This document shows, piece after piece, positions 1 through 64,000 of a stretch of DNA of 64,000 nt. Made by a program: the position numbers and the translations under genes. The notes below the pieces were generated by a model. It had not been told where the DNA came from and ran no database searches. It saw only the letters and a program-made list of their open reading frames with translations. The DNA lies in the NCBI GenBank assembly GCA_029252045.1, contig JAQXCD010000031.1:62001-126000 (forward strand), given 5' to 3'. This DNA is from Sulfitobacter sp. (GTDB lineage Bacteria > Pseudomonadota > Alphaproteobacteria > Rhodobacterales > Rhodobacteraceae). Position 1 is the first letter of the stretch, and each line of letters begins with the position of its first letter.

Positions 1-28
1 ACGTGCATCAAGAGCATATGCACATGCC

Positions 29-43
29 GCATAGCAGCATTGC
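29..43 (+). repeat. Upstream repeat copy A (pairs with 298-312)
   Basis: The 15-mer GCATAGCAGCATTGC recurs with one mismatch at 298-312 (GCATAGCTGCATTGC). In both places it follows a TGCACAT..GCCGCATA block (20-33 and 271-287). Each copy lies upstream of a transcription unit that ends in a CCUCCC-loop terminator, so a shared regulator-binding element is plausible. No regulator is identified. Confidence 0.5.
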
Positions 44-79
44 GCAATTTTACATTGTGCGATTGCAGCAAATTGATTT

Positions 80-211
80 AGAAAGATGGCATGAAAGCAA
101 TCCTCCCGATGGTTTTCTTGAATACCGAAGCGGCCTCCATCCTCCTCCCGGAGGTTCGCTTCATCCTTTTGGCGGCGATATCACCTCCCTGATATTGTCG
201 CCATTTTTTTT
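80..211 (+). ncRNA. CcsR/cuckoo-type small RNA with CCUCCUCCC loop
   Basis: Three consecutive hairpins expose pyrimidine-rich anti-Shine-Dalgarno loops. Hairpin 93-117 (GAAAGC/GTTTTC) has CCTCCC in its loop. Hairpin 127-162 (GAAGCG and CCTCC paired with GGAGG and CGCTTC) presents exactly CCTCCTCCC at 141-149. Hairpin 171-202 is a 12-bp stem with loop ACCTCCCT, followed by eight T residues at 204-211, which is a Rho-independent terminator. This is the hallmark layout of the alphaproteobacterial cuckoo/CcsR RNAs, which in Rhodobacter accompany a DUF1127 gene, as here. The 5' end is a guess; the transcript might begin further left. The family assignment is by motif and context only. Confidence 0.72.
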
Positions 212-297
212 GCCCGCAGAAAATACCCTGTCACAAAATTGACATAATTTACGCTACGGAAACAACATCTTGCACATTTGCCGCATATGCAAAAAGC

Positions 298-312
298 GCA
301 TAGCTGCATTGC
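298..312 (+). repeat. Upstream repeat copy B (pairs with 29-43)
   Basis: GCATAGCTGCATTGC matches the copy at 29-43 in 14 of 15 positions and contains the small inverted repeat GCTGC-ATT-GCAGC (303-315). It lies just upstream of the sigma-32-like promoter of the DUF1127 unit, which fits an operator or activator site. Confidence 0.45.
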
Positions 313-322
313 AGCATCGGTT

Positions 323-350
323 CTTGTAACGCATGTAAAAATCCCTAAAT
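323..350 (+). promoter_or_regulatory. Sigma-32-like promoter of the DUF1127 unit
   Basis: CTTGTAA (323-329), a 13-base spacer and CCCTAAAT (343-350) resemble the RpoH consensus CTTGAAA-N11-15-CCCCATNT. It sits about 40 bases before the DUF1127 start. RpoH-type control of DUF1127/CcsR units is known in Rhodobacter, and an rpoH gene is present at 54123-55019. The match is by eye. Confidence 0.5.
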
Positions 351-391
351 ACTGTTCACAACAAGACGCAATGAGATGAAAAGAGAGCAAC

Positions 392-610
392 ATGGCTTAC
401 TTCACAGACACAACCGTATCCGTAGCAGCGCAACCACGCCGCGTCGCAGCATTTCTCGACGCAATCGCGCTGAAGCTGCGCCAGCGCAAAGCCTACAACC
501 AGACATTCAACGAGCTGTGCAAAATGACACAGCGCGACATGGCCGACCTCGGCCTGTGCCGCGGTGATATCCGCCGTCTGTCCCGCGAAGCGGCACAGAT
601 GGTAAAATAA
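392..610 (+). CDS. DUF1127 family small protein
   Basis: This 72-residue basic protein ends in a DUF1127/YjiS domain: a helix around residues 38-50 followed by the typical DMADLGLCRGDI stretch near residues 50-61, with Arg-rich flanks. DUF1127 proteins are small RNA-binding or stress-related proteins. One in Rhodobacter (CcaF1) is co-transcribed with the CcsR small RNAs and affects their processing. Here the gene follows a sigma-32-like promoter and precedes a run of hairpins with CCTCCC loops (611-785), so the same partnership is inferred. The start is supported by AGAGAGCAAC directly upstream. An overlapping frame at 376 is judged spurious. Confidence 0.85.
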   Translation: MAYFTDTTVSVAAQPRRVAAFLDAIALKLRQRKAYNQTFNELCKMTQRDMADLGLCRGDIRRLSREAAQMVK

Positions 611-785
611 TTCGAATTCCCTGCGGTCCTTTCCTACCATCGGGTCGCAGGTGAATACGCAGTACGGCAGAGTCTCTACTCCCTGATGACCCTGTGCTGC
701 GACAGCTGCATCTTTCGTTCCTCCCGATTGAAAGGTGCATCTCATAGAGCGGCGGTCCCCACCTCCCTGGGGCCCGCCGTTTTTT
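611..785 (+). ncRNA. CcsR/cuckoo-type hairpin array in the DUF1127 3' UTR
   Basis: Directly after the DUF1127 stop codon come hairpins at 620-651 (CCTGCGG/TCGCAGG), 665-699 (CGGCA.AG/CT.TGCTG, CTCCC in the loop), 707-739 (10-bp stem TGCATCTTTC/GAAAGGTGCA, loop containing TTCCTCCCG) and 749-780. The last is a terminator with loop ACCTCCCT, the same octamer loop as the terminator at 171-202, followed by T6. The repeated exposure of CCTCCC suggests several processed small RNAs that bind Shine-Dalgarno-like targets, as for Rhodobacter CcsR1-4. Processing sites cannot be seen. Confidence 0.65.
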
Positions 786-990
786 ATTGTGCTACCGCTT
801 CCAACAAATCCCCCGGCTGACACTCCAGCACCGCGCAAATGCGCGCAAGCGTCTCGAACCGCACGCCTTTAACTTTGCCTGACTTCAACAAGCTCAGGTT
901 TTGTTCCGTGATACCAATAGCCTCGGCAAGGTCCCTGCCCTTCATCTTGCGCTGCGCCATCACAACATCCAGCCTCACGATGATTTCCAT
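784..990 (-). CDS. Xre/YozG-like helix-turn-helix regulator
   Basis: This 68-residue protein is almost entirely one HTH_3/Xre DNA-binding domain, with the recognition part around LAEAIGITEQNLSLLKSGK (residues 20-38). It ends in the CQPGDLLE motif typical of the YozG/YdaS-like group. The ATG at 990 has an AGGAG eleven bases upstream. The gene sits 11 bases downstream of a DUF2975 membrane protein. This Xre plus DUF2975 pair recurs in many bacteria, and the regulator probably controls its own pair. Its target is not known. Confidence 0.85.
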   Translation of the reverse strand: MEIIVRLDVVMAQRKMKGRDLAEAIGITEQNLSLLKSGKVKGVRFETLARICAVLECQPGDLLEAVAQ

Positions 991-1001
991 CAGATGAACT
1001 C

Positions 1002-1520
1002 CTAGTTCTCGCGCGCGATTTTGATTGCCTCGCGCATTACAAGCCCTAGGAAAAGGAAGGTCAAACCGCAAAACGCCAGACCAATATTGCCGCTGTCATA
1101 CCAGAATCGCAGCGGCAGCGGGCCGTCAGGGTTGTGCCACGAGCGGATCATCGGGCTGACCGCGCCGGCAAGCAACGCCAAGGCGGAGGAAGAAAAGATC
1201 ATACTGCCCATCAGCGTGATCCGCCGCGCGATCTGTTGATCAAAAACCACACCGCGCCGCAGCAGGATCAGCGCCGAAAATCCCGCCAGATATCCAATGA
1301 CGCCAAGGAGAACCGGAATAGCCCAAATTGTGAAAAAGAGGATCCGCGCAGACAGCGGAATCTCTGCAAAGGGGTGGACCCAAGAGTTATCCCGCGCCCA
1401 GCGGCCCCAATCCAGAAACGATAGCTGCAGGTTCCACGACAGCGCCTCATAAGGGTAGTAGATCATCATCGGCAGCATGATGATCATGGCCAGAGATGAG
1501 AGTGAACGAATGCGTTCCAT
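1002..1520 (-). CDS. DUF2975 membrane protein
   Basis: A 172-residue protein with four predicted membrane segments (roughly residues 7-25, 57-82, 98-122 and 143-163), matching the DUF2975 layout. AGGAGG lies six bases before the ATG. It is the first gene of a two-gene leftward unit with the Xre-type regulator at 784-990. The molecular function of DUF2975 proteins is unknown. Such membrane/HTH pairs may form a sensing module, but that is inference. Confidence 0.8.
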   Translation of the reverse strand: MERIRSLSSLAMIIMLPMMIYYPYEALSWNLQLSFLDWGRWARDNSWVHPFAEIPLSARILFFTIWAIPVLLGVIGYLAGFSALILLRRGVVFDQQIARRITLMGSMIFSSSALALLAGAVSPMIRSWHNPDGPLPLRFWYDSGNIGLAFCGLTFLFLGLVMREAIKIAREN

Positions 1521-1620
1521 ATTGCCTCCTGACTAAAAATTACTGCCTTACGATAAAAAATATTGCAGTGAAGGTCAATTCATTTATCCATGGGGCCATA
1601 CAACTCTTGGGAGAAGATTC

Positions 1621-2244
1621 TTGAAACACATCATTCTTGCTTGCACACTGGCCCTAACAGCCGTGACCACAGCCCATGCCGAAACGAAGATGTTTCCGAA
1701 TTCAGCGCGGCTTGCGACGGTCTCAGGCATTCAATTGACCACCACGCAGCGCAAACGTTATCAGCAGTTCCGCGCCCAGCGTGTGTACTTCGGCGCCTTT
1801 TATGTCCGCGAAGGGACAGATTTTACCGGCGACACCATCAACTTCCACAGCTTCGACACGGCAAAAGCGGCAGCGCGCAAATATTGCGAAGCGGCATCAG
1901 GCGGTAAAAGCTGCACACTATACGCGGTTACCTATCCGCAAGGAGTAGACCCCAATGCAAAGGGCCTGGCGGGCTTCAGCCAGCCCGCGGCAAAGGACTT
2001 CAAAGGCCGCTACAAGCGTGAGCAGATCAAAGGTAAATACGGCGCCTTTTCTTTGAACGGCGCGCATGGATACGTTATCTCCTTTGGCTGGAAATCTGCG
2101 GCGGAAGCACGCGAAGCCGCGTTATCCTACTGCAAAGGCGATTCGGCGCAGGCACTTGCGCCATTAGGGATTGAAGGACGCAAATGGGCTCTCGCACGCG
2201 GTCTGGAAAAATGCCGTGTCGTGGACACCCACACGCAGGACTAA
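1621..2244 (+). CDS. Secreted protein of unknown function
   Basis: A 207-residue protein read from TTG at 1621, with GGGAG upstream. It starts with a clear signal peptide (about residues 1-20, cleavage after AHA). The mature part has four cysteines that could form disulfides, and an ALSYCKGD..KCRVVD ending that recalls DUF4189-like repeats of secreted proteins, where alanine-rich helices flank paired cysteines. The function is not recognised. It converges on uvrD, and its probable terminator (2279-2313) lies inside the uvrD coding region. Confidence 0.75.
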   Translation: MKHIILACTLALTAVTTAHAETKMFPNSARLATVSGIQLTTTQRKRYQQFRAQRVYFGAFYVREGTDFTGDTINFHSFDTAKAAARKYCEAASGGKSCTLYAVTYPQGVDPNAKGLAGFSQPAAKDFKGRYKREQIKGKYGAFSLNGAHGYVISFGWKSAAEAREAALSYCKGDSAQALAPLGIEGRKWALARGLEKCRVVDTHTQD

Positions 2245-2248
2245 CCGT

Positions 2249-4660
2249 CTAAAACGGCACATCATCCGCAGCTGTCAGAAAGCGGGCGACAACTTTTTTG
2301 TCGCCCGCTTTTTCAAACGCTACTTCCAGCTTGTCACCTTCAATCCCGATGATGGCACCATAGCCGAATTTCTGGTGAAAAACCCGTTCTCCCATCACAA
2401 AACTGCTGGTGGCGGTCATGTCGATGGTCATGTTTTTGGCCTCGGAAGGCTGGCTCATCCCGCGTGTACCACTGCGCGCTTGCAGGCGCCGCCACCCCGG
2501 AGAGTTGTAAACATTCGCTTCTGCCGCCGCTTCGTGCAGCGTGCTTTTCGGCATCGCCGCGCCAAAGTTGCCACCATAAAGGCCCGGCGGGGTCAGAACA
2601 TCCACATGTTGTTCGGAAAGCTCGTCGATAAAGCGCGAGGGCAGCGCATTTTGCCACTGACCAAAGACAAAGCGGTTGGCAGCAAAGGAGATTGTGCAAA
2701 TCTCCTCGGCCCGCGTGATGCCGACATAGGCCAGCCGCCGCTCTTCCTCCAGACCCTTCTGGCCGCTTTCATCCATCGACCGTTGGGAGGGAAACAAGCC
2801 GTCCTCCCAACCGGGCAGGAAGACCGCCGGAAATTCCAGCCCTTTGGCGGCGTGCAGCGTCATGATGCTGACCTTCTCGCCCTCGCCTTCCTTTTCATTG
2901 TCCATGATCAGGCTGACGTGCTCCAGAAACCCTTGGAGATTCTCGAACTGTTCCAAAGCCTTGACCAGTTCCTTGACGTTCTCCAGCCGCCCCGGCCCTT
3001 CGGGGGTTTTGTCGTTCTGCCAGTGGGCTGTATAGCCGCTTTCGTCCAGAATGATCTCGGCCAGCTCGACATGTGTCACCTCGGGCGGGCCATAAGCCAT
3101 GTGCACAGGGCCACCATCATCCAGCACGGAATCGTCGTTCACCTCAATCCGAGGGCCGCGCAGCTTGGAGGACCAGCGATCAATCCCCTCAATCAGCGTG
3201 CGTAGTTCCTTAGCGCCTTTGCCACCAATGCCGTTCTGCGCCAGCAATATCCGCGCGCCTTCCACAAGGTTCACACCGTTCTCGCGCGCCGCAATCTGGA
3301 TTTTCTGCTGGGCGACATTGCCAAGGCCACGTTTGGGCGTGTTCACAATCCGCTCGAATGCCAGATCATCGTCAGGCGAAGTCACAATGCGGAAATAAGC
3401 CATGGAATCGCGGATTTCCAACCGCTCGTAGAAACGCGGGCCGCCGATGACGCGATAGGGCAAACCGATGGTCAGAAATCGGTCCTCAAACGCGCGCATC
3501 TGGTGCGAGGCGCGCACAAGGATCGCCATATGATCAAGGCTGCGCGGCTGCTGCCCGCGCGTGCCGCGCTGCAATGCTTCAATCTCGTCCCCGATCCAGC
3601 GGGCTTCCTCCTCGCCGTCCCAATGGCCGATCAGACGGACCTTTTCGCCCTCCCGCGCCTCGGTCCACAGCGTCTTGCCCAAACGCCCCGTGTTACCTTC
3701 GATCACTCCAGATGCAGCAGCCAGAATATGGGGGGTCGAGCGGTAGTTCTGCTCAAGCCGGACCACATGAGAGCCCGGAAAATCCTTTTCAAACCGCAGG
3801 ATATTTCCCACTTCGGCGCCGCGCCAGCCATAGATCGACTGGTCATCATCACCCACACAGCAGATGTTCTTGTGCCCGCCCGCCAGCAATCGCAGCCACA
3901 GATATTGGGCCACGTTGGTATCCTGGTATTCGTCCACAAGGATGTATTTAAACCACCGCTGATACTGGTTCAGCACATCATCGTGGGTCTGGAAGATTGT
4001 GACCATATGTAGCAGTAAGTCACCGAAATCACAGCAATTAAGCTCTTTCAGCCGCGTCTGGTAGGCCGCATAGATCTGCGGACCAAAGTGGTTGTATGCC
4101 CCCGCATCCGAGGCCGGAATTTTGTCAGGCGTCAGCGCGCGGTTCTTCCAGCCATCGATAATTCCCGCCAGCATCCTTGCGGGCCAGCGTTTATCGTCGA
4201 TGCCTTCAGCCGCCACGAGCTGTTTGAGCAGGCGCAGCTGATCATCCGTATCCAGAATGGTGAAGTTTGATTTCAGCCCGACCAGCTCGGCATGGCTGCG
4301 CAGTAGCTTGACGCAGATCGCATGGAAGGTGCCCAACCACTTCATACCGTCAGCGGATTGGCCCAGCATCGATCCCACGCGGTTCTTCATCTCCCGCGCG
4401 GCTTTGTTGGTGAATGTCACCGCCAGAATTTCGTTCGGGCGCGCGCGGCCTGTGTTCATCAAATGCACGATCCGCGCCGTCAGTGCGCGGGTTTTTCCCG
4501 TCCCCGCCCCCGCCAACATCAGAACGGGGCCGTCCATCTGCTCCACGGCGGCACGCTGGGCGGGGTTCAGCCCGTCTAGATAGGGCTGCGGACGCGCCGC
4601 CATGGCACGCGCGGATAGGGATGCGCCCTCAAAGGCGGCATTTTCATCGAAATCATTCAT
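2249..4660 (-). CDS. uvrD: UvrD/PcrA-type ATP-dependent DNA helicase
   Basis: An 803-residue superfamily 1 helicase that unwinds DNA 3'-to-5' in nucleotide excision and mismatch repair. All motifs are visible: Walker A AGAGTGKT (residues 50-57), motif Ia TFTNKAAREM, motif II VDEYQDTN near 245, GDDDQSIYGWRGA, QNYRST, the MTLHAAKGLEFP motif and RRLAYVGITRA. The C-terminal tail ends in a Tudor-like segment (VFHQKFGYGAIIGIEGDKLEVAFEKAG in type), as in PcrA. The start at 4660 gives the family N terminus; a longer frame to 4756 adds an unrelated Cys-rich stretch. A LexA box lies 42 bases upstream (4702-4716), so SOS induction is likely. Confidence 0.96.
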   Translation of the reverse strand: MNDFDENAAFEGASLSARAMAARPQPYLDGLNPAQRAAVEQMDGPVLMLAGAGTGKTRALTARIVHLMNTGRARPNEILAVTFTNKAAREMKNRVGSMLGQSADGMKWLGTFHAICVKLLRSHAELVGLKSNFTILDTDDQLRLLKQLVAAEGIDDKRWPARMLAGIIDGWKNRALTPDKIPASDAGAYNHFGPQIYAAYQTRLKELNCCDFGDLLLHMVTIFQTHDDVLNQYQRWFKYILVDEYQDTNVAQYLWLRLLAGGHKNICCVGDDDQSIYGWRGAEVGNILRFEKDFPGSHVVRLEQNYRSTPHILAAASGVIEGNTGRLGKTLWTEAREGEKVRLIGHWDGEEEARWIGDEIEALQRGTRGQQPRSLDHMAILVRASHQMRAFEDRFLTIGLPYRVIGGPRFYERLEIRDSMAYFRIVTSPDDDLAFERIVNTPKRGLGNVAQQKIQIAARENGVNLVEGARILLAQNGIGGKGAKELRTLIEGIDRWSSKLRGPRIEVNDDSVLDDGGPVHMAYGPPEVTHVELAEIILDESGYTAHWQNDKTPEGPGRLENVKELVKALEQFENLQGFLEHVSLIMDNEKEGEGEKVSIMTLHAAKGLEFPAVFLPGWEDGLFPSQRSMDESGQKGLEEERRLAYVGITRAEEICTISFAANRFVFGQWQNALPSRFIDELSEQHVDVLTPPGLYGGNFGAAMPKSTLHEAAAEANVYNSPGWRRLQARSGTRGMSQPSEAKNMTIDMTATSSFVMGERVFHQKFGYGAIIGIEGDKLEVAFEKAGDKKVVARFLTAADDVPF
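2279..2313 (+). terminator. Terminator inside the uvrD 3' coding end
   Basis: A perfect 14-bp stem, AAAGCGGGCGACAA (2279-2292) with TTGTCGCCCGCTTT (2298-2311), has a five-base loop and runs into TTTTT. It terminates the rightward gene 1621-2244 but lies within the last codons of the convergent uvrD. Confidence 0.8.
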
Positions 4661-4701
4661 AGACGAAAAACTAGCGCAATCCGGAAAGAAACAAAAGAGA
4701 C

Positions 4702-4716
4702 GTTCGCACAATGTTC
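4702..4716. promoter_or_regulatory. LexA (SOS) box upstream of uvrD
   Basis: GTTC-GCACAAT-GTTC is an exact match to the alphaproteobacterial LexA site GTTC-N7-GTTC. It lies 42 bases upstream of the uvrD start codon. The neighbouring rightward gene (4814) is a metabolic dehydrogenase, so uvrD is the likely target. Confidence 0.8.
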
Positions 4717-4813
4717 CGGTGCAAATGCAAACTGGCGTGCCGTCCCGGCATTTCATAGGTCCAACGCCATTCTCAAGCTGGACAACAGCCGCATCACCCC
4801 CTCAAATACCGCT

Positions 4814-5959
4814 ATGGATTTACATGCAAAATACCCCGCCCTATCCGACCTGCGCAGCCGCGCGCAAAAGCGTATTCCCAAGTTTGTTTGGGAATATCTG
4901 GACAGCGGCACCGGTGATGAAGCAACCAAAGCGCGCAACCGCGCAGGGCTGGACCGGATCGGCATGATGCCATCGATCCTGCACGGAGAATTCACGCCGG
5001 ATCTGTCCACGACATTTCTGGGTAACGACCTGCCTCTGCCCTTTGGCATCGCCCCGATTGGCATGTCCGGCTTGATGTGGCCCGACGCCGAGGGCCATCT
5101 GGCCCGCGCTGCGGCCCGTGCGAATATTCCCTACAGCATCTCCACCGTGGCCACCCAAAGCCCCGAAGACATCGCCCCCCATCTGGGGCAACACGCATGG
5201 TTCCAGATGTATCCACCGCGTGATCCCGATATCCGCCGTGACATGCTGGCGCGCGCCAAGGCAGCAGGCTTCAAAACCCTGATCCTGACGGTAGATGTCC
5301 CCGTGGCCAGCCGCCGCGAGCGGCAGGTGCGCTCCGGCCTGACCAACCCGCCACGGCTGACGCCCCGCTTGCTGGCACAGGTGGCGATGCGCCCCGCATG
5401 GGCGGTGGGCATGGCCCAACGCGGCATGCCCCACATGCGCGGTCTGGACAAATACGCAAATGCGGCCACCAACGGCCTCTCTCCCACGGCGCATGTCGGC
5501 TATCTGCTACGCACGGCGCCCGATTGGGACTATGTCAGCTGGCTGCGCGAGGAATGGGACGGTGATCTTCTGGTTAAAGGCGTTTTGCGCGCGCAAGATG
5601 CAACACGTCTGGAGGGTCTGGGGGTCGATGGTATCTGGATTTCCAACCACGCCGGACGCCAGTTTGACGGTGCGCCTGCCGCAATTGAGGCGCTGCCAGC
5701 CATCCGTGCGGCGACAAAACTGCCTTTGATCTTTGACAGTGGTATCGAAGGAGGCTTGGATATTCTTCGGGCACTGGCACTGGGGGCCGATTTTGTGATG
5801 CTGGGCCGCGCCTTTCACTTTGCACTTGGCGCCTTGGGGCCAAAAGGGGTGGACCACCTGATTGATATTCTGGCCAAGGATATGGCTTCCAACATGGGCC
5901 AGATCGGCGCGCGCACCCTGTCGGAGCTGCCCGCAACGATCCCGCTGACCACCAGTTAA
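4814..5959 (+). CDS. lldD: FMN-dependent alpha-hydroxyacid dehydrogenase (LldD family)
   Basis: A 381-residue TIM-barrel flavoprotein of the lactate/glycolate/mandelate dehydrogenase family, oxidising an L-2-hydroxyacid to a 2-oxoacid with FMN. Family features are the N-terminal KRIPKFVWEYLDSGTGDE segment, PIGMSGLMWPD, QMYPPRD, LTVDVPVASRRERQVRSG, VKGVL (FMN-binding Lys), the active-site His-Arg in SNHAGRQ (about residues 277-283) and the phosphate loop DSGIEGGLDILRALALGA. The second glycine of the usual SNHGGRQ is Ala. L-lactate is the commonest substrate, but the specificity cannot be read from sequence alone. No lactate permease is adjacent. Confidence 0.88.
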   Translation: MDLHAKYPALSDLRSRAQKRIPKFVWEYLDSGTGDEATKARNRAGLDRIGMMPSILHGEFTPDLSTTFLGNDLPLPFGIAPIGMSGLMWPDAEGHLARAAARANIPYSISTVATQSPEDIAPHLGQHAWFQMYPPRDPDIRRDMLARAKAAGFKTLILTVDVPVASRRERQVRSGLTNPPRLTPRLLAQVAMRPAWAVGMAQRGMPHMRGLDKYANAATNGLSPTAHVGYLLRTAPDWDYVSWLREEWDGDLLVKGVLRAQDATRLEGLGVDGIWISNHAGRQFDGAPAAIEALPAIRAATKLPLIFDSGIEGGLDILRALALGADFVMLGRAFHFALGALGPKGVDHLIDILAKDMASNMGQIGARTLSELPATIPLTTS

Positions 5960-5965
5960 CTAGCC

Positions 5966-6519
5966 CTAGCGCGCCCGCAGCTTGGCTTCGCCAACGATAA
6001 ACTGGAACCGCACGTCCCCGTCAGGGGTCGGTTGCCCGTTTGCGCCGATAGAATTTGCAACATAGCCCACCCCCGAGCGGTAATATGTTGTGCAATAGCT
6101 GCCTCCCAATTGCTCCATCATCGCCTGCGTCTCGGCCATTACAAAGGCTGACATCTCGTCACGGCCCGTCAAACTGATGTCATCCGCACCAGTGCACGCA
6201 GTGTCATCCCTCAGGGTGCTGTGTTTGATCGTTTCGATGTATTGCGTGCCCGCCCCTCCTGCCAGCAACAGTGCTGCAGTCTCGCGGGGTCGTCATCACG
6301 TCCCCTTTGATGGTTGAGGGAAAGACAATTGCGCAGCTGTTGGTCGCTGCCTGATAGTCAACACAGCCCTTTTTTGTCTGGATGCGCCGCCAGTATATTC
6401 CGGATATCCAGCTGTTCACCCCGCATCAAGGCCTTTTCCTGCAAGGGTTGCGGAGACAGACAGCCCGCCAATGCCGTAAGCCCAACGGCGACGGCCACAA
6501 ATCCAGTCGAACATTTCAC
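5966..6519 (-). pseudogene. Lipoprotein gene with two frameshifts
   Basis: Three successive leftward frames look like one broken gene. It starts at GTG 6519 (GGAG upstream) with a lipoprotein signal ending LTALAGC, and reads to a stop at 6358. The frame continues one base off with DKKGCVDYQAATNSC, then shifts again to ETAALLLAGGAGTQYIETI and ends at 5966 with KLRAR. Removing one base from the A6/G3 run at 6367-6375 and one from the G4 run at 6286-6289 (plus-strand numbering) gives a continuous 183-residue lipoprotein. Both lesions lie in homopolymers, so sequencing error is as likely as real decay. The function is unknown. Confidence 0.75.
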
Positions 6520-6763
6520 TATTTCACCACTCCAAGACCGCTGTTGCCCCGACTCTAACGGGGTTGCGCAGCCCCTGACAAGCGGTGTCGCGATACCCGT
6601 TTTTGGTGTGCACAAGCCATGCGTGTAAGTGGATGTTGGCCAAATACCGTTTTCTGCCGCTGTTCAGCCAGAAATGCGTCTTTATACCCAATCACACGCA
6701 TTGTAGCACTGAGGCTATTGCGCTTACAAATCGTGTTACACGTGCAACTGCAAAGGCTTTTCC

Positions 6764-9700
6764 ATGACAGAATTCAGCAAAATCCTCATCGCCAACCGCG
6801 GCGAAATTGCGATCCGCATCATGCGGGCTGCCAACGAGATGGGCAAAACCACGGTGGCCGTTTTTGCAGAAGAGGACAAACTAGGCCTGCACCGCTTTAA
6901 AGCGGACGAGGCATACCGGATTGGCAAGGACCTTGGACCCGTTGCAGCATACCTGAGCATTGACGAAATGATCCGCGTGGCCAAAGCCTCTGGCGCGGAT
7001 GCGATCCACCCCGGTTATGGCTTGCTGTCCGAGAACCCCGATTTTGTAGATGCTTGCGCACAGAACGGCATTACTTTCATCGGACCTAAGGCCGATACCA
7101 TGCGCGCGCTTGGCGACAAGGCCAGCGCCCGCCGCGTCGCGGTGCAAGCAGGTGTGCCTGTGATCCCCGCCACCGAAGTTCTTGGCGATGACATAGCTGC
7201 CATCAAGAAAGAGGCCGCAGAAGTCGGCTACCCCTTGATGCTAAAGGCGTCATGGGGCGGTGGCGGACGTGGCATGCGCCCGATCTACAATGAGGGTGAG
7301 CTGGAAGAGAAGGTCCGCGAAGGCCGCCGCGAGGCCGAAGCCGCATTTGGCAATGGCGAGGGTTATCTGGAAAAGATGATCATGAAGGCCCGCCACGTCG
7401 AGGTGCAAATTCTGGGCGACAGTCATGGCGACATCTACCACCTTTATGAGCGCGACTGCTCGGTCCAGCGCCGCAATCAGAAAGTGGTTGAGCGCGCCCC
7501 TGCCCCTTACCTGACAGAAAAGCAGCGTGCCCATGTCTGCGAGCTGGGCCGCAAAATCTGCGCCCATGTGAATTATGAGTGCGCAGGCACCGTCGAATTC
7601 CTGATGGATATGGAGACGGAGGAGTTCTACTTCATCGAAGTAAACCCGCGTGTGCAGGTTGAGCATACTGTGACCGAGGAAGTCACAGGTATCGACATCG
7701 TTCAGGCGCAAATCCTGATCGCCGAGGGAAAAACAATCGCCGAAGCCACTGGCAAAGCCTCCCAAGCGGATATCCAGCTGCAAGGTCACGCCCTGCAAAC
7801 ACGGATCACCACAGAAGATCCGCTGAATAATTTCATCCCCGACTATGGCCGCATCACCGCCTTTCGCGAGGCCACAGGCATGGGCATCCGACTGGACGGC
7901 GGCACCGCTTATTCCGGTGGTGTGATCACGCGCTATTACGATTCCCTGCTGGTCAAAGTGACGGCCAAGGCCCAAACACCCGGCGCCGCCATTGCGCGGA
8001 TGGACCGCGCCCTGCGCGAGTTCCGTATTCGCGGGGTCAGCACCAACATCGCCTTTGTCGAGAACCTGCTGAAACACCCGATGTTCCTCAACAACACCTA
8101 CCACACAAAATTCATTGACGAAAATCCAGACCTGTTCATCTTTGAAAAACGTCTGGACCGCGGGACCAAGGTGCTGACCTACATCGCGGACATCACCGTG
8201 AACGGCCACCCCGAGACCAAGGACAAACCCCTTCCCGCCCGCGCCGCGCGCACGCCACAACCCCCTGTATCCCGTGCAGAGCCAATGATGGGCACCCGCA
8301 ACCTGCTGGAGCAAAAAGGCCCCAAGGCCGTGGCCGACTGGATGGGCCAGCAGCGGCAACTGCTGATCACCGACACAACCATGCGTGACGGCCACCAGTC
8401 CCTGCTGGCCACCCGGATGCGCAGCCATGACATGATCAAGGTCGCCCCCGCCTATGCGTCCAACTTGCCGACACTTTTCTCGGTTGAGTGCTGGGGCGGT
8501 GCGACATTCGATGTGGCCTACCGTTTCTTGCAGGAATGCCCGTGGCAGCGTCTGCGCGACATCCGCAACAAGATGCCAAACATCATGACACAGATGCTGC
8601 TGCGCGCCTCTAACGGCGTGGGCTATACAAACTACCCCGATAACGTGGTGCAGCATTTTGTGAAAACCGCCGCGACCAGCGGTGTTGATGTGTTCCGAGT
8701 GTTCGACAGCCTCAACTGGGTGGAAAACATGCGTGTGGCGATGGATGCCGTGCAGGAAGCTGGCAAAGTCTGCGAAGGTACAATTTGCTACACGGGCGAT
8801 ATCTTTGACCCCGAGCGCGCAAAATACGATCTTAAATACTATGTCGCCATGGGTAAAGAGCTCAAGGCCGCAGGCGCCCATGTGCTGGGTCTCAAGGATA
8901 TGGCCGGCCTTCTGAAACCGGCCCAAGCCCGCGTTCTGGTGCGCGCGCTGAAGTCCGAGGTCGGCCTGCCGATCCACTTCCATACCCATGACACCGCGGG
9001 CATAGCTACCGCAACTATCCTTGCCGCCTCCGAGGCGGGTGTGGATGCGGTGGATTGCGCCATGGATGCCTTCTCTGGCAATACCTCGCAGGCTACGCTG
9101 GGTTCCGTGGTGGAGGCGCTGCGCCACACCGACCGCGATACCGGCCTCGATATGACAGCCGTGCGCGAAATCTCGGACTACTGGGAAGAGGTACGCGGGC
9201 AGTACACGGCGTTCGAGACAGGCATGCAGGCCCCCTCCTCCGAGGTCTATCTGCATGAGATGCCCGGTGGCCAGTTCACCAACCTCAAAGCGCAGGCCGC
9301 AAGCCTTGGGCTGGATGACCGCTGGCCCCAGGTTGCGCGTACCTACCGCGATGTAAACCAGATGTTCGGGGATATCGTTAAGGTCACGCCATCTTCGAAG
9401 GTGGTTGGCGACATGGCCCTGATGATGGTCTCCCAAGGCCTGACCCGCGCGCAGGTCGAAGACCCAAGCCTCGATGTCTCCTTTCCTGTCAGCGTGATCG
9501 ACATGATGCGCGGCAATTTGGGCCAACCTCCGGGCGGCTTTCCCGATGGCATCGTGAAAAAGGTCCTCAAGGGCGAGAAGCCCAATACAGACCGGCCCGG
9601 CGCCCATTTGGCGCCCGTTGATCTGGAGGCCGTGCGCAAGGAACTCTCCGCGCAGCTGGACGGCATGGCCGTGGATGACGAGGACCTTGCCGGCTATCTT

Positions 9701-10204
9701 ATGTACCCCAAGGTCTACACCGACTACATGACCCGCCACGCCATCTATGGCCCCGTGCGCACCCTGCCGACGCCTACGTTCTTCTACGGGATGGAGCCCA
9801 GCGACGAGATCGCAGCCGAGATCGACCCCGGCAAAATCCTCGAGATCCGCATGCAAGCGGTAGGCGACACAAACGAAGACGGCGATGTGAAGGTGTTCTT
9901 TGAGCTCAACGGCCAGCCCCGCGTGATCCGCGTGCCGAACCGTCTGGTCAAGGCAACGACGGTGCAGCGCCCCAAAGCCGAGACAGGCAACCCGAACCAC
10001 ATCGGCGCACCGATGCCGGGTGTTGTTGCCTCTGTGGGTGCGGTTGTCGGCGCATCGGTCAAAGCCGGTGATCTGCTGCTGACCATCGAAGCCATGAAAA
10101 TGGAAACCGGCCTGCACGCCGAGCGGAACGCGGTGGTGAAAGCTGTGCATGTCAGCGCAGGCGGCCAGATCGACGCCAAGGACTTGCTGATCGAGCTGGA
10201 ATAA
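6764..10204 (+). CDS. pyc: Pyruvate carboxylase
   Basis: A 1146-residue single-chain biotin enzyme that converts pyruvate, bicarbonate and ATP to oxaloacetate, an anaplerotic step important in Roseobacters growing on C2/C3 compounds. Domains in order are biotin carboxylase (residues 1 to about 460, with ATP-grasp SWGGGGRGMR and the EVNPRVQVEH motif), the carboxyltransferase TIM barrel from about 535 (TTMRDGHQSLLATR, with the metal-site HFHTHD), the PC tetramerisation/OADA region, and a C-terminal biotinyl domain with EAMKMETG. The biotinylated lysine is near residue 1113. The length is normal for the family. The ATG is preceded by AAAGG. It appears monocistronic, with a hairpin at 10227-10264. 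Confidence 0.98.
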   Translation: MTEFSKILIANRGEIAIRIMRAANEMGKTTVAVFAEEDKLGLHRFKADEAYRIGKDLGPVAAYLSIDEMIRVAKASGADAIHPGYGLLSENPDFVDACAQNGITFIGPKADTMRALGDKASARRVAVQAGVPVIPATEVLGDDIAAIKKEAAEVGYPLMLKASWGGGGRGMRPIYNEGELEEKVREGRREAEAAFGNGEGYLEKMIMKARHVEVQILGDSHGDIYHLYERDCSVQRRNQKVVERAPAPYLTEKQRAHVCELGRKICAHVNYECAGTVEFLMDMETEEFYFIEVNPRVQVEHTVTEEVTGIDIVQAQILIAEGKTIAEATGKASQADIQLQGHALQTRITTEDPLNNFIPDYGRITAFREATGMGIRLDGGTAYSGGVITRYYDSLLVKVTAKAQTPGAAIARMDRALREFRIRGVSTNIAFVENLLKHPMFLNNTYHTKFIDENPDLFIFEKRLDRGTKVLTYIADITVNGHPETKDKPLPARAARTPQPPVSRAEPMMGTRNLLEQKGPKAVADWMGQQRQLLITDTTMRDGHQSLLATRMRSHDMIKVAPAYASNLPTLFSVECWGGATFDVAYRFLQECPWQRLRDIRNKMPNIMTQMLLRASNGVGYTNYPDNVVQHFVKTAATSGVDVFRVFDSLNWVENMRVAMDAVQEAGKVCEGTICYTGDIFDPERAKYDLKYYVAMGKELKAAGAHVLGLKDMAGLLKPAQARVLVRALKSEVGLPIHFHTHDTAGIATATILAASEAGVDAVDCAMDAFSGNTSQATLGSVVEALRHTDRDTGLDMTAVREISDYWEEVRGQYTAFETGMQAPSSEVYLHEMPGGQFTNLKAQAASLGLDDRWPQVARTYRDVNQMFGDIVKVTPSSKVVGDMALMMVSQGLTRAQVEDPSLDVSFPVSVIDMMRGNLGQPPGGFPDGIVKKVLKGEKPNTDRPGAHLAPVDLEAVRKELSAQLDGMAVDDEDLAGYLMYPKVYTDYMTRHAIYGPVRTLPTPTFFYGMEPSDEIAAEIDPGKILEIRMQAVGDTNEDGDVKVFFELNGQPRVIRVPNRLVKATTVQRPKAETGNPNHIGAPMPGVVASVGAVVGASVKAGDLLLTIEAMKMETGLHAERNAVVKAVHVSAGGQIDAKDLLIELE

Positions 10205-10226
10205 GCCCACTCTTTGCAAAAACGGT

Positions 10227-10264
10227 CAAGGCCTGTGTCCGGAAAAACCCCGGCGCAGGCCTTG
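10227..10264 (+). terminator. Hairpin after pyc
   Basis: CAAGGCCTG (10227-10235) pairs with CAGGCCTTG (10256-10264), with an inner CCGG/CCGG pair, 22 bases after the pyc stop. The T-tract is weak, so this is a probable but not classical terminator. Confidence 0.5.
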
Positions 10265-10376
10265 TGCTTTGTGCCCGTTGCCATCTCAAAACGAACAAGC
10301 AAAGTTTTTACAAAATAGGCGAAATTTCCTCTTGCGGCCTTCGGCCCAGAGGGCTAAATCACCCTCACTAACTGAT

Positions 10377-10451
10377 GCGGGCGTAGCTCAGGGGTAGAGC
10401 ATAACCTTGCCAAGGTTAGGGTCGGGCGTTCGAATCGCCTCGCCCGCTCCA
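10377..10451 (+). tRNA. tRNA-Gly (GCC)
   Basis: A complete cloverleaf. Acceptor GCGGGCG pairs with CGCCCGC, D-arm GCTC/GAGC, anticodon stem TAACC/GGTTA with loop TTGCCAA giving anticodon GCC, T-arm GGGCG-TTCGAAT-CGCCT, discriminator T and encoded CCA. It lies between pyc and the convergent sulfonate operon. Confidence 0.96.
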
Positions 10452-10551
10452 GTTAGACCACTCATACCCCGAGTGGTCATCGATAGGGTCGCCCTCGGGC
10501 GGCCCCTCGTCGTTTCTGGGCATCGTTTTGATCAACAGTCAGTTCGGAAAG

Positions 10552-10582
10552 AAAAAGGGCCACGCGCAACGCGCATGGCCCC
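10552..10582 (-). terminator. Terminator of the hps-com operon
   Basis: Read leftward, GGGCCATGCGC pairs with GCGCGTGGCCC around a short loop and is followed by TTTTTC. It lies 25 bases past the comE stop codon. Confidence 0.8.
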
Positions 10583-10606
10583 TCTAAGATTCACAATGTC
10601 TTAGCC

Positions 10607-11161
10607 TTAGGCGCTGACGGCTTTCATAAAGCGGTCGCGGATGACAACCGGGTCCATGGTGATCACAGGCAGCTTGATGTTACCACTATCGCATTTCACC
10701 ACGATCACGGTCATCTTTTTGCTGTCGATTGCCTCTTGCAGCACCTTACCGGTGTCCACATCACGGCACACAATCACATTTTCACAGCCACAGGCCTGCG
10801 CCACATTTTCCAGCTTGGTCTTTTTGCCGGCATAGGTGGGCTGATCCCCGGTCGAGCCGTAGGAGCCGTTGTCGATGATCATCAGGATGTAGTTATCGGC
10901 CACGTTGTTGGCGATGGTCGGCAATGTACCAAGGTTGGTCAGAACCGAGCCGTCCCCGTCGATGGAAATGACGGTTTTGGGCTGGGCCAGTGCAAGGCCA
11001 AGACCAATGGACGACGACAGACCCATGGTGCCCAACATATAGAAGTTGGTGGGCTGGTCGTCTATCATGTGCAGCTCTTGAGACGGCAGACCGATGTTGC
11101 AAATAACCAGATGGTCGCGAAGGACGGGCGCGATATCGCGCAGGATTTCAGAACGGATCAT
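10607..11161 (-). CDS. comE: Sulfopyruvate decarboxylase, beta (ThDP-binding) subunit
   Basis: A 184-residue C-terminal-half ThDP enzyme. The cofactor motif is GDGSVL, followed after about 25 residues by IIDNGSYGSTGDQ (the GDG..N motif). With ComD it decarboxylates 3-sulfopyruvate to sulfoacetaldehyde. The family also includes phosphonopyruvate decarboxylases, but the split into two subunits and the neighbouring DHPS dehydrogenases favour sulfopyruvate. The ATG at 11161 overlaps the comD stop by four bases (ATGA), implying coupled translation. It is the last gene of a leftward five-gene operon. The next pathway enzyme, sulfoacetaldehyde acetyltransferase (Xsc), is not in this window. Confidence 0.85.
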   Translation of the reverse strand: MIRSEILRDIAPVLRDHLVICNIGLPSQELHMIDDQPTNFYMLGTMGLSSSIGLGLALAQPKTVISIDGDGSVLTNLGTLPTIANNVADNYILMIIDNGSYGSTGDQPTYAGKKTKLENVAQACGCENVIVCRDVDTGKVLQEAIDSKKMTVIVVKCDSGNIKLPVITMDPVVIRDRFMKAVSA

Positions 11162-11664
11162 TGGTCGCCATAGCCTCCCCAGAAGTTGGCATCGGTCAGG
11201 ATTGCGACCGGTTTGTTGCACATGAAGGTGTATTTCAGGATGGCGTCGAATTCCTCAACGTCAGACTGGTGATGGAAGTGGTATGTAGGGATTTTCATCT
11301 CGGCCAGCAGCGCCTTGGTGTGCACCGCCATCTCGACCTGACAGGCGACAGGCTCGCGCAGCTCACCACGGTAGGAAATGATCATGGGCAGCGGCATCCG
11401 GTAGTATTGGATCAGCGTTGCCAGCGTGTTGATCGTGACGCCAATCGCCGTGTTCTGCATGATGATTGCCGGGCGTTTGCCGCCCATAAAGGCACCTGCG
11501 CACAGGCCCATGCCTTCGTCTTCCTTGTTGGACGGGATATGGAAAATCTCTTCGCGCGCTTCGACTTCCTCAATCACACCGGCCAGCTGCTTGCAGGGCA
11601 CGGTGGTCACAAAAGAGACGTCGTTGGCAACAAGATCATCAACGATCTTCTTGTCGATATTCAT
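11158..11664 (-). CDS. comD: Sulfopyruvate decarboxylase, alpha subunit
   Basis: A 168-residue protein covering the PYR-type half of a ThDP enzyme. The conserved catalytic glutamate lies in SNKEDEGMGLCAGA, where it would activate the cofactor bound by ComE. The start at 11664 (MNIDKKIVDDL) has AAGAAAGG upstream; longer readings to 11760 lack family similarity. It follows hpsP after 154 bases and overlaps comE by four bases. ComD alone is inactive in characterised systems, so the pair must act as a heteromer. Confidence 0.85.
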   Translation of the reverse strand: MNIDKKIVDDLVANDVSFVTTVPCKQLAGVIEEVEAREEIFHIPSNKEDEGMGLCAGAFMGGKRPAIIMQNTAIGVTINTLATLIQYYRMPLPMIISYRGELREPVACQVEMAVHTKALLAEMKIPTYHFHHQSDVEEFDAILKYTFMCNKPVAILTDANFWGGYGDQ

Positions 11665-11818
11665 AAGATACTGGCCTTTCTTAAGGGTTAATTCAGGTTG
11701 GTCGGTGCGCAGGCGGTCGTCTGCCGCGCGATGTATTGAAATTGCCGGTCCTCGCGGCATTTGGTAGCCAAGCCACCCCGCCGGAACAAGCGGTTATGAA
11801 GGGAGGCGATGCCACGGC

Positions 11819-12796
11819 TCATCCCCAAGGATCCAGAACAATCTTCGGTTCGGCCACAGCGCCCTTACGCAGCTGCGCAAAAGCCTCCGCACCGCTGGAC
11901 AAGGGCTGGTGGCGGCACCAGTCAAGGGCACCCAGACGGCCATCGAAAATCGCCGCTGCCGTATCGCGAAAGTCCTGTGCAGTATAGGTATAGGTCCCGA
12001 TAAATGTGATCTCTTGCAGGGTCATGCGGCGCACATCCAGCCCGCCTGTATCCTCTCCCAAGCCCACATGGGCAATCACCCCGCCCGCCTCCACGACAGC
12101 GGTGGCAGTAGCACGGGTGGCCGCATAGCCCACAGCGTCAATCACAACCGGATAGCTGCCTTCTGCCGCCGCTACAGCCTGCTCGCCCAGCGCCGTCAGG
12201 AACTCACGGCGCGCCGCGTTCGGCTCGGCGATGGTGATCTGCGCCACGCCCATGGCCCGCAAGGCAAGAGCCGCCGCAAGGCCAATCGCCCCGCCGCCGA
12301 TCACCAGTGCGCGACGTTCCATCACTGGATGCAATGACGATAGCGCCAGACGCGCAGCATGCCAGCTGACCGCGAGCGGCTCGGCCAGTGCAGCCCGCGC
12401 CAAGGGCACATCCGCAGGTACAGTGACCAGATTACGCTCCGGCATGGTGATGTATTGCGCAAACGCCCCCTCGCGCGGCTGCATCGAAATAATCTGGCGT
12501 GTAGGGCACAGGTTTTCGCGCCCCGACGTGCACGCAGGGCAAGTGCCACAGGTCACCAAAGGGTTCACCGTCACACGGCGGCCGTCCATCGTGCCGCCCA
12601 CAATCACACCCGCCGCTTCATGGCCCAGGATCAGCGGCGCAGGGCGGCGTGCGTCATGGCCCAAATAGGCGTGCATGTCCGAACCGCAAATGCCCACAGC
12701 CTCGACGCGGATCAGATGCTCCCCCGCCTGAGGTACCGGATCAGGCACATCGCGGAAGCCCAACGTCTCAACACCCTCGTACACAAGCGCTTTCAT
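11819..12796 (-). CDS. hpsP: Zinc-dependent alcohol dehydrogenase, probable DHPS dehydrogenase HpsP
   Basis: A 325-residue medium-chain dehydrogenase. Catalytic zinc ligands are in GICGSDMHAYLG and GHEAAG, the structural zinc site is CGTCPACTSGRENLC, and the NAD-binding Rossmann loop is IGGGAIGLAAALAL. In sulfonate degraders HpsO and HpsP interconvert DHPS enantiomers through the 2-oxo compound before HpsN acts. The ATG at 12796 overlaps the stop of the preceding short-chain dehydrogenase (ATGA). The assignment as HpsP rests on family plus gene order; by itself the protein could be any sorbitol-dehydrogenase-like enzyme. Confidence 0.72.
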   Translation of the reverse strand: MKALVYEGVETLGFRDVPDPVPQAGEHLIRVEAVGICGSDMHAYLGHDARRPAPLILGHEAAGVIVGGTMDGRRVTVNPLVTCGTCPACTSGRENLCPTRQIISMQPREGAFAQYITMPERNLVTVPADVPLARAALAEPLAVSWHAARLALSSLHPVMERRALVIGGGAIGLAAALALRAMGVAQITIAEPNAARREFLTALGEQAVAAAEGSYPVVIDAVGYAATRATATAVVEAGGVIAHVGLGEDTGGLDVRRMTLQEITFIGTYTYTAQDFRDTAAAIFDGRLGALDWCRHQPLSSGAEAFAQLRKGAVAEPKIVLDPWG

Positions 12797-13548
12797 TTTG
12801 CGGTAAATCCTCCGTCCACCATCAGGATTTGCCCCGTCACATAGGCCGATGCGTCGGAGCATAGAAACAGCAGCGGCCCGTCCATATCCTCCAGCGTGCC
12901 ATTGCGGCCTGCGCAGGTTTGTGCCGCGTTACGCGCGGCACGGTCAGGATCGTCAAACACCGCCGCCGTCAGCTCGGTCGGGAAGAACCCCGGCCCGATG
13001 GCGTTGGCCGTGATCCCGTCGCGCGACCATGCCTCGGCCATCGCGCGGGTCAACTGGCCAATGCCCGCCTTGCTGGCGCCATAAGCAATGCCCGCCGGAA
13101 AGGCGCGTGTGGTTTGCAGGGAGGCGAAATTCACGATCCGCCCCCAGCCTTTGGCGCGCATCGCGGGGACCAGCGCCTGGGACAAGAAGAACGGCGCAGA
13201 CAGGTTCAGCGCCAGCGTGGTATCCCACCCCGCATCCGTTACGTCATCTGCCGCTTGGCGTGTGTTCACCCCCGCCGCATGAACCACAATATCGGGCGAG
13301 CCAAAGGGCGCGCAGATAGCTTTCACAACGTCGGGCAGGCCTGCACGGTCTGCCACATCGGCCACCACACTTGCGCCGCCGGTTTCGCGCGCAAGTGCCT
13401 CCAGCGGCTCGCGCCGCCGCGCCACGCCAATCACCTGCGCGCCCGCCGCTGAAAGTGCGACAGCCGCGCGGCGACCAAGGCCGGAACTGGCCCCCGTCAC
13501 ACAAGCAACACGGCCCGTCAGGTCAAACAGTGTGCGCGGATCAGCCAT
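12793..13548 (-). CDS. hpsO: Short-chain dehydrogenase, probable DHPS 2-dehydrogenase HpsO
   Basis: A 251-residue classical SDR with the cofactor motif TGASSGLGRRAA near residue 18, the NNAG-equivalent VHAAGVN, the catalytic Ser in NFASLQ, YGASKAG for the YxxxK pair, and a PG motif (AIGPGFFPTEL). It probably oxidises or reduces C2 of 2,3-dihydroxypropane-1-sulfonate together with HpsP. It overlaps the hpsN end by eight bases and the hpsP start by four. The start MADPRTLFDL (13548) matches the SDR N terminus. Substrate is inferred from context only. Confidence 0.72.
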   Translation of the reverse strand: MADPRTLFDLTGRVACVTGASSGLGRRAAVALSAAGAQVIGVARRREPLEALARETGGASVVADVADRAGLPDVVKAICAPFGSPDIVVHAAGVNTRQAADDVTDAGWDTTLALNLSAPFFLSQALVPAMRAKGWGRIVNFASLQTTRAFPAGIAYGASKAGIGQLTRAMAEAWSRDGITANAIGPGFFPTELTAAVFDDPDRAARNAAQTCAGRNGTLEDMDGPLLFLCSDASAYVTGQILMVDGGFTAK

Positions 13549-14848
13549 CGGCGGAGAGATCAAAATTTTCGCCGGGGAAGTATTTGGCCAGACGGACGTC
13601 CGCTGCACGCGCATGCCCTTCCATCCCCTCCAGACGGCTGATGCGCGCCGTCGCTTGCGCCACCCCTTTGGAGGCTTCGCGGGTGCTCCGCTGCCATGTG
13701 ACGATTTTCATGTACTTATGAACTGACAGGCCACCCGTATAGCCTGCTGCACCTGACGTGGGCAGAACGTGGTTAGTGCCGGAGGCTTTGTCGCCATAGG
13801 AAACAGTAGTTTCCTCGCCCAGAAACAGCGATCCGTAGCAAGTAAGCCGGTCCAGCCACCAGTCCAGATCCTGCGCCTGAACAGTCAGGTGTTCGGGTGC
13901 ATAGTCATCCGAGCAGGCGGCCATTTCTTCGCGGTCCGCGCAGACAATCACCTCGGCATAGTCGCGCCATGCGGCGAAGGCGTTTTCGCGGTTCAGTTCC
14001 GGCAGATCGGCAATCAGGTCTGGAACCATCTCCATCACCTTTTCCGCCAACCCGCGGTCGTCCGTGATCAGCCAGACGGGCGAGTTATAGCCGTGTTCAG
14101 CCTGAGAGACCAAATCGGTCGCCACAATATGTGCGTCCGCCGTGCCATCTGCCAAAATCAGACTGTCAGTCGGGCCTGCAATCATGTCGATACCAACGCG
14201 GCCAAACAGAATGCGCTTGGCCTCGGCCACAAACTGGTTTCCCGGTCCTACAAGGATATTCGCCTTTGGCAGGCCGAACAGGCCGAATGTCACCGCGGCG
14301 ACACCCTGAACACCACCCATGGCGATGATCTTGTCTGCGCCACAAATATGCGCAGCATAGACAATCGCCGGATTAACGCCCGTGTCGGGGCGCGGGGGCG
14401 AACACGCCGCGATGTGGCGGCATCCGGCGACCTTAGCGGTGGTCACTGTCATAATCGCCGAAGCGATGTGGCTATAACGCCCGCCCGGCACATAGCAGCC
14501 CGCCGCATCCACTGGGATTGCCTTTTGTCCGGCGATAAAGCCCGGCTCGATCTCCAACTCGACATCGGTGAGCGTGCTTTTCTGCACTTCGGCAAAGCGG
14601 CGCACGTTGTCATGGGCAAACCGGATATCCGCCTTCAGCTTTTCCGGCACCAGCGCACAAGCCGCTTCAATCTCTTCTGCGGTGAGGATCACATTGCCCT
14701 GATAGCGGTCAAATTTGGCCGCATATTCCAGCGCCTTCGCATCGCCGCCTGCTTCGATATCAGCAAGAATGGATTTAACCGTCTCATGTGTCTCGGTGGC
14801 ATCCGAGGCCGATGTTAGCGTTGCTTTTTTCAGGTATTCACGGGTCAT
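13541..14848 (-). CDS. hpsN: Sulfopropanediol 3-dehydrogenase HpsN (histidinol-dehydrogenase family)
   Basis: A 435-residue HisD-family enzyme. Zinc-site residues occur in SQAEHG, YGDKASGTNH and the C-terminal EGHAR; the nucleotide-binding segment includes GPGNQFVAEAKR. HpsN oxidises (R)-DHPS in two NAD-dependent steps to (R)-sulfolactate, analogous to the double oxidation of histidinol. It is called HpsN rather than HisD because it heads an operon with SDR, zinc-dehydrogenase and comDE genes under a LacI regulator, while the real his genes lie 9 kb away at 23921-28294. The ATG at 14848 was chosen over an upstream ATG at 14896. True histidinol dehydrogenase remains the alternative. Confidence 0.8.
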   Translation of the reverse strand: MTREYLKKATLTSASDATETHETVKSILADIEAGGDAKALEYAAKFDRYQGNVILTAEEIEAACALVPEKLKADIRFAHDNVRRFAEVQKSTLTDVELEIEPGFIAGQKAIPVDAAGCYVPGGRYSHIASAIMTVTTAKVAGCRHIAACSPPRPDTGVNPAIVYAAHICGADKIIAMGGVQGVAAVTFGLFGLPKANILVGPGNQFVAEAKRILFGRVGIDMIAGPTDSLILADGTADAHIVATDLVSQAEHGYNSPVWLITDDRGLAEKVMEMVPDLIADLPELNRENAFAAWRDYAEVIVCADREEMAACSDDYAPEHLTVQAQDLDWWLDRLTCYGSLFLGEETTVSYGDKASGTNHVLPTSGAAGYTGGLSVHKYMKIVTWQRSTREASKGVAQATARISRLEGMEGHARAADVRLAKYFPGENFDLSADG

Positions 14849-14989
14849 GGCGTTGGGTCCTACTTGGAAATCTCGGGTGGCACAGACAGAGGCCATTACA
14901 GCAGCCTCCCGTTTGCCCAGTCAAAGCATCGCGTCCGGATGGTACAGTCAGGGATACCCCCGACCCTTCCGGTTGCGCTCTGACGGAAT

Positions 14990-15026
14990 TGTAAGCGCTT
15001 GCATGATCACAATGCAAGCGCTTACA
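14990..15026. promoter_or_regulatory. Paired LacI-type operators
   Basis: TGTAAGCGCTTGCAT (14990-15004) and ATGCAAGCGCTTACA (15012-15026) are perfect reverse complements separated by seven bases. Each contains the palindromic core AAGCGCTT typical of LacI-family operators. The pair lies between hpsN (start 14848) and the divergent lacI-type gene (start 15116), well placed to control both. Confidence 0.82.
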
Positions 15027-15115
15027 TAAATTTCTTACATCCCACGGATTTTAAATTACTTTCCAGTTATCTTCATTGTGTTATTCAGAAGTGTGAAACA
15101 GCCGAAAGAGCCGAT

Positions 15116-16141
15116 ATGCGGACCAGCCGGACCATCCCGACGCTTGACGATGTGGCCAAAAAGGCGGGAGTCTCTACCGCCACTGTGTCGCGCTGTCTAA
15201 ACACCCCCGACCGCGTCCAGAAAAACACCCGCGTGCGGGTTCTGAAGGCTGTTGAGGCATTGGGATATACGCCAAATTTTGGCGCGCGCGTGTTGGCCGC
15301 CAAGCGGACTTTCACCATCGGCGCAATCATCCCCACAATGGAAAATGCAATATTTGCCCGTGGCTTGCAGGCCTTTCAGGAAGAATTGCAGCGCGCAGGG
15401 TACACGCTGCTGGTCTCCAGCACCGCCTACAGCCCCGCTGCCGAAGACGAGCAGATCCGCGCCCTGATCACACGCGGCGCAGACGGGTTGTTGCTGATCG
15501 GATATGACCGTGATCCGGCCCTTTATCGCTATCTGAAACGGCAGGCCGTACCCGCACTGATCGCATGGGCGCACCACCCGGACATTCCCCGCCCCGCCAT
15601 CGGTTTTGACAACCGCAGAGCGATGGCGCTGCTGACAGAGGCCGTTCTTGCACAGGGTCACAGGCGAATCGGTGTGATCACCGCGGTGACCAAAGGCAAC
15701 GACCGCGCGGCGGACCGCTTGCAAGGGATCAGGGATGCACTTCAGGCCCGCGGGCTTGATCCTGAAACGCTTGCCGTGATTGAAACCCCCTACGGCGTCG
15801 AGAACGGAGAGGTGGCGATGCGGACCCTGATGCAGGCCGACGCCGCCCCGACAGTGGTGATGTGCGGCAACGATGTATTGGCTGCGGGCGCCTTGCGCGG
15901 CGCCAAGGCGATGGGCCTGTCTGTACCGCAGGATGTGTCAGTCACCGGATTTGACGATATCGAGCTTGCGCGCATCGTCACGCCCGCCCTCACAACCGTG
16001 CATGTCCCGCACCGCGAAATGGGCACCAAAGCCGCCAAAGCACTGATAGCGATGGTTGAAGGTGCGGCCCCTCCTGCCCCAACAGAGCTGCCGATCTCGC
16101 TCGAAATCAGGGACTCGCTGGGGCCCGTCAAAACAGCCTGA
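15116..16141 (+). CDS. LacI-family transcriptional regulator of the sulfonate operon
   Basis: A 341-residue LacI/GalR repressor. The N-terminal HTH reads LDDVAKKAGVSTATVSRCLN, followed by the hinge helix FGARVLA. A periplasmic-binding-protein-like effector domain fills the rest, with VTGFDDIELARIVTPALTTV near the end. ATG 15116 begins MRTSRTIPTLDDVA; an upstream ATG at 14999 would start inside the operator pair and is rejected. It is divergent from hpsN with twin AAGCGCTT operators between them. The effector is probably DHPS or sulfolactate (inference). Confidence 0.88.
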   Translation: MRTSRTIPTLDDVAKKAGVSTATVSRCLNTPDRVQKNTRVRVLKAVEALGYTPNFGARVLAAKRTFTIGAIIPTMENAIFARGLQAFQEELQRAGYTLLVSSTAYSPAAEDEQIRALITRGADGLLLIGYDRDPALYRYLKRQAVPALIAWAHHPDIPRPAIGFDNRRAMALLTEAVLAQGHRRIGVITAVTKGNDRAADRLQGIRDALQARGLDPETLAVIETPYGVENGEVAMRTLMQADAAPTVVMCGNDVLAAGALRGAKAMGLSVPQDVSVTGFDDIELARIVTPALTTVHVPHREMGTKAAKALIAMVEGAAPPAPTELPISLEIRDSLGPVKTA

Positions 16142-16263
16142 GCCATGACTTGCCAATCCTTGCCCCACCCCATAGGAACAAATTAAGAACAGATAGCGCA
16201 ACGCAGACTTTGGTTGAACTTGCCCCCTCTCAGGGGTTTTATGCGCGAAACGGGGGCGAACAG

Positions 16264-17223
16264 ATGCTGACATCAATCGAAGTATGCGCAGGTGCCGGCG
16301 GTCAGGCGCTGGGGCTGGAAAAGGCCGGTTTTGGCCATACTGCGCTGGTCGAAATTGACAAACACTGCTGCGCCACCCTGCGCCACAACCGCCCCGCGTG
16401 GAACGTGCTGGAAGAAGACATGCGCGTGTTCAAGGAACGCAGCGCGGATTTCAAAGGCATTGACCTATTTGCAGGTGGCCTTCCCTGCCCGCCCTTTTCC
16501 GTGGCCGGCAAACAGCTGGGCGAAAAGGACGAGCGGAACCTTTTTAATGATGCCATCGACATCATCGCCGTGGCACAGCCGCGTGCCGTAATGATCGAAA
16601 ACGTGCGCGGCTTCTTGGGCGCCGTGTTCCACGACTACCGCGAGAAGCTGAAAACCCAGCTGGATAAGCTGGGCTATCGCACCGATTGGCGGCTGCTGAA
16701 TGCCTCTGATTTCGGTGTGCCACAGCTGCGCCCGCGCGTGGTGATCGTGGCGATCCGCAAAGACCGCGCCGAGCATTTCGACTGGCCCGAAGCCCATCCG
16801 CATAATCCCCCCACCGTGGGCGAGACACTGCGCGATCTGATGGCTGCACGCGGCTGGCGCGGCGCGGATGATTGGGCTGACAAAGCGGACGAGATTGCGC
16901 CGACCATTGTAGGCGGCAGCAAGAAACATGGCGGACCCGACCTTGGACCGACGCGCGCGCGCGCGGCTTGGGCCACATTGGGGGTTGAGGGCCGCACCTT
17001 GGCCGTCGAAGCGCCTGATCCTTTCCACAACGGCATGCCGCGCCTGACCGTGCCGATGGTGGCACGCATACAGGGTTTCCCCGACGACTGGCACTTTACC
17101 GGCGCTAAAACCAACGCCTACCGGCAGGTAGGCAACGCCTTCCCGCCCCCTGTGGCCGAGGCCGTCTCGGCCCAGATTGCCCGCGCCTTGCGCAAACGCG
17201 TACTGCACAGCGTCGCTGGATAG
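16264..17223 (+). CDS. DNA (cytosine-5-)-methyltransferase of a type II R-M system
   Basis: A 319-residue C5 methylase. Motif I is VCAGAGGQALGLEKAGF at the N terminus, motif IV GLPCPPFS holds the catalytic Cys near residue 76, motif VI is ENVRGF, motif VIII RPRVVIVAI, and motifs IX-X end in QVGNAFPPPVA. It should protect the host from the NaeI-like nuclease encoded nine bases downstream. If the nuclease keeps NaeI specificity the target would be GCCGGC, which occurs inside this gene (16294-16299 and 16504-16509). The start MLTSIEV at 16264 is preferred over 16150, whose extra residues lie outside the methylase fold. Confidence 0.9.
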   Translation: MLTSIEVCAGAGGQALGLEKAGFGHTALVEIDKHCCATLRHNRPAWNVLEEDMRVFKERSADFKGIDLFAGGLPCPPFSVAGKQLGEKDERNLFNDAIDIIAVAQPRAVMIENVRGFLGAVFHDYREKLKTQLDKLGYRTDWRLLNASDFGVPQLRPRVVIVAIRKDRAEHFDWPEAHPHNPPTVGETLRDLMAARGWRGADDWADKADEIAPTIVGGSKKHGGPDLGPTRARAAWATLGVEGRTLAVEAPDPFHNGMPRLTVPMVARIQGFPDDWHFTGAKTNAYRQVGNAFPPPVAEAVSAQIARALRKRVLHSVAG

Positions 17224-17232
17224 GCGCCCCCC

Positions 17233-18135
17233 GTGAAACAGCATGTCCCCCCCAGCTGCGTCACGCCCGAACATCCTGATCATGCGTTACTCAGCGCGCT
17301 GGCGTCAGAGATCACGGCGCGGGCGGGTGGCCCCGAAAACTTGGGGCGTGATTTTGCGGCCATGCTCCGCACCTGCGTCGATGACGTAATCATGACACCC
17401 AAGACCGGCCGCCGCGCCTATGAAGAGCTTGAGAAGACCGAGAAGACCTACATCGGCACCCGTGTCGAGATTGATCTGCGCGCCTTGCTGGATCTGCCCA
17501 AAGGCCGGCTTGATTGTGTAATCCGCGGCCATGATGTGGACATCAAGAACACCATGGGCACCAACTGGATGATCCCGACCGAGGCCATGGATGCGCCCTG
17601 CATTCTTGTCGCGGCGGACGAAGAGCGGGCCTTGTGCTATCTGGGTCTGATCGTCGCGCGCCCCGCCTACCTGACCGCAGGCCAGAACAAGGATGCCAAG
17701 CGCACCATCAGTGCGTCGGGCTTCGGACACATCCTATGGCTGTTGCGCGATCACCCCTATCCCCCCAATTTCTGGCGCACCGTACCGGCCGATATTGTGG
17801 CACGTATTTTTCGGGGGAAGGCCGGTAACCACCGCATGGCAGCCCTGTTTCGCGAAATACAGGGTCGTCCGATTTGCCGCGATGTTGTCGAGGCGGTAGC
17901 ACAGCAACATGACTTTATGCGCCGCATCCGCAGCGATGGGGGCAAAGGCACACGGGACCAGCTGGCGCATGAAGGGCTGCTGTTGCTGTCAGGCCACTAT
18001 GACGCGCCCCTGATTGCGGCCCTCGGCCTGCCCACCTGCACCCACAGCGAATTTATCTCGTCCCGCCCGGAAACACCGCAGCAGATTGAACTTGCTGCAC
18101 GCCATGGCATCACCCTTGGAGGATTGCTGCTCTGA
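17233..18135 (+). CDS. NaeI-like type II restriction endonuclease
   Basis: A 300-residue protein read from GTG 17233, close in size to NaeI (about 317 residues). The segment VIRGHDVDIKNT gives Asp94, then Asp103-Ile-Lys105. This matches the spacing of the NaeI catalytic Asp86...Asp95-x-Lys97, with a candidate Glu79 upstream. A second half (residues about 170-300) would be the regulatory DNA-binding domain, which in NaeI binds a second, effector copy of the site. The pairing with an adjacent C5 methylase supports a restriction function. No vsr or controller gene is seen. Specificity is inferred. Confidence 0.72.
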   Translation: MKQHVPPSCVTPEHPDHALLSALASEITARAGGPENLGRDFAAMLRTCVDDVIMTPKTGRRAYEELEKTEKTYIGTRVEIDLRALLDLPKGRLDCVIRGHDVDIKNTMGTNWMIPTEAMDAPCILVAADEERALCYLGLIVARPAYLTAGQNKDAKRTISASGFGHILWLLRDHPYPPNFWRTVPADIVARIFRGKAGNHRMAALFREIQGRPICRDVVEAVAQQHDFMRRIRSDGGKGTRDQLAHEGLLLLSGHYDAPLIAALGLPTCTHSEFISSRPETPQQIELAARHGITLGGLLL

Positions 18136-18213
18136 TCTGCATTTGCCCGCGTGACATTGGACGCGGCTTTGGTCAAGTTGCATACAAACAGACAGAACCG
18201 CATGAGGGACAAA

Positions 18214-19635
18214 ATGCAAATATTGGTAGCAGGCGCGGGTATCGTCGGCATTTCAACCGCAATCTGGCTACAGCGCGCCGGTCACGAGGTAACAGTCGTG
18301 GACCGCGAAGGTCCTGCATCAGGCACCAGCTATGGCAATGCCGGCGTATTGGCAGCAGCGGCCATTGTGCCTGTCCCCGTTCCAGGCATCATGCGCAAGG
18401 CGCCCGGCATGCTGATGGACCGCAACGCGCCTTTGTTCTTGCGCTGGTCATATCTGCCGAAACTCCTTCCATTTCTGCGCAAATACCTGTCCTACGCCAC
18501 AGACGCGCATGTGGATCACTACGCGAAAGCCATGTCTGCCCTGTTGCACGACACAGTTGAGCAGCATCAGGCGCTCGCCGCCGATACACCTGCCGCGCAG
18601 TTTATCAAAACCGATGACTACTGCTTTGGCTACGCCGGCCGCGCAGAATTTGACGCCGACAGCTACGGCTGGGGTAAACGCGATGCACAGAATGTCCCCT
18701 ACGAAGTGGTAACCGGCGCCGAATACGCCAACTATGACCCGATCTTCGGCAACGCATTTGAAACGGTTGTACGGTGCAAGAATCACGGCAGCATCACCGA
18801 CCCTGGCGCATATGTGCAAGCACTCGCGGATCACTTTGTTGAACAAGGCGGCACCCTGCACATCACAAAAATAAATGACCTCGAAATGACCGACGGTGCG
18901 GTCACAGCATTGATCACCGAGGACGGCCTGCTGCGCGCCGACAAGATCGTCTTTGCGATGGGCCCCTGGTCGCGTGAAACCGCCCATAAACTCGGGGTGA
19001 AAGTCCCGTTCGAAAGCGAGCGCGGTTACCACATCGAGCTGATCAATCCCTCTGTGATGCCGCGCTCTCCGATGATGGTGGCGTCCGGCAAATTTGTCGT
19101 TACCCCCATGCAGGGGCGCATCCGCGCCGCCGGCGTGGTTGAATTTGGCGGTCTGGATGCCGCCCCCTCACGCGAACCCTTCGACATGTTGCGCAGGCGT
19201 CTTAAAACCCTGCTGCCCGATGTTACCTATGACGACGTTGTCGAGTGGATGGGCCACCGTCCTGCCCCCGCCGACAGCCTACCGCTGATTGGCGCAAATG
19301 ATACGCGCGGTCTCAGCTACAGCGCGTTTGGCCACCAGCATGTCGGATTGACAGGCGGGCCAAAAACGGGTCGGGTGATCGCAGAGTTGATATCGGCGCG
19401 CACTCCGAACATAGATTTGCGCCCGTTTGATCCTTCAAAGTACATTGGCCGCCAGAGCCATATTCAACCGGGAGACGACCATGAAAACGATTACAACACT
19501 TGGAATGACGGCAGCAGCGGCAGCATTGCTGGCCACCACTGCATATGCAGACGGACACGCGCAGAAATGGGACATGCCAATGGCCTACGCGGCCACAAAC
19601 TACCACTCCGAACAGGGTGTGGTTTTTGCCGATAA
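18214..19635 (+). CDS. dadA: FAD-dependent D-amino-acid dehydrogenase-like oxidoreductase with abnormal C terminus
   Basis: A DadA-family flavoenzyme. The FAD Rossmann motif VAGAGIVGISTAIWLQRAG is at the N terminus, ERGYHIE and RIRAAGVVEFGG are in the substrate domain, and the FAD-contacting ending is FGHQHVGLTGGPKTGRVIAEL. The family body ends near residue 410 (PFDPSKY). The frame then runs on for about 60 unrelated residues, 155 bases of it out of frame over the dctP gene, suggesting a lost stop codon or frameshift. ATG 18214 has GAGGG eight bases upstream. It heads an operon with a TRAP transporter and a racemase-like gene; the substrate is probably an amino acid. Confidence 0.8.
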   Translation: MQILVAGAGIVGISTAIWLQRAGHEVTVVDREGPASGTSYGNAGVLAAAAIVPVPVPGIMRKAPGMLMDRNAPLFLRWSYLPKLLPFLRKYLSYATDAHVDHYAKAMSALLHDTVEQHQALAADTPAAQFIKTDDYCFGYAGRAEFDADSYGWGKRDAQNVPYEVVTGAEYANYDPIFGNAFETVVRCKNHGSITDPGAYVQALADHFVEQGGTLHITKINDLEMTDGAVTALITEDGLLRADKIVFAMGPWSRETAHKLGVKVPFESERGYHIELINPSVMPRSPMMVASGKFVVTPMQGRIRAAGVVEFGGLDAAPSREPFDMLRRRLKTLLPDVTYDDVVEWMGHRPAPADSLPLIGANDTRGLSYSAFGHQHVGLTGGPKTGRVIAELISARTPNIDLRPFDPSKYIGRQSHIQPGDDHENDYNTWNDGSSGSIAGHHCICRRTRAEMGHANGLRGHKLPLRTGCGFCR

Positions 19636-20470
19636 GGTCCGTGAATACACCAATGGCGCCATCGACATCACCGTACACCCCGGCGGCTCGCTGTTTGGCG
19701 GCGGTGACATCAAACGCGCCGTGCAGACCGGTCAGGTCAACATCGGCGAACGTTTCATGTCCGCCCACGCAAACGAAGCACCGCTGCTGGGCTGGGACAA
19801 CCTGCCCTTCCTTGCCACCACATTTGAAGCAAACGCAAAGTTGTGGGACGTGGCTAAGGACACTGTAAACGCGCAGCTGTCCGATCTGAACATGGTTGCC
19901 CTTTATACCTGCCCATGGCCGGGTCAGGGTTTCTACTTCAACAAAGAAGTGAATTCCTCTACCGACACCCAAGGCGTTAAATTCCGCTCTTACAACTCTG
20001 CCACGGCAACTTTCGCAGAAGAACTGGGCATGATCCCCGTGCAGGTTGAAGCGGCCGAGCTGGCACAGGCGCTGGCCACAGGTGTGGCATCGTCGTTCAT
20101 CTCCTCCGGCTCGACCGGATATGACCAAAAGGTCTGGGAGCACCTGAGCCACTATTACAAAGTAAACGCATGGCTGCCGCGCAACTATGTCGTTGCCAAC
20201 AAGCAGGCATGGGATGCGCTGGACGCAGACGTACAAGCCGGCGTGATGAAAGCCGCGACCGAGACAGCGGCCTCCTGTGCTGCAAAAGCGGAAGAGCTGT
20301 CTGATTTCTACTTTGCCGAGCTTGAGAAAAACGGCATGACTGTCACCGACGCCTCGCCAGAGTTCCTGAAAGAACTGGAAACCATCGGCGCGAAAATGAC
20401 AGCCGAATGGCTGGAAACTGCGGGTGCTGACGGCCAGGCCATCCTCGACGCTTACAAAGCGGCTAACTAA
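19481..20470 (+). CDS. dctP: TRAP transporter solute-binding protein (DctP/YiaO type)
   Basis: A 329-residue periplasmic binding protein with a signal peptide (about residues 1-23, cleavage after AYA). It captures the ligand for the DctQM membrane complex. Family features include VREYTNGAIDITVHPGGSLFGG and GVKFRSYNSATATFAEELG, where the conserved TRAP arginine binds a carboxylate. A GGGAG ribosome site precedes ATG 19481. The gene is separated from dctQ by a strong hairpin, which would raise binding protein output relative to the membrane parts. The ligand is unknown; neighbours suggest an amino acid or related amine. Confidence 0.9.
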   Translation: MKTITTLGMTAAAAALLATTAYADGHAQKWDMPMAYAATNYHSEQGVVFADKVREYTNGAIDITVHPGGSLFGGGDIKRAVQTGQVNIGERFMSAHANEAPLLGWDNLPFLATTFEANAKLWDVAKDTVNAQLSDLNMVALYTCPWPGQGFYFNKEVNSSTDTQGVKFRSYNSATATFAEELGMIPVQVEAAELAQALATGVASSFISSGSTGYDQKVWEHLSHYYKVNAWLPRNYVVANKQAWDALDADVQAGVMKAATETAASCAAKAEELSDFYFAELEKNGMTVTDASPEFLKELETIGAKMTAEWLETAGADGQAILDAYKAAN

Positions 20471-20479
20471 GCCGACACA

Positions 20480-20511
20480 CGCGCTCTCCTGATACAGGAG
20501 GGCGCGTTTTT
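20480..20511 (+). terminator. Attenuator between dctP and dctQ
   Basis: A 12-bp stem, CGCGCTCTCCTG (20480-20491) with CAGGAGGGCGCG (20495-20506), has a three-base loop and TTTTT after it. It sits 9 bases after the dctP stop and before dctQM, so it should partly end transcripts and favour dctP expression. Confidence 0.85.
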
Positions 20512-20528
20512 ATCTAAGGAATTCAACC

Positions 20529-21242
20529 ATGCGCGACTGGTCGCCGGTGCTGGGTCTGCCCTTGTGGGTATGGCTGTTTGTATTGCCAAGTCTCTTCGGA
20601 TTGCTGTGTTTTTTCGCCAAGGAACCCCTTACGCGGCGGCTGAGGCCGATCTGGCGTGTGCTGGACGGGCTGTACTTTGCCAGCGGTGTTGTCGCAGCCT
20701 TCTTCATGTGTACGATCCTGCTGTTGATTGTAGCACAGATGATTGCCCGCTGGACCAATGTCGCCCTGCCCGGCACAACCGAATTTGCAGGCTACGCGAT
20801 GGCCGCCACCTCCTTCTTTGCCTTGTCCCATGCAATGACGCGCGGCGCGCACATCCGCGTCTCCATCATTCTCAACTGGAACCGTTACACCTCGCGCTGG
20901 CTGGACATCTTTGCGGTCTTCGGCTCTGCCGTCATCGCGACCTACTTCGCGCGTTATGCCATCAAAACCAATGCCTTCTCGGAAATGCTGAATGACCGGA
21001 CACAAGGGCAGGACCAGATACCGGAATGGGTTGTGACGCTGCTGTCCCTGCCCGCCACGCCGCTGGGTGACTGGGGTAGCGCCATTGGCAAGGCCACCTC
21101 AACGCTGGTCTATACACCTGTCTGGATACCGCAGTTGGCCATGTCTATCGGCGCCACCCTGTTGGCGATTGCCCTGTGGGATACGCTCTACCGGACCATC
21201 ATAACGGGCAAGAACCCCATCGTTTCGGAGGCCGTTGAATAA
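20529..21242 (+). CDS. dctQ: TRAP transporter small membrane subunit DctQ
   Basis: A 237-residue protein with about five hydrophobic segments, including an N-terminal one (residues 8-27) and the DctQ core (about 45-150) with SHAMTRGAHIRVSI, the usual conserved HxRV region. It pairs with DctM in a sodium-coupled importer. AAGGA precedes ATG 20529, and the stop overlaps the dctM start (TAATG). The protein is longer than the typical 160-190 residue DctQ because of an insert near residues 150-185. Confidence 0.88.
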   Translation: MRDWSPVLGLPLWVWLFVLPSLFGLLCFFAKEPLTRRLRPIWRVLDGLYFASGVVAAFFMCTILLLIVAQMIARWTNVALPGTTEFAGYAMAATSFFALSHAMTRGAHIRVSIILNWNRYTSRWLDIFAVFGSAVIATYFARYAIKTNAFSEMLNDRTQGQDQIPEWVVTLLSLPATPLGDWGSAIGKATSTLVYTPVWIPQLAMSIGATLLAIALWDTLYRTIITGKNPIVSEAVE

Positions 21243-22552
21243 TGGAAATCTACGCCACAATCGTATTTCTCTGCGTCCTGTTTGGTCTGCTCGCTTCCTC
21301 TATCTGGATCGGCCTTGCCCTGATGGGCGTGGCTTGGGTCGGGTTGGAGCTGTTCACCACCCGCCCTGCCGGTGACGCGATGATCACCACCATCTGGACC
21401 AGCTCCAGCAGCTGGACCCTGACGGCCCTGCCGCTGTTCATCTGGATGGGTGAAATCCTCTACCGCACGCGATTGTCCCAAGACATGTTTCGCGGGCTGG
21501 CGCCTTGGATGCGCTGGCTGCCGGGCGGTTTGTTGCACACCAACATCGCCGGCTGCACGATTTTCGCTGCCGTCTCAGGCTCGTCTGCCGCAACCCTCAC
21601 AACTGTCGGCAAAATGAGCATCCCCGAGCTGCGCAAGCGCGGCTATCCTGAGTACATGATCATCGGCACCCTTGCAGGGGCCGCCACGCTAGGCCTGATG
21701 ATCCCGCCGTCGCTGACCCTGATCGTCTACGGCGTGTCGATTAACGAAAGCATCATCAAACTGTTTATGGCCGGCATCATCCCCGGTCTGGTGCTGGCGG
21801 GTCTGTTTATGACTTATATTGCCGTCTGGCATTTCGTGAGGCCGGGCGAGCGCCCGCCGCCGGAACCGTCGATGTCGCTGGGCGACATGCTGGCCGAGAG
21901 CCGCTTTCTGGTGCCTGTGCTGCTGCTTGTCTTTGCGGTCATCGGCTCGATGTATTTCGGCTGGGCCACAGCAACCGAGGCCGCAGCGGTTGGCGTGTTG
22001 GGTTCTCTGACCCTTGCGCTGTTCCAAAGGTCACTCAGCCTGAACACCTTCCTTGAATCGCTGATGGGCGCCACACGGACTTCTGCCATGATCGCGCTGA
22101 TCCTGATGGGGGCTGCTTTCCTGTCGCTGTCCATGGGCTTTACCGGATTGCCGCGCGCCTTGGCCGCTTGGATCAACGAGATGCAGCTGTCGCCCATTGT
22201 GCTGATCGCCGCGCTGACGGTGTTTTACATCATCCTTGGGATGTTCCTTGACGGGATTTCATCCGTGGTCCTGACCATGGCGATTGTCGAGCCGATGATC
22301 CGTCAGGCGGGCATCGACGTGATCTGGTTTGGTATCTTCATCGTGGTGGTGGTCGAGATGGCCCAAGTCACGCCACCCATCGGGTTTAACCTGTTCGTCC
22401 TGCAAGGCATGACCAAACACGAGATTTCCTATATCTCCAAGGTCGCCCTGCCCATGGTGGGACTGATGTTGCTGATGGTCATCATCCTTGTAGTCTTCCC
22501 CGAGCTGGCCACATGGCTGCCTGACAAAATCAGCGCTAATCAGGCCAGATGA
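21242..22552 (+). CDS. dctM: TRAP transporter large permease subunit DctM
   Basis: A 436-residue polytopic protein of the DctM/IT superfamily with about 12 membrane segments. Family motifs include FAAVSGSSAATLTTVGKM, GTLAGAATLGLMIPPS and the C-terminal MAQVTPPIGFNLFVLQG. It carries out Na+-driven import of the ligand delivered by DctP. It is translationally coupled to dctQ and to the following racemase-like gene (ATGA overlap at 22549-22552). Confidence 0.93.
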   Translation: MEIYATIVFLCVLFGLLASSIWIGLALMGVAWVGLELFTTRPAGDAMITTIWTSSSSWTLTALPLFIWMGEILYRTRLSQDMFRGLAPWMRWLPGGLLHTNIAGCTIFAAVSGSSAATLTTVGKMSIPELRKRGYPEYMIIGTLAGAATLGLMIPPSLTLIVYGVSINESIIKLFMAGIIPGLVLAGLFMTYIAVWHFVRPGERPPPEPSMSLGDMLAESRFLVPVLLLVFAVIGSMYFGWATATEAAAVGVLGSLTLALFQRSLSLNTFLESLMGATRTSAMIALILMGAAFLSLSMGFTGLPRALAAWINEMQLSPIVLIAALTVFYIILGMFLDGISSVVLTMAIVEPMIRQAGIDVIWFGIFIVVVVEMAQVTPPIGFNLFVLQGMTKHEISYISKVALPMVGLMLLMVIILVVFPELATWLPDKISANQAR

Positions 22553-23217
22553 CGCCACGGGTTACAGTCCTGCAACTTGATACCGATTTCCCCCGCATTG
22601 CGGGGGATGTCGGCGCACCACAGAGCTATGCCCGCCCGCCCCAGATCATCCGGATTGCAGGCGCATCAGTTGGACAGATTGTCACCGACCGCCCGCAAGA
22701 CATTGATATTGAACCGTTCAAAGAGGCCCTGAAACAGGCGGAGGGTGATATCATCGTCACCTCTTGTGGTTTCCTGTCCTACTGGCAGGACCACCTTGCC
22801 GCCTTAACTGGCCGCCCCTTCATTGCCTCCACTCTGACAGCGCTGGATAGCCTCGCCGCGCGCCACACCCCCGATGCGCTGATGATCCTGACCTTCAATG
22901 CAGATGCCCTCGGCGCGGCCCACTTGCGCGGTCATACAGGGTATGCATCGTCCATTCTGGGTCTCGCGCCACAGATGCACCTGCGCAAAGTGATCACCCG
23001 GAACCTTGAGGTGCTGGATTCCCCGTTGGCAGGCGAACAGATTGCTACCCTTGTGTCCACGCATCAAACCACAGCCCACCGGCACATCCTGCTGGAATGC
23101 ACTAATCTGCCGCCCTACCGCGCGGCGATACAGGCGGTAACCGGCCTGCCCGTCACCGACATTCTGACCTGCATCGAGGCCACCTGCCCCGGCGCAATTG
23201 CAAAACAATTCAGTTGA
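22549..23217 (+). CDS. Asp/Glu/hydantoin racemase-like protein
   Basis: A 222-residue protein with the two-cysteine pattern of cofactor-independent Asp/Glu racemases: IIVTSCGFL (about residue 67) and ILLECTNLPPY (about 183). These enzymes abstract and return the alpha proton of an amino acid or similar compound. Coupling to a DadA-like oxidase and a TRAP importer suggests that the operon imports an amino acid, inverts it and oxidises one enantiomer. Maleate isomerase or an AroM-like function are alternatives within the fold. Confidence 0.75.
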   Translation: MTPRVTVLQLDTDFPRIAGDVGAPQSYARPPQIIRIAGASVGQIVTDRPQDIDIEPFKEALKQAEGDIIVTSCGFLSYWQDHLAALTGRPFIASTLTALDSLAARHTPDALMILTFNADALGAAHLRGHTGYASSILGLAPQMHLRKVITRNLEVLDSPLAGEQIATLVSTHQTTAHRHILLECTNLPPYRAAIQAVTGLPVTDILTCIEATCPGAIAKQFS

Positions 23218-23554
23218 TCGAAAACCGCTTGAGGCAAATCGGCGCGTTGCGCTGGTAATCCGCCAGCGTCGCGTCAATATCGCGACGGTCGCGCATCGCC
23301 TCCATAGCGCGCTTTTTCTCGGTCCAGTTACCGCTGACGTGCCGCTCTAGGATCAGGATGGAAATACCGACCAGAACATCCTTCTCCTGATCCGGCATCA
23401 GCCCTGCCCGGTTGAGGGTCACCCCCGTCAGCGCCATCATATTGGCACAACGCAATGCGGCGGCTTCCTCGCCTTCATAAACGCGCTGCGCCGCAGACAC
23501 GCTTCCCGCCATCATCATCAGCACACAGGCCACAACGCAGGGCAGGCCCCGCAT
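23210..23554 (-). CDS. Small secreted protein of unknown function
   Basis: A 114-residue protein with a signal peptide (about residues 1-20, SVSA cleavage) and two cysteines in the mature part (RCANMMAL and PICLKRF) that could pair. Its ATG (23554) overlaps the stop of the Lrp-domain gene (TGATG), so the two are likely co-transcribed. Its 3' end overlaps the racemase-like gene by eight bases on the other strand. No family was recognised. Confidence 0.65.
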   Translation of the reverse strand: MRGLPCVVACVLMMMAGSVSAAQRVYEGEEAAALRCANMMALTGVTLNRAGLMPDQEKDVLVGISILILERHVSGNWTEKKRAMEAMRDRRDIDATLADYQRNAPICLKRFSIN

Positions 23555-23793
23555 CAAAATACCTTGAACGTCATAGTGGTCAGCGAACGTTCGATCCCGT
23601 TGATATCCAGCAGGTTGTCGTTGATATAGACCCCCACATCCGCATCTTCCGGGATGTAGACTTTCATCAACAGATCAAAATCACCCGACGTTGAATACAG
23701 CTCGGAATGGATTTCGCGCAGCGCAATTGCTTCGGCAACACTATATGTTGTGCCGGGGCGGCAGCGGACCTGAATAAAGACACATGTACTCAA
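23554..23793 (-). CDS. Stand-alone Lrp/AsnC effector-binding (RAM) domain protein
   Basis: A 79-residue protein consisting only of the Lrp/AsnC ligand-binding domain: VFIQVRCRPGTTYSVAE, then GDFDLLMKVYIPED and the ending TTMTFKVF. It lacks the DNA-binding HTH, so it cannot regulate alone. Such proteins may bind amino acids or form mixed oligomers with full regulators. The start is taken as TTG 23793 because AGGAG lies nine bases upstream and the domain begins immediately. Longer upstream reading to 23997 is without similarity and crosses the hisB promoter. Confidence 0.8.
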   Translation of the reverse strand: MSTCVFIQVRCRPGTTYSVAEAIALREIHSELYSTSGDFDLLMKVYIPEDADVGVYINDNLLDINGIERSLTTMTFKVF

Positions 23794-23920
23794 GGGGGAA
23801 AGCTCCTGATTTTGCCCTTCTACGCTGTCACGAAGTCCTGCGCGCCGCAATCCCCCATCACCCCTTGGCCTAGCGGGTGGTGGTGCTATAAGAACGCTGA
23901 CCCACAAACGGAGGCCCCTC

Positions 23921-24508
23921 ATGCGCACGGCCAAAATCACCCGCACCACTGCCGAGACAAACATCAGCGTCGAGATCAATCTCGATGGTACCGGCATCTA
24001 TGACAACAAGACTGGCGTGGGGTTTTTCGACCACATGCTCGACCAGCTGTCACGCCACGCCCTGATCGACATGACCGTACGCTGCGAAGGCGATCTGCAC
24101 ATTGACGATCACCACACCGTTGAAGATGTGGGCATCGCCTTGGGTCAGGCCCTGACCCAAGCAGTCGGCGACAAACGCGGGCTCAACCGGTATGGCGCGT
24201 GCCTGCTGCCGATGGACGATGCACTGGTGCGCGCGGCCCTCGATCTGTCCGCACGGCCTTTCCTCGTGTGGAATGTGGACCTGCCCACCGCCAAAATCGG
24301 CACCTTCGATACCGAGCTGGTGCGCGAGTTTTTCCAGGCATTTGCCACACATGGCGGCATCACCCTGCACGTCGACCAGTTGCACGGGATCAACAGCCAC
24401 CACATCGCAGAAGCGGCCTTCAAGGCCGTCGCCCGCGCACTGCGTGACGCACTGGAGACAGACCCGCGCAAGGCCGACGCCATCCCTTCCACCAAAGGCA
24501 TACTGTAA
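23921..24508 (+). CDS. hisB: Imidazoleglycerol-phosphate dehydratase
   Basis: A 195-residue monofunctional HisB, sixth step of histidine synthesis, dehydrating imidazole glycerol phosphate to imidazole acetol phosphate. Metal-binding motifs [24 protein letters not shown] and [14 protein letters not shown] are intact. CGGAGG precedes the ATG. hisH begins directly at the stop codon, so hisBH form an operon. The cytoplasmic enzyme has the normal family length. Confidence 0.97.
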
Positions 24509-25147
24509 ATGCTGACAGCCATCATCGATTACGAGAGCGGCAATCTGCACTCCGCCCACAAGGCATTCGAGCGGATGGCGCGCGAAGCGGACGCAGGCGA
24601 GGTGATTGTAACGGCTGACGCCGATGTGATCGCGCGCGCGGACCGTATCGTGCTGCCCGGTGATGGCGCATTCCCCGCCTGTATGGCCGCCCTAAAAGGG
24701 CGCAGCGGCATCTATGCGGCCATGATCGAAGCGGTTGAAGAAAAAGGCCGCCCGTTCCTCGGCATCTGCGTCGGCATGCAGCTGATGGCGACACTGGGCC
24801 GCGAATACGAAGACACTGACGGTTTGAACTGGGTCGCAGGTGAAGTCACCCGCATCACCCCGACTGATCCCACCCTCAAGGTGCCGCACATGGGCTGGAA
24901 CGATCTGGTGCTGGACGCGCCGCACCCCGTGTTTGACGGTATCAAAACCGGCGATCACACCTATTTCGTGCACAGCTATCACATGGCGGTCAAAAACCCC
25001 GCCCAACGTCTGGCACATGTCGACTACGCCAGCGAAGTGACTGCCGTCATCGGGCGCGACAATATGATCGGGATGCAGTTCCACCCAGAAAAAAGCCAGA
25101 CAACCGGCTTGGCGATGATCACAAACTTCCTGCGGTGGATGCCCTAG
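24509..25147 (+). CDS. hisH: Imidazole glycerol phosphate synthase, glutaminase subunit
   Basis: A 212-residue class I glutamine amidotransferase. The nucleophile Cys is in FLGICVGMQLM, and the catalytic His-Glu pair is in QFHPEKSQ near the C terminus. It supplies ammonia to HisF, which is encoded separately at 27231-27992. It starts immediately after hisB and ends overlapping a convergent DUF2147 gene by four bases. Confidence 0.96.
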   Translation: MLTAIIDYESGNLHSAHKAFERMAREADAGEVIVTADADVIARADRIVLPGDGAFPACMAALKGRSGIYAAMIEAVEEKGRPFLGICVGMQLMATLGREYEDTDGLNWVAGEVTRITPTDPTLKVPHMGWNDLVLDAPHPVFDGIKTGDHTYFVHSYHMAVKNPAQRLAHVDYASEVTAVIGRDNMIGMQFHPEKSQTTGLAMITNFLRWMP

Positions 25148-25533
25148 CGCACCCGCCGCCAAACTTCGTCACGGCAATAGTCACCGATGCAATTGTGAAA
25201 CCGCATCAGATTGCCCTGCACTTGCATCCGCGCACACAGCATCCGGTTGCCGGAAGGCTCCCAAACCTCACCTGAAAATGCACCGTCGGCATCGGGCTCC
25301 AGATTCACCAGAACCCGCCTGCCAATTGCACGCGAAGGCGCGTCATAGCCTTTCCGGTTTTTCACCCGCTCGACCTGACCGCAAATTGCCAGACCACAGC
25401 TGCGGGTCCGCACATGCAAGACGATGCCTCGCGAATCAGGCGGACCCTGCCACAATCCAAATGGCACATCCGCTTTGGCGGTCCCCACACCGCCCGTCAT
25501 TGCCAAAAAGGCAATGCATATCAATCTCTTCAT
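25144..25533 (-). CDS. DUF2147 secreted protein (copy 1)
   Basis: A 129-residue exported protein. Its signal peptide (MKRLICIAFLAM.., cleavage near KA|DV) is followed by a DUF2147-type beta domain with paired cysteines (RSCGLAICG and the final CIGDYCRDEVWRRV). It is a paralogue of the neighbouring 25665-26048 gene: both share SCGLAICG/ACGAALCG, a GxVW.PSG block and the CxGxxCxxxxWxRV ending. Both interrupt the his gene cluster on the opposite strand. The function of DUF2147 proteins is unknown. Confidence 0.8.
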   Translation of the reverse strand: MKRLICIAFLAMTGGVGTAKADVPFGLWQGPPDSRGIVLHVRTRSCGLAICGQVERVKNRKGYDAPSRAIGRRVLVNLEPDADGAFSGEVWEPSGNRMLCARMQVQGNLMRFHNCIGDYCRDEVWRRVR

Positions 25534-25664
25534 CCCATTGGTCCAAAGCAGGCGCCTGATGCAATGCCGCGGCAGCAAGGACAAAGGCGCAAGTGTATTA
25601 TACACTCGCGCCTTCGATTTCTGTCACAGTATTTTTGCAGCATCAGGCCGTGCTGGGCCTCCAA

Positions 25665-26048
25665 TTAGTTCACGCGGCTCCACGTCTGCTTTTTGCAGAT
25701 GGGCCCGACGCAGCCGGAAACCTTGAGCGTATTACCGGACAGCGCCATTTTGGAGCTATAGGTCTTACCCGTAGACGGCTGCCAGACCTTACCGCTTTTA
25801 TACGCCCCGCCCCCTGCAGGCACCATGTCCCACACCAGCTTTTTGCCAAGGTTCTTGGACTTATATTCGCCAGTATCGTTAAACGTGCGCGAAATGGTCC
25901 CACACAGGGCCGCGCCGCACGCGCTCACCTTTACATACGCATAGGCGCCATCATCAACTTGTGTTTTCCAAGTCCCTTCTGCCGGATCAGCCATCGCCGC
26001 ACCCGCAAAACTCAGTGCAGCAAATGCTGCTGTCAAAATCAGTCTCAT
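25665..26048 (-). CDS. DUF2147 secreted protein (copy 2)
   Basis: A 127-residue exported protein with a signal peptide cleaved after AMA, then DPAEGTWKTQVDDGAYAYVKV typical of DUF2147 and the C-terminal CVGPICKKQTWSRV. GGAGG lies seven bases before ATG 26048. It is a diverged tandem paralogue of 25144-25533. A role in the cell envelope is likely because it is secreted; nothing more specific can be said. Confidence 0.85.
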   Translation of the reverse strand: MRLILTAAFAALSFAGAAMADPAEGTWKTQVDDGAYAYVKVSACGAALCGTISRTFNDTGEYKSKNLGKKLVWDMVPAGGGAYKSGKVWQPSTGKTYSSKMALSGNTLKVSGCVGPICKKQTWSRVN

Positions 26049-26183
26049 CACTGTTCCTCCCTAGAACTGTGGCCTACTGTGATATGCGGCTCGTGGTTTA
26101 GGCAAGCTTAACCTCGGGTCGCGTTGCACATTCCGCCGTTCCATGCAAAACCGCTCCAACACCAAGCCACAGGAGCCCGCGCC

Positions 26184-26903
26184 ATGATCCTCTACCCCGC
26201 TATTGATCTCAAAGACGGACAGGCCGTGCGCCTTGTGCATGGGGATATGGAACGCTCGACCGTGTTCAACGACGATCCCGCGGCACAGGCGCAAGCCTTT
26301 GTCGACGCAGGCTGCACATGGTTGCATCTGGTTGATCTCAACGGCGCATTTGCAGGCGCGCCAGTGAACGCCGCACCAGTCGAGGCAATCCTGAAGCGCT
26401 GCAAAGTCCCCGCCCAGCTGGGTGGCGGCATACGCGACATCGCCACAATTGAAAGCTGGCTCGACAAAGGCCTCGCCCGCGTGATCCTAGGCACAGTTGC
26501 CGTGGAAAACCCTGATCTGGTCCGCGAGGCCGCCCGTGCCTTCCCGAACCAAGTTGCCGTCGGAATCGACGCTCGCAATGGCCGCGTCGCGACCAAAGGC
26601 TGGGCAGAAGAGACGGACGTGATGGTCACCGACCTCGCCAAATCATTTGAGGACGCAGGCGTGGCCGCGATCATCTACACCGACATCCTGCGCGACGGCG
26701 CTATGGGAGGCCCCAACATCGAGGCAACCGCAGCCCTCGCCCGCGCAGTCTCCATTCCCGTCATCGCGTCGGGTGGCGTATCCTCATTGGCCGACCTCCA
26801 AGCACTCAAAGCCACCGGCGTAATCGAAGGCGCAATCTCGGGCCGCGCGCTCTATGATGGAGCGATTGATCTGAGAGAAGCGCTCGATGCGCTGGCAAGA
26901 TAG
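26184..26903 (+). CDS. hisA: ProFAR isomerase
   Basis: A 239-residue TIM barrel that isomerises ProFAR to PRFAR in histidine synthesis. It shows the duplicated half-barrel phosphate motifs: [15 protein letters not shown] at the N terminus, [21 protein letters not shown] with the second catalytic Asp, and [18 protein letters not shown] precedes ATG 26184. The 3' end overlaps the next small membrane-protein gene by 17 bases. Confidence 0.96.
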
Positions 26904-27174
26904 ACTCTTCTGGCCGGTTGGCTGGACAGTCTATCTTGGCCCGTTTGTCTTTTTCGCCGCCGGCTTCGCACTCCAGCTCTTTCTCGTATCGGCTTACGAC
27001 TGCAAAATGAGCACACGCGGCATATCCCCCTGTGTGATTGCAGGGCACGACTTCGGAGCATTTGTCAGCGGCGGAGCAATGGCGGGCTACGCCATTTTCT
27101 TTTTTGTCATACCATGGCTTGTGATCGGCGGTATCCTCGTGGGCCTTATCGCTTGGCTGGACCGAAAGAACTAA
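26887..27174 (+). CDS. Small two-helix membrane protein in the his cluster
   Basis: A 95-residue protein with two strong hydrophobic segments (about residues 12-34 and 60-88) around a short loop carrying two cysteines (DCKMS..SPCVI). It ends in DRKN. It overlaps hisA by 17 bases and lies 56 bases before hisF, so it is probably co-transcribed with the his genes. No family was recognised and no link to histidine synthesis is evident. Confidence 0.65.
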
Positions 27175-27230
27175 TCCACAAAGGCCTGCACCGCCTTGCC
27201 CCCCTCTTCACTGCAAGCTAAACCGATCCT

Positions 27231-27992
27231 ATGCTCAAAACCCGCATCATCCCCTGTCTCGATGTCGCCGATGGCCGTGTGGTCAAAGGCGTGAACTTTG
27301 TCGGCCTGCGTGACGCAGGCGATCCGGTCGATGCCGCCATCGCCTATGACGCCGCCGGCGCAGACGAGCTGTGCTTCCTCGACATCCATGCCACCCACGA
27401 GAACCGCGGCACCATGTTCGATCTGGTGCGCCGCACGGCCGAGCATTGCTATATCCCGCTGACAGTAGGCGGTGGCGTGCGCACCCCTGCCGACGTCCGC
27501 GCCCTGCTGCTGGCGGGTGCCGACAAAGTAAGCTTCAACTCCGCCGCCGTAGCCGACCCCGATGTGGTCGCCCGCGCCGCCGACCAGTTCGGCAGCCAAT
27601 GCATCGTGGCCGCGATCGACGCCAAAACTGTCTCCCCCGGCAAATGGGAAATCTTTACCCACGGGGGACGCAAATCCACCGGTATCGACGCTGTCGAATT
27701 CGCCATCACAATGATGGAAAAAGGCGCGGGTGAAATCCTGCTGACCTCCATGGACCGCGACGGCACGCGCGCGGGCTTCAACCTTCCCCTGACCCGCGCC
27801 ATCAGCGACGCCGTGAACATGCCCGTCATTGCCTCGGGCGGTGTGGGTAATCTGGACCATCTCGTTGACGGGGTGACCAAAGGCGGCGCCTCTGCCGTCC
27901 TCGCCGCCTCCATCTTCCACTTTGGCGAATACACCATCGCGCAGGCCAAACAGCACATGGCAGCCGCAGGCATCCCGATGAGGCTCACATGA
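27231..27992 (+). CDS. hisF: Imidazole glycerol phosphate synthase, cyclase subunit
   Basis: A 253-residue TIM barrel that uses ammonia from HisH to convert PRFAR to IGP and AICAR. Key motifs are the N-terminal [16 protein letters not shown] with a catalytic Asp, [25 protein letters not shown] with the second Asp, and [12 protein letters not shown]. It overlaps hisE by four bases (ATGA). Confidence 0.97.
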
Positions 27993-28294
27993 CACTAGAT
28001 GATCTATACGCCACCATCCTTGCCCGCAAAGATGCCGATCCCACCTCCAGCTGGACGGCACAGCTGCTGGCAAAAGGCCCCGAGAAATGCGCCGAAAAAT
28101 TCGGTGAAGAAGCCATCGAGGCCATCATCGAAGCGATAAAAGACGACAAAGCCGCGCTCACAACCGAGGCCGCCGATGTCCTCTACCACTTGCTGGTCTT
28201 GCTGGCCGCCCGCGACGTACCCCTCAGCGACGTTATGGATACCCTGGCGCGCCGCCAATCCACCTCCGGCATCGCAGAAAAAGCATCCCGCTAG
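27989..28294 (+). CDS. hisE: Phosphoribosyl-ATP pyrophosphatase
   Basis: A 101-residue MazG-like helical protein that hydrolyses PR-ATP to PR-AMP, the second step of histidine synthesis. The metal-binding pattern is [14 protein letters not shown] followed by [13 protein letters not shown]. It is translationally coupled to hisF and has the expected length. No terminator is obvious before the convergent gene at 28350. Confidence 0.96.
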
Positions 28295-28349
28295 GGCTTG
28301 CACCCTTTTCCATATCCCAATCCGCGGCTTGCGCTGCAAGGCTAACCTG

Positions 28350-28817
28350 TCAAAGTTTGCTCGAGATCACTCCGGTCGCAAACCCACCCATCCGCAGCTC
28401 ACCGAACAGCCGCTGATACTCAATCTTGGGGCAGCGGTTCTGCACGACATCAATGCCACGCGCCTCACATATTGCCGCAGCTTCCGCATGCTCGACCCCG
28501 ATCTGCATCCAAACTGTGCGTAAGTCGGGTAGATGCGCCAGCGCGTCCTCGACAATCTCCGGCACAGCCTCCGAGCGGCGGAAAATATCCACCATATCAA
28601 CAGGCCCCTCAATCTGCGCGAGCGAGCCGACAACTGTTTGGCCAAACAGCGTCTGGCCTGCCAGCATGGGGTTCACCGGCACAATCTCGAACTTCCGCAG
28701 CGACAGATACCGCGCCACGAAATAGCTCGCACGCACAGGGTTATCGGACACCCCCACGATGGCAATGCGTTTTGTGCGGGTCAGGATGTCTTTGAGAAAG
28801 CGATCTGTATATGTCAT
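28350..28817 (-). CDS. CoA-binding domain protein (YccU type)
   Basis: A 155-residue Rossmann-like CoA-binding protein: IAIVGVSDNPVRASYFVARYL near the N terminus, NPMLAGQTLFGQ, and VWMQIGVEHAEAAAICEARG further on. It is related to the nucleotide-binding part of succinyl-CoA synthetase alpha. YccU-type proteins bind CoA, but their cellular role is not settled. It converges on hisE. Confidence 0.85.
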   Translation of the reverse strand: MTYTDRFLKDILTRTKRIAIVGVSDNPVRASYFVARYLSLRKFEIVPVNPMLAGQTLFGQTVVGSLAQIEGPVDMVDIFRRSEAVPEIVEDALAHLPDLRTVWMQIGVEHAEAAAICEARGIDVVQNRCPKIEYQRLFGELRMGGFATGVISSKL

Positions 28818-28844
28818 GGCCCCGTTCTAGCGCGGCTTCACACA

Positions 28845-28875
28845 GAAAAAAACCTCCCGAACGATGTCGGGAGGT
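28845..28875 (-). terminator. Terminator of the zinc-ribbon gene
   Basis: Read leftward, ACCTCCCGA pairs with TCGGGAGGT (9 bp, six-base loop) and runs into seven T residues. It lies about 150 bases beyond the stop of 29029-29328, with nothing coding between. Confidence 0.75.
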
Positions 28876-29028
28876 GAAAAGTCGGAACAGGGACAAAACG
28901 CGGGCCGGGCGTTCCAAAGCCGGACCGGTTGTCTTAGAGATAAGCGTCGCGTTTCCTGTTTAAAGAGCGCTTGGGCGATTTCTGCATAACCGGAGAAATT
29001 CAGGCATATTTCCGCCGATCTCCAACCC

Positions 29029-29328
29029 TTAGTCAAAGATATCCTCAACCAGATCAAACGCTTCCTCTGCAAACTTGCGAAACAGACTCTTGCGTTTCTT
29101 AGATGGTTTGGAGGGCTGTACCGCTTTCGGCAACTGGCGCAGCTTAGGGGCGGCAGGCTGATGTGTCACGGCAGGGCGCGCAGGTTCAACCGCCACCGAC
29201 ATAAGCTTCAACCGCTGCAAGGGTGCGCCACAGGCACCACAGGTCAGCGTATGGTGCCCTGCATCCAGACGCAGCATGGCGCGTGTGCTGCAATGGCAGC
29301 AGGTGGCGATTTTGGTCGGATGGGCGAT
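29029..29328 (-). CDS. Zinc-ribbon protein with apparent AUC start
   Basis: A 99-residue basic protein. The first conserved part, TCCHCSTRAMLRLDAGHH followed by TCGACGAPL, is a two-CxxC zinc ribbon that precedes the first available ATG (29277). No ATG, GTG or TTG occurs in frame between the rlmB-side stop and the first CxxC. An ATC codon at 29328 lies exactly seven bases after AGGAG and begins IAHPTKIATC. AUC initiation or a mutated ATG is therefore inferred. The C-terminal half is rich in Pro and Lys, ending in an acidic helix. It follows the rlmB-like gene closely and probably shares its transcript. Confidence 0.65.
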   Translation of the reverse strand: MAHPTKIATCCHCSTRAMLRLDAGHHTLTCGACGAPLQRLKLMSVAVEPARPAVTHQPAAPKLRQLPKAVQPSKPSKKRKSLFRKFAEEAFDLVEDIFD

Positions 29329-29339
29329 GGCCCCGCTCC

Positions 29340-30116
29340 TCAGTTATGCTCTCTTGTAGCATATAGGGCGATTGCCGCCGCATTTGAGACGTTGAGCGAG
29401 CCAAATTCCCCACCTGCGTCAATCCGCACCAATGCATCCACCGTTAGACGAGTCTTTTCACGCAGGCCCGGCCCTTCAGCGCCCAACACCAAGGCCACGG
29501 GACGGTCCCGCTTGCCCTCAACAGCCGCCTCTATTGTTATATCGGCTTCCCCATCAAGGCCCAGCACCAGATAGCCCATATGCTGCAATGCCCGGATCGC
29601 GTCCGACAGGTTCTGGACGCGCAAGTAGGGTTGCCGCTCCAGCGCACCCGATGCCGTTTTGGCCAGCGCACCTGTTTCAGGCGCGGAATGGTGGCGCGTC
29701 CCGATCACTGCTGATGCCCCCAGAACTTCGGCGGATCGCAAAATCGCCCCCACGTTATGCGGGTCGGTCACACGGTCCAACAGGATCACGCGCGGTGCCT
29801 CTGCCCCGATGCAGACATCTTGCAAACGGCCCCAGTCCAGCGGCTTGACCTCCAGCACCACCCCCTGATGCACCGAGCCTTGATCAATCGGCGGATGGAA
29901 TTTGCGCGGATCGACAACCACAGGCTCGATACCGCTGGCCGTCACGGCGTCCTGTAGCTTGGCCAGTGCGTTGGGCGTGACCATCATGTTCAGCTTTTCG
30001 CGCTTGGGGTTCATCAGCGCATCGCGCACCGCATGTAGGCCAAACAGCCAAAGCGTCTCGCGGGCATCTGCCTTCTTGCCCTGCTCTTTTTCCACAACCC
30101 ACTTAGGCTTTTTCAT
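29340..30116 (-). CDS. rlmB: SpoU/TrmH-family RNA methyltransferase (RlmB-like)
   Basis: A 258-residue 2'-O-ribose methyltransferase with an N-terminal substrate-binding domain (LWLFGLHAVRDAL) and a SPOUT knot domain. The knot motifs are VTDPHNVGAILRSAEVLGA, LVLGAEGPGLRE and GSLNVSNAAAIALY. RlmB methylates G2251 of 23S rRNA. Other TrmH-family targets cannot be excluded. The start MKKPKWVVE at 30116 was chosen over 30191, which extends without similarity. Confidence 0.88.
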   Translation of the reverse strand: MKKPKWVVEKEQGKKADARETLWLFGLHAVRDALMNPKREKLNMMVTPNALAKLQDAVTASGIEPVVVDPRKFHPPIDQGSVHQGVVLEVKPLDWGRLQDVCIGAEAPRVILLDRVTDPHNVGAILRSAEVLGASAVIGTRHHSAPETGALAKTASGALERQPYLRVQNLSDAIRALQHMGYLVLGLDGEADITIEAAVEGKRDRPVALVLGAEGPGLREKTRLTVDALVRIDAGGEFGSLNVSNAAAIALYATREHN

Positions 30117-30279
30117 GATCGTCTCCACAGATTGCGCGCGTTTGGCCCCGTCTATCTCTTTGCAAGGCCCGCGCCAAGCCTTGCCCGACATGCCCGCAAG
30201 CCCCCAACCACAAATCCTTCCAGATCAACGGATTTAGGTGTTGACGCCCCATGGGACCACAGGTAATCACCGCGTCAAT

Positions 30280-30363
30280 GGGCGACAGGCCGCAAGGTGT
30301 GGCAGGGGACTGTAACTCCCTCGCGGAGACGCACGCCAGGTTCGATTCCTGGGTCGCCCACCA
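30280..30363 (+). tRNA. tRNA-Tyr (GTA)
   Basis: A class II tRNA with a long variable arm. Acceptor GGGCGAC pairs with GTCGCCC, anticodon loop has GTA within ACTGTAAC, the variable arm spans about CTCGCGGAGACGCACG, the T-arm is CCAGG-TTCGATT-CCTGG, and CCA is encoded. Confidence 0.95.
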
Positions 30364-30490
30364 TTTTTACAAAAAATCAAAAAGTTCTTTACCCCAACCT
30401 CCCTACGCAGCGTGAGGTCTCGGGACGCGCGACCGGTAAGGCGCACACCTTGCTCCAGATAAGGCGTTGAACATCCACATTGCGGGAACA

Positions 30491-30530
30491 CAAAAGGCCC
30501 CTGCCCCGATCAAGGGGCAGAGGCCTTTTG
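30491..30530 (-). terminator. Bidirectional terminator
   Basis: CAAAAGGCC and CTGCCCC pair with GGGGCAG and GGCCTTTTG, giving a 16-bp stem with one mismatch. Read leftward it ends a transcript coming from about 30640, supporting a small gene at 30548-30637; read rightward it could end tRNA-Tyr transcripts. Confidence 0.75.
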
Positions 30531-30547
30531 CAAGGTTTGCGCGCGCC

Positions 30548-30637
30548 TTAGAGGCCTGCGAAATCTTCCTCTTCGCTTACTTCGTCCAACTGGTTGATGG
30601 CCGCTTGCAGCTTGTCCTCGTCTACAGGCTTGAGCAT
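30548..30637 (-). CDS. Possible 29-residue microprotein
   Basis: A short leftward frame MLKPVDEDKLQAAINQLDEV followed by an acidic tail (EEEDFAGL), stop at 30548. A longer version from GTG 30667 would add MPYCYIAGIP. Codon choice looks coding-like, the peptide forms a plausible amphipathic helix, and a strong terminator starts 18 bases downstream. The KPVDEDKLQAAI segment resembles the last helix of response-regulator receiver domains, so a gene remnant is an alternative. It is divergent from the glycosyltransferase-like gene. Confidence 0.4.
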   Translation of the reverse strand: MLKPVDEDKLQAAINQLDEVSEEEDFAGL

Positions 30638-30660
30638 GGGAATACCTGCAATGTAACAGT

Positions 30661-31590
30661 ATGGCACGCCCCCCCGCGGCAAAACAATCTTTCAACGTAG
30701 CCATTGTGGCCCAGCAAGGGCGTCTGGCCTACGAGGCGGTGATATTCGTCGCCTCCCTGCGCGCCATGAGCCCCGGTTTTGCAGGCCGGATCTTTGTCGC
30801 AGAGCCTCAGGCAGGGCCCCGCTGGAAAAAAGATCCGACCCTCCAGAACCAGCCCGTGCGCGACGCGCTTGAGGAAATGGGCGCAGAAATCATCCCGTTC
30901 GAGAGCAAACACTTCGGCGACTCCTACCCTTTCGGCAACAAGATCGAAATGCTGCGCGAGCTGCCAAAGGGTGAGCCCTTTGTGTTTTTCGACACCGACA
31001 CGTTGATCACGGGCGAGCTGTCCTCGGTTCCATTCGACTTTGACCGCCCTGCCGCATCCTTGCGCCGCGAAGGCACATGGCCCGATCCACAGCTATACGG
31101 ACCGGGCTATACCGGCCTTTGGAAATCTCTCTATGACAAGTTCGGGCTGGATTTCGAATCCTCGCTGGATATGTCCCAGCCGGATGAATACTGGCGCCGC
31201 TATCTCTATTTCAATGCGGGCTTTTTCTACTACAAATGCCCGCATGAATTCGGCGCCCTCTTTGAGGAATACGCACTGGCGATCCGCGACACACCTCCGG
31301 TCGAGCTCTGCGCACAGAGCCTCAATCCGTGGCTGGATCAAATCGCCCTACCGCTGGTGATCCATGCCTTGGGCGGCGGCCGTGATGCCCTGCCCGACGG
31401 CTATCTGGACGGCACAGTCAGTTGCCATTACCGTCTGTTGCCGCTGCTGTATGCCCGCGAAAGCGATCACACGGTTGCGGTGCTGGAGCAGGTCACAACA
31501 CCCAACAAGATCAAAAAGGTGCTTAAGACCTACGACCCGATCAAACGGATGATCTATCAAGGCCGGGGACTGAAAGCGCGCGCTATTTGA
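30661..31590 (+). CDS. Glycosyltransferase-like protein, probably C-terminally frameshifted
   Basis: A 309-residue cytoplasmic protein with a GT-A-like layout: FNVAIVAQQGRLAYEAVIF at the N terminus and a DxD-type motif in FVFFDTDTLITGEL (about residue 104), which in such enzymes binds a metal and nucleotide sugar. Aromatic residues are abundant in the middle. The frame stops at 31590 after GLKARAI. The overlapping +1 frame continues as LFDRENLPRKEQAIRNKLKS to a stop at 31663, with basic, coding-like composition. A two-base loss in the GCGCGC run (31577-31583) would explain this. Donor and acceptor are unknown. Confidence 0.7.
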   Translation: MARPPAAKQSFNVAIVAQQGRLAYEAVIFVASLRAMSPGFAGRIFVAEPQAGPRWKKDPTLQNQPVRDALEEMGAEIIPFESKHFGDSYPFGNKIEMLRELPKGEPFVFFDTDTLITGELSSVPFDFDRPAASLRREGTWPDPQLYGPGYTGLWKSLYDKFGLDFESSLDMSQPDEYWRRYLYFNAGFFYYKCPHEFGALFEEYALAIRDTPPVELCAQSLNPWLDQIALPLVIHALGGGRDALPDGYLDGTVSCHYRLLPLLYARESDHTVAVLEQVTTPNKIKKVLKTYDPIKRMIYQGRGLKARAI

Positions 31591-31683
31591 CCGCGAAAAC
31601 CTGCCGCGCAAAGAACAGGCGATCCGGAACAAACTGAAATCAAACGGCTACTGGTTGCGGTAATCACCTGAAATCAGGAGACA

Positions 31684-31712
31684 AAAAAGGCCAGCGCGAA
31701 GCTGGCCTTTTT
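31684..31712. terminator. Bidirectional terminator
   Basis: AAAAAGGCCAGC and GCTGGCCTTTTT form a 12-bp perfect stem with loop GCGAA. It lies between the glycosyltransferase-like gene and the convergent gene at 31745, and suits both. Confidence 0.85.
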
Positions 31713-31744
31713 GCTGTCAGTCGAGTTATTCCGCGCGGTGCCTA

Positions 31745-32386
31745 TCAGGCAGCGGCGCCTGGTTTTTCAAGCAATGTATATGTTGCAACAAAAGCATTTG
31801 TCGCCTGACCACGGCTGATCTTGCCCTGCTCGTTACGCTTGCTGCGCGCGCCAACAGATTTCTTGATCATACGACCGATCTGCTGGTTCAGCGAGACACG
31901 CGCCCGCTTTGCCTTTGCCGGATTTTCAGTGGTATCCACTCCCAGTGCCAGCTCGTATTGTGCTGTGAAGTCGGCATCTTTTCCTGCCTCGCCCACAACT
32001 GTCAGGATGAAGTTCTCGTCAAACTTCCCATCCGTGTCCAGCTTGGTAGAGAGTGCAACCACACGGCCGATAACTTCACGCTTGGCGGCCAGACGGCGGG
32101 CCAGCGGCTCATCCGAAGGGGCGGCTTCGATCACATGGGTCTCGACCAGTTTCTGCATGTAATGTGTCATGTTCATACCCGCGGCTTTGGCCTGCGTTTC
32201 CATGAACTTACGAACCGGAAGTTCCAGTGTGAATGTCACAGTGGAGGCTTGTTCGATTTTCTCAAGGCGGCGGGCACGGCCGCTTGCCTTCTTGTCGTCT
32301 TTACCAACTTTCGCAGCCTTAACGGCCTTAATGGCCTTAACAGCTTTTGATTTTTTGACTGGTTTTGTTTTTTCTATTGTTGCCAT
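31745..32386 (-). CDS. Ribbon-helix-helix-like protein with lysine-rich tail
   Basis: A 213-residue very basic protein. Residues 1-45 are a Lys/Ala repeat tail (KKSKAVKAIKAVKAAK in type) like histone-H1 or HU-like extensions. Residues 48-86 (TVTFTLELPVRKFMETQAKA..MNMTHYMQKLVE) have the strand-helix-helix pattern of Arc/CopG DNA-binding domains. The C-terminal half is unrecognised, with VSLNQQIGRMIKKSVGARS in it. A DNA-binding or nucleoid role is inferred. An inverted repeat (32448-32464) lies 62 bases upstream of its start. Confidence 0.65.
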   Translation of the reverse strand: MATIEKTKPVKKSKAVKAIKAVKAAKVGKDDKKASGRARRLEKIEQASTVTFTLELPVRKFMETQAKAAGMNMTHYMQKLVETHVIEAAPSDEPLARRLAAKREVIGRVVALSTKLDTDGKFDENFILTVVGEAGKDADFTAQYELALGVDTTENPAKAKRARVSLNQQIGRMIKKSVGARSKRNEQGKISRGQATNAFVATYTLLEKPGAAA

Positions 32387-32447
32387 TTTTCAGGTTCCTA
32401 CCTCAATAACATACTTGTGATGGATGCGATTCATCGCGCCGTTTCAA

Positions 32448-32464
32448 CATACATGTTATGTATG
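32448..32464. promoter_or_regulatory. Inverted repeat between the RHH-like gene and metY
   Basis: CATACAT-GTT-ATGTATG is a perfect 7-bp palindrome with a three-base centre, in the intergenic region upstream of the RHH-like gene. It could be its autoregulatory operator. This is inference from position only. Confidence 0.4.
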
Positions 32465-32639
32465 ATTCAGCACGAACATCACCCTCCCCCAAACGAGCGT
32501 TCTCCCCATCCGGCTTTCGCCGCAAAAACATTCCGCAATCCGACACCCAAACAGCCGACTTTCCCTCAGCTTTCACGCTCCCTTGTCTGCACAGAGGCAA
32601 TCCCGTAACCATTTGCACAACATTCAACAGGAGAGTCCC

Positions 32640-33920
32640 ATGTCCCACGGTTTTGATACGCTGCAAATCCACGCAGGCGCCCGCCCCGATCCCGCAACCG
32701 GTGCACGCCAGACACCGATCTACCAGACGACCGGCTATGTGTTCCGCGACGCAGATCACGCAGCGGCGCTGTTCAATCTGCAAGAAGTGGGCTTCATCTA
32801 CTCCCGCCTGACCAACCCGACCGTGGCCGTTCTGCAAGAACGTATTGCCACACTTGAGGGCGGTGTCGGCGCTGTGTGCTGCTCGTCCGGTCACGCGGCC
32901 CAGATCATGGCGCTGTTCCCGCTGATGTCACCGGGTAAGAACATCGTGGCGTCTACCCGTCTATACGGCGGTACCGTCACCCAGTTCAGCCATACCATCA
33001 AGCGCTTCGGCTGGTCCTGCACATTTGTAGACTTCGATGATCTGGACGCCGTAAAGGCCGCGATCAACGACGACACCCGCGCCATCTTTGGCGAGGCCAT
33101 TGCCAACCCCGGTGGCTATATCATGGACGTGCGCGCCATTGCCGACATTGCAGATGCCGCACAGATCCCGCTGATCATCGACAACACCACTGCCACACCG
33201 TACCTGTGCCGCCCGATCGAGCATGGCGCGACGCTGGTCGTGCACTCCACCACCAAATACCTCACAGGCAACGGCACTGTTACCGGCGGCTGCGTTGTAG
33301 ATTCGGGCAACTTTGACTGGTCCGCCACAGACAAGTTCCCGTCGCTGAGCGCGCCCGAGCCTGCCTACCACGGATTGAAGTTCCACGAGACCTTCGGCAA
33401 TCTGGCCTTCACTTTCTTCTGCATCGCCATCGGCCTGCGCGATCTGGGCATGACGATGAACCCGCAAGCTGCCCACTATACGCTGATGGGCACAGAGACG
33501 CTCAGCCTGCGGATGGACCGCCATGTGCAAAACGCCGAGAAAATCGCCAAGTGGCTGGAGGCAGATGACCGCATTGATTACGTCACCTATGCGGGCCTCG
33601 AAACATCCCCCTATTATGAGCGTTCCAAGACCGTCTGCCCCAAAGGCGCGGGTGGATTGTTCACTTTTGCGGTTAAAGGTGGCTATGACGCTTGCGTAAA
33701 ACTGGTCAACGCGTTGGAGGTTTTCAGCCATGTGGCAAACCTCGGGGACACCCGCTCCCTGATCATCCACTCTGCTTCGACCACCCACCGCCAGCTGACA
33801 CCTGAGCAGCAAGAGGCCGCAGGGGCAGGCGCAAGCGTGGTCCGCGTGTCCATCGGGACGGAAAACGCAGAGGATCTGATCGCCGATCTGGATCAGGCGC
33901 TAACACAAGCGACAGCCTAA
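32640..33920 (+). CDS. metY: O-acetylhomoserine sulfhydrylase
   Basis: A 426-residue PLP enzyme of the Cys/Met metabolism family that joins O-acetylhomoserine with sulfide to make homocysteine. The start is marked by GFDTLQIHAG and the typical QTTGYVF and IYSRLTNPTVAVLQERIA. The PLP lysine is in VHSTTKYLTGNG, and the C-terminal ending LGDTRSLIIHSASTTHRQL is the MetY/MetZ signature. CAGGAG precedes ATG 32640. The 5' region shows no recognisable SAM riboswitch. MetZ-type use of succinylhomoserine cannot be excluded. Confidence 0.92.
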   Translation: MSHGFDTLQIHAGARPDPATGARQTPIYQTTGYVFRDADHAAALFNLQEVGFIYSRLTNPTVAVLQERIATLEGGVGAVCCSSGHAAQIMALFPLMSPGKNIVASTRLYGGTVTQFSHTIKRFGWSCTFVDFDDLDAVKAAINDDTRAIFGEAIANPGGYIMDVRAIADIADAAQIPLIIDNTTATPYLCRPIEHGATLVVHSTTKYLTGNGTVTGGCVVDSGNFDWSATDKFPSLSAPEPAYHGLKFHETFGNLAFTFFCIAIGLRDLGMTMNPQAAHYTLMGTETLSLRMDRHVQNAEKIAKWLEADDRIDYVTYAGLETSPYYERSKTVCPKGAGGLFTFAVKGGYDACVKLVNALEVFSHVANLGDTRSLIIHSASTTHRQLTPEQQEAAGAGASVVRVSIGTENAEDLIADLDQALTQATA

Positions 33921-34072
33921 GAATTCTTCCCGCGCGGTCCGTAAGGGCCGCGCGGGGGATACCCGCCTGCCCTTGCCAAAATCCGCCGGCGGACCTTTTC
34001 TTGCACGCCTGTGTGCGGTATCCTGCTCCAATACCTGATTGTTGGTACATCAAACCGTGTTAAAGGCAGCGC

Positions 34073-36865
34073 ATGAAGCCTAATTTTGCTCTTTCTCTTT
34101 CCTTCGAAGGCATCACGCTGCTGCACCGGGCAGCGGGCGGCTGGCGTCAAGTTGGCGAAGTTTCCGTGTCCGCAAATGATTTGGCGGGTGAACTGGCGAT
34201 GTTGCGCAAAACCGCCGCCAGTCTTGAACCCGGTGGTGTGCGCAGCAAGCTGATTATTCCCGCAAGCCAGATCAAATATCTGACAATAGACACCATCGGT
34301 CTGTCCGATGCCGCGCGCCGGAAATCCGCCGAATCTGCGCTGCGCGGGGCTACGCCTTATGAAGTGTCCGTGCTGGTCTATGACATTAGTCTGGATGGCG
34401 CAAAAACGCATGTCGCTGCCGTTGCCCGCGAAACACTCGCCGAGGCCGAAGCCTTTGCGGTCGAGCACCGCTTCCACCCTGTCAGCTTTGTCGCGGTGCC
34501 GGACGACGCTCCCTATCTGGGTGAGCCGTTCTTTGGCGTAACCACTGCATCTGCCGAGCTGCTGGAACCGGGTGAAACGGTAGAGGAGGACGGAATTGCC
34601 GTCGTTGTGGTCGAAGCAATCTCACCAGAGCCTCAGCCCGCGCCGGTACCTCCCCCTGCTCCTGTAGCACCACCCGCTCCAGCGCCACCGCCGCCCGTAA
34701 CGCCCCCAAAATCCGAGCCTGCTCCGCAACCAAAGCCCGCAGCACAGCCGTTGCAAGAGGCGCAGGTTCCGGACGCCCCCAAAGCGCCTTCTGCCCCGAA
34801 AGCAGATAGTGCCAAGGTACCTGCTGCGCCCAGCCGCGCGCCCGTTGTCACACCGCAGGCCGCGCCTGAAACTCCGCGCGCCGCCACGCCGCAAGCACAA
34901 GATGCGCCTGCGCCGGCAAAACCTGTTGTCAAAGCGGTTGCGCCAACTCCTCCCAAACCGGCAGCTGCTTCTACGCCCGCCGCACCCGTACCGCCCAAGC
35001 CGCAAACGCCTCCCGCTGCATCCCCTGCTGCGGGGGCAACACAACCCGTCAAAACACCTGACGCACCGGTTGCTGCGGAGCCCAAAAAACCGACCTTTTC
35101 AAGCGCAACAAAGGTCCCTGCACCGTCGCCGGATGCAACAACTCCGGGATTCTCAAGCCGTCGCACAGCCCCTCCCGCGGCGGCATCCAAGCCTTTGGGC
35201 GGCGCACAGCGGATTGCGGCCACAGCGCCAAAACCCGACAGCAGCTCACTGACCCAGCCAGCCCCGGTGGCCGATGCACCCGCTCCGGCGCCCGCGAAAA
35301 CCAGCTTTCTGAGCCGCCGCAAGGCACCCATTGTTGCCGTTGCCGCGAAACTTGCAACCGCTGCCACACCAGCGCCTTCCGTAGCCGCGCAAGCTGCCAG
35401 CAGCGAAGCCGAGCGGATGACTGTCTTTGGCGCGCGCTCCGATCAGGTCGGCCGCAAGCCGCGCTTTCTGGGACTGATCCTGACTGTTGTGTTGCTGGTG
35501 TTTCTGGCTGGTGTTGCGGCATGGGCAGCGGTGTTTCTCGACGACGGATTAGCGGGTCTACTGCGCAAGGAGGACACCCGCACAACCGCCTCCGCCCCTG
35601 AAAACCAGATCGACCCCGAGATCATCCGCACCCCCGACGGGCTTGAGAGCGGATCTCCTCCAACGGAGGACAACGTCCAGATTGCGGCCCTTGATCCGGT
35701 GCTTTCAGCCGAAGACAGCGCAGTTCTGAACGCCTTGCAAAACCCGCGCCCCGAGCCCGTGCGCCCCGTCATCACAGAGCAGGAAGCAGCCGCACGCTAT
35801 GCCGTAAGCGGCATTTGGCCTTTGGCACCCGAGACGCCCCTGTCACAACCGGAGGCGCCAGCGGAAGAGGTCTATCTGAGCGCAATCGACCCGGTAAGTG
35901 CCGCAACCGATGCAATCGCCCTGCCCGCGCCTACAGGCTTCGAGACCGATGTTGTGATGGCATCCGTCGGATCGCCGCCACCCTTTGCACTGCGCAGCGA
36001 CCTCAGTGCGCTGGGTCTGTTGAAGCCTACGGCAGAAGGTGTCGTAGCTCCCGGAGGCTATACACTGATTGCCGCCAGTCCGCCGCTCAAGCCACCTGCT
36101 TCGATCAACCGGGGGGTGACCCCGCAGCCTGCTTCTGTTGTTGCCGCTGCCGTTGCCATCCCGTCCCCTTTGCTGGGCTTCCGCCCCAAGAATCGCCCCG
36201 CCGGACTGGCCGAACGGACAGAGCGGACGCAATTGGGCGGGGTCAGCCGGATCGAGCTTGCTGCCTTCCGCCCTTCACTGCGCCCCCGTTCGCTTCAGGA
36301 TCGCGCACTTCAGGCCGAAGAGGCACAAAATACTGCCCAAGCCGAGGCTGAAGCCCAAGCAGCAGCAACCGCTACTGCCACCGCGGCCGCCGCATCTGCT
36401 GCTGCCGCAGCGGCGCTGGCTGTACCACAACCAACCGTCGCACCCGTGGCCCCGGCAGTCCAAAACGCAACACGACTTGCAACAGTACAATCGCAGCGCC
36501 CTGATACACGGCCACGCAATTTCGCCCGTATCGTCAAACGCGCCGAGCGCACCGCCCCTGTGGAGGAAACCCGCGTTGCAGCAGCGGCAACATCCGCGCC
36601 GCGCGCTGTTGCCCCGGCCATTCCATCCAAAACATCAGTGGCCCGCAGTGCCACAGTGAAAAACGCCATCAACCTGCGTCAGGTCAATCTGATCGGTGTC
36701 TATGGCAAACCCTCTGCCCGCCGCGCCCTGATCCGCCTGTCAAACGGCCGCTATCAGAAGGTCAGCATAGGTGACCGGATCGACGGGGGCCGCGTCTCGG
36801 CCATCGGCAACTCCGAATTGCGCTACTCCAAGGGCGGACGCAACGTCGTCCTGAAAATGCCCTAA
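34073..36865 (+). CDS. Large single-pass membrane protein with PilM/GspL-like and PilP/GspC-like ends
   Basis: A 930-residue bitopic protein. Residues 1-170 (ALSLSFEGITLLHRAAGGW.., KLIIPASQIKYLTI) resemble the cytoplasmic actin-like domain of PilM/GspL. Residues about 185-445 are a Pro/Ala-rich linker. One membrane helix spans about 463-487 (LGLILTVVLLVFLAGVAAWA). A long Ala/Gln-rich periplasmic region follows. The last 65 residues (LRQVNLIGVYGKPSARRALI..VSIGDRIDGGRVSAIG) resemble the PilP/GspC homology region. It may anchor an envelope machine. No pilus or secretion genes are adjacent, so function is unknown. Confidence 0.7.
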   Translation: MKPNFALSLSFEGITLLHRAAGGWRQVGEVSVSANDLAGELAMLRKTAASLEPGGVRSKLIIPASQIKYLTIDTIGLSDAARRKSAESALRGATPYEVSVLVYDISLDGAKTHVAAVARETLAEAEAFAVEHRFHPVSFVAVPDDAPYLGEPFFGVTTASAELLEPGETVEEDGIAVVVVEAISPEPQPAPVPPPAPVAPPAPAPPPPVTPPKSEPAPQPKPAAQPLQEAQVPDAPKAPSAPKADSAKVPAAPSRAPVVTPQAAPETPRAATPQAQDAPAPAKPVVKAVAPTPPKPAAASTPAAPVPPKPQTPPAASPAAGATQPVKTPDAPVAAEPKKPTFSSATKVPAPSPDATTPGFSSRRTAPPAAASKPLGGAQRIAATAPKPDSSSLTQPAPVADAPAPAPAKTSFLSRRKAPIVAVAAKLATAATPAPSVAAQAASSEAERMTVFGARSDQVGRKPRFLGLILTVVLLVFLAGVAAWAAVFLDDGLAGLLRKEDTRTTASAPENQIDPEIIRTPDGLESGSPPTEDNVQIAALDPVLSAEDSAVLNALQNPRPEPVRPVITEQEAAARYAVSGIWPLAPETPLSQPEAPAEEVYLSAIDPVSAATDAIALPAPTGFETDVVMASVGSPPPFALRSDLSALGLLKPTAEGVVAPGGYTLIAASPPLKPPASINRGVTPQPASVVAAAVAIPSPLLGFRPKNRPAGLAERTERTQLGGVSRIELAAFRPSLRPRSLQDRALQAEEAQNTAQAEAEAQAAATATATAAAASAAAAAALAVPQPTVAPVAPAVQNATRLATVQSQRPDTRPRNFARIVKRAERTAPVEETRVAAAATSAPRAVAPAIPSKTSVARSATVKNAINLRQVNLIGVYGKPSARRALIRLSNGRYQKVSIGDRIDGGRVSAIGNSELRYSKGGRNVVLKMP

Positions 36866-36955
36866 GCTCCAAGCTGCCCCGACCGCGCACACCGACAAAA
36901 AATGCGCGAAGTCCAATACCCCGCGCATTTCATTCAAACCCCGCAATGGCCGGAA

Positions 36956-38050
36956 TTATTCTGCGGCCAGCTCGCCACTATTGATCTGTTCCTGCTCGAT
37001 GCTCTCGAACAACGCTTTGAAATTCCCTTCGCCAAAGCCGTCATCGCCTTTACGCTCGATGAACTCAAAGAAGATCGGACCAATCACGGTCTTCGAGAAG
37101 ATTTGCAACAAAACCCGCGTCTCGCCGCCATCCACCACACCTTCACCGTCGATCAGGATGCCGTGTTTGCGCATGCGCTCCAGCGGTTCTTCGTGCCCGA
37201 CAACACGCGTCTTGCTCAGCTCATAGTACGCGTCAGGCGGCGCGGGCATAAACTTCACGCCATTTTCCGCAATCGCATCTGTCGCGTCATAGACATTACG
37301 CGCACCCACCGCGATGTGCTGGATGCCCTCGCCGTTGTACTTCTTGAGGTAGGCCACAATCTGGCCGGTCTCGCCGCGATCCTCGTTGAGCGGGATACGG
37401 ATACGACCACAGGGTGACGTCAGCGCACGGCTGAACAGGCCGGTAAACTTGCCTGCGATATCAAAGAAGCGGATTTCGCGGAAGTTGAACAGATCACCGT
37501 AGAACTTGAACCACTTGTCCATATTCCCTTTGAACACGTTGTGCGTCAGGTGATCGAGATAATAGAACCCCACACCTTCAGGCTTGGATTGTGCGATCCA
37601 GTCGTATTCCCAATTGTAGGGTGATGTGTCGTAATACTGATCAATAAGATAGAGCAGCGAACCGCCGATCCCCATAATTGCGGGCACATCCAGCACCTTG
37701 CCCGCGCCCGTATATTCAACCGCACCCTTTGAAACGGCATGCGCCAGCGCCTTTTGCGCATCCGCAACCCGCCAGCCCATGGAGGGCGCACAGGGGCCGT
37801 GGATATCAACAAATCCGGCAGCAAAGCTGTCTTTGTCGTAGGTCAGAACATAGGTAATATCGCCCTGCTGCCACAGCTCGATGCCTTTGGTTTTGTGATT
37901 GGCCACATGGGTATAGCCCATTTTGCGGAACACCTCGCGCAGCTCGTCCGGGTTGGGTGACGCGTATTCGACAAATTCAAACCCGTCGGTGCCGGCGGGG
38001 TTCTCGGGTGTGATGGTGGATTTTGGTGCATCGTGCGGGAACGGACCCAT
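36956..38050 (-). CDS. hppD: 4-Hydroxyphenylpyruvate dioxygenase
   Basis: A 364-residue Fe(II) dioxygenase that converts 4-hydroxyphenylpyruvate to homogentisate in tyrosine catabolism. The C-terminal vicinal-oxygen-chelate domain carries the metal ligands: His in YYLDHLTHNVFKGN, His in GIQHIAVGARN, and Glu in FFEFIERKGDDGFGEGNFKALF. The length is normal. It is divergent from an Lrp-family regulator, a common arrangement for hpd genes. CGAGGAGA precedes the ATG. Confidence 0.96.
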   Translation of the reverse strand: MGPFPHDAPKSTITPENPAGTDGFEFVEYASPNPDELREVFRKMGYTHVANHKTKGIELWQQGDITYVLTYDKDSFAAGFVDIHGPCAPSMGWRVADAQKALAHAVSKGAVEYTGAGKVLDVPAIMGIGGSLLYLIDQYYDTSPYNWEYDWIAQSKPEGVGFYYLDHLTHNVFKGNMDKWFKFYGDLFNFREIRFFDIAGKFTGLFSRALTSPCGRIRIPLNEDRGETGQIVAYLKKYNGEGIQHIAVGARNVYDATDAIAENGVKFMPAPPDAYYELSKTRVVGHEEPLERMRKHGILIDGEGVVDGGETRVLLQIFSKTVIGPIFFEFIERKGDDGFGEGNFKALFESIEQEQINSGELAAE

Positions 38051-38105
38051 GGCGTGTCTCCTCGGGGAATGACTGTTAGCCCATCATAATCCTCAGCCAA
38101 TACGG

Positions 38106-38179
38106 TTTGCGCGCATAATTGAAAGCTTTACTCGCCATTTACGTCAAAAACGCGCATACTTATGCCAAATTACGCGAAA
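38106..38179. promoter_or_regulatory. hppD/Lrp divergent control region
   Basis: The 139-base region holds TTTGCGCGCATAATT (38106-38120) and AAATTACGCGAAA (38167-38179), which read as inverted partners, plus a further CGCGCATACTTA (38151-38162). Spaced, A/T-flanked half-sites of this sort suit an Lrp-type octamer that wraps DNA. The sites are proposed by eye. Confidence 0.4.
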
Positions 38180-38189
38180 GACCCGCATC

Positions 38190-38645
38190 ATGCTGGATGA
38201 GATTGATAAACGCCTGCTGGACGCCCTCCAGAAGAACGCCCACCTCACTGCGCAGGAGCTGGGCGAGATGCTGAACCTGTCTGCCTCACAGGCAGGCCGC
38301 CGCCGCCAGAAGCTGGAAAGCGAGGGTGTGATCCGGGGCTACACGGCCCGTCTGGATGCACACCAGCTGGGTTTGGCGGTTCAGGGATTTGTGCAGGTGC
38401 ACCTGAGCACCCACGGGCCAGAGCATTCCGCCAGTTTTGCGCGACTTGTCGCCACCCGTGCCGAAATTGTAAGCGCATGGACTATGACAGGGGATGCAGA
38501 TTACCTGCTCCGCATCTATTGTGAAGACTTACCTGCCCTTAACCGGCTGATTCACGAGGTTCTTCTGCCCCACAAGGCGGTTGCACGCGTCCACAGTCAA
38601 ATTGTCATGGACCAGCTGAAACGCGACGGTCCGCTACCAACCTGA
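38190..38645 (+). CDS. Lrp/AsnC-family regulator, probable regulator of hppD
   Basis: A 151-residue protein with an N-terminal winged HTH (LDEIDKRLLDALQKNAHLT, then LNLSASQAGRRRQKLESEGVI) and a C-terminal RAM domain (VQGFVQVHLSTHG..TGDADYLLRIYCEDL). It is divergent from hppD, and the intergenic region has repeated GCGCAT-type half-sites. By analogy with HpdR-like regulators it may sense an aromatic amino acid or 4-hydroxyphenylpyruvate. This is inference. Confidence 0.9.
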   Translation: MLDEIDKRLLDALQKNAHLTAQELGEMLNLSASQAGRRRQKLESEGVIRGYTARLDAHQLGLAVQGFVQVHLSTHGPEHSASFARLVATRAEIVSAWTMTGDADYLLRIYCEDLPALNRLIHEVLLPHKAVARVHSQIVMDQLKRDGPLPT

Positions 38646-38673
38646 TCCACCCCTCTGCCCTAAAAGGACTCCC

Positions 38674-40581
38674 ATGGAAGGTTTTCTGTTTCAAGCCACC
38701 ATCTATCTCGCCGCTGCAGTGATTGCTGTGCCAATTGCCGCACGTCTTGGCCTTGGTTCTGTGCTGGGCTATCTGGCTGCGGGCATTCTGATAGGGCCGG
38801 TATTGGGCCTTGTGGGTGCAGAGACAAAAGACCTTCAGCATTTTGCCGAATTTGGCGTGGTGATGATGCTGTTCCTCATCGGGTTGGAGCTGGAACCACG
38901 CGCGCTATGGGACATGCGGCACAAGCTGCTGGGCCTTGGTGGCTTGCAGATTGTGCTCAGCACGCTGGCGCTGATGGGTATTGCGATGGCCTATAACCAG
39001 CCATGGGGTGTTGCGCTGGCGATTGGCCTAACACTGTCGCTCAGCTCCACAGCGATTGTCCTTCAGACACTATCGGAAAAGGGGCTGATGCAGACAGCGG
39101 GCGGGCGTTCGGTCTTTTCGGTGTTGCTGGCGCAGGATATCGCCGTCATCCCGATGCTGGCGTTTTTGCCGCTGATTGCTGTGACATTGCCAGACATGCT
39201 GCTGACACCTGACGGGTCAATCAAACTGGAGGGTGCTGCGGATGCCGCCCACGGGTCGGATCACGGACCAAACGCAGCACACGCCGCTTTCACATTTATC
39301 GACAGCCTTCCCGCATGGGGTGTCACGCTGGTCACCATCGGTGCCATCGCCGCGATCATCATTATGGGAGTGTTCTTCACCCGCCCCGTGTTCCGCTACA
39401 TCCACTCCGCCAACCTGCGCGAGATGTATACCGCGCTGGCGCTGCTGATTGTCGTCGGCATCTCCTTCACGATGATGCTGGTGGGCCTCTCGCCCGCGCT
39501 GGGTGCCTTCCTTGCGGGTGTGGTCCTCGCCAGTTCAGAATTCCGCCACGAGTTGGAAACCGACCTTGAGCCGTTCAAAGGCCTTCTGCTGGGTCTGTTC
39601 TTTATTACCGTTGGTGCAGGTATCAACTTTGAGCTTCTCGCCTCCGACTTTGTGATCATCGTCGGGATGGCCTTGCTGGTCATTCTGGTCAAAGGCGCCA
39701 TCCTTTTTGTCTTGGGCCGCATATTCAAACTGCGTGGCCGTGACCAGTGGCTGTTCGCGCTGGGGCTGGCACAGGCAGGCGAGTTCGGCTTTGTGCTGGT
39801 CAGCTTTTCGGTCGCCACAGGTGTGATGCCAGACGGTGTGGCAGAGGTGATGTTGCTGGTGATTGCCCTGACCATGCTGATCACCCCCCTTCTGTTTATC
39901 CTGCTGGATGTGATCTCGCGGCGCAGCGGTGATGGCAGCGCGCGCCCGGAGGATGACGAGATTGACGAGGAAGGTCCGGTGATCATTGCGGGCATCGGAC
40001 GTTTCGGGCAGATCGTGAACCGTCTGGTGCAGGCGTCCGGCTTTGAAACCGTCGTGCTGGACCATAACCCCGATGCCATTGCGGTGATGCGCCGCTTTGG
40101 CTTCAAGGCGTTTCTAGGCGACCCCACCCGCCCCGACATCCTGCGCAAGGCAGGGATTGGTGAGGCCCGCGTGCTGGTTGTGGCACTGGATGATCGCAAG
40201 GCAGCCCGTGCACTCGTGACCTACGCGCGTGCCCTAAGGCCCGATCTGCATATTGTCGCGCGGGCGCATGACCGCACGGATGTCTACCACCTGTATCAAG
40301 CCGGTGCGAACGACATCGTCCGCGAGATGTTTGACAGCTCGCTGCGCGCAGGCCGCTATGTTCTGGAAAACCTTGGCCTGTCCGAATACGAGGCCGCCGA
40401 GGCGCAGCGCATCTTCTACCACCACGACCGCAAGTCGGTGCGCGAGCTGGCCACCCTGTGGAGCCCCGACATCGATCCCTCGCAGAACAAGGCCTATGTG
40501 GCCCGCGCCAAAGAGTTGCAGAATGATCTGGAAACGGCCTTCCTCAACCGCTCGGAAGCGGATGAAGAGAAAGCGGGTTAA
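38674..40581 (+). CDS. CPA2-family cation/proton antiporter with TrkA-N domain (KefB/C-like)
   Basis: A 635-residue protein. Twelve or so membrane segments fill residues 1-415, with the CPA2 motifs [30 protein letters not shown] and [18 protein letters not shown]. An RCK/TrkA-N domain begins near residue 434 with the dinucleotide loop [11 protein letters not shown]. These proteins exchange K+ or Na+ for H+ and are gated by nucleotide or glutathione adducts. Its end overlaps convergent cobT by four bases. The ion cannot be assigned from sequence. Confidence 0.9.
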
Positions 40582-41588
40582 GCCCCGCTGACTCCCGCCT
40601 CTGCAAATGTTGCCATGCCGCTGTGGCACTCAAGTGCCGCCTTGACGATGCTGATCGCCAGCGCGCCTCCCGATGCCTCACCCAGCCGCAGCCCCAGTGA
40701 CAACAGTGGTTGCTTGTCCAGCGCGTCCAACAGTCGGCCATGTGCGCCCTCGGCACTGAGATGGCCTGCGACGCAATGGTCCAGCGCGCCCTTTCTGGTA
40801 TGCTCAAGACAGGCGGCAGCTGCCGTGCAGATAAACCCGTCAAGGATCACCGGAATGCGCAGACTGCGCGCGCGCGCAATGGCCCCCGCCATCGCTGCCA
40901 ACTCGCGCCCCCCCAAGCGGCGCAGGGTCTCCACCCCGTCGCCCTGCCCTTGGTGCAGTTCTACGCCTTCCGCCACCACACGCGTCTTGTTGGCAAGGCC
41001 CGCATCATTAACGCCCGTCCCGCGTCCGGTCCATTGGCCTGCATCACCGCCGATCAACGCAGCAGCAAGAGCGGCGGCAGGGGTTGTGTTGCCAATCCCC
41101 ATCTCGCCGACCACCAGCAGGTCCGCATCCAGACGCACCGCGTCCCAGCCTGCGGCAAGCGCTGTGATTACGTCAGCTTCGGACATCGCAGGCCCTTTGG
41201 TGAAATCCTCTGTCGGGCGGTCCAGCTCTAGCGCATGCACATCCAGACGCGCACCGGCCGCGCGGGCCAGTTGGTTGATGGCCGCCCCGCCGTGTTGGAA
41301 ATTCATCACCATCTGTTCAGTCACTTCCGGCGGGAAAGCAGACACACCCTGCGCCGCAACACCGTGATTGCCCGCAAAGACGATGATCTGGGGGGCTGAC
41401 ACCTTTGGCCGCGCATCGCCGCGCCAGCCCGCATACCACTGCGCCAGCTCCTCCAACCGTCCCAGTGCGGCGGGGGGTTTTGTCAGTTGACTGTTCCGTT
41501 CTGCCGCACCCTCACGCGCAGCACCGTCCATCTGTGGCAATGTCGCAAGAACCTTGCGAAATCCGTCGAGATCAGAAAAGTCAGCCAT
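40578..41588 (-). CDS. cobT: Nicotinate-nucleotide-dimethylbenzimidazole phosphoribosyltransferase
   Basis: A 336-residue enzyme that activates dimethylbenzimidazole to alpha-ribazole phosphate for cobalamin lower-ligand assembly. Family motifs are [47 protein letters not shown] and the catalytic-Glu-containing ending [14 protein letters not shown]. The start at 41588 (MADFSDLDG) was preferred to 41609. It is divergent from cobS across 80 bases with no recognisable cobalamin riboswitch. Confidence 0.95.
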
Positions 41589-41668
41589 GTCGAAAACCCT
41601 CATTGCCACTGCGTCACCGCCTGTTTACGCAATAGGGCGCTGCTCACAAGCATTGAAAGGGCCACTTC

Positions 41669-42418
41669 ATGGACAAAAGCGACCCCCTGCGCCAGCTTTG
41701 GCTGGCCACCGTGCTGTTGACGCGCCTGCCCCTGCCGCATCTGCCGCAAAGCGCCTTTGCCATGGGGGCACAGGCCGTCTGGGCCTATCCCCTTGTTGGT
41801 CTGGCCGTGGGCGCCACAGGTGCAGTGGCAGGACAAATTGCCCTGACGCTGGGTTTGCCTGTGATAGCGGCGGCGGTTCTTGCCCTCGCGGTGATGATGC
41901 TGGTCACAGGTGCAATGCACGAAGACGGGCTGGCAGATGTGTTTGACGGGTTTTGGGGTGGGTTCACGTCGGCGCGCCGACTAGAAATCATGCGCGACAG
42001 CCAGATTGGTACCTATGGCGTGCTGGCGTTGATCACCGTAGTCGCCCTGCGAGTTGGTGCTATTTCTGCCCTACTGCACACCAGCCCGATGGCAATAATC
42101 GCCGCCGCAGCACTGTCGCGTGCAATGATGCCATTGCTCATGTTCGCCCTACCCCATGCCCGCAAGGACGGGCTGTCGCAGAGTGTCGGGCGCCCCTCCG
42201 CCGCACCGCTTGCGATTTGCCTTACCATTGGAGCACTGGTTTCGTTGTCCTGTCTGGCGGCTGGCGGCCTGATCACGATCGCCATCGCACTGGCGGTCTG
42301 CGCGGGGGTGGCCGGCGTAGCGATGCGCAAAATCGGCGGCCAAACCGGCGATGTGCTGGGGGCGACACAACAGCTGTCAGAAGCCGCCATCCTGCTCACC
42401 TGCACAACCTTTTTGTAA
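41669..42418 (+). CDS. cobS: Adenosylcobinamide-GDP ribazoletransferase
   Basis: A 249-residue membrane enzyme (about six membrane segments) that joins adenosylcobinamide-GDP to alpha-ribazole, the last step of nucleotide loop assembly. The family signature is LVTGAMHEDGLADVFDGFWG with acidic metal ligands, followed by RRLEIMRDSQIGTYGVLAL. AAAGGG precedes the ATG. It acts directly after CobT, encoded divergently. Confidence 0.95.
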   Translation: MDKSDPLRQLWLATVLLTRLPLPHLPQSAFAMGAQAVWAYPLVGLAVGATGAVAGQIALTLGLPVIAAAVLALAVMMLVTGAMHEDGLADVFDGFWGGFTSARRLEIMRDSQIGTYGVLALITVVALRVGAISALLHTSPMAIIAAAALSRAMMPLLMFALPHARKDGLSQSVGRPSAAPLAICLTIGALVSLSCLAAGGLITIAIALAVCAGVAGVAMRKIGGQTGDVLGATQQLSEAAILLTCTTFL

Positions 42419-42424
42419 CCCAAC

Positions 42425-42461
42425 AAAAAGCCGCGCCTGACAGGATCAGACGCGGCTTTTT
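42425..42461. terminator. Bidirectional terminator between cobS and carD
   Basis: AAAAAGCCGCG and CGCGGCTTTTT flank an inner CTGA/TCAG pair, giving a long stem with T-tracts in both directions between the convergent genes. Confidence 0.88.
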
Positions 42462-42479
42462 CATCTTTCCGGCAGTTGC

Positions 42480-42992
42480 TTAGGCTGCGATGCGGCTGTC
42501 CAGCACATCACCGATCTGCTTGGCTGCTGCCAGTTCGTCGCCACCGGCAACGGCAGATACTTCGCGGGTCAAACGCTCAAGTGCTGCTTCGTACAACTGA
42601 CGCTCTGAATAGGACTGCTCGCGCTGGTCGTCCGTGCGGTGCAGGTCGCGCACAACTTCCGCGATGGCGATCAGATCACCGGAGTTGATCTTTTGCTCGT
42701 ATTCCTGCGCGCGACGCGACCACATGGCACGTTTCACTTTGGCTTTACCCTTGAGGGTCTTCATCGCATGGGTGATCACGTCAGGCGAGCTGAGCGCGCG
42801 CATGCCGATCTCGGTCGCCTTGTGTGTTGGTACACGCAGGGTCATCTTGTCTTTCTCGAAGGCAATCACGAACAGCTCCAGTGTGATGCCTGCAACTTCC
42901 TGCTCCTCAACGGAAACAATCTGGCCGACGCCATGTGCCGGATAGACAACAAATTCATTGGGACGGAAATCAAGCTTTTTCGATTTGGTCAT
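42480..42992 (-). CDS. carD: CarD-family RNA polymerase-binding regulator
   Basis: A 170-residue protein with an N-terminal Tudor-like RNA polymerase interaction domain (PNEFVVYPAHGVGQIVSVEEQEVAG) and a helical DNA-binding C-terminal domain containing the conserved Trp of KRAMWSRRAQEYEQKI. CarD stabilises the open promoter complex, often at rRNA promoters. Start at 42992 (MTKSKKLDF) with AGGAG-like sequence upstream; the in-frame ATG at 43037 is too far. Confidence 0.93.
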   Translation of the reverse strand: MTKSKKLDFRPNEFVVYPAHGVGQIVSVEEQEVAGITLELFVIAFEKDKMTLRVPTHKATEIGMRALSSPDVITHAMKTLKGKAKVKRAMWSRRAQEYEQKINSGDLIAIAEVVRDLHRTDDQREQSYSERQLYEAALERLTREVSAVAGGDELAAAKQIGDVLDSRIAA

Positions 42993-43161
42993 ACTCTTCA
43001 GGCTCCTATAGTGGTGCATCCCCGCGGGGCAGCACACAACACACGCAAATCTTGCAGGCCGTAGCCCGCTTGATTCACGCTCATATTTGAATGGTCAGTT
43101 GCGCCGCGGCAGAACGGCGTCTTTATGTGCAATTCTCATATTCATCACAGGTAGTATAACA

Positions 43162-43187
43162 CAAAAATACCACCCGTTAAAGGGTGG
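43162..43187 (-). terminator. Terminator of fdxA
   Basis: Read leftward, CCACCC pairs with GGGTGG around TTTAAC and is followed by TATTTTTGTG. It lies about 70 bases past the ferredoxin stop codon. Confidence 0.75.
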
Positions 43188-43257
43188 CAGATTCTCAAGC
43201 CAGCAACGGATCGCGGGCAAATACCGACGTCATTGGACGAATCACTCCCAGTGTGAT

Positions 43258-43593
43258 TCAGCCGCCCTCGCCGGGGGCCTCGGAGAACAAATCCATCTTT
43301 CCGGGCTTGCCATCCATTTCCTCGGCTGTGGGCAACTGATCTTTCTTGGTGATGATCACCGGCCACAGCTCGGAGTACTTGCGGTTGAACTCGACCCACT
43401 TTTCCATGTCCGGCTCAGTGTCGGGGCGGATCGCGTCAGCAGGGCACTCAGGCTCACACACACCACAATCGATGCATTCATCGGGATGGATCACCAGCAT
43501 ATTTTCGCCTTCATAGAAACAATCCACGGGGCATACCTCTACGCAGTCTGTGTATTTGCAGGCGATGCAGGCGTCGTTCACGATATAGGTCAT
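43258..43593 (-). CDS. fdxA: 7Fe-8S ferredoxin (FdxA)
   Basis: A 111-residue ferredoxin. The first cluster region, [18 protein letters not shown], has the extra spacing of a [3Fe-4S] site, and the second, [16 protein letters not shown], binds [4Fe-4S]. The C-terminal extension ([16 protein letters not shown]) is typical of the Azotobacter FdI-like FdxA group. It is a soluble low-potential electron carrier. It sits alone upstream of carD on the same strand with its own terminator. Confidence 0.95.
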
Positions 43594-43647
43594 GGGGGAA
43601 TGTCTCTGTCTAGGCGGGTTGACCTCTAGCTAGTTCAGGAGCCTAGA

Positions 43648-44037
43648 TCATTCAAGATGGCGCGCCTTAGAAAGATCAAGCTGGCGGCGGTCGCGTTTGG
43701 TTGGACGACCCTTTCCTTCAAACGCAGGATTTTCCGGAACAAAGTCCCGCTCTTTCCGCTCTGGCGGGGCCATATCGGTATAGAGGGCCTGTGCTTCGGG
43801 GGCCGGACCGCGCCGCACACCACATGCCTCGACCTTGATCACACGAATATAATCGTCCTTTGCAAAGGTCAGGACGTCACCCACGGTGACAGTCGCGCTG
43901 CGCTTTGACGCAGGAGTGCCGTTGATGCGCACCGCCCCTCCGGCGACAATACTTGCCGCCAGAGTGCGTGTTTTAAAGAACCGCGCGAACCACAGCCACT
44001 TGTCGAGGCGTAGCTTCTGCGCAGCGCTGTCGCTCAC
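43648..44037 (-). CDS. hslR: S4-domain RNA-binding protein (Hsp15/HslR-like)
   Basis: A 129-residue basic protein with an N-terminal S4 domain (LRLDKWLWFARFFKTRTLA..INGTPASKRSATVTVGDVL). Hsp15 binds stalled 50S subunits carrying peptidyl-tRNA during heat stress. The C terminus is Lys/Arg-rich. It starts with GTG at 44037 overlapping the helicase stop codon (GTGA), so it is translated together with it. Confidence 0.87.
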   Translation of the reverse strand: MSDSAAQKLRLDKWLWFARFFKTRTLAASIVAGGAVRINGTPASKRSATVTVGDVLTFAKDDYIRVIKVEACGVRRGPAPEAQALYTDMAPPERKERDFVPENPAFEGKGRPTKRDRRQLDLSKARHLE

Positions 44038-46793
44038 TTGTCAGTTTTGAGGCCCATAAGAGCCGCCGCAAACGGGTTATCCGGATCGATTTTCTTTTCC
44101 GGCTTGGGTGGACGCGCCGAGAAGTTCTGGCTGCGCGCAGGTTTGCCCCCATCGCGTGCAGGTTTCCCCTTGCCGCGCGGCGCAGGTTTGCCTTTGCCCT
44201 TTGGACGCTCACCGCCTGCAGCAGGCTGACGGCGTGGCGCGCGGGCCCATGTGAAGGTATAGAACGCCTCCATCTCGACCTCAGCTGCGGGAGCAACCTC
44301 GGCTTCGGTTGCCTCTACCGGCTCTTGAGCTTCAGCTTCAACAACTGCCGCCGCTTCTTGCGTGGCTTCGACTGCTGGTACAGCCGCATCTTCCACGGCA
44401 GGTGCAACGGCCTTCACCTTTGGCCGTGAACCGGCCTCGGCGTTATAGCCCAGACCCTTCATCAGATCGGCAAACTGTTCCAACGTGGTGCCGGAGATCG
44501 ACAGCATATCGGCTTTCGCCTCAAACCCGCCACGCGAATCCTCGCCACGCAGCATGTCCGCCAGACGCTCAAGCATATCGATGCGGATCGCACGGTTGCC
44601 CGCATTGCGGTAGCCCGCCATAGTGTCGGAACCCGCAGGAGCGCTGGCATCAACGGGAATCGTAACCAAACCCGGAGGGGGCGATTCGGGGAACTCGGTG
44701 AGCCCCTTGGTCAGCGACCAGAGCACCAGACGCAAACGCGTCGGCGCGGGCTTGAGCAGCAACGGCAGGAAGATTGTGAACTGCCCGAACCGGATACCGT
44801 GCTTGCGCAATGCGCCGCGTGCGTCCTGATCCAATGCCTTCACTTCTTCCGCGATATCGGAACGTGACAGCACGCCAAAGCCTTCAACCAAACGGAAAGC
44901 AAAGCCGCGTGCCAGACCGGCCAGGGCTTCGTCTTTTTGCAAGGCAATCAGCGGCTCGAACAATGCAGCAATCTTGCGATCGATGAAATGCTGCAAGCGG
45001 CGTTGCACCTTCTGGGCAACCTCCGGACCTGCCACATCATCCACAAATACTTCAACTTGCGGCTTCAGGCCGTCGGAACCTGCAACCAGTTTACCAACAG
45101 CCGAGCTGCCCCACATCAGGCCGCCCTGCTCGGTGAAGTCAATTTCTGTGTCCGGCGCGTTATAAAAACGATCCGCCCGCAAATGGAACTGTGGTGCCAG
45201 CGCCTGCAAGGCTGCTGTCTTGATCGTTTTTGTTTCGGCCGTTCCGGCCCCTTTGTCAGCGCGGAAACGGAAACCGTCCAGCTTGCCTACAAATTCGCCT
45301 TCAACGGTTACTTCACCGGTATCGCTATTAACTTCGGCCACCATGGCTTCCTTCTGTCCTAGCCGGCGCAACAGTACAGAGGTACGCCGATCTACAAATC
45401 TTTGGGTCAAACGCTCGTGTAGGGCATCCGACAGTCTGTCTTCTACGACACGCGCTTCGTCGCGCCAATGGCTTTCGTCACTTGTCCAGCCTTTGCGCTG
45501 GGTAACGTAGGTCCATGTGCGGATAAAGGCCAGACGTTTAGACAAGGTATCAATGTCCCCGTCCGTCCGGTCGATCCGGCGGATCTGCTGGGCCAGCCAA
45601 GTATCGGGAATGCTGCCGTATTGATGTAAGTAGTTGAAAATAGTCTCCAGCAGGCTGGCGTGCTCCGCATGGCTGATTCCGCGAAAGTCCGGTATCCGGC
45701 AAACATCCCACAGCAAACGGACCGAAGGGCCGTTAGTACAGCGGGCAAAAATCTCGGCGTCCTGCCCCAAGGCCTTCAACGCGCGCAGGTCATCGGCCTC
45801 ACGCGCTTTGACCAGCCGCTCGTGATCTGGCCCCACCTCAAGCGAGCGGATCAGCGCGTCAATCGTCCCGAACTGTAAATGCGGATTGCGCCAGTTGATT
45901 TTCTGCTGCGGGGTAAAGCGGTGATCCATGATGGCCTGCGCCACTTCGTCGTCCAACGGTGGCGCATCGCCCGTCACGCCAAAGGTGCCGTTCTTCATGC
46001 CGCGCCCTGCCCGCCCTGCAATCTGCGCCAGCTCGTTCGGGGCCAGCTCGCGCATGCGCCGCCCGTCAAACTTGGTCAGGCTGCTAAAGGCCACATGATC
46101 CACGTCAAGGTTCAGGCCCATGCCGATGGCGTCAGTGGCCACCAGATAGTCCACCTCGCCGTTTTGGTACATATCGACCTGTGCGTTGCGTGTACGCGGG
46201 GATAGTGCCCCCATGACCACCGCAGCACCGCCTTTTTGACGGCGGATCAGCTCCGCGATGGCATATACATTTTCAACCGAAAATCCTACAATAGCGCTAC
46301 GCGGACGCATCCGACTTATCTTTTTCTGACCTATGTAGGTCAATTCGGACATCCGGTCACGCTGCAAAAAATCCGCCTCTGGAACCAGCGTGGCAATCGT
46401 CCCCCACATGGTGTCCGAGCCCATAAACAGCGTTTCGTGCAGGCCGCGGGCGCGCAGCAGGCGGTCGGTAAAGACATGGCCCCGCTCCGGATCGGCACAA
46501 AGCTGGATTTCGTCGATGGCGACAAAATCGGCGCCCATCCCTTCGGGCATCGCCTCGACGGTGCACACCCAATACTGCGCACGCGGCGGGACAATCCGTT
46601 CCTCACCGGTGACCAGCGCCACCACGGAAGGTCCACGCGCCTTTACAATCCGGTCATACACCTCGCGCGCCAACAGACGCAGCGGCAGGCCGATGATACC
46701 CGTCCTGTGCCCCAGCATCCGCTCGATTGCATATGTGGTCTTGCCTGTATTGGTCGGGCCCAAAACGGCCACAACCCTGCCCTGCGTTTTCAC
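44034..46793 (-). CDS. SUV3/MgpS-like DEAD/DEAH helicase
   Basis: A 919-residue superfamily 2 RNA helicase read from GTG 46793. Walker A is VLGPTNTGKTTYA at residues 9-21, motif II is AIDEIQLCAD, and the helicase C domain shows the AIGMGLNLD and QIAGRAGRG motifs. After about residue 760 comes an Ala/Glu-rich then Lys/Gly/Pro-rich tail, probably disordered and RNA-binding. It resembles mitochondrial SUV3, which acts in RNA turnover. Alphaproteobacterial homologues are often followed by the S4-domain gene, as here. Substrate is not known. Confidence 0.88.
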   Translation of the reverse strand: MKTQGRVVAVLGPTNTGKTTYAIERMLGHRTGIIGLPLRLLAREVYDRIVKARGPSVVALVTGEERIVPPRAQYWVCTVEAMPEGMGADFVAIDEIQLCADPERGHVFTDRLLRARGLHETLFMGSDTMWGTIATLVPEADFLQRDRMSELTYIGQKKISRMRPRSAIVGFSVENVYAIAELIRRQKGGAAVVMGALSPRTRNAQVDMYQNGEVDYLVATDAIGMGLNLDVDHVAFSSLTKFDGRRMRELAPNELAQIAGRAGRGMKNGTFGVTGDAPPLDDEVAQAIMDHRFTPQQKINWRNPHLQFGTIDALIRSLEVGPDHERLVKAREADDLRALKALGQDAEIFARCTNGPSVRLLWDVCRIPDFRGISHAEHASLLETIFNYLHQYGSIPDTWLAQQIRRIDRTDGDIDTLSKRLAFIRTWTYVTQRKGWTSDESHWRDEARVVEDRLSDALHERLTQRFVDRRTSVLLRRLGQKEAMVAEVNSDTGEVTVEGEFVGKLDGFRFRADKGAGTAETKTIKTAALQALAPQFHLRADRFYNAPDTEIDFTEQGGLMWGSSAVGKLVAGSDGLKPQVEVFVDDVAGPEVAQKVQRRLQHFIDRKIAALFEPLIALQKDEALAGLARGFAFRLVEGFGVLSRSDIAEEVKALDQDARGALRKHGIRFGQFTIFLPLLLKPAPTRLRLVLWSLTKGLTEFPESPPPGLVTIPVDASAPAGSDTMAGYRNAGNRAIRIDMLERLADMLRGEDSRGGFEAKADMLSISGTTLEQFADLMKGLGYNAEAGSRPKVKAVAPAVEDAAVPAVEATQEAAAVVEAEAQEPVEATEAEVAPAAEVEMEAFYTFTWARAPRRQPAAGGERPKGKGKPAPRGKGKPARDGGKPARSQNFSARPPKPEKKIDPDNPFAAALMGLKTDK

Positions 46794-46811
46794 CGCACTA
46801 TCCTGACTTGA

Positions 46812-47369
46812 TCAGAGGGTACGCCCAATTCCTTCGGTCTTGAGCTGTTCAAGAGCCTTCTCGGCACTCTCATGATGCGGGTTTAACGCCAGTACACGGC
46901 GGTAAAGATCTGCGGCTTTCCGGCTGTTGCCCAGTTCTTCGACCAGCACCCCCAGACCGAATATAGCATTAAAATTATTAGGGTTTAGCGCCAGCGTCTT
47001 TTCCAGATCGGCAAGAGCCGGACCATAGAGATCAGCGCGGTAATACGCCGTCGCACGCGCATGATAGCCTTCGGCAAAATCCGGCGCGTGGTCCGTCAAG
47101 GCAGTAAAGTGATCAATGGCGGCGACAAAATCGCCCTTTGCCATAGCATCGCGCCCGCGTTTGAGCAGCAGATCCATCGCGGGTGATCCCGTGCGCGACC
47201 ATTCCCGCTCCACATCCCGTTCGGCGCTCTTTGCCGCCTCGGCGGGTGCAGCGCGCAACGTTTCCAACAACGTATCAATCCGCTCCTGCGCAAACGCAGG
47301 GTTGCAGAGCAACACAGCGACACCAACTGCCGCAACGGTATGTTTGAGGTTGACGATGTTTCTAAGCAT
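46812..47369 (-). CDS. Exported TPR-repeat protein
   Basis: A 185-residue protein with a signal peptide (cleavage after AFA), then at least three tetratricopeptide repeats between residues 75 and 180, including FAEGYHARATAYYRADLYGPALADLEKTL. TPRs mediate protein contacts, so it is probably a periplasmic scaffold or assembly factor. It lies 18 bases upstream of the helicase gene on the same strand. No specific partner is evident. Confidence 0.82.
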   Translation of the reverse strand: MLRNIVNLKHTVAAVGVAVLLCNPAFAQERIDTLLETLRAAPAEAAKSAERDVEREWSRTGSPAMDLLLKRGRDAMAKGDFVAAIDHFTALTDHAPDFAEGYHARATAYYRADLYGPALADLEKTLALNPNNFNAIFGLGVLVEELGNSRKAADLYRRVLALNPHHESAEKALEQLKTEGIGRTL

Positions 47370-47444
47370 AACAGAAGTTAATGTAACAGGTGCCGGACCG
47401 ATTTCCAGAGATGTCAGGCACCATTTGCCAAAAAAGGGCTAAAT

Positions 47445-47735
47445 ATGAGCGATGTAATCAATGAAGCGGTGAAAGTACTGTCCGAAAAGATGTCCGGCGT
47501 CGACATCGGCGGCACGGTCAAGTTCGACATCGAAGGCGAAGGCTGTGTAATGGTCGACGACAGCGGCGTGCGCGCAGGCGATGACGACGCGGACGTAACG
47601 CTAAGCGCGGACCGCGAGACATTCGAGGGCATGATGACCGGCGACACAAACCCGACATCCGCCTTTATGACCGGCAAATTGAAGGTAGACGGCGATATGG
47701 GCATGGCGATGAAGCTGGCCTCTGCGCTGGCCTGA
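47445..47735 (+). CDS. SCP2 sterol-carrier domain protein
   Basis: A 96-residue protein made of one SCP2 fold: GTVKFDIEGEGCVMVDDSGV, then DADVTLSADRETFEGMMTGDTNPTSAFMTGKLKVDGD. SCP2 proteins bind lipids or acyl-CoA in a hydrophobic cavity. AAGGG precedes the ATG. A lysophospholipase-like hydrolase follows 12 bases after, which hints at a lipid-related unit. Confidence 0.92.
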   Translation: MSDVINEAVKVLSEKMSGVDIGGTVKFDIEGEGCVMVDDSGVRAGDDDADVTLSADRETFEGMMTGDTNPTSAFMTGKLKVDGDMGMAMKLASALA

Positions 47736-47747
47736 CCTTCCAACCCT

Positions 47748-48695
47748 ATGACACTTAATCCCGCCCCTCTTTTCACCGACATACATCCGGGACCAGACCC
47801 CGCGGCGGCCTATTGGGCCGACACATCCGACGGCGTCAGGATCCGCTTGGGCGTTTGGGAGAAAGAAGGCGCGCGGGGCACGGTCCTGATCTTTCCGGGA
47901 CGGACGGAATATATCGAAAAATACGGGGCCACCGCTGCTGAGTTTGCAGCGCGTGGCCTCAGCTCTGTCGCGATTGACTGGCGCGGTCAGGGCCTTGCCG
48001 ACCGGCTGCTGGATGATCCACTGACAGGCCATGTCGAACACTTCCCGGACTACCAGAAAGATGTGGCTACCCTAATGCGTGCAGCACGCACCCTGAACCT
48101 GCCACGTCCCTATTTCCTAGTCGCCCACTCCATGGGGGGCTGCATTGGTCTGCGCGCTGTGATGGAAGGCCTGGCCGTACAGGCCGCCGCCTTTACCGGC
48201 CCGATGTGGGGCATCAACATCGCCCCCCACAGGCGCCTGCCCGCCAAGCTGCTCAGCACCCTGATGCCCCGCATCAACCAGGGCCACCGCCTGCCCGTGG
48301 GCACCACCTCAGAGCCTTATGTAATCACATCACCTTTTGCCGATAACCAACTGACAACAGAAGAAAATATGTACAACATGATGCGTGACCAAATAACCGC
48401 ACATCCTGAATTGAAACTGGGCGGTCCCAGCTACATCTGGCTGCGTGAAGCATTGGCTGAAACCAAACATCTTTCCGAACGCGCCGTGCCCAACCTGCCT
48501 TGCATCACCTATGTCGGCGGCAACGAAAGGATCGTCGATGTGCGCCGCATCCATGCGCGGATGGAAAGCTGGAAAGGCAGCCAGCTGCGGACGGTCGAGG
48601 GCGGCGAGCACGAAGTGCTGATGGAAAAAACCGCGCTGCGCACGCCCATCTATGACGAAATCGCAAGCCTTTTTCTGAACACCACCACCGGCTAG
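47748..48695 (+). CDS. Alpha/beta hydrolase, PldB-like lysophospholipase
   Basis: A 315-residue serine hydrolase. The nucleophile elbow is VAHSMGGCIG (about residue 127), with an oxyanion region in VLIFPGRTEYIEKYG and an Asp/His pair towards the C terminus (RIVDVRRIHARM and EGGEHEVLME). The family includes PldB lysophospholipases and monoacylglycerol lipases. It is probably co-transcribed with the SCP2 gene. The substrate is inferred as a lipid. Confidence 0.85.
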   Translation: MTLNPAPLFTDIHPGPDPAAAYWADTSDGVRIRLGVWEKEGARGTVLIFPGRTEYIEKYGATAAEFAARGLSSVAIDWRGQGLADRLLDDPLTGHVEHFPDYQKDVATLMRAARTLNLPRPYFLVAHSMGGCIGLRAVMEGLAVQAAAFTGPMWGINIAPHRRLPAKLLSTLMPRINQGHRLPVGTTSEPYVITSPFADNQLTTEENMYNMMRDQITAHPELKLGGPSYIWLREALAETKHLSERAVPNLPCITYVGGNERIVDVRRIHARMESWKGSQLRTVEGGEHEVLMEKTALRTPIYDEIASLFLNTTTG

Positions 48696-48732
48696 GGCTG
48701 GCCCCGCCCGCACATCCGCCTAAGTTAGACGG

Positions 48733-49752
48733 ATGAGCCGTGATCCCGTCCTGACATTTACCCCTGCTGGCATCTATTGCCCCGCCGGCGATTTCTATAT
48801 CGATCCATGGCGCCGGGTTGACCGCGCGCTCATCACACATGGCCATTCGGATCATGCACGCTGGGGCATGGGCCACTATCTGGCGACACATGAGGCCCTA
48901 CCCGTCATCCGGCACCGTCTGGGAGATATCAGTGCCGAAGGCATCACCTACGCCGAAGAGCGCATGATTGGCGGGGCCAAGGTATCCTTTCACCCCGCAG
49001 GCCATGTCCCCGGCTCCGCCCAGATCCGCGTTGAGGTCGCGGGTGAGGTCTGGGTCGCGTCCGGTGACTACAAGGTGATCGATGACGGCCTCAGCACTCC
49101 GTTCGAGCCTGTTCGCTGCCATCACTTCATCACCGAGAGCACATTTGGCCTACCTGTGTTTCGCTGGGAGCCGCAGAGCGTGATCGCAGCCCAGATCAAC
49201 GACTGGTGGCGCACCTGTGCCGCACAGGGCAAAACAGCCGTTCTGGGCGCTTATTCGCTGGGCAAGGCGCAGCGCCTGATGTCCATGCTGGACCCCTCCA
49301 TCGGCCCTGTCCTGTGCCACGCAGCCATCGAGAGCACAAATGCAGTCATGCGCGCGCAAGGCATCCGTTTGCCGGACACTGTACTGGCGCATAAAGACAT
49401 CACGGCCAAGACCCATCCGGCCGCAATGGTGATTGCACCGCCATCGGCACTTGGCTCCACATGGACAAAGCGCTTTGGCCCGCAAGAGACAGGATTTGCT
49501 TCCGGCTGGATGGCAATGCGCGGGGTGAGAAGACGCCGCGCTGGGGATCGAGGGTTTGTCATATCCGACCATGCAGACTGGACAGGGCTGCTCTCCGCAA
49601 TCAAGAATACGGGTGCAGAAAATATATATGTAACGCATGGTTACACAGATAACTTCACGCGATACTTGAATGATTCCGACTGGACAGCACAAGTGGTTCC
49701 AACACAGTTCGAAGGTGAAAATCTGGACAGTGCAGGCAGCGAGGGTGAGTGA
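48733..49752 (+). CDS. Ligase-associated DNA exonuclease (metallo-beta-lactamase fold)
   Basis: A 339-residue MBL/beta-CASP-type protein. Metal ligands are in THGHSDHARWG, in HPAGHVPGSAQ and at ISDHADWTGLL; a YVTHGYTD motif lies near the end. Its family is found next to ATP-dependent DNA ligases and is thought to trim DNA ends before ligation. The ligase gene follows three bases after the stop codon, so the two are coupled. The usual third and fourth partners, an Lhr-type helicase and a metallophosphoesterase, are not adjacent here. Confidence 0.9.
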   Translation: MSRDPVLTFTPAGIYCPAGDFYIDPWRRVDRALITHGHSDHARWGMGHYLATHEALPVIRHRLGDISAEGITYAEERMIGGAKVSFHPAGHVPGSAQIRVEVAGEVWVASGDYKVIDDGLSTPFEPVRCHHFITESTFGLPVFRWEPQSVIAAQINDWWRTCAAQGKTAVLGAYSLGKAQRLMSMLDPSIGPVLCHAAIESTNAVMRAQGIRLPDTVLAHKDITAKTHPAAMVIAPPSALGSTWTKRFGPQETGFASGWMAMRGVRRRRAGDRGFVISDHADWTGLLSAIKNTGAENIYVTHGYTDNFTRYLNDSDWTAQVVPTQFEGENLDSAGSEGE

Positions 49753-49754
49753 GC

Positions 49755-51353
49755 ATGAGAGACTTTGCAGCCCTATTTGAAACCATCGACCAGAGTACAA
49801 AAACAACCAATAAGGTCAAAGCATTAGCCAGATACTTCCAAGAAGCTGACCCGCAGGACCGCCTGTGGACCATCGCACTCTTCTCGGGGCGCAGACCAAA
49901 ACGTGCAGTCACAACCGCAAAGCTGCGTGAATGGGGCGCTGAAGCCGCGAGTATCCCGCTCTGGCTGTTTGAGGAATGCTATCCTGTAGTGGGTGATCTG
50001 GCGGAAACCATTGCCCTGATCCTGCCGTCGAACAGCACCACGAATACCGACAGTTTATCATTATGGATTAGAAGCTTACGCAACATGAATAATGTCGAAG
50101 AACCAACGCAAAAAAACTTTATCCTAAACGCATGGGCGCAGCTTGGCGGCACCGAACGCTTTGTCTTCAACAAGTTGATTACGGGCGGCATGCGGGTCGG
50201 GGTGAGCCAGAAGCTGATGACCCGTGCGCTGGCGCAGGCAACGGGCCGCAGCGAAGCAGAACTGGCCCACCGGCTTATGGGCAACTGGCACCCAGACGAC
50301 ACCACATGGCACGAACTGGTAGAAGCAGAAGATGCCAGCGCGGACGCCTCGCGCCCCTATCCCTTCCACCTCGCCCACGCGCTGGAGGACGGGCCGGAGG
50401 GGCTGGATGATCCTGCCAACTGGCGTGCTGAATGGAAATGGGACGGCATCCGTGGCCAGCTGATCCTGCGCGGGGGCACGCATTTTGTCTGGTCGCGCGG
50501 CGAAGAGCTGATGACGGACCGCTTCCCCGAATTGGCCCGCGCCGTGGACGACCTGCCAGACGGTACCGTTCTGGATGGCGAGCTTCTGGTCTGGCGCACG
50601 GCCAAGCCAACACCGGAGAGCTTTAACACCCTCCAACCGCGCATCGGGCGCAAAACAGTACCCAGAAAACTGCTCAAAGACGCACCTGTTGTCCTGCACG
50701 CCTATGACCTGCTGGAGTGGCAAGGAGAGGACATCCGCCACCTGCCTTTTGCCCAGCGCCGAGACCTGCTGGAAACCGCCTGCGCAGGCCTGCCGCCGGA
50801 GGCCGCTGTCAAACTCTCCCCACAGCTCCCCTTCACGGCATTGAATGATCTGCACAGGTACCGTGACCGCGCGCGCAGCGCCCAAGCCGAGGGTCTAATG
50901 CTCAAACGCGCGGACAGCCCCTATCTGGCAGGGCGAAAGAAGGGGGATTGGTGGAAATGGAAGCTCGCCCCGCTGACCATCGACGCCGTCATGATCTATG
51001 CGCAGGCCGGATCAGGCCGTCGCGCCACGCTGTTTACCGATTATACCTTTGCCGTGTGGGACGGCGATGCGCTGGTGACCTTCACCAAAGCCTACTCCGG
51101 ACTGACCGACAAGGAGTTCCGCGAGATTACAGCATGGGTACGCAAAAACACACTACAACGCTTTGGCCCTGTTCGGCAGGTGGCACCCCATCATGTGTTC
51201 GAGATCGCCTTCGAGGGCATTCAAGCCTCCCCACGCCATAAATCAGGCATCGCCCTGCGCTTCCCCCGCATGCTGCGCTGGCGGCACGATAAACCCATGT
51301 CCGAGGCCAACACGCTGGATGATTTGAAGGAATTGCTACGCCTTTACGGCTGA
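49755..51353 (+). CDS. ATP-dependent DNA ligase
   Basis: A 532-residue ligase that seals nicks through a covalent lysine-AMP intermediate. The N-terminal DNA-binding domain covers residues 1-200 (with GGMRVGVSQKLMTRALA). The adenylation site is EWKWDGIRGQ (Lys about residue 223), followed by the nucleotidyltransferase motifs and an OB-fold with WWKWKLAPLTIDAVM. GAGGG lies nine bases before ATG 49755, favouring it over GTG 49749. It probably works with the upstream exonuclease in end repair, in parallel with NAD-dependent LigA. Confidence 0.93.
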   Translation: MRDFAALFETIDQSTKTTNKVKALARYFQEADPQDRLWTIALFSGRRPKRAVTTAKLREWGAEAASIPLWLFEECYPVVGDLAETIALILPSNSTTNTDSLSLWIRSLRNMNNVEEPTQKNFILNAWAQLGGTERFVFNKLITGGMRVGVSQKLMTRALAQATGRSEAELAHRLMGNWHPDDTTWHELVEAEDASADASRPYPFHLAHALEDGPEGLDDPANWRAEWKWDGIRGQLILRGGTHFVWSRGEELMTDRFPELARAVDDLPDGTVLDGELLVWRTAKPTPESFNTLQPRIGRKTVPRKLLKDAPVVLHAYDLLEWQGEDIRHLPFAQRRDLLETACAGLPPEAAVKLSPQLPFTALNDLHRYRDRARSAQAEGLMLKRADSPYLAGRKKGDWWKWKLAPLTIDAVMIYAQAGSGRRATLFTDYTFAVWDGDALVTFTKAYSGLTDKEFREITAWVRKNTLQRFGPVRQVAPHHVFEIAFEGIQASPRHKSGIALRFPRMLRWRHDKPMSEANTLDDLKELLRLYG

Positions 51354-51415
51354 TCACGCCTTGCCCCTTGCAGGCCGCACCCCTACCTATTGGACAAACG
51401 TTCAAAGGATTTCTC

Positions 51416-53236
51416 ATGTTTCAATTGCCCTTTCCCGTCCGTGACGCCAATGCCTCTGGCAGCAAACCAGATTTCGGCGATCTGCCCGAATGGAACCTGG
51501 ATGACCTCTACACAGGTGAAGACGCCCCAGAGCTGAAGCGGGATCTGGACTGGCTGGAGCAGGCCTGCGCCAGCTTCGCCACCGATTACGAGGGCAAGCT
51601 GGGAACGCTGGACGCCGCCGGATTGCTGGACTGCGTGCTGCGCAACGAAAAGATCAACAGCATCGCAGGGCGCATCATGTCCTACGCGGGCCTGCGCTAC
51701 TACCAGCTGACCACAGATTCCGGCCGCGCGAAGTTCATGTCCGATGTCCAGGAAAAGATTACAAATTTCACCACACCACTGGTGTTTTTCACGCTGGAGC
51801 TGAATACCCTTGAGGATAATTTCCTCGACGGCTTGCTGGCCCAAAACGCGGGTCTGGCCCGCTACAGACCCATCTTCGACCGTATTCGCGCCATGAAGCC
51901 CTACCAGCTCAGCGACGAGATGGAAAAGTTCCTGCACGATCTGGGCGTCGTCGGCGACGCGTGGGAGCGCTTGTTCGACGAAACCATTGCGGGCCTCAAA
52001 TTCGACGTTAACGGCGAGACTCTGGGCATTGAAGGCACACTAAACCTGCTGACCGACCCCGACCGCGATATCCGCGAAGCAGGCGCGCGCGAGCTGGCAG
52101 ATGTGTTTGGCGAAAACGTCAAAACCTTCGCGCGGGTCCACAACACGCAAGCAAAGGAAAAGGAAATCATGGACCGCTGGCGCGGTATGGAGACGGCCCA
52201 AACCGGCCGCCACCTGAGCAATCAGGTCGAGCCGGAAGTGGTCGAAGCCCTGCGCAACGCCGTGGTCGCCGCCTACCCCAAGCTCTCGCACCGCTACTAC
52301 GCCCTGAAAAAGAAATGGCTCGGCCTAGATACAATGCAAGTCTGGGACCGCAACGCCCCCCTGCCCATGGAGGACCCCAAGATCGTCGATTGGCCCACAG
52401 CCGAGAAGATGGTCATGGACGCCTACACCGCCTTTGATCCGCGCATGGGCGCGCTGGCCGAGCCGTTCTTCCGCAAAGGCTGGATCGACGCAGGCGTAAA
52501 GCCGGGCAAAGCACCGGGCGCCTTCGCCCACCCCACTGTCACGGACGTGCACCCCTACGTCATGCTGAACTATCTGGGCAAACCGCGTGATGTGATGACC
52601 CTGGCGCATGAACTGGGCCACGGTGTGCATCAGGTTTTGGCCGCAGGGCAAGGCGAGATGCTCTCCTCCACGCCGCTGACGCTAGCTGAAACCGCATCGG
52701 TGTTTGGCGAAATGTTGACGTTCCGCAAGATGCTGGAAAATGCCAAGACCAAATCCGAACGCAAGATCCTGCTGGCGGGCAAGGTCGAAGACATGATCAA
52801 CACGGTGGTTCGCCAGATCGCGTTTTATGACTTTGAATGTAAACTCCACGCCGCCCGCCGCAACGGCGAGTTGACGCCCGATGACATCAACGCCCTGTGG
52901 ATGTCGGTTCAAGACGAAAGCCTGGGGCCCGAGTTCGAGTTCATGGACGGCTACGAGACGTTCTGGGCCTATATCCCCCATTTCATCCACTCCCCCTTCT
53001 ACGTCTACGCCTATGCCTTCGGTGATGGCTTGGTGAACGCCCTCTACGCAGTCTACGCTGAGGGCAACGAGGGATTTGAGGATAAGTACTTCGACATGCT
53101 TAAAGCAGGTGGATCCAAACACCATAAGGAGCTGCTGGCCCCCTTCGGGTTAGACGCATCCGACCCCGCCTTCTGGGACAAGGGATTGTCGATGATCTCG
53201 GGTATGATTGATGAATTAGAGGCTATGGAAGAGTGA
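51416..53236 (+). CDS. pepF: M3-family oligoendopeptidase F
   Basis: A 606-residue zinc peptidase that degrades short peptides in the cytoplasm. The zinc motif is LAHELGHGVHQ (HEXXH), with the third ligand Glu in TLAETASVFGEML about 25 residues later, and the DGYETFWAYIPHFIHSPFY region forms the substrate wall. ATG 51416 begins MFQLPFPV. The next gene overlaps its stop codon (GTGA). Confidence 0.95.
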   Translation: MFQLPFPVRDANASGSKPDFGDLPEWNLDDLYTGEDAPELKRDLDWLEQACASFATDYEGKLGTLDAAGLLDCVLRNEKINSIAGRIMSYAGLRYYQLTTDSGRAKFMSDVQEKITNFTTPLVFFTLELNTLEDNFLDGLLAQNAGLARYRPIFDRIRAMKPYQLSDEMEKFLHDLGVVGDAWERLFDETIAGLKFDVNGETLGIEGTLNLLTDPDRDIREAGARELADVFGENVKTFARVHNTQAKEKEIMDRWRGMETAQTGRHLSNQVEPEVVEALRNAVVAAYPKLSHRYYALKKKWLGLDTMQVWDRNAPLPMEDPKIVDWPTAEKMVMDAYTAFDPRMGALAEPFFRKGWIDAGVKPGKAPGAFAHPTVTDVHPYVMLNYLGKPRDVMTLAHELGHGVHQVLAAGQGEMLSSTPLTLAETASVFGEMLTFRKMLENAKTKSERKILLAGKVEDMINTVVRQIAFYDFECKLHAARRNGELTPDDINALWMSVQDESLGPEFEFMDGYETFWAYIPHFIHSPFYVYAYAFGDGLVNALYAVYAEGNEGFEDKYFDMLKAGGSKHHKELLAPFGLDASDPAFWDKGLSMISGMIDELEAMEE

Positions 53237-53691
53237 TTAGATCACTTTTGGTTATTGGACTGCTCGTCACAGGCGCAACAGAGGCGTCAGCCCGCTCGAT
53301 TGTCGGCAAATGGGATTGTGAAGCCCGCGAAGGCCGCGGCATGGCCATGCGGATGTTGCTGGAGTACCGCCAAAGCGGTCAGTTTTACCATCTCGCCAAT
53401 CTAGCAATCGGGGACCGGCGCGGCCGTATGGATGGCTCGGTTGCCATCAGCGGTAAATGGCACCGCAACCACAGCGCTCTGACCGAAACAATCACAAGCG
53501 CGCGAATGCGCTCGCTTGAGGTGAACGGTCAGGACATATCGAAAAGCCCTATCGGACGCCACATGGCGAAATCTCTGCCAAAACAGATGATGGGATCAAA
53601 CCCCACCGGAGTAAGCAGCGTACGCTACCTGTCGAACTCAAAAATTCAGCTGACCAGCGGCAGATTGAAAGCAACCTGCACAAAACGCTAG
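53233..53691 (+). CDS. Small exported protein of unknown function
   Basis: A 152-residue protein read from GTG 53233, overlapping the pepF stop by four bases. It has a signal peptide (about residues 1-20, cleavage near ASA) and a mature domain that begins RSIVGKWDCEAREGRG, a lipocalin-like or DUF-type start seen in envelope proteins. It has two cysteines, one at each end, that may pair. Basic and Ser-rich. Not recognised beyond that. Confidence 0.7.
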   Translation: MIRSLLVIGLLVTGATEASARSIVGKWDCEAREGRGMAMRMLLEYRQSGQFYHLANLAIGDRRGRMDGSVAISGKWHRNHSALTETITSARMRSLEVNGQDISKSPIGRHMAKSLPKQMMGSNPTGVSSVRYLSNSKIQLTSGRLKATCTKR

Positions 53692-53695
53692 AACG

Positions 53696-53965
53696 CTATT
53701 TCAGCTGGCTGTCTTTCGACCCGCGGCGGTTCATCCCGCCGCGGTTTTTATACACGGCGTCACGCTCTTGCACACAGCTGGTACACAGCTTGACCCCCGG
53801 TAATGCCTCTCGCCGCGCCTGCGGGATCGGCTCTTCACACTCCGCACAAATCATCGCACTCTCGCCAACCAGTGCGCGGCGGGCTTTCAGCCGCGCCAGC
53901 TCGTCATTGATTGACGCTTCAATCTGTTCGGATACCGCCCCGTCACGCGCCCATCCACCAGCCAT
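53696..53965 (-). CDS. DksA/TraR-family zinc-finger protein
   Basis: An 89-residue protein with a C-terminal C4 zinc finger (ICAECEEPIPQARREALPGV followed by LCTSC) of the DksA/TraR type and a short helical N terminus. It lacks the long DksA coiled coil, resembling YbiI or TraR. Members bind the RNA polymerase secondary channel and modulate initiation. It converges on the exported-protein gene. Confidence 0.87.
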   Translation of the reverse strand: MAGGWARDGAVSEQIEASINDELARLKARRALVGESAMICAECEEPIPQARREALPGVKLCTSCVQERDAVYKNRGGMNRRGSKDSQLK

Positions 53966-54024
53966 TACATAGCCTCATACATATTGCACATACCGGCTCC
54001 GCCTATCTTTCTTGGCCCTAAATC

Positions 54025-54075
54025 CTCCGGGGGAGTCCTTGGCTTGCCAAGGACGGGGGCTGGCCCCCTTCCCGT
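54025..54075. repeat. Intergenic double-hairpin element downstream of rpoH
   Basis: TCCTCCGGGGGAG is followed by a 9-bp palindrome (GTCCTTGGC/GCCAAGGAC, 54035-54054) and then GGGGG-CTGG-CCCCC (54055-54068). The layout resembles the dispersed CTCCGGGGGAG-type intergenic repeats common in Rhodobacterales genomes. It may also act as the rpoH terminator, although a T-tract is lacking. No second copy was noticed in this window. Confidence 0.45.
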
Positions 54076-54122
54076 CTTCGGACAAAAATCACCCTAGATC
54101 CTGCGCAAATTGGCACCGATGA

Positions 54123-55019
54123 TCAATCGGCTGCAATCATGCCCTTTTCACTGGCCATTTCACGCATCCGCTTTTGCAGCTTTTCAAACGCGCGAACCTC
54201 GATCTGGCGAATTCGTTCGCGGCTCACATCATATTGACCGCTCAAATCTTCCAGCGTCACCGTCTCATCCGACAGGCGCCGTTGCATCAGGATATCCTTC
54301 TCGCGGTCATTCAAAACGTCCATCGCAGCGGCCAGCATCTCGCGACGGGCTTCCAGCTCGTCCCGTTCTGCGTAATCCCCTGCCTGATCGGCGTTGTCAT
54401 CTTCCAACCAGTCCTGCCATTGCATCGTGCCTTCACCATCAGAGCCGACAGTCGCATTCAGAGACGCGTCGCCTCCTGACATCCGGCGGTTCATCGAGAT
54501 GACTTCGGCCTCCGTCACACCCAACTGAGTGGCGATGGTCGTCACATTTTCAGGGCGCAGATCCCCCTCTTCCAACGCACCAATTTTGTTCTTGGCTTTG
54601 CGCAGGTTGAAAAACAGCTTTTTCTGGCCGGAAGTCGTGCCCAGCTTGACCAGCGACCAGCTGCGCAGGATGTATTCCTGAATGCTCGCCCGGATCCACC
54701 ACATGGCGTAGGTCGCAAGGCGAAAGCCCTTTTCCGGGTCAAAACGTTTGACCGCCTGCATCAGGCCCACATTCGCTTCCGATATCACCTCGGCCTGCGG
54801 CAGACCGTAGCCGCGATAGCCCATAGCGATTCTAGCCGCCAGGCGCAGGTGCGACGTCACCATACGGTGCGCCGCTTTGGTGTCTTCTTGCTCGACCCAA
54901 GCTTTGGCGAGCATATATTCCTCTTCCGGTTCCAACAGAGGGAACTTGCGGATTTCCTGCATATAGCGGTTCAGACCGCCTTCCGGTGTTGGTGCCGGCA
55001 GATTTGCGTAATTGGCCAT
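54123..55019 (-). CDS. rpoH: RNA polymerase sigma-32 factor
   Basis: A 298-residue group 3 sigma factor. The RpoH box QKKLFFNLR (about residues 132-140) is the diagnostic element. Region 2 contains LISEANVGLMQAVKRFDPEKGFRLATYAMWWIRASIQEYIL, and region 4 ends with LSGQYDVSRERIRQIEVRAFEKL. It directs heat-shock and, in Rhodobacter relatives, singlet-oxygen stress genes. Alphaproteobacteria often have two RpoH proteins and which one this is cannot be decided. The sigma-32-like promoter at 323-350 may be a target. Confidence 0.96.
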   Translation of the reverse strand: MANYANLPAPTPEGGLNRYMQEIRKFPLLEPEEEYMLAKAWVEQEDTKAAHRMVTSHLRLAARIAMGYRGYGLPQAEVISEANVGLMQAVKRFDPEKGFRLATYAMWWIRASIQEYILRSWSLVKLGTTSGQKKLFFNLRKAKNKIGALEEGDLRPENVTTIATQLGVTEAEVISMNRRMSGGDASLNATVGSDGEGTMQWQDWLEDDNADQAGDYAERDELEARREMLAAAMDVLNDREKDILMQRRLSDETVTLEDLSGQYDVSRERIRQIEVRAFEKLQKRMREMASEKGMIAAD

Positions 55020-55204
55020 GGTCGTCGTCCTTTCCCTGGCGCCCTTCGTTTACACCTTATGTAACAGGGCTTAACATCCATATGGGGTGGCGCTAACACA
55101 GATACAAGATCATGCGCCGCCGTTTCGTTCATACTTACATAACAGTTGTTAACAAGAAATGACCCAGCCGCTCTTTCACATCATTGTGCAACCTGTGTCA
55201 GGCT

Positions 55205-56239
55205 TCAGGCCCGCGTAGGCTCCAACATGTCCAGCAGCGCTGTCATATCATCAGGTAATGGCGCCTCAAAACGGATATCCTCACCGCTGATGGGGTGAAC
55301 AAAGCCCAGCACAGCGGCATGCAGTGCCTGACGCGGGAAGGACTTCACCGCCTCGGCCAGCGTCTCTGGCAGGGCCGCCCGCGCAATCTTGCGCTTGCCG
55401 CCATAAACCGGATCACCGACCAGTCCATGGCCCGCATGGGCCAGATGCACACGGATCTGATGTGTGCGGCCCGTCTCCAACCAGCACTCCATCAACGCCA
55501 AAACGGGCGGCGTACCAAAGCGCGCAACCGTACGCGCCCGCGTTACCGCATGGCGTCCAGTACCGAAGAATACTGCCTGTCGCTGGCGGTCTGTTTTGTG
55601 GCGCGCCAGTTGGGTGGTGATTTTGAGGATATTTCCGGCCTCGAAATTTGTACCTTTCACGCCGCGCAAGCGCGGATCATTGGCATCGGGCACACCGTAG
55701 ACCAGTGTGCGGTAGTAGCGCTCGACGGTGTGCGCCTCAAACTGCTTGGCCAGTCCGTGATGGGCTGCGTCCGATTTGGCCACCACCAGCAAACCGGATG
55801 TTTCTTTATCAATCCGGTGCACAATGCCGGGGCGCTTCATGCCGCCCACACCGGACAGGTCATCGCCGCAATGGGCCAGCAGCGCATTCACCAGCGTACC
55901 AGAGGGCGAGCCGGGCGCCGGATGCACAACCATGCCCGACGGCTTGTTGATCACGATCAGATCGGCATCCTCAAAAACGATATCCAGCGGGATCGCTTCG
56001 GGCAGAATGTGGCTGTCCTGCGCCTCCTCCACCTCGATCTCGATCTGCACGCCCTCGCCTACAACAGCACGCGGATCTTGCTGCACAGCACCGTCTACAC
56101 GCACCGCACCATCCGCAATCAACCGCGCCAACCGGGTCCGTGACAGCACGGCCTCCTCTGGCACATCCCGCGCAAGCGCCTTATCAAGGCGCGGAGGCGG
56201 TGTTTCGCCCAAAATGAATGTAATACGGCGGTGCGACAT
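55205..56239 (-). CDS. rluD: RluA-family 23S rRNA pseudouridine synthase (RluD-like)
   Basis: A 344-residue enzyme with an N-terminal S4 domain (RLDKALARDVPEEAVLSRTRL) and a catalytic domain with HRIDKETSGLLVVAK, whose Asp (about residue 140) forms the covalent intermediate. RluD makes pseudouridines 1911, 1915 and 1917 in helix 69. RluC is the main alternative. The ATG at 56239 shares the palindrome CATG with the start codon of the divergent gene at 56238. Confidence 0.9.
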   Translation of the reverse strand: MSHRRITFILGETPPPRLDKALARDVPEEAVLSRTRLARLIADGAVRVDGAVQQDPRAVVGEGVQIEIEVEEAQDSHILPEAIPLDIVFEDADLIVINKPSGMVVHPAPGSPSGTLVNALLAHCGDDLSGVGGMKRPGIVHRIDKETSGLLVVAKSDAAHHGLAKQFEAHTVERYYRTLVYGVPDANDPRLRGVKGTNFEAGNILKITTQLARHKTDRQRQAVFFGTGRHAVTRARTVARFGTPPVLALMECWLETGRTHQIRVHLAHAGHGLVGDPVYGGKRKIARAALPETLAEAVKSFPRQALHAAVLGFVHPISGEDIRFEAPLPDDMTALLDMLEPTRA

Positions 56240-56522
56240 GGATGAACTTTCTGAACCGACCCACCTGCGCTTTTTACGGCGCATGGTAACGGTCCTGACA
56301 ACAGTAATGATTGTCGGCGTCGTAATCGTTATCGGCCTGCTTGTCACGCGCCTGACACGAAATACGCCCGTTTTACCCGATCAGATCGCTTTGCCCGACG
56401 GTGCAAAGGCCACTGCCTTCACGCAAAGCACGGATTGGTACGCAGTTGTGACCGATCGCAATGAAATTCTGATTTTCGACAGGATGAGTGGTGCGCTGAA
56501 GCAAACTGTTATCGTTGAATAG
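56238..56522 (+). CDS. DUF6476-type single-pass membrane protein
   Basis: A 94-residue protein with a short charged N terminus (DELSEPTHLRFLRR), one membrane helix (about residues 16-37), and a soluble C-terminal part with WYAVVTDRNEILIFDR. It matches the Rhodobacteraceae family DUF6476, which is of unknown function and usually lies beside the pseudouridine synthase gene. Its ATG overlaps the rluD start on the opposite strand by two bases, and no clear ribosome site is seen. A downstream ATG is possible but would lose the conserved N terminus. Confidence 0.8.
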   Translation: MDELSEPTHLRFLRRMVTVLTTVMIVGVVIVIGLLVTRLTRNTPVLPDQIALPDGAKATAFTQSTDWYAVVTDRNEILIFDRMSGALKQTVIVE

Positions 56523-56570
56523 TTCAGTGCCGCATCTACACTTGCAAGAAATCTCAGATTTTGTTGCAAG

Positions 56571-56647
56571 TGGTACCGGAGGATGGTTTCGAACCAACTA
56601 CCTCGTGGACCACAACCACGCGCTCTAACCGATTGAGCTACTCCGGC
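56571..56647 (-). tRNA. tRNA-His (GTG), A73 type without G-1
   Basis: Acceptor GCCGGAG pairs with CTCCGGT, the anticodon stem CGTGG/CCACG carries loop TTGTGGT with anticodon GTG, the T-arm is GTTGG-TTCGAAA-CCATC (one T-T mismatch), and CCA is encoded. The discriminator is A and the base before G1 is T, so the usual G-1:C73 pair is absent. This is the known divergent tRNA-His type of many alphaproteobacteria. Confidence 0.95.
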
Positions 56648-56743
56648 ACTGGGGGGTTGATTAGAGGCCAAGCGCGGGCGCGTCAACTCCTATCGTTGCG
56701 GTTTTTGATGCTTTGTTTGAACCCTCGTGAAACAAGCCAAGAG

Positions 56744-57226
56744 TCATAGCTTTAGCTGCATCACCCGCTCGATCAGGGATTGCCCGTAATTGAACACAGG
56801 TTTTTCCTCAATGATCTCCCAACCATTGCGCAAATAGAGCGTATTAGCCGCTTCGTGGCTCTTGTGCGTCCAGAGTTTCATCGTGGCATACCCCTGCACA
56901 CGGGCAAAATCCGTACAGGTCTCCAGCAGCAGCCGCCCGATCCCCAGCCCCCGCGCCTGCGGCACCAATTGGAACAGGCGCAATTTGGCAGTTTGCGCAT
57001 CGATCCGCACACAAAAGATCGAGCCGAGCGGAACATCCCCGTCCCACGCAATCCAGCCCCGCTCGCACTGCGGGTCATGTGATCTCAGGAAATCATCGAG
57101 GATTTGACCGATCAACACGCCAAAGCTGGCATCAAACCCCTCGTCCCGCTCATAGGTGTCAATATGCACCTGAACCATCCAGTCCCGGTCGGCAGCAGTA
57201 AAGGGGCGCAATTCAACATCTGTCAT
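56744..57226 (-). CDS. GNAT-family N-acetyltransferase
   Basis: A 160-residue GNAT protein: VELRPFTAADRDWMVQVH at the start, FQLVPQARGLGIGRLLLE with the acetyl-CoA pyrophosphate loop (QARGLGIG) near residue 93, and LWTHKSHEAANTLYLRNGWE at the end. It transfers an acetyl group to an unknown amine. ATG 57232 (two codons earlier) is an equally possible start. Confidence 0.88.
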   Translation of the reverse strand: MTDVELRPFTAADRDWMVQVHIDTYERDEGFDASFGVLIGQILDDFLRSHDPQCERGWIAWDGDVPLGSIFCVRIDAQTAKLRLFQLVPQARGLGIGRLLLETCTDFARVQGYATMKLWTHKSHEAANTLYLRNGWEIIEEKPVFNYGQSLIERVMQLKL

Positions 57227-57310
57227 GGCCATAGCCTACTGCCACATCCCCTTGCCTTTCAAGAGCGGCAGCGGTACCTGAAAGCACTGTGATACACAAA
57301 GGAACATCCC

Positions 57311-57511
57311 ATGGGCATCAATGATGAGCGCGACATCGAAGCCAACCTCCAAATTGGCCCGACAGACAAGGGCATGGTCCGGCTGTTCATAGAAGGAGCA
57401 GGCGTAGAAATCCCGATGGATTTCACCCCTGACGAGGCCCGCGAAATTGCAGACGAGATCATGGCAGCGGCGGGCCACGCCCGCAAACTGGGCGGCAAAA
57501 AAGGCCGCTAA
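57311..57511 (+). CDS. DUF6324-type small conserved protein
   Basis: A 66-residue soluble protein (MGINDERDIEANLQIGPTDK at the start) that resembles the Rhodobacteraceae family DUF6324. A beta-rich first half (GMVRLFIEGAGVEIPMDF) is followed by one helix (PDEAREIADEIMAAAGHAR). The function is unknown. It converges on mmcB with a four-base overlap. GGAAC precedes the ATG. Confidence 0.8.
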   Translation: MGINDERDIEANLQIGPTDKGMVRLFIEGAGVEIPMDFTPDEAREIADEIMAAAGHARKLGGKKGR

Positions 57512-57969
57512 TCCCAATCGGGATGCATGTCAGGATCGCGCAGCAGCTGTAGCCGCCGCGCGGCCGTCACCCCGAATTTCTGGATCATAACCTTTCGCCG
57601 CGCTGGCGCCAGCTTGGCCTCGGCGGGCATGCGCACAATCTCTGCCGTATAGGCATCCCCGATGATCAACCCCTGCTCTTCGGGCAGCAGCTCGGTCGGG
57701 AAATCCTCATCCACCGCGAAAAAGAACCGGTCCGCCCATTCCAGATACCCTTGCCACTTTGTGTCAGAGGTAAAATCAGCGCGGCACGACTTGCATTCGA
57801 CCACCCACACCTCCCCCTTTGGTCCCAGCGCCATCACATCCACGCGTAATCCGCGCGCAGGCACCAGTTCTTCCACGCAGGCAAAGCCATGACCGACCAG
57901 ATGCCGTGAAACACCACGTTGCAACATCTGGCCAGGCTGAAGGAGGGACACATTGTTCATCACGCCCAT
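57508..57969 (-). CDS. mmcB: MmcB-family DNA repair protein
   Basis: A 153-residue PD-(D/E)XK-like protein. The putative nuclease core is LRVDVMALGPKGEVWVVECKS (Asp ... Glu-x-Lys), followed by DFTSDTKWQGYLEWADRFFF. MmcB is a mitomycin-C-resistance protein first seen in Caulobacter and belongs to the SOS regulon. A perfect GAAC-N7-GAAC LexA box (57974-57988) immediately upstream of the start agrees. An internal ATG at 57960 is an alternative start. Confidence 0.9.
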   Translation of the reverse strand: MGVMNNVSLLQPGQMLQRGVSRHLVGHGFACVEELVPARGLRVDVMALGPKGEVWVVECKSCRADFTSDTKWQGYLEWADRFFFAVDEDFPTELLPEEQGLIIGDAYTAEIVRMPAEAKLAPARRKVMIQKFGVTAARRLQLLRDPDMHPDWD

Positions 57970-57973
57970 TTAT

Positions 57974-57988
57974 GAACAAATCATGAAC
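57974..57988. promoter_or_regulatory. LexA (SOS) box upstream of mmcB
   Basis: GAAC-AAATCAT-GAAC is the reverse complement form of the alphaproteobacterial LexA site GTTC-N7-GTTC. It ends within five bases of the mmcB start codon, so LexA would block initiation directly. Confidence 0.82.
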
Positions 57989-58066
57989 TCAGGCAAGAGC
58001 AACTGTTAAGAACTTTGGCAAGACGCAGGCTGAGCAGGTATTTTCCAGCAAGCACGCGATAGCCCC

Positions 58067-58095
58067 TTGTTCCGGAGCATCTGCAGACCTAACTA
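58067..58095 (+). promoter_or_regulatory. Sigma-70 promoter of the 6S-like RNA
   Basis: TTGTTC (58067-58072), a 17-base spacer and TAACTA (58090-58095) form a good vegetative promoter. It points to a start near 58102, precisely where the closing stem of the structured RNA begins. Confidence 0.6.
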
Positions 58096-58101
58096 TAGCG
58101 A

Positions 58102-58262
58102 GTGGCGGGTTCTGCCCTGCGCGACTGACGTTACATTCCAGTGGCCTTAAGCAAATCCGAGGGAGCTGGCTCTGTCTTAGCCCTGGTTAAATTAACCGGC
58201 GCCCACCTGTACATACAGGTCCTCGGGAATACAACCGACCCGGCAACGGCGGTCCCGCCACA
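58102..58262 (+). ncRNA. ssrS: Probable 6S RNA
   Basis: The segment of about 160 bases closes on itself with TGGCGGG (58103-58109) and CCCGCCA (58254-58260). An inner CCGAGG/CCTCGG stem separates a central open region from apical hairpins (ACCTGT-ACAT-ACAGGT among them). Closing stem, large bubble and apical stem are the 6S architecture, which sequesters housekeeping RNA polymerase. A good promoter lies directly upstream and no coding frame explains the conservation-like structure. The assignment is by shape and size; another structured RNA is possible. Confidence 0.58.
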
Positions 58263-58860
58263 CCTTTCCGCCCTCAGCGTACGCGCAATGCGTTGCCAAA
58301 CAGCTGAAGCATTTCTTCACGGGTGATGTTTCCCTCTGTCGGGTGCGGGCGTGAAGTGACTTGCCTTTCTTCTAGGCTGTGATGTGATTTAATGGGCGGC
58401 GTTTGGGCTTTGTGGGCAGCTATCTTACCTTGGCCCGCCGCCTTTTTGGTTTCATGCGTTGGCGGCGCAGCCAAAACAGAAGAGGCCTGCCCGCGAGACA
58501 TCATAAACAGGATCGCCCTTACCAAAAACATGCATCACCCCTTTTGCTGAAAGTACGGCCAATGCCCAAACCTCAATCAAAAGTAGTGCAAATACACGTT
58601 TAAACTGCAAGAAGAAATCAGTCAGCGAGGCAGATCATCGTCCAAAGCGGGCCTTTGCTGACGTAAATGCACCTGTACCCCATAGAGAACAGGTTGGATG
58701 CATCTTATCCGGTCAATCAACAGAATTTCAAAAGGTTAACAAATATCAAGGTCGACAGTATATGCCATCAATCGGATGATCACAGCACCACAACAATGAG
58801 CAAATCAATGCTCAATCTGTTGCGAAAATGATGCAATCCAGAGTGGAGGTACAAGGGCGC
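58263..58860. other. Non-coding or poorly defined stretch between the 6S-like RNA and nusB
   Basis: About 600 bases with one doubtful leftward frame (58274-58531) and otherwise no gene recognised. The part 58620-58860 is noticeably A/T-richer than its surroundings and contains no clear hairpin, repeat or frame of coding character. Confidence 0.5.
58274..58531 (-). CDS. Possible small protein, doubtful
   Basis: An 85-residue leftward frame with a weakly hydrophobic N terminus (MFLVRAILFMM), a Lys/Thr/Pro-rich middle and a more protein-like ending, GNITREEMLQLFGNALRVR. No ribosome site or family is evident. It abuts the 3' end of the 6S-like RNA on the opposite strand. It could be a secreted or phage-like small protein, or chance. 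Confidence 0.3.
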   Translation of the reverse strand: MFLVRAILFMMSRGQASSVLAAPPTHETKKAAGQGKIAAHKAQTPPIKSHHSLEERQVTSRPHPTEGNITREEMLQLFGNALRVR

Positions 58861-59349
58861 CTAGAAGGCCTCTGGCCGTGCTTCACGCGCCATATGATCC
58901 AGAACCGCATTCACAAAGCGGGCTTCTTTACCGTCCGGAAAAAAGGCTGACGCCAGATCAAGATATTCGGCAATGACCACTTTTGGCGGCGTCGCCTGAT
59001 CACGGAATTCGGCCCCCGCAGCACGGAACAGCCCCCGCAAGGTCGGATCAATCCGGCCAATAGGCCACTTCGCCACCAGTGCGCGATCCGTCATTTGGTC
59101 AATAGCGGCCTGATTGGACACGGCCTCTTCCAGAACACGCGTAAAGTGCCCCTCGTCGCCCTCCAGCATCTCTTCGCCATCCATCATCTCGCCAAAGCGG
59201 TGATCGAGGAATTCCAGCCGCACCTTGTCCAGCGTCAGATTGGAATGCTCCATCTGGAACAACGCCTGAACGGCATAAAGCCGCGCCGCCGAGCGCATCT
59301 TGCGCTTCATATTACCGGTCATATTGCTGGTGCGGTCAGGCGTGCTCAT
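58861..59349 (-). CDS. nusB: Transcription antitermination factor NusB
   Basis: A 162-residue all-helical RNA-binding protein that with NusE (S10) binds boxA and prevents early termination of rRNA transcription. Family features are RSAARLYAVQALFQME and the ending VIAEYLDLASAFFPDGKEARFVNAVLDHMA. It is the last gene of ribE-ribBA-ribH-nusB and overlaps ribH by four bases, a common alphaproteobacterial order. Confidence 0.94.
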   Translation of the reverse strand: MSTPDRTSNMTGNMKRKMRSAARLYAVQALFQMEHSNLTLDKVRLEFLDHRFGEMMDGEEMLEGDEGHFTRVLEEAVSNQAAIDQMTDRALVAKWPIGRIDPTLRGLFRAAGAEFRDQATPPKVVIAEYLDLASAFFPDGKEARFVNAVLDHMAREARPEAF

Positions 59350-59915
59350 GCTGTGGTATTTCCGTCCATATCGGTATTTTCCGCAAAATCGCCAGCCATC
59401 AACGTGTCTTCGCCACGCGGTTTAAAGCCGATCCCTTTGCTCGAAGTCGCCCATTTACGTCCCAGTGCCACCAGATGCAAGGCCGCCAATGCTGCCCCGC
59501 CGCCTTTGTTCTGCCCGTCAGGGTCCGCACGCACATCCGCTTGGTGCTTGTTCTCGACCGTCAGGATGCCATTGCCGATGCAAAGGCCCTCCAACCCGAG
59601 CAGTTGCAAGGCGCGGCTGCTGTCGTTGCAGACTGTCTCATAGTGAGTCGTCTCGCCGCGGATCACACAGCCCAGAGCCACATACCCGTCGAAGTTGCTG
59701 CGCCGATCACTGATCCCGATGGCCGTGGGAATTTCCAACGCGCCCGGCATTTCGACCACGTCATAAGTCGCCCCCGCCGCCTCCAGCGCGGCTTTGGCAC
59801 CTGTCAGCAACCCGGAAGCTATGTCACTGTAATAAGGTGAAACAACAATCAAAACCTTAACAGGCTTGTCAAAAACAGGTGCGGGCAAAACGGTATGTTC
59901 CAGCGATGCGGCCAT
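59346..59915 (-). CDS. ribH: 6,7-Dimethyl-8-ribityllumazine synthase
   Basis: A 189-residue enzyme that condenses the ribulose-derived butanone phosphate with the pyrimidine to make lumazine. Motifs are VSPYYSDIASGLL, VEMPGALEIPTAIG, GCVIRGETTHYETVCN with the active-site His, and GNGILTVENKHQA. The start at 59915 is one base before the ribBA stop. The N terminus carries a short extension compared with the E. coli enzyme. Confidence 0.95.
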   Translation of the reverse strand: MAASLEHTVLPAPVFDKPVKVLIVVSPYYSDIASGLLTGAKAALEAAGATYDVVEMPGALEIPTAIGISDRRSNFDGYVALGCVIRGETTHYETVCNDSSRALQLLGLEGLCIGNGILTVENKHQADVRADPDGQNKGGGAALAALHLVALGRKWATSSKGIGFKPRGEDTLMAGDFAENTDMDGNTTA

Positions 59916-59916
59916 G

Positions 59917-61041
59917 TTACGCCTCCGGTGTGATGGGGCGATGCCCCACAATTTTCAGATTATAGGCCTCAAGGCCCGTGTATTTGGTGCGCGGATTATC
60001 GGTGAGCAGGATAAGTTCGTGGACGCCAAGGCTCGCCAGGATCTGCGCCCCCAAACCGGTCCGCTTGATGGTACGTGGCGCTTCGTCATCAGCATCCAGC
60101 CGCAAGCGCGGATTGGGTTCGCGGAACAACAACACAGCGCCGCGCCCCTCCTCAGCAATAATCCGCATCGCACGCGGCAACTCGTCCGGCGCACCAGTCC
60201 CAAGCCCAAGCACATCTTCCAACGCATTCAACGCGTGGGTCCGCGTCAGCACAGGCGCGCCATCGCCGATCTCGCCTTTGCTCAGCACCACATGATCCGT
60301 GCCCGAAATCTGGTCCTCGAACACCCGCATGCGCCACTCACCACCATAGGCCGAAGTCACCATCCGGTTGTCGCGCTCCACCAGCATGTTGTCGTGCTTG
60401 TTGCGGTAGGCAATCAAATCACTGATCGTGCCAATCTTCATCTTATGCTCGGCCGCAAACTCGATTAGGTCCGGCAACCGTGCCATGGTGCCATCAGGCT
60501 TCATTATCTCGCAGATCACACCAGCAGGTGTCAGCCCGGCCAAACGGCTCAGATCAACGGCCGCCTCCGTATGTCCTGCCCGCACCAACACACCGCCATC
60601 ACGCGCCCGCAACGGAAACACATGACCCGGTGTCGCAATATCCGCAGCACCCTTCGCCGGATCAATCGCCACGGCCACCGTCAACGCGCGGTCCCCTGCA
60701 GAAATGCCAGTGCTCACACCCTCACGCGCCTCGATGCTGACCGTAAAGGCCGTCTCGTGCCGCGAAGAGTTATTCGTCGCCATCATTGGCAACTCCAGCG
60801 TATCCACCCGTTCTTGTGTCATCGGCAAACAAATCAAACCACGCCCATGCGTCGCCATGAAGTTGATCGCTTCCGCGTCGGCAAACTCCGCCGCAATGAC
60901 CAGATCACCCTCGTTCTCGCGGTCCTCATGATCCACCAGAATATACATCTCGCCCGCCGCACAGGCGGCAATAATGTCCTCGATCGGGGATATGGCAGAT
61001 GCCAGCTTTTCCTCAACAGGACCGGGTGTCTCAAAACTCAT
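59917..61041 (-). CDS. ribB: 3,4-Dihydroxy-2-butanone 4-phosphate synthase with degenerate GTP cyclohydrolase II domain
   Basis: A 374-residue fusion. The N-terminal half (residues about 15-215) is a complete RibB: DHEDRENEGDLVIAAE metal loop, FMATHGRGLICLPM, GISAGDRALT, and RAGHTEAAVDL. The C-terminal half has the fold of GTP cyclohydrolase II (GLGAQILASLGVHELILLT, KYTGLEAYNLKIVG), but lacks the three zinc cysteines of the SLRCDCG region and the RQEGRGIGL loop. It should therefore make the butanone phosphate only, and a true RibA must be elsewhere. It precedes ribH by one base. Confidence 0.92.
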   Translation of the reverse strand: MSFETPGPVEEKLASAISPIEDIIAACAAGEMYILVDHEDRENEGDLVIAAEFADAEAINFMATHGRGLICLPMTQERVDTLELPMMATNNSSRHETAFTVSIEAREGVSTGISAGDRALTVAVAIDPAKGAADIATPGHVFPLRARDGGVLVRAGHTEAAVDLSRLAGLTPAGVICEIMKPDGTMARLPDLIEFAAEHKMKIGTISDLIAYRNKHDNMLVERDNRMVTSAYGGEWRMRVFEDQISGTDHVVLSKGEIGDGAPVLTRTHALNALEDVLGLGTGAPDELPRAMRIIAEEGRGAVLLFREPNPRLRLDADDEAPRTIKRTGLGAQILASLGVHELILLTDNPRTKYTGLEAYNLKIVGHRPITPEA

Positions 61042-61173
61042 CGCATCTTCCTTATTCTCTCACATCCGACCTAGCCCAGCCGCCGGCGCATAGCCAGTAT
61101 CGCGCGGCCCCTTGCACCCTTTTTCATATCCCATTCCGTCCCCGCCACCCGCATCACGGGCAGCAAACCGGAT

Positions 61174-61761
61174 TCATGACATCTCTGCCAGTCGCGCCAC
61201 ATACCGCGCAAGCGTATCAATCTCGAGATTCACACGGTCCCCCACGCCCACATCGCCCCAAGTGGTGGCGACTTTGGTATGGGGGATAAAGTTGATACCG
61301 AAATCGCACCCCTCCACCTCATTCACCGTCAGGGAGGTGCCGTTCAACGCAACCGAACCTTTGGGGGCGATGAATCTTGCCAAGGCCAGTGGCGCCCGCA
61401 AGGTCACCCGCGTGCTGTCACCCTCGTCGCGCATGGCAATGACCTCCGCCACACCGTCCACATGGCCCGACACAATATGCCCGCCCAGCTCGTCTCCCAC
61501 CTTCAAAGCCCGCTCAAGGTTCACGCGGCGGCCAATCCGCCAATCCCCCAGATTGGTCATATCCACCGTCTCGCGGCTGACCTGCACCTCGTACCAGTCC
61601 GGCCCAAGATCCACGACCGTCAGGCACACGCCGTCACTTGCAATCGATGCACCCATATCAATTCCGCTGGTGATATAGCCTGTAGTGATGCGTGCCCGCA
61701 GGTCGCCTTCCTGTTTAAGCTCGGATATGGTGCCGATATCGGTGATAATCCCCGTGAACAT
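61174..61761 (-). CDS. ribE: Riboflavin synthase alpha chain
   Basis: A 195-residue two-domain enzyme that dismutates two lumazines to riboflavin. The duplicated lumazine-binding barrels show MFTGIITDIGTI at the start, ASIASDGVCLTV, GHIVSGHVDGV and the second-copy SVALNGTSLTVNEV. It is the first gene in the leftward rib-nusB cluster. No FMN riboswitch is visible in its short upstream region. Confidence 0.95.
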   Translation of the reverse strand: MFTGIITDIGTISELKQEGDLRARITTGYITSGIDMGASIASDGVCLTVVDLGPDWYEVQVSRETVDMTNLGDWRIGRRVNLERALKVGDELGGHIVSGHVDGVAEVIAMRDEGDSTRVTLRAPLALARFIAPKGSVALNGTSLTVNEVEGCDFGINFIPHTKVATTWGDVGVGDRVNLEIDTLARYVARLAEMS

Positions 61762-61879
61762 CGTCTTTCCTTTGATCTAGAGTATAGAAGGTGGCGATCA
61801 GGCAAAATTTGCACAAGGCCATATTGTCGCCAATGTTTTGAGACTAAATAGACCGAAGAGCAACCAAAGAAAGCCGGAC

Positions 61880-63172
61880 ATGGCACCGCAACCACCCGAC
61901 GCAAGGGTATTTCTGTTCCTTCAAGGGCCACATGGACCTTTTTTCAACCGCTTGGGCAAAATGCTCCGCGCGGCAGGAGCAGACGTGTGGCGTGTGGGCT
62001 TTAACGCAGGTGACCGCGCATTCTGGTTCCACCCGCGCAGCTATATTCCCTTTCGCGGCACAGCAGACGCGTGGGAGCAGACATTCAAAGACCTGCTCGA
62101 TGAAAAATCGGTTACAGACATTGTCCTCTATGGCGATACCCGCCCGATCCACGCCAGCGCTGTGGCCGAGGCCCGCGCGCGCGGCCTGACCGTTCATGTG
62201 TTCGAGGAAGGCTATATGCGCCCCTATTGGGTGACGTACGAGCGTGGCGGCACAAACGGCAATTCACGCCTGATGGATATGACCATCGAACAGATGCAAA
62301 AGGCGCTCGAAAAATCCGACATGGAAGCGCCCCTGCCCCCGGGCCATTGGGGCGACATGCGCCAGCATGTGTTCTACGGCGCGCTCTATCACTGGTTTGT
62401 GATGTTCCGGAACGGCGATTACCGCAACTTCCGCCCGCACCGCGACCTGCCCGTGACCAAAGAATTCCAGCTCTACCTCAAGCGTCTCTTGCTGATGCCC
62501 GTTCAGGCGGTCGAGCGGCGTTTGGCAACCCTGCGGATCAAATACGGCGGGTTCCCGTATCATCTGGCCCTGTTGCAACTGGAGCATGACAGCTCGTTCC
62601 AGAAACACTCGCCCTTCGACACAATGAGCGACTTTCTGGAGTTGGTAATCGACGGCTTTGCCGAAGGCGCGCCGCAACATCATCATTTGGTGGTCAAAGC
62701 CCACCCGCTGGAGGATGGCCGCGTACCCGTCCGCCGCGAGATCAAACGCCTCGCCCGCGCGCGCGGCGTTGCCGACCGTGTGCATTTTGTACGCGGCGGC
62801 AAGCTGGCGCAATTGCTCAACGATGCGCGCACGGCTGTGACCGTCAACTCGACCGCTGGCCAGCAGGTCTTGTGGCGGGGTATCCCGCTCAAGGTGTTTG
62901 GCCGCGCGGTCTACGCCAAGCCTGAATTTGTCTCGTCCCAACCGCTGTCCGAATTCTTCCAGAACGCGGCCCGCCCCGACAACAAAGCCTATAAGGATTT
63001 CCGCCGCTACCTGCTGGAAACCAGTCAGCTGCCGGGTGGCTTTTACTCCGCACGCGGCCGTCGCCAGTTGATGCGCCAGGTGGTAGATATGATGCTGGGC
63101 CCGGATGATCCGTACCAAGCACTCGATTCCGGCACAGCACCACCACGCCAACAGTTGCGGCTTGTGAACTAA
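61880..63172 (+). CDS. kpsS: Capsule polysaccharide export/modification protein KpsS-like
   Basis: A 430-residue protein. The N-terminal part has RVFLFLQGPHGPFFNRLGKML, then FEEGYMRPYWVTYERGG and KAHPLEDGR, matching the KpsS/LipB capsule family. KpsS transfers beta-Kdo to a phospholipid as the primer of group 2 capsules. ATG 61880 (MAPQPPDARV) has no strong ribosome site but fits the family start. It is followed by a Wza/KpsD-like gene, so a capsule or exopolysaccharide locus probably continues to the right. Confidence 0.87.
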   Translation: MAPQPPDARVFLFLQGPHGPFFNRLGKMLRAAGADVWRVGFNAGDRAFWFHPRSYIPFRGTADAWEQTFKDLLDEKSVTDIVLYGDTRPIHASAVAEARARGLTVHVFEEGYMRPYWVTYERGGTNGNSRLMDMTIEQMQKALEKSDMEAPLPPGHWGDMRQHVFYGALYHWFVMFRNGDYRNFRPHRDLPVTKEFQLYLKRLLLMPVQAVERRLATLRIKYGGFPYHLALLQLEHDSSFQKHSPFDTMSDFLELVIDGFAEGAPQHHHLVVKAHPLEDGRVPVRREIKRLARARGVADRVHFVRGGKLAQLLNDARTAVTVNSTAGQQVLWRGIPLKVFGRAVYAKPEFVSSQPLSEFFQNAARPDNKAYKDFRRYLLETSQLPGGFYSARGRRQLMRQVVDMMLGPDDPYQALDSGTAPPRQQLRLVN

Positions 63173-63368
63173 GTGCCACAACCCCTTGTGGCCAATATCA
63201 AAGATGCGCCCAAATCGCGGCAGCAAAGCCACACATTCCCTCTCTCTCCCGACATAAATCCTATGCATTGGTAGATTTTGCCCGATAACTCCGGTACGCT
63301 TGACTTCAATACGTCGAAGTAATCGGCGATTTTTTTTGAGGCCGAAAATAGGTCGAGGAGACCGGGCA

Positions 63369-64000
63369 GTGAAAACCCTTAACATCCGGTGGGCACACCC
63401 CATCGCAATCGTTGCGGCTTGTTCAGTGCTGGCTTCTTGCGGTCTGCCGCAGGTTGGCCCCAATAAACGCCAGATTTATGCAGGATCGGTCCAGCGCGAA
63501 GGCGACGCCTTTATCGTGTCTGTAAACGACCGTGTGACCCGCGCAACTGCTGTGGTTCCCGCACTTGGCTTCTCACAGTCATTCATCAACGCAGGCCAGA
63601 TCGGCTCGGACACCATTCGCGCGGGCGACGTGCTGGGCATTACGGCCTATGAAAACGTCGATGACAGCCTGCTGGGTACCGAAGGGGCACCAGCCACTTT
63701 GGAAGAAGTACTGGTCGATGGCGACGGGTTCATCTTTATTCCCTATGCAGGCCGGATCAAAGCCGCGGGCAATTCACCCGAAGCCATCCGCCGCATCATC
63801 ACCGGCAAACTGGCCGACCAGACCCCTGATCCACAGGTCGAGGTCCGCCGCGCTGCGGGTGACGGCTCCACCGTGTCGCTTGTTGGTGCAGTCGGCGGTC
63901 AGGGCGTCTACCCGATTGAGCGCCCGACCCGCACGCTGGCGACCATGCTGGCCCGTTCGGGCGGCATCACAATCCAGCCCGAAATTGCACAAATCACTGT
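63369..64000 (+). CDS. Polysaccharide export lipoprotein (Wza/KpsD-like), truncated by the window end
   Basis: A frame starting with GTG 63369, GAGGAG upstream, running off the right edge (210 residues visible). It has a lipoprotein signal ending SVLASCG. The mature part contains the poly-export domain: IRAGDVLGITAYENV, VDGDGFIFIPYAGRIKAAG and EAIRRIITGKLADQTPDPQV, followed by the start of a SLBB domain (VSLVGAVGGQGVYPI). It would form the outer-membrane pore for the polymer handled by the KpsS-like protein. Confidence 0.9.
   Translation, partial: MKTLNIRWAHPIAIVAACSVLASCGLPQVGPNKRQIYAGSVQREGDAFIVSVNDRVTRATAVVPALGFSQSFINAGQIGSDTIRAGDVLGITAYENVDDSLLGTEGAPATLEEVLVDGDGFIFIPYAGRIKAAGNSPEAIRRIITGKLADQTPDPQVEVRRAAGDGSTVSLVGAVGGQGVYPIERPTRTLATMLARSGGITIQPEIAQIT

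Follow-up and report, generated by a model that had tools for sequence, protein, structure and literature searches.

Small RNAs whose hairpins expose C-rich, anti-Shine-Dalgarno loops are already known, and alpha-r14/NfeR1, the cuckoo RNAs and ccaF1-CcsR1-4 are the closest described systems. NfeR1/alpha-r14 of Sinorhizobium and other Rhizobiales is described as a free-standing RNA with three hairpins and anti-Shine-Dalgarno loops (PMC10746234), and the cuckoo RNAs as hairpin modules in variable number that share one loop motif on diverged stems (PMC3927594). In Rhodobacter (Cereibacter) sphaeroides, the link of CcsR to DUF1127 genes has been named the CIN1 locus, and CcaF1 and CcsR1-4 are reported to lie on one transcript that is cut by RNase E (PMC10253847). 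In Rhizobiales, LsrB is reported to activate NfeR1 (PMC10746234), and VtlR to activate AbcR RNAs and DUF1127 genes, including in Brucella (PMC7486931, PMC12595884). In our literature search, no paper mentioned CcsR alongside either VtlR or LsrB, and none linked anti-Shine-Dalgarno small RNAs to Sulfitobacter or Roseobacter; the 2015 cuckoo paper lay outside that search.

The locus compared here with these systems occupies, on the plus strand, the first 800 bases of the window, the 64-kb stretch of Sulfitobacter DNA that was analysed. A promoter element and an array are followed by a second promoter element, a DUF1127 gene and a second array, with the following parts:

17-43, plus strand: box 1, LsrB/VtlR-like, with TGCA-N6-GCAT at 19-32 and GCATAGCAGCATTGC at 29-43; matrix score 40.5 bits
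55-83, plus strand: promoter P1, −35 TTGTGC at 55-60, 17 nt, then a predicted −10-like TTAGAA at 78-83; predicted start near 90
93-211, plus strand: free-standing unit 1, three hairpins and an intrinsic terminator
93-117, plus strand: unit 1 hairpin 1, loop CCTCCC at 102-107
127-161, plus strand: unit 1 hairpin 2, loop with CCTCCTCCC at 141-149; arm-swap test in 29 loci
170-211, plus strand: unit 1 hairpin 3 and terminator, loop ACCTCCCT at 183-190 (CCTCCC at 184-189), T-run at 204-211; arm-swap test in 29 loci
286-312, plus strand: box 2, LsrB/VtlR-like, with TGCA-N6-GCAT at 288-301 and GCATAGCTGCATTGC at 298-312; matrix score 31.8 bits
323-351, plus strand: promoter P2, −35 TTGTAA at 324-329, 16 nt, then −10 TAAATA at 346-351; predicted start near 358
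392-610, plus strand: DUF1127 gene, ccaF1-like, 72 aa; Pfam PF06568, 33.4 bits against a cut-off of 23.3
616-785, plus strand: unit 2, four-hairpin array 3' of the DUF1127 gene
616-656, plus strand: unit 2 hairpin 1, loop CCTACC at 633-638 (motif broken); arm-swap test in 25 loci
658-701, plus strand: unit 2 hairpin 2, loop with ACTCCC at 678-683; arm-swap test in 25 loci
704-742, plus strand: unit 2 hairpin 3, loop CCTCCC at 720-725; arm-swap test in 28 loci
746-785, plus strand: unit 2 hairpin 4 and terminator, loop ACCTCCCT at 761-768 (CCTCCC at 762-767), T-run at 780-785; arm-swap test in 27 loci

An earlier, sequence-only reading of this DNA had counted at least six hairpins. We count seven, six of which hold a CTCCC core in the loop (as CTCCC, CCTCCC or CCTCCTCCC), and its coordinates and loop statements were right. 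It had also correctly described the two terminator loops as identical, the partner gene as DUF1127, which Pfam confirms, and the layout as one free-standing unit plus one unit in the 3' position behind that gene. Its proposal of a duplicated array is right only in a loose sense: the repeat is a 30-bp promoter element (14-43 versus 283-312, 83% identical). The arrays themselves share just the motif, with a longest blastn match of 10 nt, and a recent array duplication is rejected. At 633-638 the window has CCTACC where all seven aligned relatives have CCTCCC, and hairpin 1 of unit 2 looks like one decayed module. In 32 of 33 genus loci the upstream neighbour is a divergent gene with the Walker motif of the Mrp-type ATPase; Pfam puts the window's copy in the ParA/NUBPL family. 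On the other side, the minus strand at 784-1520 encodes an HTH_26 regulator together with a membrane protein that is DUF2975-like (below the Pfam cut-off), both genes pointing at unit 2.

CCTCCC is not enriched in the 64-kb window (29 observed versus 36 expected), and a single CCTCCTCCC is unremarkable there (0.5 expected). Three loop-exposed cores within 150 nt, however, occur at exactly two places on both strands of the 64 kb, namely units 1 and 2, so that the non-random part is the clustering of the motif in apical loops rather than its frequency. Fold energy beat all 200 shuffles for each unit, with z-scores of −4.8 (unit 1) and −6.9 (unit 2). Conservation was followed through 33 DUF1127 loci, comprising 30 among the matches listed (L007-L036, the window's own included) and three named Sulfitobacter loci; the search that yielded L007-L036 gave a DUF1127 match in 35 of 36 genus genomes. 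The array tests used 29 of these 33, without L024 (contig end), L033 (array poorly delimited) and L038 and L039 (copies of L009 and L012). When arms were swapped between loci, native arms paired better than chimeric ones at all six hairpin positions, and none of 2,000 permutations per position, which ignore relatedness among loci, reached the native mean; 29 loci entered for the two upstream hairpins and 25 to 28 for the four downstream ones, where L015 was omitted. RNAalifold on eight loci found changes on both sides in 7 of 27 pairs of unit 1 and 15 of 38 pairs of unit 2, its consensus of unit 2 omitting the first hairpin (616-656). Together, the arm-swap tests across Sulfitobacter support the stems. 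Unit 1 as a coding sequence (frame 3-242) is unlikely. From first to last loop, the distances in the window's subgroup are 82, 81, 75, 78, 80, 78, 78 and 81 nt, and the reading frame is not kept because they vary by steps other than three; some open frame runs across unit 1 in 21 of 29 loci, which stop-poor C-rich DNA permits.

The sequence-only reading had placed the arrays with the cuckoo/CcsR RNAs and named a covariance search as a check, with the lack of any hit as one sign against it. That search did return alpha-r14 and CcsR1 matches, all below the Rfam gathering scores. For alpha-r14 (RF02344, gathering score 58.8), unit 1 reached 37.4 bits (E 5.4e-5) and unit 2 28.8 bits (E 0.0046); for CcsR1 (RF02791, gathering score 65.3), the values were 22.4 and 16.8 bits. 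Thus alpha-r14 is the nearest Rfam family of both arrays, with suhB and CcsR1 lower and all of them below gathering; when the whole genome was searched, unit 1 alone reached E≤0.001. Alpha-r14 matches with E≤1e-3 were present in 53 of 58 genus genomes (one over gathering); in the family sample, where E≤0.01 was the limit, 51 of 61 genomes had a match (11 over gathering). Each of these searches gave none in 14 controls. These matches, together with structure, loop motif and DUF1127 neighbour, bear out the proposed kind. Judged by structure, motif, gene neighbour and intermediate scores, the window arrays are diverged alpha-r14 relatives, and by the Rfam rule they are non-members.

Each of the described systems shares part of this architecture. 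NfeR1, as described, resembles unit 1 in its three hairpins with anti-Shine-Dalgarno loops, its free-standing position and an LsrB-type site upstream of a sigma-70-like promoter. In contrast, the full CCUCCUCCC in each of three loops, the alpha-r14 trait, was not found in unit 1, which has it just once, at 141-149, the other loops being CCTCCC, and 37.4 bits stand against a gathering score of 58.8. As in ccaF1-CcsR1-4, C-rich-loop small RNAs and a terminator lie behind a small DUF1127 gene, of 72 aa in the window and 71 aa in Rhodobacter; this is the arrangement that marks CIN1. Unlike ccaF1-CcsR1-4 in its published description, the locus adds an upstream free-standing array with its own promoter, and both of its promoters carry an LsrB/VtlR-like box, whereas the Rhodobacter promoter is described as RpoHI/RpoHII. 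With the cuckoo RNA family it shares hairpin modules in variable number, a common loop motif and diverged stems; compared with what the precursor paper (PMC3927594) describes, the tandem of a free-standing and a 3' array sets the window apart.

An array followed by a DUF1127 gene and another array was found in 28 of 29 Sulfitobacter loci, with at least two cores on each side; L032 has a single downstream core. The upstream array comprises two to four hairpins, counted by eye, and all four downstream positions are filled in 23 of 28 position-binned loci. Five close relatives (L019, L022, L023, L025 and L026) have four upstream hairpins rather than two or three, with near-repeated stems, as if upstream modules had been copied. 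Across 61 family genomes from 60 genera, searched with one pattern, two boxes at most 300 nt apart occurred in only two genomes, both Sulfitobacter; this pattern misses diverged boxes, and 14 of the 61 gave no match at all. The usual order in other genera is one box, DUF1127, array. Among 30 box matches retrieved from the family sample, 12 have at most one mismatch, and C-rich clusters follow in 11 of these, L144 having none. Upstream of the box, no C-rich cluster was found within 700 nt at any of these 12 sites in other genera, L155 showing one lone core. Pfam confirmed DUF1127 in all seven other-genus proteins tested; L159 has a two-mismatch box and is without an array. At L140, L156 and G180:C7 (60 bits), the array directly follows the box with no gene between. 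On these comparisons, the tandem of an array with a DUF1127 gene and array looks new and has so far been seen in one genus only. Five loci of other genera (L139, L152, L155, L158 and L160) carry at least ten successive C-rich loop cores behind DUF1127, far above the window.

Both P1 and P2 have TATGCA-N6-GCATAGCnGCATTGC, which ends 11 nt ahead of the TTG of the −35. The LsrB/VtlR site published from NfeR1, TGCA-N6-GCAT (PMC10746234), is exact at both window boxes, and the form given as GCAT-N3-TG-N3-T (PMC7486931, PMC8844928) is exact at box 2 and has one mismatch at box 1. Promoters were compared in 30 genus loci (the 33 less L024, L038 and L039): TGCA-N6-GCAT is exact in 5 P1 and 22 P2 sites, TTG lies 26-27 nt past the box start in all 30 at P1 and all 30 at P2, and the −35 reads TTGTGC in 29 at P1 and 11 at P2. 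A box matrix trained without the window's genome hit the window at the two boxes only, with 40.5 bits at box 1 and 31.8 at box 2; in ten simulated 64-kb sequences its highest score was 14.1 bits. If transcription starts seven bases past the −10, both boxes fall at about −61 to −49, which is also where the site of PabcR1 has been placed (PMC8844928).

The box together with TTGTGC, allowing up to three mismatches, gave 106 matches in the 61 family genomes versus 7 for the reversed control. Of the 19 sites with at most one mismatch, at least 15 are followed on their own strand, at a distance of up to 900 nt, by an alpha-r14 match among those listed; the sites without one among the matches listed are G186, G191 and G180:C12, and G162 was not placed. 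A scan of the window's own genome with the loose pattern GCATANCNGCNTTGC yielded 32 matches versus 15 for the control (15 loci inspected), and one with TGCA-N6-GCAT-N22-TTG yielded 128 versus 20 (12 loci retrieved). Besides the window boxes and a site before a DUF1127 gene on contig C4, the matrix scan of these loci gave L095, which scores 15.9 and has a correctly placed TTG; it has open frames on both strands and looks coding. The presumed control box common to both units looks new. As in the LsrB/VtlR regulon described for Rhizobiales, one box type stands before anti-Shine-Dalgarno RNAs and DUF1127 genes at a similar distance from the start; unlike there, the genome is without a recognisable LsrB/VtlR.

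LsrB has been called unique to Rhizobiales (PMC11975290), the LsrB/VtlR gene adjoins trxB (PMC7486931, PMC11975290), and the trxB-vtlR order is called well conserved in the class (PMC7486931). In our class sample, a LysR-like frame lies downstream of trxB in 13 of 30 loci; 12 of these frames are mostly 45-73% alike, taking best pairs, and one of the trxB-linked frames was checked by Pfam. The window's own genome, a draft that is 90% complete, has no LysR gene beside trxB, which is flanked by Lrp/AsnC-type and ATP-sulfurylase genes. A search of the same draft for an LsrB/VtlR ortholog gave 22 LysR matches; the best of these share 30-33% identity across most of their length, and none stands out clearly. 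The top-scoring LysR frame against a trxB-linked LysR protein (L130, C22:86414-87283, minus strand) has one TAG inside the match, from either error or decay. As this search brought up no clear LsrB/VtlR ortholog, the reader of the box may be another LysR protein, or the box may serve a different factor. Overall, the box may link the Sulfitobacter arrays to the LsrB/VtlR regulon, with perhaps another LysR protein as its reader.

Taking as observed the hairpins with their conservation and paired changes, the boxes with their spacing, and the gene order in the genus, we infer a scheme of transcription, processing and target pairing in which units 1 and 2 are, in our judgement, likely to be two co-regulated sources of small RNA of the cuckoo/alpha-r14, anti-Shine-Dalgarno kind. 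P1 would yield a free-standing RNA of ∼120 nt with three hairpins that ends near 211, like S. meliloti NfeR1. From P2 would come the DUF1127 mRNA, with small RNAs released by cleavage from its 3' four-hairpin array, as described for ccaF1-CcsR1-4. By base pairing to the G-rich ribosome-binding sites of their target mRNAs, the C-rich loops are predicted to block translation. For the DUF1127 protein a role like that of CcaF1 is probable, namely RNA binding and fine-tuning of maturation or turnover. Both units would be switched on together by a LysR-type activator bound at the LsrB/VtlR-like box. For the target step, a genome search for the exact 9-nt target GGGAGGAGG-N1-10-ATG found two sites, and its control none, a rarity that counts against the proposed mRNA silencing; as a raw count, a 5-nt complement lies no more than 20 nt from the first ATG in 7 of 72 window frames of at least 200 aa. 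That the DUF1127 mRNA silences itself was considered and rejected, as its leader is without a good complement to CCTCCC.

The same RNAs could instead be switched on by RpoHI/RpoHII as in Rhodobacter, with the box minor or unrelated. The sequence-only reading had pointed to the RpoH promoters of the Rhodobacter system. RpoH control of both units is not supported, given the P1 −35 of TTGTGC and the shared box, which that reading had not mentioned; it may apply at P2. The window's P2 can be read as CTTGTA-N15-CCTAAATA, which resembles the RpoH1 consensus of S. meliloti, CTTGAA-N16-CCTATAT (PMC8844928), and this likeness is seen in the window and less elsewhere in the genus. Rhodobacter RpoHI/HII sites, described as TTG and TAT (PMC10673084), are too loose to decide. 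An RpoHI/RpoHII promoter is reported at ccaF1-CcsR (PMC10253847), and a second R. sphaeroides DUF1127 gene is placed under RpoHI/HII (PMC10673084). However, P1 keeps TTGTGC in 29 of 30 loci and has no CC-rich −10 in the window, and the 27-bp box is the stronger common feature, which leaves RpoH as the common switch rather unlikely.

Other alternatives concern what the arrays are. If unit 1 were a leader attenuating DUF1127 transcription rather than an independent RNA, its upstream position on the same strand and the terminator at its end would be expected, and a S. meliloti DUF1127 gene is indeed reported to be attenuated in its leader (PMC12218461). That case as described needs a translated upstream frame, whereas here an open frame spans unit 1 in only 21 of 29 loci and the first-to-last loop distance in the window's subgroup shifts by non-three steps; moreover, a second conserved promoter with its own box stands between unit 1 and the gene in all 30 loci, and we regard a leader as quite improbable. 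It also seems improbable to us that the main role of the arrays is to sequester the DUF1127 protein, Hfq or RNase E, as sponges or decoys, instead of pairing with mRNAs: the many near-identical loops per RNA and the few exact targets fit such a role, but NfeR1 loops are reported to silence ntrB, which mutating three NfeR1 motifs relieves (PMC10746234), and the flhR-regulator mRNA is a target of CcsR1-4 (PMC8307010). As for chance or base composition as the origin of the C-rich loops, the unenriched CCTCCC would agree with it, and the idea is contradicted because the arm-swap test favours native arms; with clusters at these two places only, and paired changes and conservation through the genus, we give it practically no credence. 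Two co-regulated sources of anti-Shine-Dalgarno RNA remain our preferred reading.

A wider interpretation, which we offer tentatively, is that Rhodobacteraceae lacking LsrB have kept the LsrB/VtlR box, and that another LysR-type regulator runs anti-Shine-Dalgarno arrays and DUF1127 genes as one regulon; through the tandem promoters of Sulfitobacter, one signal would then immediately produce a free-standing RNA and, alongside it, an RNA that is processed and coupled to a protein. The locus joins two lines of work, on LsrB/VtlR control of small RNAs and DUF1127 in Rhizobiales and on the Rhodobacter ccaF1-CcsR operon. If the box works, control of such RNAs would be wider than LsrB itself, and a 27-bp probe could serve to isolate the regulator. 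Why DUF1127 proteins accompany anti-Shine-Dalgarno RNAs becomes testable at this locus, a simple system in which one copy is coupled to the protein and its neighbour is free of it.

DUF1127 genes elsewhere show further arrangements. In the window's own genome, a DUF1127 gene on contig C4 (L001, match at 9942-10049, minus strand) is preceded by an LsrB/VtlR-like box at the usual TTG distance and has no hairpin array. This box is nearly palindromic, with 16.8 bits on the gene's strand and 23.1 on the other, and the site rests more on its place before DUF1127 than on its score, because the coding-like L095 scores 15.9. A matrix scan found no box at the other two DUF1127 genes of this genome. In several relatives, an alpha-r14 match also follows a second DUF1127 gene, lying some 300-450 nt behind it, so that the gene-array pairing occurs twice per genome (G026:C1:915327/915780, G003:C16:1385596/1385143, G009:C1:886230/886692, G030:C1:883104/883560 and G007:C45:4122/4614).
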